Shown here one piece after another: positions 1 to 28,980 of a DNA stretch of 28,980 bases. This stretch comes from a virus. The translations under genes were made by a program, and so were the position numbers. Position 1 is the stretch's first letter, and every line of letters starts with the position of its first letter. The DNA lies in the IMG/VR virus record IMGVR_UViG_3300029268_000104, positions 1-28,980 of that record. One strand, 5' to 3'. The notes under the pieces were generated by a model. The model was not told the DNA's origin and searched no databases. It saw nothing but the letters and a program-made list of their open reading frames with translations.

Positions 1-171
1 AACGAGCGCATCAGGGTGAGCGGCAACTATGCCGGTTACATCATGCGCATGGCCAGGGTACGCAAGGAACAGGGCGAGATCAGAGAGCGCAGGATAAAAT
101 TCCTGAATCAGCTTGAAGATCACAGGGCCGAGCAGCAAATGCAGCTTTTTGAGAAAGGAGGTGAACAATGA
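1..171 (+). CDS. C-terminal end of a hypothetical phage protein (partial)
   Basis: An open frame runs from the first base to TGA at 169-171; the start lies outside the window. The visible 56 residues are highly charged and predicted helical, rich in Arg, Glu and Gln, and I recognise no family. The stop overlaps the next start as ATGA (168-171), so the two genes are translationally coupled. A strong Shine-Dalgarno-like AAAGGAGGTGA just before the overlap lies inside this gene. It probably belongs to the early or regulatory operon that precedes the late genes in Mu-like phages; that is inferred from position only. Confidence 0.6.
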   Translation, partial: NERIRVSGNYAGYIMRMARVRKEQGEIRERRIKFLNQLEDHRAEQQMQLFEKGGEQ

Positions 172-365
172 TCATCAAGGGTAAACGAGGATTGAAAGTT
201 GAGACCATCGAGTATGAATGCGAGGAGATACTGAGTCGCATCACCGCGCTTACCAGCTTGCTGAAGGCTGCTGACCGATCGAGGGTAAGCGACGACGACA
301 TGTTCTGGGTTCTGAGCATGATCGAGGAGCATATTCCGGACCGTGACCTGGTGATCAGCAATTGA
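168..365 (+). CDS. Small hypothetical phage protein (65 aa)
   Basis: A 65-residue acidic protein, mostly helical, with no motif I can name. Start choice is well supported: AAAGGAGGTG lies just upstream of ATG 168, which is unusual in this window where most genes lack a Shine-Dalgarno site, and the start overlaps the upstream stop as ATGA. It is the last gene of the rightward operon, because an intrinsic terminator follows 23 bp after the stop. Function unknown; a small early or middle phage protein is likely from position. Confidence 0.65.
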   Translation: MIIKGKRGLKVETIEYECEEILSRITALTSLLKAADRSRVSDDDMFWVLSMIEEHIPDRDLVISN

Positions 366-388
366 TCATTCCTGATTATAAAGGAAAG

Positions 389-413
389 ACCCTGCCGGAA
401 GGTGGGGTTTTTT
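389..413 (+). terminator. Intrinsic terminator of the rightward early operon
   Basis: An 8-bp stem (389-396 with 401-408, two G-T wobbles) closes a GGAA tetraloop and runs straight into six T residues (408-413). It sits just before the stop of the converging minus-strand membrane gene at 415, so it separates two convergent transcription units. Confidence 0.8.
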
Positions 414-414
414 G

Positions 415-1038
415 TTAGTGTCTAACTTTAAATTTTCTTTCCCTTGGCCTTATGGGTGTCCCCTTTTTCTTCTGTTTCTTTTGTTCCAAAAACAAGGTTG
501 AATGATGTGCTTGTGCGAGGCTGAAAACGTTAATTACCATATCCAATACAGATAGTAAGGAGATGAAAACAAGGAATAGAATCAAGAAGAGAAAAAGTAT
601 ATTAAACACAAATGCCTGACTGGCAGAAATCGCTATATTGACAGAAATAACAAGGTGATATATAAATGAAACCAGAAGAGTAAAAGTTAAAATTGAAAGA
701 CTCATTGCAAAAACAAAACTATAGGATTGGTAAAGTGATTTCCCAGTTGATAGTGGTTTTGATGCTTTTAATAAAAATTCTTTATTTCCAAACCCAATGA
801 TTATAGCGAACCCACCGAGGATGAAACCGATGAGGTTAGGGAAAACCGTTAATGCATCCTGCACAATAATATCTATCATCTTATATAAATCCCTATTTAG
901 CAAGGTGCAGAGGAGTACTATAGAAATCGATAAAAGAATTCCAATGCACAAATTACGTTTGGCTTTTTTGTAGGGATACTGAAAGAATAACGTTTTCCAT
1001 CCCCCACCATGAAGCTTTAAGAACTCTTCTCTTGTCAT
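415..1038 (-). CDS. Four-helix membrane protein of an accessory cassette
   Basis: A 207-aa integral membrane protein with four hydrophobic stretches at about residues 31-48, 66-84, 105-132 and 142-165, a basic cytoplasmic-type N-terminus and a strongly basic Lys/Arg tail from about residue 187. I recognise no family. Its ATG overlaps the stop of the DUF4747-like gene (1035-1038), so the two are co-translated and probably work together. Base composition is visibly AT-richer than the neighbouring head genes, which suggests a separately acquired moron cassette. A membrane effector beside a soluble partner is a layout common in superinfection exclusion and abortive infection, but that role is inference. 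Confidence 0.7.
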   Translation of the reverse strand: MTREEFLKLHGGGWKTLFFQYPYKKAKRNLCIGILLSISIVLLCTLLNRDLYKMIDIIVQDALTVFPNLIGFILGGFAIIIGFGNKEFLLKASKPLSTGKSLYQSYSFVFAMSLSILTFTLLVSFIYHLVISVNIAISASQAFVFNILFLFLILFLVFISLLSVLDMVINVFSLAQAHHSTLFLEQKKQKKKGTPIRPRERKFKVRH

Positions 1039-1880
1039 TGTCTGAATAATTGCATTATTTTATTAAATACAGCTTGAGGTTTAAGATCAACATCCTCAAA
1101 GGTGAAATGCACCCGCCTTGGATATTCACTTGTCTCAATCTTTCTTTTTATGTCATGAGCATCAACAATATTAGCTTTCACTTTGCCATTACTTTGTGCA
1201 AGTTTCAATGTGCCCAATAAAAATTTACTGTCCATCGACAATGATTTATGATGGTCAGGTGTCAGGATTATTTTTGCTTTTCCTGCCTGCATCTCCTTAA
1301 ATTCCCGGTCAGCAAATTCCTCCTCCTTGTCAACAAGGTCATCGTTTGTATAGGATATATCGATTTCAAGGTTAAGAATACGGTTAGCGTGTATAATTTC
1401 TTCGATTGCATTAATTTCAGTCTCTACCTCAATATTTAATTCCTCATCAGATTCAATTATTTTGGGGAGTGCATATTCAAGATACTTTACCACATTTTTA
1501 ACAGAAAATCCACGTTCCGGTTCAATACAAAACCGGTGAGCAGAAGGAATAAAGTAGTAACTTGTCTCTTTTAAGTTTGGGAAAATGTTGTCAGGTATTT
1601 CATAGACTACAGGCTCCATTTGTTCGAGATTCAGCCAATTTTGTCCCTCAATTTTCGTAAAACTCGAAAATTTTCCATAGAGGTATGGTACGTCATTTTG
1701 AGTTCCTTTGAATTGAGTCCTGATGATATAATGAGTATCTCCATAAATCCTTCCTGGGATTTTTGAATGAAACAATTTTTCAAAAACATCGATGTAAGCA
1801 TCATCACCGCTTCTGTTAGTTGAGCGCAACTTAACATTAACTACAAACAGATTAGATTCAGTTTTAGATTTACGTGGCAT
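1035..1880 (-). CDS. DUF4747-like protein, accessory (moron) gene
   Basis: I choose the ATG at 1878-1880, giving 281 aa and beginning MPRKSK. An in-frame ATG at 1952 would add 24 hydrophobic residues resembling a signal peptide, but that stretch contains a good promoter -7 element (1904-1911) and an inverted repeat, so it is more likely untranslated. The protein resembles DUF4747 family members as I remember them: a short basic N-terminus before a beta-rich start, a central EIPDN..PN segment followed by an aromatic strand and SAHRF, and a C-terminal half with charged helices. The molecular function of DUF4747 is unknown. It precedes and overlaps a membrane-protein gene. A defence or exclusion role is possible but not shown. 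Confidence 0.65.
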   Translation of the reverse strand: MPRKSKTESNLFVVNVKLRSTNRSGDDAYIDVFEKLFHSKIPGRIYGDTHYIIRTQFKGTQNDVPYLYGKFSSFTKIEGQNWLNLEQMEPVVYEIPDNIFPNLKETSYYFIPSAHRFCIEPERGFSVKNVVKYLEYALPKIIESDEELNIEVETEINAIEEIIHANRILNLEIDISYTNDDLVDKEEEFADREFKEMQAGKAKIILTPDHHKSLSMDSKFLLGTLKLAQSNGKVKANIVDAHDIKRKIETSEYPRRVHFTFEDVDLKPQAVFNKIMQLFRQ

Positions 1881-1882
1881 AC

Positions 1883-1934
1883 TGTGTGTTTTAGGAATAC
1901 ACACAAAAGTATAAAATATTACACCGATCAGAAA
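1883..1934 (-). promoter_or_regulatory. Promoter and operator-like repeat of the accessory cassette
   Basis: Read on the minus strand, TACTTTTG (1904-1911) matches the Bacteroidetes -7 consensus TAnnTTTG; the -33 region (about 1931-1934) is T-rich but lacks a clean TTTG. A 7-bp inverted repeat (TGTGTGT at 1883-1889, ACACACA at 1899-1905) overlaps the -7 box and the expected start of transcription, so it may be a repressor operator. The first ATG downstream is at 1880. Such a private promoter is expected for a moron expressed from a silent prophage. Confidence 0.5.
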
Positions 1935-1952
1935 AAAATGTTTCATGGTCAA

Positions 1953-2501
1953 TTATGTCCTGGGGTGAAGTGTTACATTATACCTGGGTGTAACCTCCAC
2001 CTCGGTCATGTCGCGCACGGCTGACATGTCGGTTACTTTAGCCTGGTACACTTCGGTTTCAAGGATCATCTCCTCGTGGTCATGGTTGGGCAGGGTTTGA
2101 ACACGCACGAACGGGCCGCTGTAGGCGGTATGCCAGCCATGCAGGCAGAGGTTTACGGCATCGGGCAGGTCAAGGTATGCCAGGGCGACGCTCTGATCGG
2201 CTGAAGCGTCCCGGGCTGAGGCCTTGGTTTTGTGCACCAGATGTAGATGTACCTGGATGTCGGCCTCCTGGACTCCGGCGCTGAGTTCCCTCCAGGTGAT
2301 GGGTTTGAATTCTATGAACACGGCCGGGAATTTGAATGGCCGCTCCTTGGCCATGAACTCAACCTGTTTGTTCCAGATGTCGAAATGCTGAATGGTCCCA
2401 TTGAACACTTTGGTGGTAACGTCGTCGCCAGTGGTGACTTCAATGGTGACGCCGATCTTCTTGAGCTGAGTGATCAGGTCGGTATATAGGGTCTTTCTCA
2501 T
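1953..2501 (-). CDS. Mu gp37-like protein, probable tail terminator / connector component
   Basis: A 182-aa protein, last gene of the minus-strand head module. The composition (N-terminal helix with a Leu/Lys/Ile pattern, then alternating strands with PAVFIEF and a C-terminal ...TPRYNVTLHPRT end) and the position after the gpG-like gene resemble the gp37 / minor tail terminator type of small phage protein. These cap the tail tube and join it to the head. Its start overlaps the gpG-like stop by 4 bp. I see no catalytic motif. The assignment is from fold-like pattern and synteny, so moderate; another connector subunit is possible. Confidence 0.5.
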   Translation of the reverse strand: MRKTLYTDLITQLKKIGVTIEVTTGDDVTTKVFNGTIQHFDIWNKQVEFMAKERPFKFPAVFIEFKPITWRELSAGVQEADIQVHLHLVHKTKASARDASADQSVALAYLDLPDAVNLCLHGWHTAYSGPFVRVQTLPNHDHEEMILETEVYQAKVTDMSAVRDMTEVEVTPRYNVTLHPRT

Positions 2502-3019
2502 GACATGATGCGTTTGATGTTTGTTAATAGTACCTGTTTAATGCCGGTTGTCATATCGCTGCTGTTACCTATGTACTGTCGCTTAGGGATGACAACGGTT
2601 AATTTTGTTTTGCGGGTTAGCGCCATGCCCATGTACATCGGATTCTTGGTTTTAAGGTACATGGCCCTGGCCCAGGCCCGGCTTTTGGGCGTTACCGAAG
2701 GATGCGTTTCGCCCCCTTCGTTGTGGATCCTGGCATAAGGTTTCAGGCTTCCGCCGGCACGCACGATGACCGATCGTGGCCCCATCTTCTGGTAGTGGAT
2801 CGTATCGACCAGTCCATTGCTGTTTTTGCTTCTCAAAGCAGGATATCCGTTATCAATTTTCTTTCGTGGCCAGGGATTAAACGAACCATCGCGCCAACCC
2901 TGCTCCTCGAATCGCTGCTTTGAGAACTTCACGGCCTCGGTACCCACGATATCGGGCATCCGGTCGAAGAACCTCTCGAGGGTTTCAAGTCTTCTGGTCA
3001 CGTCTTCCTTAATGGGCAT
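2498..3019 (-). CDS. Phage virion morphogenesis protein (Mu gpG / tail completion family)
   Basis: A 173-aa basic protein with the hallmarks of the phage virion morphogenesis (tail completion, Phage_tail_S) family: an N-terminal helix starting from a short lead, an RF.EQGWRDGSF.PWP segment in the first third, a YARIHNEGG stretch in the middle and IPKRQYIGNS near residue 150. Members help complete head-tail joining in Mu-like and P2-like phages. It overlaps the next gene by 4 bp. Upstream, toward the gpF gene, there is a 100-bp gap that holds a candidate plus-strand small RNA. Confidence 0.75.
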   Translation of the reverse strand: MPIKEDVTRRLETLERFFDRMPDIVGTEAVKFSKQRFEEQGWRDGSFNPWPRKKIDNGYPALRSKNSNGLVDTIHYQKMGPRSVIVRAGGSLKPYARIHNEGGETHPSVTPKSRAWARAMYLKTKNPMYMGMALTRKTKLTVVIPKRQYIGNSSDMTTGIKQVLLTNIKRIMS

Positions 3020-3064
3020 TTAAACAATTTTTAAAGGATGTGTATCAAATGTTTAAATCTGTCG

Positions 3065-3146
3065 TATATTTGCAGTGGCGGGAAGAAATTCCTGCTGCTA
3101 CACAAGAGGCGGTCGGTGTTTATCACTGATCGCCTTTTGTGGTTTT
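3065..3146 (+). ncRNA. Candidate plus-strand small RNA with two stem-loops
   Basis: In the gap between two minus-strand genes the plus strand has a -7 box TATATTTG (3065-3072), matching TAnnTTTG. It is followed at once by an 11-bp stem (3074-3084 with 3089-3099, three wobbles) capped by a GAAA tetraloop, and then by a second 11-bp stem (3108-3118 with 3124-3134, two wobbles, 5-nt loop) trailed by TTTTGTGGTTTT. The second stem plus T-rich tail is terminator-like on the plus strand only. A transcript of about 70 nt (around 3077-3146) is predicted. Its 3' end would be antisense to the end of the gpF-nuclease gene. No good -33 box is visible. Confidence 0.4.
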
Positions 3147-4502
3147 AAACATATCCCTGAAAGAACCATTTTTCAGCTTTCCCCAGGTGATATCAGGGTA
3201 TAAACAGTTTTTCCAGATCAGCTGTATGCGACGGACAGATCCTTTCAGGACTGTATCTTTCATTGCATCCAATCCATTAATAATATCCTGCAATTTATGT
3301 TCATCGCTGAGATGGATCAGTACATTTTCAGCCTTTTGATTCGCTGCTACTTTTATTGAATTTCGGATAGCTGCGAAACCATTCTTTGTGATGGGCGACT
3401 TGATTTCCCATAATGAGTTGCTCTTATCCAGTCGGATCACGTCGGGGTAGTGCTCTCCTGGGATATTATAGACCGCAAGCATTCTTACTCTTTCATTTTG
3501 CTCGGCCAGGAATTTACAGGTTGCAAAGTTCGACTTCAGGTCGCTCTTGGGTGTAGTGGCGTGCTGATCAACCCATCCCTTGCCATGAGAATCGTACACC
3601 CTGGTGTATTGATGCTGCCCCATGTTTTCGGCATCGGCCATGGAGGCTGATGGCACACCTTCCCAGTAAGGATGGTTTTTTGAAAAAACCGTGCCGGTCT
3701 TGGCATGGTTAACGTTAAATCCTTGTTTTACCATTCGGTCATATTCACTTTGACCGGTTTTCTCGTTAACAATTGTTTTCTTCAGCTCTTCGATTGCCTC
3801 TTGCCCCCGGGTTTCAGGTGGGGGATCGTCGCTCACCGGGTCGACCCAGCATCTGCAGTTCCATCCGTTGGGAGGATAGATCTGGTCCCACACCGGATCG
3901 GAGGCAGCGAAGATTTTGTTATGAAGCTCCCGGTGAGCCTCACGCACGTGGCCATCGGCCCGGGTGCGATACTGCCACGAAGGGTAGATGTCCTTCAGGC
4001 CTGCCATACGATTGTAGTCGGCGATGCGGGTAGCGGTTACCTGAGCCTGGTTGTATTCGGTTCGCAGGTAGTTGCCATGAAATTCATTCCCGAGTTTGGC
4101 CGCCTGGAGTTTGAAATCGTCAAACGACCTGAGCTTTCCCTGGTCGTCTCTGAGCTGCCGGGAGAGCTGAACGATCTCCTGAAAGTTCTTTGCTGCCGAG
4201 AAACGGTAAACGTTGCGCTCCAGTGCCTTTATTTTCTGAGCGTCGTCCGTAGCGTAGTCTATTGCCCGATCGTCGATCTTAAGGCCACGTTTGACCGCAT
4301 CCATGTAAATTAGGCCGGTTGTCCTGGTCAGATCTGTGTCGACTTTACCTGCAGGGATCTTTTTCTCATAAACTTTAGCGATCAGGGCAGACCACTGGCG
4401 GGAGAGTTTACCCATGAGCTTTTTATCCGACGGATCATCGGCCAGCTTAACTTCAGCTGCCCCTTTGATATGATACAGTCGATCGAGCACACTCTTGCGC
4501 AT
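3123..4502 (-). CDS. Minor head protein (Mu gpF / SPP1 gp7 type) fused to a nuclease-like C-terminal domain
   Basis: A 459-aa protein. Residues about 90-220 carry the phage head morphogenesis signature: a helical region, then YRTRADGHVREAH (178-190), a PVWDQIYPPNGWNCRCWV stretch (203-220) with the paired cysteines. This family binds the portal and helps procapsid assembly and DNA ejection. Residues about 325-445 are extra: a PDVIR strand (D354), WEIKSP (E366, K368), then AANQKAENVLIHL, the D...ExK pattern of PD-(D/E)xK and CdiA-type toxin nucleases. Such fusions are known for head proteins that deliver toxin domains. The gene follows the portal by 17 bp. The head part is secure; the nuclease call is from motifs. 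Confidence 0.8.
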   Translation of the reverse strand: MRKSVLDRLYHIKGAAEVKLADDPSDKKLMGKLSRQWSALIAKVYEKKIPAGKVDTDLTRTTGLIYMDAVKRGLKIDDRAIDYATDDAQKIKALERNVYRFSAAKNFQEIVQLSRQLRDDQGKLRSFDDFKLQAAKLGNEFHGNYLRTEYNQAQVTATRIADYNRMAGLKDIYPSWQYRTRADGHVREAHRELHNKIFAASDPVWDQIYPPNGWNCRCWVDPVSDDPPPETRGQEAIEELKKTIVNEKTGQSEYDRMVKQGFNVNHAKTGTVFSKNHPYWEGVPSASMADAENMGQHQYTRVYDSHGKGWVDQHATTPKSDLKSNFATCKFLAEQNERVRMLAVYNIPGEHYPDVIRLDKSNSLWEIKSPITKNGFAAIRNSIKVAANQKAENVLIHLSDEHKLQDIINGLDAMKDTVLKGSVRRIQLIWKNCLYPDITWGKLKNGSFRDMFKTTKGDQ

Positions 4503-4519
4503 GCCCCCGCGTGGGGGGC

Positions 4520-5752
4520 TTAGTCGAAAAAATTGGATGCTCCGGAGGATTGTTTTTTGCCGGTGATAGGCATGTTGTATTTCTCGGCGAAGTAAGCAGG
4601 ATCCACCTCGTAATTGGTCAGCATCAGGTCGTCGATGGCCAGCTGCTCCTCAGGGGTATATTCGATAGATTCATCCCAGTCGAACTGATGTCCAACGAAT
4701 TTGAATCCATGAATGCCAAGAAAAGGAAGCAGCTTTCCGTTAACCAGGTCACGCACAAAGTCGGAATCCTGATCGCACAGGTCGCGAAATCCCCGTTCGT
4801 GTACTTCGCCCTGCGACTTGCTGGATCCGTCATCCATGGTCATGGTGCTGCCGGTGATAAGTTTACTCATCTCTGAGTTACACGTAATGATGCGTTTGTC
4901 GTATACATTGTATGCATCTCCCCGGGTGGTTTCCTTGATATCGATGGTAGTGCCGTCGGGAAAGAGTCCCCAAGCTGCGGCCCCCATCTCATCGAGCATG
5001 GTTTCGATCTTGCCTCGTTCCTTCGGATCACGGGAGGTGGTTGTCCCGATTCGGATCGGCATTCCGAATATCTCTCCGAACTGATCCCAGTAGGCGGCCA
5101 TGTTCTTTTTGCTGATGGCATGAGGACATGCTTTAAGCAGGAGTCCAAGGTTTTTGCGATCCCCCACGCCAATACTCCAGTCACTGAAAGGAGGCATGGT
5201 AAAATCATAACCTTTTTTCCACTCATCCATTGGGTCGCGAATGATGCGATTATACTCGGGAACTACATGTTCGCGGGGAACCAGCTTGATTTCTTCAAAC
5301 ATGGGGATCCCGGTAATGGGATCATTAATAAGGTTACCGAATTCGATGAGCGAAAAACCATAATAAATTGAGTCCAGAGACAGGTTCACGAACTGTTTGA
5401 ACCATGATGTTTCGAGGATCTGTGTAAGGTCAGGATTTTCGGCCTTTGTTTTGGCGTTGACGATCTTGAAGCTCTTGCGCAGGGTCTGTATCTTACGGTT
5501 GCCAATGGCTCCGCTCAGGTGACTGTCAATCTCCGTATCAACATAGATATCCAGAAGCCGGCTGCGGCGGGGGTTCTCAACGTTGATGGCCAGCTGCCAT
5601 GCAGTGCGCCAGAAGTCGATATCCTTCTTTGTGAGGGTTCGGGTTTTAATGGCCAGGTCGATAAGGATCTGTGTGGCCTTGGCTACGGATTTCTTATCGG
5701 CCAGGGTGTAGGTGTTGAACCCGATGGTTTTGGTTTGTGTTCTGGGTGCCAT
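4520..5752 (-). CDS. Portal protein (DUF935, Mu gp29 family)
   Basis: A 410-aa protein whose order of features fits Mu gp29-like portals: an RSRLLDIYVDTEIDSHL stretch near residues 58-74, WFKQFVNLSLDSIYYGFSLIEF near 112-133, PREHVVPEYN near 153-162, and a C-terminal segment describing membrane-independent oligomer helices followed by acidic residues. Portals form the dodecameric ring at the capsid vertex through which DNA is packaged and ejected, and to which gpF-type proteins bind. It lies between the gp36-like gene and the gpF-nuclease gene in a tightly packed minus-strand operon. Confidence 0.88.
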   Translation of the reverse strand: MAPRTQTKTIGFNTYTLADKKSVAKATQILIDLAIKTRTLTKKDIDFWRTAWQLAINVENPRRSRLLDIYVDTEIDSHLSGAIGNRKIQTLRKSFKIVNAKTKAENPDLTQILETSWFKQFVNLSLDSIYYGFSLIEFGNLINDPITGIPMFEEIKLVPREHVVPEYNRIIRDPMDEWKKGYDFTMPPFSDWSIGVGDRKNLGLLLKACPHAISKKNMAAYWDQFGEIFGMPIRIGTTTSRDPKERGKIETMLDEMGAAAWGLFPDGTTIDIKETTRGDAYNVYDKRIITCNSEMSKLITGSTMTMDDGSSKSQGEVHERGFRDLCDQDSDFVRDLVNGKLLPFLGIHGFKFVGHQFDWDESIEYTPEEQLAIDDLMLTNYEVDPAYFAEKYNMPITGKKQSSGASNFFD

Positions 5753-5764
5753 GTTGTATAGGGA

Positions 5765-6181
5765 TTACCAATCGTATTTCTGACGAGTTTGAGATCCCCA
5801 GTTGCAAGGCAGGGGATCGGCCTGATCGGCTGCGGGTGATGGCAGGACCGGGGTGATGTTGCCCTTGGCTACTTCGCTGAGCCACTTCAGGGCATCTTCG
5901 TAACGGAGGCGGCGGTTTTCTAATCCCATGCGACCGGGCAGCTGGGAATGCATGTGATAAAGTGCTATATCCATCATACGCATGATGATCTCGCTGGAGC
6001 GGTCTTGCTCAGTAGCAGAGAAAATGGCGTCGCAGTCGAAACGCTGGTTAAGATAACCCGTCATCTGGTCCTGAGCCATCGTTTCGGCAAGCGATCGGGC
6101 AGCGCTGTCGCTCTGATCAACGATGTCCAAGTCGTCGGGTGTGATCAGGGTTTTATAATCATCTTCGGTTAGGAATGCCAT
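5765..6181 (-). CDS. DUF1320-like protein (Mu gp36 family), head completion
   Basis: I start it at ATG 6179-6181 (138 aa, MAFLTEDDYKTLI...). A longer in-frame reading to 6334 would overlap the terminase gene by about 150 bp and adds unlikely sequence. The N-terminus MAFLTEDDY with acidic helices and the LNQRFDCDAIF segment, plus an LYHMHSQLPGR stretch, match the gp36 / DUF1320 pattern of small head-tail connector proteins that begin with a short helix and a D-rich turn. It ends 12 bp before the portal start and begins 1 bp from the terminase stop. The place between terminase and portal differs from Mu, where gp36 follows the capsid gene. Confidence 0.7.
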   Translation of the reverse strand: MAFLTEDDYKTLITPDDLDIVDQSDSAARSLAETMAQDQMTGYLNQRFDCDAIFSATEQDRSSEIIMRMMDIALYHMHSQLPGRMGLENRRLRYEDALKWLSEVAKGNITPVLPSPAADQADPLPCNWGSQTRQKYDW

Positions 6182-6182
6182 G

Positions 6183-7715
6183 TTACCAGGTTTTAGAATG
6201 TTTGCGTTTTCCGATCGATGCTCCGCAGTTTTCCATGCGTACACGTTTTTGTAGGATCCAGATGGCCCCCTCGTCGGCATCGGGTCCATCGTCGTTGATC
6301 GAACTTCCCTTTTCAAAGGCCAGGGTCTGTTCAACGCCCATAATCATGTGAGCTGAAGTACGGCAAGCCATGTTATAAGTCACATAGCCACGCTCCCACA
6401 GCGGAGCAATGGCCTGGATGCGCATGAACTTGTCGGGTTTCTGCCGTTTGTCGCCACGAATCGGCAGGAAGTATCCCCTCACCCGGGCTTCGTTCTCGAA
6501 ATCTTCAAAGAACATGTCCTGTAGAAATACCTCCTCCATGTAAAAGTCAACAGAAACTTCATCAGGTATGCTCTCGTAAAAGTCGAACATCCACTTCACG
6601 GCCTCGGTGATGGTGCACTGTTTAACGAAGGCATCAATATTAAACAGCCTCAGGCCGATTTTGCCCCAAACCTTTATGGCTTTGAAGTCGTTGGTGGTCT
6701 TGGGTTTGTACGATGGATCAAAATAGGCGACGATATGCTCCATTTGTTTGAGCGGAGGGATCTTGTCCCAGTGGATCCATTCATTCTTAAAGATCTTCCC
6801 GATCACTGCAGCCCTGTGGAAGTATTCGCGGCCGGCCAGGTAAAATCCCATTCGGCGAAACCTTATCTGGAGTTCCTCTGAGGTGTAGTTTTCCTTCCAG
6901 GTAGGCTCACCCGTGAAGGTGCCGTCGATGGTGGCCATTACTTTGGAGTGCCAGATATCGGGCCGTTTGGGCTTTGTTTCGTCAGTATCGCCAACGATAT
7001 GAGCCAGGATAGATTTAGAGTGGATCCTGTTGCCTACCACGATCATGCGTGAGGCCTTGATCAGGAGCGATCCGTAGAGGGATCCCATGACCCACTTCAG
7101 GGTTTTGTCGACCCGGTCGGGGTTGAGCACGATTTCGTCGTCGTCGATATCATCGACAACGCAGTAATTGGGGCGGCGTTCGCGGTTACGGATCCCACGG
7201 GGCGACTGGCCCCTTCCATATGCTTTGAACAGGATCCCATCGGTGGTTTCAAACTCTCCCTCTTCCCAGGATCCTGATTTCTGCTGTAGGCCGAAGTCGG
7301 CAATATACCTCTGGTTCATCTCAAGTTCAGCCTGAAGGTGACTGAGCAGGTTGTTGGCATCGGTTTCGTTCTTGCCAACGATAACCATTCCATGGATCTC
7401 TCCATGGGCTTTGAGCCAAAGGGGGATGATCACGTCGGCATGAACGCTCTTGGCATGTTCACGCGGCCACTCCAATACGGCAAAAATGTTTTTGTCGGCC
7501 TTGATCTTATTAGCTGCTTCGATCTGGAACCTTGCGCATTTGGCTTTGGCATAATGCGGGAAGTAATAGTCAACGAAGGCAGAGTAATCTTTCAGAAGCG
7601 ATTGAATGCGTTTGCGCGATACCTCAGCAGATTCAACGATGTCGATTCGCGTCGACTCCTGGACTACGCGGCAGAATTCCTTCCAGCGGGCGAATGCCTC
7701 GTTATTGTTAATCAT
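6183..7715 (-). CDS. Terminase large subunit (Mu gp28 type)
   Basis: A 510-aa DNA-packaging motor. An N-terminal ATPase domain shows a deviant Walker A, WPREHAKS (83-90), as in many phage terminases, and a Walker B strand with acidic residues, VVDDIDDDE (186-194). The C-terminal nuclease domain begins near HIVAYFDPSYKP, which supplies the first metal-binding Asp of the RNase H-like fold, with further acidic residues at DFYMEEVFLQD and near the end at DDGPDADEGA. It is preceded by the small terminase with a 4-bp overlap. In Mu-like phages this enzyme packages DNA by headful from integrated copies, taking some host flanks. Confidence 0.92.
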   Translation of the reverse strand: MINNNEAFARWKEFCRVVQESTRIDIVESAEVSRKRIQSLLKDYSAFVDYYFPHYAKAKCARFQIEAANKIKADKNIFAVLEWPREHAKSVHADVIIPLWLKAHGEIHGMVIVGKNETDANNLLSHLQAELEMNQRYIADFGLQQKSGSWEEGEFETTDGILFKAYGRGQSPRGIRNRERRPNYCVVDDIDDDEIVLNPDRVDKTLKWVMGSLYGSLLIKASRMIVVGNRIHSKSILAHIVGDTDETKPKRPDIWHSKVMATIDGTFTGEPTWKENYTSEELQIRFRRMGFYLAGREYFHRAAVIGKIFKNEWIHWDKIPPLKQMEHIVAYFDPSYKPKTTNDFKAIKVWGKIGLRLFNIDAFVKQCTITEAVKWMFDFYESIPDEVSVDFYMEEVFLQDMFFEDFENEARVRGYFLPIRGDKRQKPDKFMRIQAIAPLWERGYVTYNMACRTSAHMIMGVEQTLAFEKGSSINDDGPDADEGAIWILQKRVRMENCGASIGKRKHSKTW

Positions 7716-8158
7716 TGTAAATTCATTTTCTCTGTAACGAACAGATCCTGGTACCGGGTGAGCTTCTGAATAAATGGCAGATCAAGGTCGCGATTGGATT
7801 CGGCCAGCGAGCGGATCCACTTACCGAACTCGATAAATGCCTCGATGATCATCACCGGTGAACTTTTTTTGTCGAGCCGTTCGATGAGCGAAGCTAACTT
7901 GGAGAGTTTGTCGGCATTGAGGTCGGCGCTGTTACCCTCGAGCATCTGTGAAATTTGCATCAGGGTTTTATTGATCAGTTCGCCCCGGGTGATGGTGGAT
8001 GCTGCCCGCTTCTGCTTCCATCCGCCTTTTTCTGCCCACTTGGTCATAGTGGTAGGACTCACGCCAATTCGTATAGCAATGTCTTTCTGCTGTTCGCCGG
8101 CCATGTAGAGTAGGTAAGCAAGCTCTTTTTTTGCGTCGTTGCCTTTTGATGTTGCCAT
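7712..8158 (-). CDS. Small terminase-like DNA-binding protein (Mu gp27 / DUF1804 type)
   Basis: I start at ATG 8156-8158 (148 aa, MATSKGNDAKKELA...); a longer frame to 8239 runs through the promoter and is not likely. Residues about 10-45 form a helix-turn-helix: LAYLLYMAGEQQKDIAIRIG then VSPTTMTKWAEKGGW, typical of phage small terminases that recognise packaging sites. The rest is helical and acidic/basic mixed, suited to oligomerisation. Its stop overlaps the large terminase start by 4 bp, the usual terS-terL layout. It is the first gene of the leftward head operon, transcribed from the promoter at 8179-8209. Confidence 0.78.
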   Translation of the reverse strand: MATSKGNDAKKELAYLLYMAGEQQKDIAIRIGVSPTTMTKWAEKGGWKQKRAASTITRGELINKTLMQISQMLEGNSADLNADKLSKLASLIERLDKKSSPVMIIEAFIEFGKWIRSLAESNRDLDLPFIQKLTRYQDLFVTEKMNLQ

Positions 8159-8178
8159 GGATGCCTTTAGTTTTTCGG

Positions 8179-8209
8179 CAAAGATGAACCAAAAAGAGGG
8201 CGGATACAA
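8179..8209 (-). promoter_or_regulatory. Leftward late promoter of the head-packaging operon
   Basis: On the minus strand: TTGT (-33, 8206-8209), a 19-bp spacer and CATCTTTG (-7, 8179-8186), close to TTTG-N19-TAnnTTTG. The -7 box is embedded in the 20-mer GGTTCATCTTTGCCGAAAAA (8171-8190), which occurs again, on the other strand, at 8300-8319. The small terminase ATG lies about 16 nt past the expected start of transcription. Confidence 0.65.
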
Positions 8210-8280
8210 TAATGCAGATTTAATAGATATGAAAATCATGATTCAAAGTGTAATTATCACGTTATCATAAATCTACCCAC

Positions 8281-8319
8281 TTGCAAACTGGAATTTTACG
8301 GTTCATCTTTGCCGAAAAA
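8281..8319 (+). promoter_or_regulatory. Rightward late promoter of the capsid-tail operon
   Basis: TTGC (-33, 8281-8284), a 19-bp spacer and CATCTTTG (-7, 8304-8311), inside the same 20-mer that forms the leftward promoter (here 8300-8319). The sequences between the two boxes differ, but the core and spacing agree exactly, so both arms of the late region are probably switched on together. The 110 bp between the two copies are AT-rich, with TTATCA repeated near 8250-8262, and could hold an activator site. Confidence 0.65.
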
Positions 8320-8326
8320 TTATCCA

Positions 8327-9277
8327 GTGGCAAAATTCCGCGTAACCGATAGCTCTGTCAATTCTTACGGCTTTCGCATTTTAACAGAAGGCATCGATTG
8401 TTCCCTGTTCGATCAGAATCCGATAATGCTGTTCATGCATTCGCGGCCATGGAGCAAGGATGATCCACTGCCTCCGGGTAAATGGATCAACCGTACGGTA
8501 GAGGGCGATGCTATGTTCATGGAACCCGAGTTCGACGCCACGGATGATTATGCAATGAAGATCAAGAGTAAGGTAGACCAGGGCATGTTAAACATGGCAT
8601 CGATCGGTATCGACATCATCGAAACCTCAATGGATCCCAAATACCTTCTCCCAGGGCAGACCCGCGAAACCGTTACCAAGAGCCTCCTCAAGGAGTGCAG
8701 TATAGTTGATGTGGGAAGCAACTTCAACGCACTTAAATTATATCGCAATGGCAAGGAGGTTAAACTTGCCGACGGCGAAGACAACGAAATTTTACCATTA
8801 ATCAAACAACCGAAAAACATGAAATCAATCGCAATCAAGTTGGGTCTTGCGGACAATGCAACCGAGGACCAGATCCTGGCCAAGATCGGCGAAGTCCTCG
8901 CCGCCGCGGAACAGTCAAAGACGACAAACCTCGAACTCTCAGCCACCCTCAAAAAGATCAACGACGATAAGGCGACAGCTCTCGTTGATGAGGCGATCGC
9001 CAGCAAGAAGATCACTGCCGACAAAAAAGAGACATTCCTCAAGATGGCAGCAGGGGACTTCGAAACCTGCAAAGCCGTACTGGCTGCAATTCATCCACAA
9101 ATAAAACCTTCCGACATTGTCGCTCCCGGAACGAAATCTCCTGAGGGTGACAAAGACGATTGGAAGACCCTCTGTGATAAAGGACATGCTGCCGTTGAGA
9201 AATGCAAGAACGACGAACCGGAGCATTACCGCAAACTGTACCGCGACCATTACGGGTTTGAGGCCCCTCGCGACTAA
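8327..9277 (+). CDS. Prohead protease / scaffold (Mu gpI-like)
   Basis: I start at GTG 8327 (316 aa). An upstream in-frame TTG at 8309 falls inside the -7 promoter box, so it would not be on the transcript. Residues about 1-150 look like an HK97-type serine protease: MLFMHSRPWSK (His about 38), PPGKW, and GMLNMASIGIDI (Ser about 92), followed by LLKECSIVDVGSN. From about residue 165 comes a long charged helical region typical of a fused scaffold, as in Mu gpI/Z. The protease cleaves scaffold and capsid N-termini during maturation. It is the first gene of the rightward operon and lies next to the capsid gene. Confidence 0.8.
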   Translation: MAKFRVTDSSVNSYGFRILTEGIDCSLFDQNPIMLFMHSRPWSKDDPLPPGKWINRTVEGDAMFMEPEFDATDDYAMKIKSKVDQGMLNMASIGIDIIETSMDPKYLLPGQTRETVTKSLLKECSIVDVGSNFNALKLYRNGKEVKLADGEDNEILPLIKQPKNMKSIAIKLGLADNATEDQILAKIGEVLAAAEQSKTTNLELSATLKKINDDKATALVDEAIASKKITADKKETFLKMAAGDFETCKAVLAAIHPQIKPSDIVAPGTKSPEGDKDDWKTLCDKGHAAVEKCKNDEPEHYRKLYRDHYGFEAPRD

Positions 9278-9343
9278 GGGCAGCCAGAGCACATAATCTC
9301 CCAAACGACAACTAACCAGAAACCAAAATCAATATTCGTAACA

Positions 9344-10399
9344 ATGAAAACGACAACCATTATTTCAATTCTTTTATCGCTACTGATCAGCGTATTTACC
9401 GGATCGGTAATTGCCGTGGCCACGGGTTTTTCCATGGAGGCCTGTATGGGCGTATGCACTGTACTCAGTTTTCTTCCGCTCGCGCCCCAGGGTTCGCTGG
9501 CAATGGGTGTGCTCAAGGAGATATGGACAGGTGAACTCATTAAGGCATTCCGTCATGAGAAGACCTTTCTTTCAGAAATACCCTCGCGTAACGACCTGGT
9601 AAATAACAACGCTGTTCACATGGTCGATGTGGGCGCTGATCCCGAGGTGCTTATCAACAATACAACTTACCCCATACCTATTGTTTCGCGTGAAGACGAA
9701 GATGTCGCTGTCGGACTTGATAAGTTTGACACTGAGAACACCCGGGTAACGCGCGACGAACTCTATGCCCTGTCGTATGACAAGATGGGCAGCGTGATAG
9801 AAGGCCATCGCCTGGTACTCGAGGACAAGACTGCAGATAAGTCGGCACACAGCCTTGCCCCGAACATAGAAACCAGCGAGACACCGCTGATCATGACCAC
9901 CGGCTCATCCGATGCCGGAACCTATGCCCGCAAACGCCTTCAGCCTGCCGAGCTCATCACGGCCAAGCGTTACTGCGATGATCTGAAGATCCCCCTGCAG
10001 GGACGTATCCTGGTTCTTTGCAACCGCCATTTCGAAGACCTGCTCCGCACCGATGAGGTGTTTGTGAAACAGTATAAGGACATCGCCTCCGGTACGGTGT
10101 TGAACCTTTATGGCTTCAAGATCTACCAATACCTGAACAACCCTATTTATAAGGTTGTGAATGAGGTGCTCACCAAGAAAACCTTTGGCGCTGCCTCCAC
10201 CCCGTCGACCGACCAGGATGCCAGCTTCTTCTTTTACAACCAGCGTGCATTCCAGTGCCGTGGTGATGCCGAGATGTTCTACCAGGACGCCTCCACCAAC
10301 CCCGAGTACCGCCAGAGCGTGGTAGGCTTCAGGATGTATCACATCTGCCTGCCAAAGAAGGTAACCGGGTTCGGGGCAATAGTATCAACGATTGTTTAG
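9344..10399 (+). CDS. Major capsid protein with an unusual hydrophobic N-terminus
   Basis: A 351-aa protein directly after the protease/scaffold gene, the usual place of the major head subunit (Mu gpT position). From residue about 50 (LAPQGSLAMGVLKEIWTGELIKAF) it reads like Bacteroidetes-phage major capsid proteins, with VLCNRHFEDLLR in the middle and a C-terminal FRMYHICLPKKVTGFGAIV strand end. Residues 1-50 are odd: two hydrophobic stretches (about 4-28 and 32-48) that look like membrane helices. These may be a removable leader cut by the neighbouring protease, or a fused small membrane protein. The ATG at 9344 follows an A-rich stretch and is the first good start. Confidence 0.78.
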   Translation: MKTTTIISILLSLLISVFTGSVIAVATGFSMEACMGVCTVLSFLPLAPQGSLAMGVLKEIWTGELIKAFRHEKTFLSEIPSRNDLVNNNAVHMVDVGADPEVLINNTTYPIPIVSREDEDVAVGLDKFDTENTRVTRDELYALSYDKMGSVIEGHRLVLEDKTADKSAHSLAPNIETSETPLIMTTGSSDAGTYARKRLQPAELITAKRYCDDLKIPLQGRILVLCNRHFEDLLRTDEVFVKQYKDIASGTVLNLYGFKIYQYLNNPIYKVVNEVLTKKTFGAASTPSTDQDASFFFYNQRAFQCRGDAEMFYQDASTNPEYRQSVVGFRMYHICLPKKVTGFGAIVSTIV

Positions 10400-10408
10400 T
10401 AATTCTAA

Positions 10409-10444
10409 CCCCCTGTATAAAACCATCCCCCTGTATAAAACCAT
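10409..10444 (+). repeat. Perfect 18-bp tandem repeat spanning the start of the secreted-protein gene
   Basis: CCCCCTGTATAAAACCAT occurs twice end to end (10409-10426, 10427-10444). The second copy supplies the AT of the ATG at 10443. A near-identical stretch, CCCTGTATAAACCATGAA, lies at the endolysin start (11243-11260). Confidence 0.85.
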
Positions 10445-10838
10445 GAAAAAGTTTCTCATCCTTGCAGTCGGACTGATTCTCTTTGCAGCGATCGGTACGG
10501 CAAACGCCCAGACAAAGGCGTACAAATTGGGGTTTAAGGCTACTACGGCATTAACCTCATCTACCACCATCAGTGTGACACCTGAGGCAGGAATGTCGTT
10601 CACACTGTACACCCTCGCGGCCGATACCAATGTTACCTTTAACGTGGTAACAACGTATGCAGTGCCGGCTGATCAACTTATCTTTCAAATCAAGGGCAAC
10701 ACCAGGGAAAGAATTATTGCCTGGGGGACCAACCTTGACGGACTGAGCGATACCATTGCTACAGGCAAAACATGGACCTACTCCTTTATATGGAATGGGA
10801 CGGCATATAAAAAGCTTGGTAAATCCGTCACTGATTAA
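10443..10838 (+). CDS. Small exported protein of unknown function
   Basis: I start at ATG 10443 (131 aa), not at 10392: the 10443 start gives a textbook signal peptide (MKKF, a hydrophobic core of about 15 residues, then TANAQ with cleavage after ANA at about residue 22). The mature part of about 109 residues is beta-rich with many Thr, Val and Ala residues and no cysteines, and resembles a small immunoglobulin-like or jelly-roll surface domain. I know no family. Its place between capsid gene and tRNA is where head-decoration proteins often sit, but a signal peptide does not fit a virion protein, so a periplasmic or surface role during infection is the alternative. Confidence 0.65.
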   Translation: MKKFLILAVGLILFAAIGTANAQTKAYKLGFKATTALTSSTTISVTPEAGMSFTLYTLAADTNVTFNVVTTYAVPADQLIFQIKGNTRERIIAWGTNLDGLSDTIATGKTWTYSFIWNGTAYKKLGKSVTD

Positions 10839-10873
10839 CTGGTCGGCAGCGACCGGAAAAATACTGAAGGTCT

Positions 10874-10946
10874 CGCGCGGTAGAGCAGATGGTAGCTCGC
10901 CAGGTTCATACCCTGGAGGCCGTTGGTTCAAATCCAGCCCGCGCTA
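10874..10946 (+). tRNA. tRNA-Met (anticodon CAT)
   Basis: A full cloverleaf can be drawn: acceptor stem 10874-10880 with 10939-10945 (six pairs, position 1-72 unpaired C/T), D arm 883-886/895-898 (GAGC/GCTC), anticodon stem 10900-10904/10912-10916 with loop TTCATAC and anticodon CAT at 10907-10909, 5-nt variable loop, and T arm GTTGG/CCAGC around TTCAAAT. The 3' end reads A-CAA, so CCA is not encoded. The unpaired 1-72 position is typical of initiator tRNA, but the anticodon stem lacks the three G-C pairs of initiators; a lysidine-modified Ile(CAU) tRNA is a further option. Confidence 0.88.
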
Positions 10947-10985
10947 CAAAAATTAGTCAAATTCAATTTTTGAATACCTGAAAAG

Positions 10986-11252
10986 ATGAATGAGTTTGAA
11001 ATATGGCTTTATCGTGGAGTGATCTTATCCCTTCTGGCCATTGTGTGGTACTTCGCAAAAGGGATTCTTGTACAACTCAAGGAAATGAACGCAACGTTGA
11101 AAACGCTCAACGACAAAAGCCTGATCCTTGACGGCAACCTCGAACTTGTACGTGAAAAAGTAAACAATCACGAAGGAAGGCTGAACAATCACGGCGAACG
11201 AATAAAAGCGGTTGAACACAAACAAGATATTTGTAACGCTTGCCCTGTATAA
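10986..11252 (+). CDS. Small membrane-anchored coiled-coil protein of the lysis region
   Basis: An 88-aa protein with one N-terminal transmembrane helix (about residues 8-26) followed by a charged helical segment with repeated leucines and NNHEGRLNNHGERI, likely a coiled coil. Two cysteines lie near the C-terminus. It sits 3 bp before the endolysin, with the holin after that, so it may be an accessory lysis factor (spanin-like or holin-like). No lipobox is visible. The family is not recognised. Confidence 0.6.
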   Translation: MNEFEIWLYRGVILSLLAIVWYFAKGILVQLKEMNATLKTLNDKSLILDGNLELVREKVNNHEGRLNNHGERIKAVEHKQDICNACPV

Positions 11253-11255
11253 ACC

Positions 11256-11798
11256 ATGAACGAACGATTTAACCGTCTTATTCAGGTGGTCCTCAATAGT
11301 GAAGGGGGATTTGTCAACGACCCAGTGGATCCGGGTGGAGCGACCAAAATGGGCGTATCTCTTCGTTTTCTGAAATCGCTTGGTGACATTCGATATGACC
11401 TGGATCACGATGGGGATATTGATATCGACGACATACGCCTTATCACCCGCGAGCAGGCAGAACAGGTTTACTACGACTGTTTTTACGCTCCCCTTCGACT
11501 TGATGAACTTTCAGATGACAAACTGGCCCTACAGGTACTGGACCATGCGGTGAATGCCGGGTCGCGATCGGCTGTGAAGCTGCTTCAGCATGTTGCCGGA
11601 TGCAAAGAGGATGGCCTGATTGGTCCCAAGACCATTGCTGCCGCCAACACATTCAAAGACAACATCGCCCTTCGCTACAAGCAGGCAAGACTTCTGTTTT
11701 ATGAGGATCTGGTCGAAGCGAAACCACAATTTGCAAAATACATCCACGGTTGGAATAACCGGGTTGAATACACATACGAAAAGTCATGCCAGTTATAG
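11256..11798 (+). CDS. Endolysin, glycoside hydrolase 108 N-acetylmuramidase
   Basis: A 180-aa lysozyme. The GH108 signature is clear at the N-terminus: SEGGFVNDPVDPGGATKMGVS (residues 15-35), with Glu16 as the catalytic acid. Residues 48-59 form an EF-hand-like loop (D.D.DGDIDIDD), a known insertion in this family that may bind calcium. The C-terminal half (LALQVLDHAVNAGSRSAVKLLQ, then DGLIGPKT) matches the peptidoglycan-binding part of family members. No signal peptide, so it needs the holin encoded next (13-bp overlap). It cleaves the glycan strands of the host wall at lysis. Confidence 0.9.
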   Translation: MNERFNRLIQVVLNSEGGFVNDPVDPGGATKMGVSLRFLKSLGDIRYDLDHDGDIDIDDIRLITREQAEQVYYDCFYAPLRLDELSDDKLALQVLDHAVNAGSRSAVKLLQHVAGCKEDGLIGPKTIAAANTFKDNIALRYKQARLLFYEDLVEAKPQFAKYIHGWNNRVEYTYEKSCQL

Positions 11799-12256
11799 AT
11801 AAAATAATCAGTCTCTTTTCAGGTGGTCTGATTAGCCAGGTTGGCGGGATCATCGATAAGTTCGTAACCACCGATGCCGAACGTGAGCAGGCCAAGAAGG
11901 CCCTTACTGACGTAATGCTTAATGCCGAGCAGCAGATGCAGGACGAGCTTACTGAACGACTTCGCATTGACATGAACAGCGACTCCTGGCTGTCGAAAAA
12001 TATCCGTCCCCTGGTACTGATCTTTATCCTGGTCATGTATTCGTTTTTCTCTATTGTGGATGGCAACATGGGCCGCGAGATCGTTAACGGCGTTACGGTG
12101 CCTGTTTTTAAGATCAACGAGAAATATGTAGAGTTACTGGGTCAGTGGGGCATGATGATCATGAGTTTCTACTTTGCTTCACGTGGGGTAGAGAAGATCA
12201 TCGAAAGTATGGGCCGTTACCAGATGACCAAAAAGAAGTTAGAAGACAAGAAATAA
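11786..12256 (+). CDS. Holin of the 3TM type
   Basis: A 156-aa protein with an N-terminal amphipathic or weakly hydrophobic helix (about 4-24), a long charged helix (30-62), then DSWLSKNIRPLVL leading into a membrane helix (73-92), a short turn and another helix (117-133), ending in a basic tail. This is the pattern of the Holin_3TMs family found with GH108 endolysins. It makes the pores through which the endolysin passes. Its start overlaps the endolysin stop region by 13 bp, supporting coupled expression. Confidence 0.78.
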   Translation: MPVIDKIISLFSGGLISQVGGIIDKFVTTDAEREQAKKALTDVMLNAEQQMQDELTERLRIDMNSDSWLSKNIRPLVLIFILVMYSFFSIVDGNMGREIVNGVTVPVFKINEKYVELLGQWGMMIMSFYFASRGVEKIIESMGRYQMTKKKLEDKK

Positions 12257-12275
12257 ACCCAAATATTTTAGCATT

Positions 12276-12605
12276 ATGTCAACCCTGAAAAAAGAATTGA
12301 TTGAAGGCGCAAAAGAGGTATTCGCAGCCTATCCCAAGGTATCTGTGATCCTTGCAACCTCCGACGGAACATACTTTCTTGTCTCGGCAAAAAGCCTGGC
12401 AAGGGACCATGCCCGTAAACAATCGCTGGGGGAGCCTATCGAGATCACCCGGGAAGCCAATGAGTTACCTGTTGACCTTGATCATGCCCCCGAATTGGCT
12501 CCTGAAGTTGAAGTGACTCCGGAGACAACTCCTGAAGTAGCCAATCACGAGAAACCGGTAGCCGGCAAGAAAGCCACTCCGGTAAAGAAGGCAACCCAAA
12601 AGTAA
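12276..12605 (+). CDS. Hypothetical phage protein with a Pro/Glu/Thr/Lys-rich tail
   Basis: A 109-aa protein. The first 50 residues look folded (helix, then SVILATSDGTYFLVS and SAKSLARDHARKQ), a pattern seen in small proteins before sheath genes in Bacteroidetes phages. The rest is low-complexity with repeated PE.TPE and a Lys-rich end, probably disordered. The gene sits between holin and tail sheath. No function assigned. Confidence 0.65.
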   Translation: MSTLKKELIEGAKEVFAAYPKVSVILATSDGTYFLVSAKSLARDHARKQSLGEPIEITREANELPVDLDHAPELAPEVEVTPETTPEVANHEKPVAGKKATPVKKATQK

Positions 12606-12626
12606 TCATTTTAAAACGCAATATCG

Positions 12627-13817
12627 ATGAACGATTTAATCATTATTAAAGCCAGTAATGGCCTTGGTCGCCGCACTCCGAGTGAAGACATGATTTGCGG
12701 ATTGCTGGTCAATGGCATCGCAGTTACCGCCGGAGCCCAGCTGGGAACGGGTTATCGCCTTAAGAGTGTTCCCGACGCAGTTGCCCTGGGATTAGATGCA
12801 GAGTACGACTCGGCCAATCACCTGCTGGTGTACGAACATATCTCCGAGTTTTTCAGGATCAACCCATCGGGCGATCTGTACATCATGCTGGTTGCCCAGA
12901 CTGAGACCTTCGCCGAAATGTGCGATAAGAGCGAGGCAGGGAATGCCAAAAAACTGCTCATATCTGCCGAGGGTGCGATCAAACGCCTGGGTGTGGCTTA
13001 CAACCCCACTGTGGCCGTAACCGACTTCACGGCCACTGCAGCTGCGATTCTCAAGGCCCAGGAACTGGCCGAGGATGAATATGTGCAGCATCGTCCCGTT
13101 TCGATCCTGCTGGAGGGAAAAGGTTATAGTGCCACGGCAAACCCATTGTTCGACTTCAGGGCCCAGAACTCAGAACTCGTTCAGGTCATCTGCGGACAGG
13201 CTTTGTCGGTGGTTAATGCCCACGCCGACTTTGCGTCCTATGCGGCCCTTGGCACTGCCCTGGGAGCACGATCCCTGGCAAAGGTGAACGAGAAGTTTTC
13301 CTGGGTGGAGAAGTTTAACGTGTACGGCGGAAGCCTCACGGTATCTGCCATTGGCGGAGTTGCGCTGAAGACCCTCTCTGAAGGTGTACTTACATCGATC
13401 GACGAGAAGGGAGCCATCTTTTTCCGTGTCCACACTGGTAAGGCTGGCCTGTATTTCAACAACACCCATGCCTGCACTGAGCTCACCAGCGATTATGCTT
13501 ACAGCGAAAACTCCGAAGTAATCAACAAAGCTGTTCGTCTGATCCGCGAGGCTTTGCTTCCCAAACTCGACAGTCCTGTGCTGATCGACACCGAAACCGG
13601 AAAAATTCCGGCCCAGGTTGTTAAGTCATGGGAGAGTGCAGGAAGGCGTGCCGTTGAAGAGATGCTTCGCGGCGAAGAGGTGAGCGGCATCGATGTGTAT
13701 ATGGATCCTGATCAGGACATTCTTGCAACCAACGAACTGGCGATCTCGTTCTGGGTTATTCCGACCGGATCGGCCTCAAAGATCAACGTTACAATAGGCT
13801 TTACCAATCCTTTTTAA
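12627..13817 (+). CDS. Contractile tail sheath protein (DUF2586 / gpL type)
   Basis: A 396-aa protein immediately before the tail tube gene, the conserved sheath-tube order of contractile tails. It starts with MNDLIIIKASNGLGRR and continues with a DUF2586-like core. The C-terminal third has the usual sheath layout: a long helix near VINKAVRLIREALLPKL, a VVKSWESAGRRAVEEML helix, and the terminal strand ending ASKINVTIGFTNPF that exchanges between subunits in the sheath. It contracts to drive the tube through the host envelope. Confidence 0.82.
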   Translation: MNDLIIIKASNGLGRRTPSEDMICGLLVNGIAVTAGAQLGTGYRLKSVPDAVALGLDAEYDSANHLLVYEHISEFFRINPSGDLYIMLVAQTETFAEMCDKSEAGNAKKLLISAEGAIKRLGVAYNPTVAVTDFTATAAAILKAQELAEDEYVQHRPVSILLEGKGYSATANPLFDFRAQNSELVQVICGQALSVVNAHADFASYAALGTALGARSLAKVNEKFSWVEKFNVYGGSLTVSAIGGVALKTLSEGVLTSIDEKGAIFFRVHTGKAGLYFNNTHACTELTSDYAYSENSEVINKAVRLIREALLPKLDSPVLIDTETGKIPAQVVKSWESAGRRAVEEMLRGEEVSGIDVYMDPDQDILATNELAISFWVIPTGSASKINVTIGFTNPF

Positions 13818-13838
13818 TCCATTTAAACAACCTTTATC

Positions 13839-14261
13839 ATGATCCCAAATATTAACGGAACAAGGCATGCATGGGCAAGCATCAGGACCAATATTCTCGG
13901 GCGGACCCCAACCGGTATTTCGGCCGTCAGTTACGAGGACAGCCAAAACAAGGCCAATAACTATGGCGCCGGCGAGTTCCCGGTAAGCCGGGGAATGGGT
14001 AAATACGAAGCCAAGGCTTCCATCACCCTCCACGCCTACGAAACGGATGCGATCCTGGCCACCATGGGTCCTGGCAAACGGCTGACCGATATTGCCCCGT
14101 TCGACATCGTGGTTACCTATCTTCCCACCGGCAACGACGGCCTGGTTAACCATGTGATCCGCAACTGCGAATTCACTGGCAATAAACGCGACGTAAAGAC
14201 TGGCGACACGGTCATCGAAAGCCAGCATGAACTCATTGTTTCACATATTGAATGGGTATAA
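13839..14261 (+). CDS. Tail tube protein
   Basis: A 140-aa protein following the sheath gene. The content fits a tail tube subunit of the Mu gpM / XkdM type: an N-terminal segment INGTRHAWASIRTNI, a central KYEAKASITLHAYETD strand, then FDIVVTYLP and a C-terminal VIRNCEFTGNKRDVKTGDTVIESQHELIVSHIEW strand pair. The N.EFTG..RDVKTGD pattern is characteristic of these tubes. It forms the inner channel for DNA. Confidence 0.78.
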   Translation: MIPNINGTRHAWASIRTNILGRTPTGISAVSYEDSQNKANNYGAGEFPVSRGMGKYEAKASITLHAYETDAILATMGPGKRLTDIAPFDIVVTYLPTGNDGLVNHVIRNCEFTGNKRDVKTGDTVIESQHELIVSHIEWV

Positions 14262-14264
14262 CCA

Positions 14265-14591
14265 ATGACAGAAATCAAAAGCAATATCGCCACCGACGCC
14301 CAGGTAAAGCAGTGGAAACAACGCTGGGGTGAAGTTCATCAGTTCGATGTAACCATCGACGATGATGGAAATACAGTTACAGGTTATTTCCGTAAACCTA
14401 ACCTGGAGGTGATCGGGGCTTCGATCTCTAAAGGAGAGAACGATCCAATAGGCAGCGGCAACGTGTTGTTTGAAAATTGCTGGCTCGGAGGCGACGATCG
14501 CATAAAGAGCGACGACGAGGCTCGTCTTTCGTGCGCCCTTCGCCTAAACCGTCTTTTCAAGCTCAGGGCCGTTGAGGTAAAAAAGCTATAG
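14265..14591 (+). CDS. Tail assembly chaperone G (zero-frame product)
   Basis: A 108-aa protein between tube and tape measure, where tail chaperones are found. It has an N-terminal helical part followed by a domain with VTGYFRKPNLEVIGASIS and a C-terminal helix. The zero-frame stop TAG is at 14589-14591, two codons after the slippery A AAA AAG (14579-14585). By analogy with lambda G/GT, this product is the main form and the frameshifted form the minor one. Both coat the tape measure before tail polymerisation. Confidence 0.78.
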   Translation: MTEIKSNIATDAQVKQWKQRWGEVHQFDVTIDDDGNTVTGYFRKPNLEVIGASISKGENDPIGSGNVLFENCWLGGDDRIKSDDEARLSCALRLNRLFKLRAVEVKKL

Positions 14592-14622
14592 GCTCCGGTC
14601 TGATAGACCCCTCACCCGGAGC
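14579..14622 (+). promoter_or_regulatory. Programmed -1 ribosomal frameshift signal
   Basis: A perfect heptamer A AAA AAG (14579-14585) lies in the zero frame as GTA AAA AAG. Six nucleotides on, GCTCCGG (14592-14598) pairs perfectly with CCGGAGC (14616-14622), a 7-bp G-C-rich stem with a 17-nt loop. Slippery site, spacer and stem-loop are all of the classical kind. The -1 frame stays open for 73 codons. Confidence 0.9.
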
Positions 14623-14806
14623 TGATCTGCTGAGAAAATACGGGGCCCTGATCCGCCGGGAGTTCGGCGTAGACCCCTGGACGCTTACCGATAATGAATT
14701 TTCTAAGCTGAGTCAGGAGGCTCTCTGGCTCAACCGGCAAGACAAAGAGCAGATGGAAGAGGCGATAGCCAGTGTATGCATGAAGATGTTTTCACGACGA
14801 ATTTAA
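14585..14806 (+). CDS. T extension of the tail chaperone, reached by -1 frameshift
   Basis: From the slip point the -1 frame (starting GCT at 14585) stays open for 73 codons to TAA at 14804-14806 and makes a G-T fusion of about 180 aa (107 + 73). It has no start of its own near the beginning. Its sequence, with LLRKYGALIRREFGVDPWTL then FSKLSQEALWL, is helical and matches the small T-type domains that link the chaperone to the tape measure. It fills the otherwise gene-free 240 bp before the tape measure. Confidence 0.85.
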   Translation, partial: AIGSGLIDPSPGADLLRKYGALIRREFGVDPWTLTDNEFSKLSQEALWLNRQDKEQMEEAIASVCMKMFSRRI

Positions 14807-14830
14807 AGATTAAAACCCCGAGCGGAAATT

Positions 14831-16912
14831 ATGTCAGATCCCACAGCCGCCATACGAATAGACTTAACCGGTGATATTGAATCTGCCGTAAAGCAGCTTC
14901 GCGCCGATTTTAAAGAGCTGACCGGCCGCGTGGGAGGTTTCGAGAACGAAGTAAAACAAGCCTTCAAGGAATCAACCAAGCATACCAACGCCCTTAGAGA
15001 TTCCATCAAACAAATTTCCTTTGCATCCCTTGTCGACAACGTTCGCAATGTGAACGATGCCTTCAAGGGACTTTCTGCTCCCGGACTGGACTTTCAACAG
15101 CAGATTGCCGACCTTTCGGCCATAACAGGCATCAGCGGAACAGAGCTCAACACCCTGAGTGAAGCCGCTCGTAAGATGGGCAAGGAAAGCGGTCTTGGAG
15201 CCAGCCAGGCAGCTGAGGCATTCAAACTCCTGGCATCGAATATCGACATCTCTACCATCGGCGGGGTTGAGGGGCTCAAGGCACTACAAAAAGAGACAAT
15301 CACCCTTTCGCAGGCTGCCGGAACCGATATGGCCATGGCTGCCGATACCATGTCGTTTGCCCTTAACCAATTTAAACTGCCCGTTTCCGAGGCAGCCCGG
15401 GTGATCAATGTGCTGGGTGCCGGTGCCAAGTACGGAGCTGCTGAAATTCCTGACCTGGCTGCCGCATTAAAGGATTCTGGCGCCGTGGCAAAACAGGCCG
15501 GCCTTAGCATTGAAGATGCGACAGGTGCGATTGAAATACTGTCACAACGCGGTTTAAAGGGATCCGAAGCCGGTAATGCACTGCGAAATGTTTTGTTAAT
15601 TCTGCAAACCCAGGCTATCCCCGGAGTGAACCTGAAAACACAAGGATTGTCAGGAGCGCTGCAAAGCATGCAGAAATACATGGGCAATGCCACATACATG
15701 GCAAAGCTCTTTGGCCGTGAGAACATCAATGCAGCCCAGATCCTGATCTCAGGTGCCGCAGGGGTCAAGGAGATGACCGACAAAGTTACCGGCACAAGTG
15801 TCGCCTACGAACAGGCAGCCATCCGCACCAACACCTACCAGCACGAGATCGAACTGCTCAGGGCGAAGATGAATGATTTTAAACTCAAGATATTTGAATC
15901 AACCGGCGCCCTGGTACCATGGACGGAAGTATTGTCTGAAGGGGCACTCGGGCTCTCTCAAATGGTTCCTTTATTCTGGGGTGTGGGTACTGCCGTAAAG
16001 GCCCTGCGTACCTCACAGCTTGCCCTTAATGCAGCCCAGTATGCCATGCCGGTACTGGGGATCATAGCAGCATTGACGGCACTTGGTGTAACAATATATG
16101 CACTCACTGGAGGATTTGACGAACTAAACTTTGCTGTAGCCGAGTTTAGTAACATGGAACTGGAGGTTAAGAAACGAACTCTTGATGATAAGTTTGAGAC
16201 GGAGCAGTTACTGAAAACTGTAAACAATTTCACTCTGGGAACCCATGCACGAACTGTAGCGCTGGAGAAACTTCAGCAAAAGTCAAAAGAGTATTTCGGA
16301 GATCTTACCCTGGAAACGGCTGCCACGATCAAGGGAACCACTGCAATGAAAGATTACTCGGACTCAATATGGAGAGTAGCCATGGCTGAAGCGGCAAAGG
16401 AGAAGGTCAAAGAGGAGATGAAAAAGCAGATGGACCTTGAAGCCAATGGAGTCGAAGTGGAAGTGGGTTATGGTATCTGGTTTCAGGAAATATGGAACAT
16501 GATGAAAGGGGCATCTCTCGGGCCCGGAGGAATTGCAAAAGGAGCAGCAAAAAATGCTTTGGGTCGATTACAGGAAACGAAGAATCAAATTGCCCAGAGC
16601 GACAAGAGAGAGGCGTTTTACGAGGATATTTACAGAAAAAACACCACGCCTACTGAAAAAGAGCAATACGGGAAAAACTACGCTCCCTTTGCCGACCGTT
16701 ACGACAGCGGAATGGTTCCCTTTGCAACGCCTGCTGCTGCGGCGCCGATGGCGGCAAACCTGAGTCCCGCAAAAACCTTCACCATTGGTAAGGTGGAGTC
16801 GAACATTACCATCAATACTACGAATTTAGGACAAAGTACTGCTCAGACACAGCAGCTCATCACCGATACGATCATGAAGGGAGTCCGCGACGTAACAAAT
16901 GTTGGCAAGTAA
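14831..16912 (+). CDS. Tail tape measure protein (TP901 type)
   Basis: A 693-aa protein. Residues about 75-280 carry the TP901-type tape measure core: LDFQQQIADLSAITGISG, LGASQAAEAFKLLAS, KYGAAEIPDLAAALKDSG, and GLKGSEAGNALRNVLL. A hydrophobic stretch near 375-435 may enter the host membrane during ejection. The rest is helical with charged repeats and an Ala/Pro-rich link before the C-terminal NITINTTNLGQST part. It sets tail length, so at this size the tail should be rather short. Upstream gene order (chaperones) and downstream order (baseplate) support it. Confidence 0.88.
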   Translation: MSDPTAAIRIDLTGDIESAVKQLRADFKELTGRVGGFENEVKQAFKESTKHTNALRDSIKQISFASLVDNVRNVNDAFKGLSAPGLDFQQQIADLSAITGISGTELNTLSEAARKMGKESGLGASQAAEAFKLLASNIDISTIGGVEGLKALQKETITLSQAAGTDMAMAADTMSFALNQFKLPVSEAARVINVLGAGAKYGAAEIPDLAAALKDSGAVAKQAGLSIEDATGAIEILSQRGLKGSEAGNALRNVLLILQTQAIPGVNLKTQGLSGALQSMQKYMGNATYMAKLFGRENINAAQILISGAAGVKEMTDKVTGTSVAYEQAAIRTNTYQHEIELLRAKMNDFKLKIFESTGALVPWTEVLSEGALGLSQMVPLFWGVGTAVKALRTSQLALNAAQYAMPVLGIIAALTALGVTIYALTGGFDELNFAVAEFSNMELEVKKRTLDDKFETEQLLKTVNNFTLGTHARTVALEKLQQKSKEYFGDLTLETAATIKGTTAMKDYSDSIWRVAMAEAAKEKVKEEMKKQMDLEANGVEVEVGYGIWFQEIWNMMKGASLGPGGIAKGAAKNALGRLQETKNQIAQSDKREAFYEDIYRKNTTPTEKEQYGKNYAPFADRYDSGMVPFATPAAAAPMAANLSPAKTFTIGKVESNITINTTNLGQSTAQTQQLITDTIMKGVRDVTNVGK

Positions 16913-17502
16913 TGGAGATCAAGTACACCATACCGGAGCTTTTGCGCATGAGCGGGTTGAATAAATACTCGGTTCAGTTCAGTGAGAACATGAACCGACT
17001 GCTCAATGCGGCCAACGAGATTGAGTACACCACCGCCCTGCACGAGGCCACAACGGAGATATTTTACGGAGACACCTATTTTCCCGAGCTGCCAAAATTC
17101 ATGCCCCTTACACTGCTTAAGAGTGGCCAGATCGATGAGGATTTGATATTGGAGAGCGCGATCGTTTCACTGAGCAATACCAAGAACATCGTAAAAACCC
17201 AGATTGAGGGTAGGGACGCCACCGTAAAGGAGTATATCTCCAGGGGCGACTACAATGTATCGATCAAAGGAGTTTTTGCATTCAAGGGGATGGATTGGCC
17301 TCGCAACAGCGTTGCCGCCTTTCGCCAGTTTATGGAACTCAAGACCACGATAAAGGTGACGCATGATCTGCTCAATCAAATGGGCATTCACGAGATTGTT
17401 GTTGAGAGTTTCGACATTCCGGAGAATACATTTATCAACCTTATTCCTTACTCCATCCAGGCCGTGAGCGACGACCCGGTTGAATATACCGTTAAAAGCT
17501 GA
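16912..17502 (+). CDS. Baseplate-proximal protein (DUF6046-like)
   Basis: A 196-aa protein whose ATG overlaps the tape measure stop by one base (TAATG). Segments FPELPKFMPLTLL, VKTQIEGRDATVKEYISRGDYNVSIKG and the C-terminal ENTFINLIPYSIQAVSDDP fit the small conserved protein found between tape measure and hub in Bacteroidetes contractile phages. The ...VKEYIS.GDY.V.I.G pattern also recalls LysM-bearing or XkdP-type hub proteins. It probably links tube end and baseplate hub. Confidence 0.6.
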   Translation: MEIKYTIPELLRMSGLNKYSVQFSENMNRLLNAANEIEYTTALHEATTEIFYGDTYFPELPKFMPLTLLKSGQIDEDLILESAIVSLSNTKNIVKTQIEGRDATVKEYISRGDYNVSIKGVFAFKGMDWPRNSVAAFRQFMELKTTIKVTHDLLNQMGIHEIVVESFDIPENTFINLIPYSIQAVSDDPVEYTVKS

Positions 17503-18500
17503 TGTACGAGCCTTGCATAGATATGACCATTGGAAACTTCGGTTTCGATTTCGTTCACCAGATCGAAATTGAATCCTCATGGCAGATGCTCACCGATACA
17601 GGGAAGATCCTATTGCCCAATAACATCAGTTTGAATGAAAAGAAGCGTGCAGAGTTGAGTAAGGTCATGGAGGTTGTCTCCGGTTATCCGATGGTGCTCG
17701 ATCGCAATAACCTGCGCAAACTCTTAAAGCCCGGCGACCCGGTCACAATAGCGATGGGCTACGACCAGACGTTCAGCCGGTTCTTCGATGGCTATATCGT
17801 GGGCATAAAACCCAACACCCCGGTTGAGATCAACATCGAGGACTGGATGTATGAGCTCAAGACCGGGTCAATCAAAGAGACGGTGAAAAATGCAAAACTA
17901 TCCACCCTGGTGAGCAAGTTTTTTACAAAGATCGATTGTGTGTATGACGACATGGAGATAGGCACGATCGTGATCGACAAACTCACCCCGGCCCGGCTTC
18001 TGGACAAACTTCGCGAAACCTACGGCATTTACTGCTTCATCCGCCAGGGAAAACTTGTCCTGGGCAAACAGTACAATCCGGATACGGCAGTGGATCACAC
18101 CTTTACTTTTCAGCAGGACATTATCGATAACAATCTGGAGTACCGGCGCAAGGAGGATATGAAACTGATGGTGACAGCTATCAGCAACTCATCCAGCGGC
18201 AAGGTACTGGAGATCAAAAAAGGGGAGACTGAAGGCGAGGAGCGTCAGCTGAAGTATTACAACGTGAGCAAGGAAGCGCTTAAAAAGTATGCCGAGCGGG
18301 AATATGACCGCCTGAAGTACGACGGCTTTCATGGCACCTTTACCACCTTTGGGCTGGATCCGGTATTTCACGGCGACCGGGTTAAGCTGGTACATCCGCT
18401 CGAGAGCGATCTGAGCGGGCAGTACTGGACCGACAAGGTGGTGTACAGAAACGGGACAGACGGATTTCGTCAGATCATAACACTGGGGCCAAAGATATGA
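17502..18500 (+). CDS. Baseplate hub protein (gpP / gp27-like, late control D type)
   Basis: A 332-aa protein. The content fits the gpD/gp27 hub family: an N-terminal strand region, PGDPVTIAMGYDQTFSRFFDGYIVGIKP (about 76-104), EDWMYELK, a TPARLLDKLRETYGIYCFIRQGKLVLG stretch (about 163-190), and a C-terminal GLDPVFHGDRVKLVHPL OB-like end. It forms the trimeric hub that carries the spike. Start overlaps the upstream stop (TGATG); its stop overlaps the spike gene as ATGA. Confidence 0.78.
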   Translation: MYEPCIDMTIGNFGFDFVHQIEIESSWQMLTDTGKILLPNNISLNEKKRAELSKVMEVVSGYPMVLDRNNLRKLLKPGDPVTIAMGYDQTFSRFFDGYIVGIKPNTPVEINIEDWMYELKTGSIKETVKNAKLSTLVSKFFTKIDCVYDDMEIGTIVIDKLTPARLLDKLRETYGIYCFIRQGKLVLGKQYNPDTAVDHTFTFQQDIIDNNLEYRRKEDMKLMVTAISNSSSGKVLEIKKGETEGEERQLKYYNVSKEALKKYAEREYDRLKYDGFHGTFTTFGLDPVFHGDRVKLVHPLESDLSGQYWTDKVVYRNGTDGFRQIITLGPKI

Positions 18501-18982
18501 AAGAGCTCATCGATGAGATAATGCGCAAAGTTCCTGTTCAGCTGAGGGTTGGGCAGGTTAAGTCTTTTGATAAAGCAAAGGGACTGTGCGATGTTTCCGT
18601 TGAAGGGTCGCCCGATTTGCTCGAGGTTCGCATCCGGGCCGTGGCTGATGAGCAGGAAACCGGCATTTTGATATCACCAAAGATTGGATCCTATGTTCTT
18701 GTGGCCATAATCGAAAATAAAGCGGAGAGCTCCAGTATCATAGGTTACAGTGAGGTGGATGAATATTACCTGGTGATTGGGCAGAGCAAGTTCCGAATGA
18801 ATAAAGACGGTTTTTTGATGGGCCGTGGATCCAACGTGATGGGCTCGCTCGTCGGGGATCTGATCGATGCCATTTTACAGCTCACTGTAACCACCGGCAC
18901 GGGTCCTTCAGGGACGCCGATCAATGCCGTAACGTTTACGCAGATCAAGCAGAAATTTACCCAGCTCTTAAAAAATTCATGA
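18497..18982 (+). CDS. Baseplate spike protein (gpV / gp45-like)
   Basis: A 161-aa protein right after the hub. An N-terminal OB-fold-like part (LRVGQVKSFDKAKGLCDVSVEG, then IGSYVLVAIIEN) is followed by strands that would form a short trimeric beta-helix (YLVIGQSKFRMNKDGFLMGRG). It is the tail-tip spike that pierces the outer membrane. The ATG overlaps the hub stop by 4 bp. Confidence 0.75.
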   Translation: MKELIDEIMRKVPVQLRVGQVKSFDKAKGLCDVSVEGSPDLLEVRIRAVADEQETGILISPKIGSYVLVAIIENKAESSSIIGYSEVDEYYLVIGQSKFRMNKDGFLMGRGSNVMGSLVGDLIDAILQLTVTTGTGPSGTPINAVTFTQIKQKFTQLLKNS

Positions 18983-18983
18983 T

Positions 18984-19190
18984 ATGCCCCTGGTTAAAGA
19001 AACACTAAAACAGGCTATAAAGGCCGCCTTTATGCAGGCAAAAACAGCTGAGGAAAATCCCGACCAGGTGTTTGACACGCTGGCCGATACGATCGCCACG
19101 GCAGTTGATGCGTATGTAAAGAGCGGTATTGTAAATTCAACAGGAACGTGCTCCACCGGTCCGGTGACAACAATTGGAGCGATAACTTAA
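18984..19190 (+). CDS. Small hypothetical baseplate-region protein
   Basis: A 68-aa protein with an N-terminal amphipathic helix rich in Ala and Lys and a C-terminal Gly/Thr/Ser stretch. The gene starts just after the spike stop and ends just before the gp25-like gene. No family recognised. The C-terminal STGTCSTGPVTTIG resembles the C-terminal loop of the spike's neighbours; it may tip the spike, though no PAAR motif is seen. Confidence 0.6.
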   Translation: MPLVKETLKQAIKAAFMQAKTAEENPDQVFDTLADTIATAVDAYVKSGIVNSTGTCSTGPVTTIGAIT

Positions 19191-19197
19191 GCAAGTG

Positions 19198-19497
19198 ATG
19201 ACAACTGACATACTTTTTAATGCGGACGGAGATATTGATTGCGCTTATGGCGATTTTGTCATTGGCGAGTCGGATCAGCAGCATGTTGAAGATATCCTTG
19301 CATCGAATAAAGGAGATTACAAGCAGTCGCCGCTGGTCGGTGTTGGGATCATCAACTACCTGCACGGGCCTATATCGGGAGTACGCCGGGAACGCATGAG
19401 GGCAGATATGATGCTTCAATTAGAGGCCGACGGAGTGATCAAGCCCATGGTTGATGTAACAGCCAATGGTGAAATTACAGTGAACGGGAAATACTAA
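19198..19497 (+). CDS. Baseplate wedge protein (gpW / gp25 type, Mu gp46-like)
   Basis: I start at ATG 19198 (99 aa); a GTG one codon earlier is possible. The content fits gp25-like lysozyme-fold wedge proteins: DILFNADGDIDCAYGDFVIGESDQQHVEDIL near the start, GDYKQSPLVGVGI in the middle, and a LEADG stretch followed by a strand end. It joins sheath and baseplate. Confidence 0.75.
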   Translation: MTTDILFNADGDIDCAYGDFVIGESDQQHVEDILASNKGDYKQSPLVGVGIINYLHGPISGVRRERMRADMMLQLEADGVIKPMVDVTANGEITVNGKY

Positions 19498-19499
19498 AA

Positions 19500-20096
19500 A
19501 TGAAAACGATAACAGCACAGACCGGTCAAACCATTTGCGACATCGCCCTTCAGGAGATGGGTGACGTGTCCAGGTCATTCGACATCCTGGCAATCAATCC
19601 TTACCTGAGACTCGACATGTCAATACCGGCAGGAGCGATTGTATTTGTGCCTGAGACGGTGATCAATTCACAGGTGGTTGATTACTACATCCGGGGTGGG
19701 ATCAAGCCTGTGAGTGGCTTGGGTGAGGAAATTTCGCTAAATATTCCAGACATGACATACATAACTCAAAAGCTTGATTATGATCTCGCCGGTGGCGACA
19801 AAGAATTTGAGGGCATTCGCCTTTGGAACCTTTCAGGCAAGGTGACAATACAGATCAACTATCACGGCATCACGGCTGAAAATATCAGGGTGGCCATACA
19901 GCAATCGCTGGACGGAATCAGTTATGATACGATCTATCGTGGAGAGTATTTGCTCATTCCCACCTTGCCCTCACACGTATTTAACGTGCTGCATCTCAAA
20001 ACAAATTACGTGCGGGTGGAAGTTGTCATCGTGCCTGTAATCGGTGTTAGCACAGAGGTAGCGGGAGTTATTGACGAAATCATTTGGAAAGTATGA
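19500..20096 (+). CDS. LysM-like tail / baseplate protein
   Basis: A 198-aa protein. Residues 1-50 look like a LysM or gpX fold (TAQTGQTICDIALQEMG, then ILAINPYLRLDMSIPAGAIVFVPE), which binds the tail tube or peptidoglycan in phage tails. The remaining 140 residues are strand-rich with no motif I can name. Stop TGA overlaps the next ATG (20093-20096). The place between wedge and J-like protein fits a baseplate adaptor. Confidence 0.65.
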   Translation: MKTITAQTGQTICDIALQEMGDVSRSFDILAINPYLRLDMSIPAGAIVFVPETVINSQVVDYYIRGGIKPVSGLGEEISLNIPDMTYITQKLDYDLAGGDKEFEGIRLWNLSGKVTIQINYHGITAENIRVAIQQSLDGISYDTIYRGEYLLIPTLPSHVFNVLHLKTNYVRVEVVIVPVIGVSTEVAGVIDEIIWKV

Positions 20097-20989
20097 GCCG
20101 CATATCAGAAATTTACGATAAGCTGAACACCGCAAAGGCGTCGATGCAGGAACTGCATGACTTTGTTGCGAGCTCAGATGTACCCGGATCGATCCAGGAC
20201 ACAGCCCAGGATCTGGTGGTGGCGGTAAAAAGTCAGTCGAAGGTGGCAAACTGGAGGCTGTGGCTATGGCTAATGGCCAAGGCCAGCTGGGACGTGGAAC
20301 AATTGTTTGTCGCGCACAAAGCCGAGGTTATTGGCCTATTGTCGGCAAAGCGCCCGCATACCTTGAGATGGTATGCTGAGGAGACAAAGAAATTTCAATT
20401 CGGTTACGGACTGACCTGGATCGATAATCAATACATGTACGAGTATGATGAACCCGATGCCCGGATCATTAAGTATGCTGCAGCGTCTGAGATCAACGGG
20501 AAGGTGATCATCAAGGTGGCGAAGGAAGTAGGCGGCGGTAAAACCGTGTTGACGCCTTTTGAAAAATCGGCCCTGGTCGAATTCTGGAGCAAATGGAAAG
20601 ATGCAGGCGTAAAACTTGAAATCGTTTCCCTTCTGCCTGATGTTCTTAAAATCGACATATCGATTTTGCGGGATCGCCTGGTGTTGGATTATAATAATCA
20701 GCTTTTGCGCGACATTTCAATCAATCCGATTCAAAGTGCAATTTCAGCCTTTGGCAATAGTCTTGAATTTGACGGGATCATTCGCCTATCAAAGCTGGTC
20801 GATGCGATACAGGCTGCAGAGGGGATCATAGATGTGAAATTAAATAATGCATACTGGAAGCCAGCTTCAGGAACCTTCTCACTTGTAGACATGAATGTGA
20901 ATGCGTCATCCGGATATTTCATGGTTAGCTACGAGGAGTCAACTTTTAATTATACAGACAATGTCAATGTTGAAGTACTCACTGTATAA
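20093..20989 (+). CDS. Baseplate J-like protein
   Basis: I start at ATG 20093 (298 aa), overlapping the upstream stop as ATGA. Its place after the gp25-like and LysM-like proteins is that of the baseplate J protein (Mu gp47), and the C-terminal half, with LRDRLVLDYNNQLLRD, SAISAFGNSLEF and LVDAIQAAEGIIDV, fits the J family pattern where wedge subunits end in strand-helix-strand. A distinct feature is the N-terminal half: an amphipathic helix and a hydrophobic patch (WRLWLWLMA, about 57-65). J-like is the best call but the sequence is divergent. Confidence 0.6.
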   Translation: MSRISEIYDKLNTAKASMQELHDFVASSDVPGSIQDTAQDLVVAVKSQSKVANWRLWLWLMAKASWDVEQLFVAHKAEVIGLLSAKRPHTLRWYAEETKKFQFGYGLTWIDNQYMYEYDEPDARIIKYAAASEINGKVIIKVAKEVGGGKTVLTPFEKSALVEFWSKWKDAGVKLEIVSLLPDVLKIDISILRDRLVLDYNNQLLRDISINPIQSAISAFGNSLEFDGIIRLSKLVDAIQAAEGIIDVKLNNAYWKPASGTFSLVDMNVNASSGYFMVSYEESTFNYTDNVNVEVLTV

Positions 20990-21422
20990 GGAGTCGCAGA
21001 TTCTTTTACCTCCCCGTAAACGTCGACCGCGTTTCACGGCGTGGATTAAAGTGTCTGTAAGCTTTATAGCTTCGATTATCGACATGTTGTTTGTGCTGTG
21101 GGAAAATTCTACTGCTGAAGCCCGGATGACGCCCCAGGTGATTTATATCGAGCGTCTTTTAAATAACCGATATGGGCGTTCAGACATCTTCATTTCAGAA
21201 GGATTTACGCTCGGTCCCTGGGTCTTTTCAAATGCTGACACCCCGGATCCTGATTTTTACATGGATCAGGCAGATTCATTTGTATATGGCACAAATGACG
21301 CGATTGTTGTAGATTTCATAGTCAACATTCCTTCACTGTTGTCTGGCGAGGTTCAGGATATAGCCGCCATGGTCATGAAATATAAGTTTTTAGGGAAATA
21401 CTTTATTATTCAAATCAATTAA
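20967..21422 (+). CDS. Hypothetical tail protein (gp48-position)
   Basis: I start at ATG 20967 (151 aa, MLKYSLYKES...), overlapping the J-like stop; another ATG is two codons before. The N-terminus has a basic patch (LLPPRKRRPRF) then a hydrophobic segment (IKVSVSFIASIIDMLFVLW, about 26-44), followed by a globular part with NNRYGRSDIFISEGF and FVYGTNDAIVVDFIVNIP. The gene lies where Mu-like phages encode gp48, which attaches fibres to the baseplate. I can only assign it by position. Confidence 0.55.
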   Translation: MLKYSLYKESQILLPPRKRRPRFTAWIKVSVSFIASIIDMLFVLWENSTAEARMTPQVIYIERLLNNRYGRSDIFISEGFTLGPWVFSNADTPDPDFYMDQADSFVYGTNDAIVVDFIVNIPSLLSGEVQDIAAMVMKYKFLGKYFIIQIN

Positions 21423-21423
21423 G

Positions 21424-22239
21424 ATGGATAAACTATTAGCGTTACAAGGGGGACAGCCCCTGAGGGCTGACGACTGGCAGTCGATTCAAAACATCTATTC
21501 AGATGCTTTTAAAGCTTTGGTCACAGGTCTGTCATCCAAGTCAGCGGTGATAGTTTCAGGAATACAGCAATCTGTTTCCGGGAGCACTCTAAATGTGAGT
21601 GCAGGTGTGTTCTTCGACGGAACCGAGTTGAGCTCAGTCCCTGCAGCTTCGTTTACGGTCGATGTGTTAAAATCATTGTATTTAGTTCAAGTTGTGGAAA
21701 CGAGTGACAATAGGGTGTTTCATGACGGGACAAGTCATGATGTGTTTCAGACGCGCAGATATGCGCTCAGGTATGAAACTGCTGCTCCCTCGCTGGTTTG
21801 TTTTTCAGTATCAACACTTACAATGCTTTTGTTCCAGGTACAATTGCGCACCGGGTATATGATTCATCTTGAGAGTCATCTTCACTTCGTTGGCAACGTA
21901 AGTTTTCCCTCTTGGGCAAGCGCCGCGACATCGTCGCAGATACAGATCAACAAAAACCTGGTGGGCTTGGTGCAGATCATAGCGGCTTTTAACGCAAGTC
22001 TAAGCGTTGGCGAGTTATTTGTACTTCCCGCAGGCTGTCGTCCGCCATCCGACATTGTTCTCCCTTTTTGGGATGGACTCACAATGGCCGGCGTGTGTTT
22101 GATAAACAGCAGTGGCGGGGTGTGGCTCAGGTACGTAAGTACAACCAGGGTGAATTATATCAATCTGTCGTTTCAGGTGTTGTATGATGATTCTGTTCAT
22201 TACGATGTCCCAACGTCATCCTGGACACTGGAAATCTGA
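21424..22239 (+). CDS. Tail fibre-region structural protein
   Basis: A 271-aa protein opening the fibre cluster. The N-terminal part (LRADDWQSIQNIYSDAFKALV, then VIVSGIQQSVSGSTLNVSAGVFFDGTEL) matches baseplate-attachment modules common in Bacteroidetes phages. It is strand-rich, with no coiled coil. C-terminal strands and no nuclease or enzymatic motif suggest a structural role near the fibre root. Confidence 0.6.
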   Translation: MDKLLALQGGQPLRADDWQSIQNIYSDAFKALVTGLSSKSAVIVSGIQQSVSGSTLNVSAGVFFDGTELSSVPAASFTVDVLKSLYLVQVVETSDNRVFHDGTSHDVFQTRRYALRYETAAPSLVCFSVSTLTMLLFQVQLRTGYMIHLESHLHFVGNVSFPSWASAATSSQIQINKNLVGLVQIIAAFNASLSVGELFVLPAGCRPPSDIVLPFWDGLTMAGVCLINSSGGVWLRYVSTTRVNYINLSFQVLYDDSVHYDVPTSSWTLEI

Positions 22240-22259
22240 TTTGTAATAATATCGAAATC

Positions 22260-22601
22260 ATGTTAGAAGGATCAAGTAAAACTGTAAATCTTGCCGCCGA
22301 CTCCTCGGACGGCAAGTCTGCATATGAAGTGTGGCTGATTAATGGACATTCTGGTTCCGTTGATGACTTTCTTGCGTCATTGAAAGGAGATAAAGGTGAC
22401 AGTGGGGAGGAAAAATACCAGGAGGTCGCGTTTGAAAATCAAACCCAGGTGACGATCAATCATCTGTTTGATCGCTTTGCCACTGTCATGATTCTTGACG
22501 CAGACAATAAGGTAATCGTTGCGGATATTCAACACGGTAGTCGCAACCAGGTAACAATCACATTTTCCGCCGCCACATCCGGCATAATTGTTTTACACTA
22601 A
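22260..22601 (+). CDS. Small fibre-associated protein with a collagen-like linker
   Basis: A 113-aa protein. The N-terminal segment AYEVWLINGHSGSVDDFLASLKGDKGDSG ends in a short collagen-like triplet run (KGDKGDSG), a known trimerising linker in tail fibres and phage adhesins. The remaining strand-rich 65 residues are a likely head or tip domain. The gene's last codons (IVLH-stop) are part of the 105-bp tandem duplication. Confidence 0.65.
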   Translation: MLEGSSKTVNLAADSSDGKSAYEVWLINGHSGSVDDFLASLKGDKGDSGEEKYQEVAFENQTQVTINHLFDRFATVMILDADNKVIVADIQHGSRNQVTITFSAATSGIIVLH

Positions 22602-22796
22602 AAAAATCACAAAAAAATGGCAACAAAAATTAAAACCGCGTTAGACCTGCAGAAGAATGAACTTCAGAATGCAGTTATTGGAAATCTCTCTATTGTTTTA
22701 CACTAAAAAAATCACAAAAAAATGGCAACAAAAATTAAAACCGCGTTAGACCTGCAGAAGAATGAACTTCAGAATGCAGTTATTGGAAATCTCTCT
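22587..22796 (+). repeat. Exact 105-bp tandem duplication at a gene junction
   Basis: Two identical head-to-tail copies (22587-22691 and 22692-22796). Each contains the last four codons and stop of the upstream gene and the first 25 codons of the fibre gene. The upstream copy thus leaves a decoy start (ATG 22617) that stops after 29 codons. Confidence 0.92.
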
Positions 22797-23801
22797 GCAG
22801 CCCCAGCCGACCCTATTAAAGGTCAGAAGTATTTCGATACGACTGATAATTTTGAAAAATACTGGAACGGGACGGCGTGGGTGAAATCAGGTGATCCTTC
22901 TGGTATTGATCATACCTCTCTGCTCAACAAAGGGACCAATACACACGCTCAGATCGACACACATCTCGCCTCAACATCGAATCCTCACGGCGTCACGAAA
23001 ACACAGGTGTCGCTTGGCAGCGTGGATAACGTGCAGCAAATGCCACTCTCTTATCTTGATACAGATGGCACCCTGGCTGGCAATAGTGACGTAAAGGTTG
23101 GCAGCCAAAAGGCTGTTAAAACCTATGTTGATACAAAAATAGCGGGTTATGCGGGGGCTCTGATCTACAAGGGGACGATCGATGGCAGCCGGTCGCTGGC
23201 GGCTCAGGGCATCACGGCGATTGTTAAAGGCGAATATTATAAGGTATCGGTTGCCGGTACATCCACCGGGATCAACACCCCATCCTCGACAGGACTGGCA
23301 GTGGGGGATCAGGTAATTGCAAATGTGAGTAAAACCTCAGGGATCGCCGGGACGGACTTCGACGGCATTGACAATACTGAAGCTGCCGACCTGGTCAGAA
23401 CTGCCGCCTCACAAACGTTGACAAACAAGGGGATTGACGCTGATAACAATACGCTTTCAAATATCGAAACTGACAACCTCAAAGCTGGAGTATTATCGAC
23501 TGATATCGCTACAGGCGCATCAGACACTAAGATTCCGAGTGCGTTGGCTGCAAAGACTTACGCTGACTCTGTTGCAGGAGCAAAAAGTAAAAAGTACGTG
23601 GGATCGATATCCTCTGCCTTAACTGGAACAATAACTGCCGCAACACATGGCTGCGGGACATCGGTTAATGTTCAGGTATTTGAAACCATTGCCGGAGTTC
23701 GTTCAGTTATTATCGTTGACATCTCTTTGAATTCATCCGGAAACGTAACCTGGACCAGCTCCACGGTAATTACTGCTGGAGAAGTTTGCATTATAGGTTA
23801 A
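22722..23801 (+). CDS. Tail fibre protein
   Basis: A 359-aa fibre. I start at ATG 22722, in the second copy of the tandem duplication; an identical ATG at 22617 leads to a stop after 29 codons. Modules include KGQKYFDTTDNFEKYWNGTAWV near 34-55 (a repeated motif in phage fibres), the HAQIDTHLASTSNPHGVTKTQVSLGSVDNV stretch near 76-105 (typical tail fibre repeat), and QKAVKTYVDTKIA. The C-terminal 100 residues are strand-rich with alternating Thr/Val, and end with a strand cap. It sits directly before the DGR target, so it probably carries the variable tip. Confidence 0.78.
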   Translation: MATKIKTALDLQKNELQNAVIGNLSAAPADPIKGQKYFDTTDNFEKYWNGTAWVKSGDPSGIDHTSLLNKGTNTHAQIDTHLASTSNPHGVTKTQVSLGSVDNVQQMPLSYLDTDGTLAGNSDVKVGSQKAVKTYVDTKIAGYAGALIYKGTIDGSRSLAAQGITAIVKGEYYKVSVAGTSTGINTPSSTGLAVGDQVIANVSKTSGIAGTDFDGIDNTEAADLVRTAASQTLTNKGIDADNNTLSNIETDNLKAGVLSTDIATGASDTKIPSALAAKTYADSVAGAKSKKYVGSISSALTGTITAATHGCGTSVNVQVFETIAGVRSVIIVDISLNSSGNVTWTSSTVITAGEVCIIG

Positions 23802-23821
23802 TCACCATTTAAAACACAGCG

Positions 23822-25615
23822 ATGAAAGTAAAAACTCCAATTGATATTCCTGCCCGTAGCGCCAAGCCATCAGCTCCGGCATCGGGTGACATGAGGCTGA
23901 GTGTTGATTCAGCAGGAGCGATGTATCTCCAAGATTCAACCGGCAACGAAATGGCTATTCGTCAAGGTGTGTACATTAATCACATAGGCGAGCCCGGAAA
24001 GAGAGGTTTTGGACAGGGAATCTGTCCCTCTGACGTAATAGCGAAGGCCAACGCAATCTATGGATTTTCAAAAATTGTTTCCCTAAATGGAACATTTGAT
24101 ATCAATAGCGCAAATTACGGCAATTACCAAATTGTTGATGACGAATCAATTATGGTTTGGATCCCCTTTTTCTGGCAGAAAAAGAACGCGGATAACACAG
24201 GGGATGTAAAGTATGAAGGATATTTTGCTGATGAAGCTGCTGCCAATGCCGCAGGTTATTCAGTTCCTCGGGGATTCATTGATGGGGGCGTGATACAAAG
24301 GGGTATCTTCATTGACAAATATAAGCCAAGCTTGACCGGAATTTACAGTGGTGATCTCAACATAAATGGATCTAATATTGATAAAGGTTGTGCAAGTTCC
24401 ATAAAGGGTGGTAATCCGATTTCGTCAAGCGCTGAATCTCTCAGGAAAAGAGATGGGGAGATGGATAATCATTATGCCGGGTCCTTCTCAAATTGTTATC
24501 AGTATAATAGTGACGCTCCGCCTGAAAATAATTATTCTGGAGCAATTAGAGCGGCAAGAAGCAGGGGGTTGATTTTTCACTGCGTAACTATTTTTTCAGG
24601 CGAATTAATACGGTTATTAACCCATGTACATAAGCAAGCGGCGATAGGAACATTGCATTGCGCCTGGAATGATATCGCTCCTGCGGAACCAAGAGGAAAC
24701 AATAATTATGGCGTTGATTATTATGATAGTGGGGTGATATATGCTCCATGTGACGACTTCTATTGGGGCAACAAAACATCCCCAATGGAAGCTCGAAAAA
24801 ATGGAGGAGGAACACCATTCGCGAAAACCACGCATAATGGACAGGACTGCGGGATCTGCATTGATTGCAATCAGTGGGAATTTCAACCTGGTGTGACGGC
24901 AAAAGTTGAATCTGCTCAGGCGATTGTTTCGATCACAAGGGCAACTCAAGTAGTTGTCACTGTCACAGATGCAGCTGCCACGAATTCTAACTATGCAAAT
25001 GGTAAACCAGTTATGATTCTTGGTTCCTTGACAGGAGAGTGGGCTACCCTATTGAAGAATAAATTTTTCACGATTAGCGATATTTCCGGAAATACATTTA
25101 AGATTAAGGACAAAGATGGAAATTATGTCAATTCAGCAGCGCTAAGCGCGGCATACAGCAGTGGCCTTACTTCGACTACAGGTAAATTTTATATCCTATC
25201 CGAATATACCAAAATGACGGATGTTACCGGAGGGAACACCTTGGGGACGGATTTATGGGGTGCAACAGGCATTAATGCTATGTACGAAGAGATCGATGTT
25301 GATTTCAATGGACCAGTCGGAGGACAATATGGAAATGGTTCAAATCAGGTATTTTCAGGTGAGGTTAATCGCACAACCAATGCTTACAAACTCTCAGCTG
25401 CAGGGTTGCCGATGAATCGTCTTTCCTACGGATCAGGAACGGCCATTATGGGTTCTGATTATTGTTATTCGTATCTCGTTAACGAACTTGCGCCTCTCGC
25501 TTTTGGCGCTTGGGGTAACACTCAATACGTCGGTGTGGGCGCGCGCGGTTGGGATAGGCCTCGGACGGGCTCCATCAGGGATGTCTCGTTTCGGTGTGGC
25601 CTTTTCATTGGATAA
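23822..25615 (+). CDS. DGR target: variable receptor-binding protein with C-type-lectin-like end
   Basis: A 597-aa protein. The N-terminal 50 residues (TPIDIPARSAKPSAPASGDMRLSVDSAGAMYLQDSTG) look like a fibre attachment module. From about residue 60 to the end it resembles the C-type-lectin / formylglycine-generating-like fold of DGR variable proteins such as Mtd, with an insert of about 100 residues near 365-465 that looks like a separate beta domain. The last 42 residues are encoded by the variable repeat and end ...VSFRCGLFIG, the usual VR terminus. Of the 11 template Asn codons, ten now encode Ala, Gly, Thr, Gly, Asp, Arg, Pro, Gly, Ile and Asp, the exposed ligand-binding positions. It is predicted to bind host surface molecules. 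Confidence 0.88.
   Translation: MKVKTPIDIPARSAKPSAPASGDMRLSVDSAGAMYLQDSTGNEMAIRQGVYINHIGEPGKRGFGQGICPSDVIAKANAIYGFSKIVSLNGTFDINSANYGNYQIVDDESIMVWIPFFWQKKNADNTGDVKYEGYFADEAAANAAGYSVPRGFIDGGVIQRGIFIDKYKPSLTGIYSGDLNINGSNIDKGCASSIKGGNPISSSAESLRKRDGEMDNHYAGSFSNCYQYNSDAPPENNYSGAIRAARSRGLIFHCVTIFSGELIRLLTHVHKQAAIGTLHCAWNDIAPAEPRGNNNYGVDYYDSGVIYAPCDDFYWGNKTSPMEARKNGGGTPFAKTTHNGQDCGICIDCNQWEFQPGVTAKVESAQAIVSITRATQVVVTVTDAAATNSNYANGKPVMILGSLTGEWATLLKNKFFTISDISGNTFKIKDKDGNYVNSAALSAAYSSGLTSTTGKFYILSEYTKMTDVTGGNTLGTDLWGATGINAMYEEIDVDFNGPVGGQYGNGSNQVFSGEVNRTTNAYKLSAAGLPMNRLSYGSGTAIMGSDYCYSYLVNELAPLAFGAWGNTQYVGVGARGWDRPRTGSIRDVSFRCGLFIG
25488..25599 (+). repeat. DGR variable repeat (VR)
   Basis: 112 bp aligned without gaps to the template repeat at 26070-26181 (offset 582 bp). 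There are 18 differences, 16 at positions where the template has A (11 changed to G, 4 to C, 1 to T), and two elsewhere (25530 T for C, 25558 G for C). The first 20 bp and last 19 bp contain no difference. Confidence 0.95.
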
Positions 25616-25620
25616 ATGTC

Positions 25621-25642
25621 GCCGCGATCGGTAGAGAGCGGC
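25621..25642 (+). other. Candidate hairpin downstream of VR
   Basis: GCCGC (25621-25625) pairs with GCGGC (25638-25642) around a 12-nt loop, 21 bp past the VR end and 5 bp past the stop. In the Bordetella phage DGR, a GC-rich hairpin or cruciform just after VR raises mutagenic homing. Here the stem is shorter and the loop larger, and no T run follows, so a terminator is less likely. Confidence 0.35.
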
Positions 25643-25674
25643 ACCATGTTTTGTTCTTTGACATCTTGAAAAAG

Positions 25675-25705
25675 TTTGCGCATAAATGAAAATGCTCTAT
25701 TTTTG
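25675..25705 (+). promoter_or_regulatory. Promoter of the DGR cassette
   Basis: TTTG (25675-25678), a 19-bp spacer and TATTTTTG (25698-25705) match the Bacteroidetes consensus TTTG-N19-TAnnTTTG at every position. Transcription should start around 25709-25712, at or just before ATG 25712 of the Avd gene, so the mRNA may be leaderless. The transcript would also cover TR and RT. Confidence 0.7.
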
Positions 25706-25711
25706 CCGGGC

Positions 25712-26053
25712 ATGTCTGAATATTTGCTCATTGAGAAGAAAATCCGCGACATGATATTGTACAACAATATCATGCTTCGTCAATTTCCTAAGTTTGAGAA
25801 ATTCTTGTTGGCGGCCAAAATCCGGGAACTTGGTTATGAGATTTTGGAATTGGCAGTTGCAGCGAATAAGCGATACATCAAAAAGACTTCGTTTTCAGAA
25901 TTTGATGTAAAGCATGAAACTCTCAGGCAGCTGATAAATCTCGCATTTGAACTGAAGTACATCGATAGTCAAAAGCATCGAGTGAGTCAGCTCAATGTCG
26001 ACGAGATTGGAAGGATGCTTGGATCGTGGATGAAGATTCAGAATGTAGGGTGA
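25712..26053 (+). CDS. avd: DGR accessory variability determinant (Avd)
   Basis: I start at ATG 25712 (113 aa, MSEYLLIEKK...); the in-frame ATG at 25676 lies inside the promoter. It is an all-helical protein with about four helices, rich in Lys and Arg, and carries the Avd pattern: an N-terminal helix, FPKFEKFLLAAKIRELGYEILELAVAANKR, and a C-terminal helix after a short break. Avd proteins form a pentameric four-helix-bundle barrel that binds the reverse transcriptase and the template RNA, and are needed for mutagenic homing. The gene lies between VR and TR, the usual layout. Confidence 0.85.
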   Translation: MSEYLLIEKKIRDMILYNNIMLRQFPKFEKFLLAAKIRELGYEILELAVAANKRYIKKTSFSEFDVKHETLRQLINLAFELKYIDSQKHRVSQLNVDEIGRMLGSWMKIQNVG

Positions 26054-26069
26054 TGCTTGAATATGCATG

Positions 26070-26181
26070 TTGCGCCTCTCGCTTTTGGCAATTGGAATAA
26101 CAATCAATACGCCGGTGTGGGCGCGCGCAATTGGAATAACAATCGAACGAACTCCAACAGGAATGTCTCGTTTCGGTGTGG
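26070..26181 (+). repeat. DGR template repeat (TR)
   Basis: 112 bp, the invariant template copied into VR. It carries 28 adenines, most of them in 11 AAY codons (read in the VR frame), so mutating A can reach many residues without stop codons; 10 of these 11 have changed in VR. It lies 16 bp after the Avd stop. A 73-codon open frame through it is not a gene. Confidence 0.95.
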
Positions 26182-26202
26182 ACTCTTGACATCAGCCGTA
26201 AG

Positions 26203-26268
26203 CCGGGATCCTAATTGGATACCGGAGTGGGCACAGTTAAAAGGGAGCGTCATCCTTGTCCTTTTGAC
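26203..26268 (+). ncRNA. Structured spacer of the DGR RNA (TR to RT)
   Basis: Two stem-loops lie between TR and RT. The first pairs 26203-26211 with 26217-26225 (eight pairs, one G/A mismatch) over a TAATT loop. The second pairs 26236-26244 with 26260-26268 (nine pairs, one wobble) over a 15-nt loop. In the Bordetella phage DGR, RNA in this spacer is required for cDNA priming and RT/Avd binding. The role here is inferred from position. Confidence 0.5.
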
Positions 26269-26336
26269 AAAAATCTAAGAGCGTGGTCATTCTGGTAGCA
26301 GTATGCGAAAGTCTGGCCACCTCGCCTTTTATAGAT

Positions 26337-27341
26337 ATGAAGAGAGCAGGACGACTTAAATCAAAATGGTGTAACTACGATGTTTTATTAAAAGCGTGGT
26401 ACCAAGTAAAGGAGGATAAAAGTTACTTCTTTACGATCCTTGCCTATGAGGAAAATCTGGCTGTAAACCTGTCGAATTTACTAATTGTTCTGGAAAATGG
26501 CACATACCAGCCCAGGCCCCTTCGGTCGTTTTACGTATATGATCCAAAGACAAGGCTGATTGAAGCTCCATACCTTGAAGATCGTATTGTCCAGCATGCA
26601 CTGCTAATAGTGATCAGAGACATCGTTGAGTCGCAGTTTATTGATCAGACGTTCGCCTGCATAAAAGAACGAGGGACGCACGCCAGCAGTGATTACTTGG
26701 TATCAAAACTTGTCAACTACAAAAACAAGGGGTATTTTCTGAAGGTTGACATTGAAAAGTTCTTCTATACTGTTGATCACTTGACACTGGAGGCACAGTA
26801 TCTTAAAAGGATAAAGTGCATATACACCCTTGATCTAATCCAGAAGTTTCATAAAAATAACATTGGTATCGGTTTGCCGCTTGGTAATGTATCCTCACAA
26901 CTGTCAGCAAACCTGGCTTTAAATCCTATCGATCATTTTATAAAAAGGGAACTCAAAATAAGGCATTACGTAAGATACATGGACGACATGATCCTGTTAT
27001 CAATGTCGAAAGAGCAACTCCGGGATGCTGAAAAAAAGATCATCGTTGAAGTCAGAAAATTGAATTTGAACATCAATGCCAAGACGAAAATATCACAAAT
27101 AAAGCATGGTATCGATTTCGTTGGATATCGCACCTGGTATAACCGTAGATTGATCAGGAAGCGGTCTTTATATAAAATTAAGCGCAAACTCAAACAAGAT
27201 CCGAATTTGAACCGTATTGCAAGTTATATGAGTCATGCGATGCGGACGAATTCTTTAATTTATATAATAAAGCAGATTCTTAAGGTAGTACCGGAACGTC
27301 GCGAATGGATTGAAAATTGGTATAAAAAACATAAAAAGTGA
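26337..27341 (+). CDS. DGR reverse transcriptase
   Basis: I start at ATG 26337 (334 aa, MKRAGRLKSK...), the usual opening of DGR enzymes; a GTG at 26283 would add 18 residues of spacer sequence. Motifs in order: YLEDRIVQHAL (about 79-89), a first catalytic Asp in FLKVDIEKFF (D138), GLPLGNVSSQLSANL (179-193), with the DGR-type LGNVSSQ in place of the QG..SP of other reverse transcriptases, YMDD (214-217) and HGIDFVGYR (257-265). It makes cDNA from the TR RNA, misreading adenines. No intron-type maturase domain. It stops 3 bp before the next gene. Confidence 0.95.
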   Translation: MKRAGRLKSKWCNYDVLLKAWYQVKEDKSYFFTILAYEENLAVNLSNLLIVLENGTYQPRPLRSFYVYDPKTRLIEAPYLEDRIVQHALLIVIRDIVESQFIDQTFACIKERGTHASSDYLVSKLVNYKNKGYFLKVDIEKFFYTVDHLTLEAQYLKRIKCIYTLDLIQKFHKNNIGIGLPLGNVSSQLSANLALNPIDHFIKRELKIRHYVRYMDDMILLSMSKEQLRDAEKKIIVEVRKLNLNINAKTKISQIKHGIDFVGYRTWYNRRLIRKRSLYKIKRKLKQDPNLNRIASYMSHAMRTNSLIYIIKQILKVVPERREWIENWYKKHKK

Positions 27342-27344
27342 CCA

Positions 27345-27764
27345 ATGAAATATTTTAAATCAAAAGTTGTCAACGAGGCAGGAGAGATCCTCGCCTTTAT
27401 TGCACCTGAATTTCCAATGAATGAATCTCCCAGGCATCTATTATATGAGCGCCAGGGAGATATTGAAATTCACGGATTGCCTGATGATGTCGATCAGGAA
27501 GAGGTGCTATCTATCCAGCACGCACAATGCGAGGTTGAGTCTGTTGACTTCGCCGATATTGAAGATGTTCTTAAATCCTGCAGGTTGTACAAAGAGATCA
27601 ATGCTCAGATCGAAAGCCGGATCCGTAAACGTTATAGTGTCGGGGACGAGTTTTCAATGGTGAAACTCGAAACCACCGATCCCGAGAGGATCGCCTATCA
27701 ACAGGTAGTTGATGATTTTCGTGAAATCGGGCGATTGCAAAAAGTTGCGCTTGGTCTAAAGTAA
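27345..27764 (+). CDS. Small phage tail-region protein, unknown function
   Basis: A 139-aa acidic protein directly after the RT. N-terminal KYFKSKVVNEAGEILAFIAPEFP and the C-terminal half, with IRKRYSVGDEFSMVKLETTDPERIAYQQVVDDFREIGR, resemble the small XkdW-like proteins found after fibre genes in several phages. The function of those is not known; a fibre-assembly role is possible. The gene spacing suggests it is co-transcribed with the DGR or late operon. Confidence 0.6.
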   Translation: MKYFKSKVVNEAGEILAFIAPEFPMNESPRHLLYERQGDIEIHGLPDDVDQEEVLSIQHAQCEVESVDFADIEDVLKSCRLYKEINAQIESRIRKRYSVGDEFSMVKLETTDPERIAYQQVVDDFREIGRLQKVALGLK

Positions 27765-27824
27765 TAGTCTTTCGAATAAGGGTCGATGTTGAGGTAAGCA
27801 CTAAACATTTAAACCCTTGTAAAA

Positions 27825-28637
27825 ATGGAAGAGAAAATTAAGACCCCCATTACCTACTATGGAGGCAAACAACAAATGTTGAGGCACATTCTGCCTTTGA
27901 TCCCTAATCATAATTTGTATTGTGAACCCTTTTGTGGTGGAGCTGCAGTATATTGGTCTAAGCCTCCCTCCAAGGTCGAGGTGATCAATGATATTAACGA
28001 CGAATTAATCAACTTTTATTTGGTGTTGCAAACGCGTTTTACAGCACTAAATAAGCTTGTTAAATGCACCCTGCACAGCCGGAAGACGCACCGAAAAGCA
28101 TGGGAGATTTATCAGCATCCGGAAGGTCATGATCAGGTTGAGAGGGCCTGGGCATTGTGGGTGCTAAGTACTCAGTCATTTGTGAGTAAATTCTCCGGAT
28201 CCTGGGGCTTCGACAAATCAAACGGATCTGTTGCCCGCAAGGTCATGAATAAGAAAAGGCAATTCACTGAAGTATTAAAGGAGCGCATTGAATTGACGCA
28301 AATTGAGTGCCGCAAGGCCCTTGATGTTATCCGCCTCTACGACACACCTGAAACGTTCTTTTACCTTGACCCACCCTATCCTGATACCAATCAGGGCCAT
28401 TATGGAGGTTATTCAACTGCTGATCTTGAGGAGCTTCTTTTGAAGCTTAGCAGTATTAAAGGCAAGTTCCTACTCAGTAACTATCCGCAAGAAATAATCA
28501 ATGACTATTCATTGAAACATGATTGGAACCAGTTATCCTTTAAATTACCGATCTCGGTATCGAAGAAATCAGTAAAGCCAATGAAAATTGAGGTTTTGAC
28601 AGCTAATTATCCCATACAAAAAGGTAAGCCCGGCTGA
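27825..28637 (+). CDS. DNA adenine methylase (D12 class, Dam-like)
   Basis: A 270-aa methyltransferase. Motif X/I order: TYYGGKQ (10-16), CEPFCGGAAVYW (33-44) binding S-adenosylmethionine, then DPPY (182-185) as the catalytic motif for N6-adenine, with the target-recognition region between. No restriction enzyme lies beside it, so it is an orphan enzyme. It probably methylates phage DNA to avoid host restriction or to time gene expression. It occupies the right-end place where Mu carries its DNA-modification gene mom. Leader is A-rich (CTTGTAAAAATG). Confidence 0.9.
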   Translation: MEEKIKTPITYYGGKQQMLRHILPLIPNHNLYCEPFCGGAAVYWSKPPSKVEVINDINDELINFYLVLQTRFTALNKLVKCTLHSRKTHRKAWEIYQHPEGHDQVERAWALWVLSTQSFVSKFSGSWGFDKSNGSVARKVMNKKRQFTEVLKERIELTQIECRKALDVIRLYDTPETFFYLDPPYPDTNQGHYGGYSTADLEELLLKLSSIKGKFLLSNYPQEIINDYSLKHDWNQLSFKLPISVSKKSVKPMKIEVLTANYPIQKGKPG

Positions 28638-28646
28638 TAAAGAAAA

Positions 28647-28741
28647 TTGTCACATCTTCACTACCAAGGGGTGCGAGCACCCCGTTGCCGGGCTTATGTC
28701 GAATTGAGATAAGCCAATGGATTGTAGTGAAGATGTGACGG
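28647..28741 (-). ncRNA. Three-way-junction structure, candidate minus-strand RNA
   Basis: A perfect 16-bp inverted repeat, GTCACATCTTCACTAC (28649-28664) with GTAGTGAAGATGTGAC (28724-28739), encloses two more hairpins: 28668-28683 (6 bp, CGAG loop in plus-strand reading) and 28691-28715 (7 bp, 11-nt loop). On the minus strand, TATATTTG (28743-28750) fits a -7 box whose transcript would begin at the outer edge of the long stem and run through it to AATTTTCTTT, a weak U-rich tail. An RNA of about 95 nt with paired ends is predicted. Alternatives: a DNA cruciform or a terminator structure for the late operon. Confidence 0.45.
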
Positions 28742-28742
28742 G

Positions 28743-28750
28743 CAAATATA
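28743..28750 (-). promoter_or_regulatory. -7 element for the candidate minus-strand RNA
   Basis: Plus-strand CAAATATA reads TATATTTG on the minus strand, a full TAnnTTTG match, 4 bp outside the 16-bp stem. No clear TTTG is seen 19-21 bp upstream; the closest is CTTTAC at 16-17 bp. Confidence 0.4.
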
Positions 28751-28806
28751 ATAATAAATTGGTATGTAAAGCTCTTTTTTAGACCTTTGTCAAATTGATC
28801 AAAATT

Positions 28807-28844
28807 TATACAATTCGTTTTGAAAATCTATACATTTCGTTTTG
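28807..28844. repeat. Direct repeats with 22-bp period, candidate transposase-binding sites
   Basis: TATACAATTCGTTTTG (28807-28822) and TATACATTTCGTTTTG (28829-28844) differ at one position in 16 and are spaced 22 bp. A degenerate third copy may begin near 28850. Mu-like transposases bind tandem sites of about 22 bp at each phage end, so this may mark the right end of the genome. Operators for a repressor are the alternative. Confidence 0.5.
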
Positions 28845-28934
28845 CGATTTATATATTTGAGGTTTGGGTGATTATTTCCGATTAACAACAGGATAAAGGT
28901 ACAACATTGTTTCTGAGAACAAAATAGTTTTTTG

Positions 28935-28970
28935 ATGATGCATGTTTTATGCGTCATGGATGTATCTTTG
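28935..28970 (+). promoter_or_regulatory. Rightward promoter with operator-like palindrome
   Basis: ATGATGCAT (28935-28943) and ATGCGTCAT (28949-28957) form an imperfect palindrome (8 of 9 pairs, 5-bp spacer) just upstream of TATCTTTG (28963-28970), a -7 match. No TTTG lies at 19-21 bp. The gene it would drive is outside the window; it may be a host gene or a phage regulator. Confidence 0.4.
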
Positions 28971-28980
28971 TGTAGCGTGA

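Follow-up and report, generated by a model that had tools for sequence, protein, structure and literature searches.

A complete diversity-generating retroelement behind the tail fibre genes of a probable Mu-like transposable phage

Gene Content of the Locus

The window analysed here is a whole IMG/VR record of 28,980 bases. On its plus strand, the fibre genes are followed by a diversity-generating retroelement (DGR), an ORF of 139 aa and an adenine methyltransferase gene. The features discussed below are the following:

22722..23801, plus strand: tail fibre gene of 359 aa preceding the target gene, its product probably an adapter or a companion fibre (PHROG tail fibre, tblastn matches)
23822..25615, plus strand: DGR target gene, 597 aa, with a predicted C-type-lectin fold and a predicted inserted beta-barrel at residues 362-456
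25488-25599, plus strand: variable repeat (VR), residues 557-593 of the target
25600..25615, plus strand: IMH-like VR end, GGCCTTTTCATTGGATAA, from 25598, common to the VRs of four phages
25621..25642, plus strand: hairpin/cruciform element, GCCGC-GA-TC-GGTA-GA-GA-GCGGC, with a covarying outer stem and a GRNA loop
25712..26053, plus strand: avd, accessory variability determinant, 113 aa from ATG (Pfam, NCBIfam, start by comparison)
26070-26181, plus strand: template repeat (TR), with 28 adenines and 11 AAY codons in the target frame
26182..26336, plus strand: conserved non-coding stretch between TR and the reverse transcriptase gene, with the putative IMH* at its start
26337..27341, plus strand: DGR reverse transcriptase (RT), 334 aa, with LGNVSSQ and YMDD
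27345..27764, plus strand: ORF of 139 aa directly after the RT gene, 58% identical to its counterpart in the related record G002
27825..28637, plus strand: D12-class adenine DNA methyltransferase, the final gene on the right, as it is in Hankyphage p00 and in Bise

The original prediction of a complete DGR was borne out: target, VR, Avd, TR and RT are all present and follow one another in the order that it gave. Avd matched Pfam bAvd (3.5e-25) and passed the NCBIfam DivGenRetAVD cut-off. Profile searches with the RT gave matches to Pfam RVT_1 (2.5e-21) and to the PHROG RT family (1.3e-92). Both motifs that had been read in it, LGNVSSQ (xGxxxSQ) and YMDD (the catalytic YxDD), are intact in an unbroken gene, and the protein clusters with DGR RTs. 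Judged against the genes of relatives, the ATG at 25712 is the likely start of Avd, and the RT most likely starts at the ATG at 26337 (334 aa) rather than as the GTG-started ORF from 26283. The 139-aa ORF had no family match in Pfam or NCBIfam, and an unnamed ORF occupies the equivalent position in p00.

Phage Identity and Genome Layout

The minus strand of the window carries genes for neck, Mu F-like head protein, portal, adaptor, TerL and TerS, and the plus strand those for protease, capsid, endolysin, holin, contractile sheath, tape measure, baseplate and fibres (PHROG and Pfam matches). Hankyphage p00 (BK010646), a transposable phage of Bacteroides, shares these head and packaging genes, and their order, with the window; in p00 the MuA/MuB region is situated left of the corresponding part. 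No MuA/MuB transposase was found in the window, which is without that genome end, and MuA-like proteins were found in 17 related records, G004 and G007 among them. The query in this search was the p00 MuA protein; Pfam DDE_2 matched nothing, controls included. Given the p00-like layout and the MuA of the relatives, the window most likely comes from a Mu-like transposable phage, of which it covers the right-hand 29 kb. The Mu-like identity claimed originally is thus upheld indirectly, through gene order and relatives, with the transposase end itself missing from the window. The host most likely belongs to the Bacteroidota, because the nearest named TerL matches come from Bacteroides, Porphyromonas, Flavobacterium and Winogradskyella phages.

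A pair of 22-nt direct repeats (TATACAATTCGTTTTG / TATACATTTCGTTTTG) and, after it, GCGATTTATA lie at 28801-28856, and similar repeats were seen at the right ends of the related records G004, G007, L220 and L222. They are probably transposase-binding sites at the right end of the phage, with about 125 nt of host DNA beyond. Between the methyltransferase gene and these repeats there is also a perfect 16-nt inverted repeat (28649-28664 / 28724-28739, 59 nt apart). A tRNA-Met (CAT) gene at 10874-10947 lies among the late structural genes, with the capsid gene on one side and the lysis genes on the other; such a gene is also present in G001, G002 and G004.

The VR/TR Pair and Rewriting of VR from TR

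VR and TR align over 112 nt without gaps and differ at 18 positions, 16 of which are TR adenines (28 adenines in all). This focus on adenines is highly significant (hypergeometric p = 3.8e-10), and coordinates, length and counts were exactly those of the original prediction. Read from TR to VR, the adenine-site changes are 11 A>G, 4 A>C and 1 A>T; the two remaining differences are C>T at 25530 and C>G at 25558. Ten of the eleven AAY codons have been altered, to A, G, T, G, D, R, P, G, I and D, which reproduces every codon outcome listed beforehand. A-to-N change can vary 15 residues, and no TR codon in the target frame can become a stop in this way.

A second VR within the window was considered and rejected: no further VR-like copy exists on either strand, and the VR/TR pair is unique there. 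A pattern scan of IMG/VR for the VR/TR core found no copy. A chance repeat was likewise considered as the source of the pair and rejected.

We compared the window with its relatives. The TerL identity to the window was 95% for G001, 72% for G002, 67% for G004 and 61% for G007. The cassette is complete and identically ordered in G002, with identities of 81% for RT, 91% for Avd, 66% for the target, 58% for the following ORF and 76% for the methyltransferase. L128 and L129 both carry a target with VR and TR. The original prediction implied that VR differences in other genomes should fall on TR adenines, and this was the case for 18/18 in G002, 15/15 in L128 and 15/19 in L129 (64/70 when the window and the three relatives are pooled).

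Each VR also follows its own template at the bases that are not adenine. Between the window and G002, VR matches its own TR at all 10 columns where the two TRs differ at non-adenine bases. Among the four phages, the base of the own TR was found in VR in 126 of 128 non-adenine comparisons, which share columns and are not independent; full agreement was seen in 17 of the 18 variable columns. Because copies that mutate separately would not give a VR matching its own TR, these alignments indicate that VR is repeatedly rewritten from TR in this lineage, that is, by one-way transfer from TR to VR. The four-phage comparison thus provides evidence of repeated rewriting without any reads. Together, the adenine bias and the concerted evolution of TR and VR agree with the earlier claim that the DGR has acted on this target.

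Target-Site Signals and the DGR RNA

The IMH-like VR end GGCCTTTTCATTGGATAA differs from the TR flank GGACTCTTRACA. In the four phages the VR ends read GCCTTTTNATTGGATAA, against GACTCTTRACA at the TR. A boundary contrast between IMH and IMH* is familiar from the Bordetella phage BPP-1. By analogy with that phage, in which the contrast has been described (PMC3240598), the two flanks may act as IMH and IMH*.

A hairpin is located directly past the target stop codon. Its counterparts are GGCCAC-GA-GC-GGTA-GT-GA-GTGGCC in both G002 and L128 and GCCGC-GA-GC-GATA-GT-GA-GCGGC in L129. The loop conforms to the GRNA rule for the hairpin that follows VR (PMC3240598), and the outer stem covaries across the phages. 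However, a GA/GA step breaks the stem and departs from the BPP-1 rule, whereas the stems of BPP-1, Bise, ACA1 and the Helicobacter ganmani prophage are uninterrupted. The step probably forms sheared tandem G.A pairs.

The core GA-NN-GRNA-NN-GA (typically GAGCGATAGCGA) lies 3' of the target stop in most of the homologues that bear VR and TR (L133-L212). Counted over distinct VR/TR-bearing loci, the GA/GA core is present in 25/36 and the classic stem in 4/36, while shuffled sequence gave about 0.2% for each. The window contains one copy of the core on its two strands together. Folding of the region from one sequence alone was not significant, so the case for the hairpin is made by covariation and by the homologues rather than by single-sequence folding. 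A widespread target family with a variant hairpin offers a testable refinement of DGR target recognition.

The conserved stretch between TR and the RT gene is probably the 3' part of the DGR RNA, by analogy with BPP-1. Its fold is weakly supported (compensatory change in 3 of 40 pairs), and the DGR RNA region had no match in Rfam.

The Target Protein

Sequence searches of Pfam, PHROGs, NCBIfam and PDB gave no match for the target protein. A profile scan of viral contigs recovered 80 homologues, and an automatic scan detected an adenine-biased repeat in 41 of them. TR lies 538-670 nt downstream of VR in nearly all of these 41; in L177 the best repeat is elsewhere. A homologous DGR (target, Avd, TR and RT) was also observed at 5524-9130 of L012 (BK070120.1), the Helicobacter ganmani prophage, in which all genes of the region are annotated as hypothetical.

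An AlphaFold model built from 55 homologues reached a pLDDT of 85.6 and a pTM of 0.86, and it replaced an earlier model from four close homologues (pLDDT 28). The best structural match in PDB was TaqVP, the DGR protein of Thermus aquaticus (PDB 5vf4; Z 28.6 over 308 residues), yet the identity is 21%. It was followed by Mtd variants (Z about 12), TvpA (11.1) and formylglycine-generating enzymes (about 9-10). On the basis of the model, we therefore predict for the target the C-type-lectin fold seen in DGR targets, in which VR is C-terminal. TaqVP is without the beta-barrel that is inserted at residues 362-456 of the model; this insert is similar to a domain found in ubiquitin-activating (E1) enzymes and also to parts of phage tail tubes.

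The N-terminal domain of the G002 target is similar to the start of a predicted spike in G004 (37% identity over 116 residues, 3e-19). Because the two proteins begin with a common domain, the target protein is probably mounted on the tail, and it would then probably be the receptor-binding tip.

Proposed Mechanism and Alternative Explanations

We consider it very probable that a Mu-like transposable phage, whose host most likely belongs to the Bacteroidota, carries at its right end a complete DGR, which randomises the VR of a tail gene from the TR. In such a mechanism the RT, together with Avd, would reverse-transcribe the TR transcript. Random bases are inserted opposite adenines, as the footprint shows. 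The concerted evolution of TR and VR shows that the cDNA replaces VR at the 3' end of the tail gene. The IMH-like boundary and the downstream hairpin are both present and, if they function as in BPP-1, would guide this replacement. In the predicted C-type-lectin domain, as many as 15 residues may be randomised, and the phage may thereby change what it binds.

The pair could in principle be an ordinary duplication that drifted with no DGR activity. Beyond the existence of the repeats, nothing further speaks for this reading, and the adenine bias and the concerted evolution refute it: the differences are focused on adenines (p = 4e-10), relatives show the same arrangement and concerted evolution, 41 target homologues have adenine-biased repeats, in nearly all of which TR is 538-670 nt downstream, and an Avd gene sits between VR and TR. 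A frozen DGR, formerly active but with an old footprint and a VR that is now fixed, is a further alternative, which we regard as rather unlikely. The window holds a single VR state, and the two differences at TR cytosines are possibly later drift. However, none of RT, Avd, TR and hairpin is broken, all four are conserved, and a ratio of 16 adenine changes to 2 others argues for little drift since the last homing.

The DGR had also been proposed to have replaced the invertible G segment of Mu. G inversion is a trait of Mu and its close kin. What recommends the proposal is that each of the two systems works on tail fibres, close to the right-hand part of the genome. However, no serine recombinase (PF00239) was found in the window, in 22 relatives or in p00, while the positive controls matched, and the window has no long near-perfect inverted repeats bracketing the target. 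Relatives that are without a DGR carry fixed genes in the same slot: a long spike and a deacetylase-like gene in G004, a 1013-aa protein beside the methyltransferase in G007, and other fixed fibre genes in G006, a record that may be cut. With no recombinase, fixed genes in the slot and G inversion confined to the kin of Mu, an ancestral inversion system is not in evidence. We therefore do not retain this part of the original prediction and consider a succession from a G segment highly improbable.

Comparison with Known DGR Phages

BPP-1 is not a Mu-like phage. It shares with the window the order target-VR-Avd-TR-RT, a lectin-fold target and a GRNA-loop hairpin after VR, whereas its RT is about 34% identical and its hairpin stem is uninterrupted. 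Bise (Pseudomonas phage, OR683401) is Mu-like by annotation (transposase, Mor, Gam, Ner and sheath) and carries target, Avd, RT and adenine methylase genes at one end of the late genes, as in the window. Its VR and TR are also adenine-biased; in contrast, its RT is 36% identical to that of the window, its target is weakly similar and its hairpin is classic.

DGRs in Mu-like phages are already known, and the window is a further example. YPCBV-1, a Mu-like Chromohalobacter phage, has DGR Avd and RT (PMC9769972), although it belongs to another host group and its RT is 34% identical to that of the window. Mu-like prophages of Desulfovibrio piger also have DGRs (PMC12724379). Hankyphage is a transposable phage with a DGR (PMC6199706), and the activity of this DGR has been demonstrated by reads (PMC12135933). 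The window extends the set of transposable phages in which retrohoming diversifies a tail protein: its group is new, has a contractile tail and carries a DGR of another lineage.

The DGR of p00 lies in the same right-end slot and is followed, as in the window, by an ORF and an N6 methyltransferase. However, the identity is 31% for TerL and 28% for RT, the tail genes are unlike (tblastn), and the p00 target, of about 2200 aa, is dissimilar. In a tree of 62 RTs, with a midpoint root only, the RT of the window groups with those of its target homologues, within a set of 8 rows (100/100) and within a larger one of 41 rows (100/99) that includes Bise. The RT of p00 and ten RTs from records with a related TerL form a separate group (100/99).

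Two DGR lineages in an equivalent slot beside a common head block suggest separate acquisitions; a single ancient DGR that was later replaced is possible. A broader reading, to which we give an even chance, is that tropism modules dock in this tail slot: unrelated DGRs would have entered it independently on at least two occasions, fixed spikes would occupy it in other phages, and the variant GA/GA hairpin would mark the target in the DGR family of the window.

At 27771-28721 on the minus strand of G009, we observed an RT with an internal stop codon that groups with the Hankyphage-type RTs. It is located past the head genes, on the side opposite the tail genes, and is perhaps a decaying or relocated DGR.
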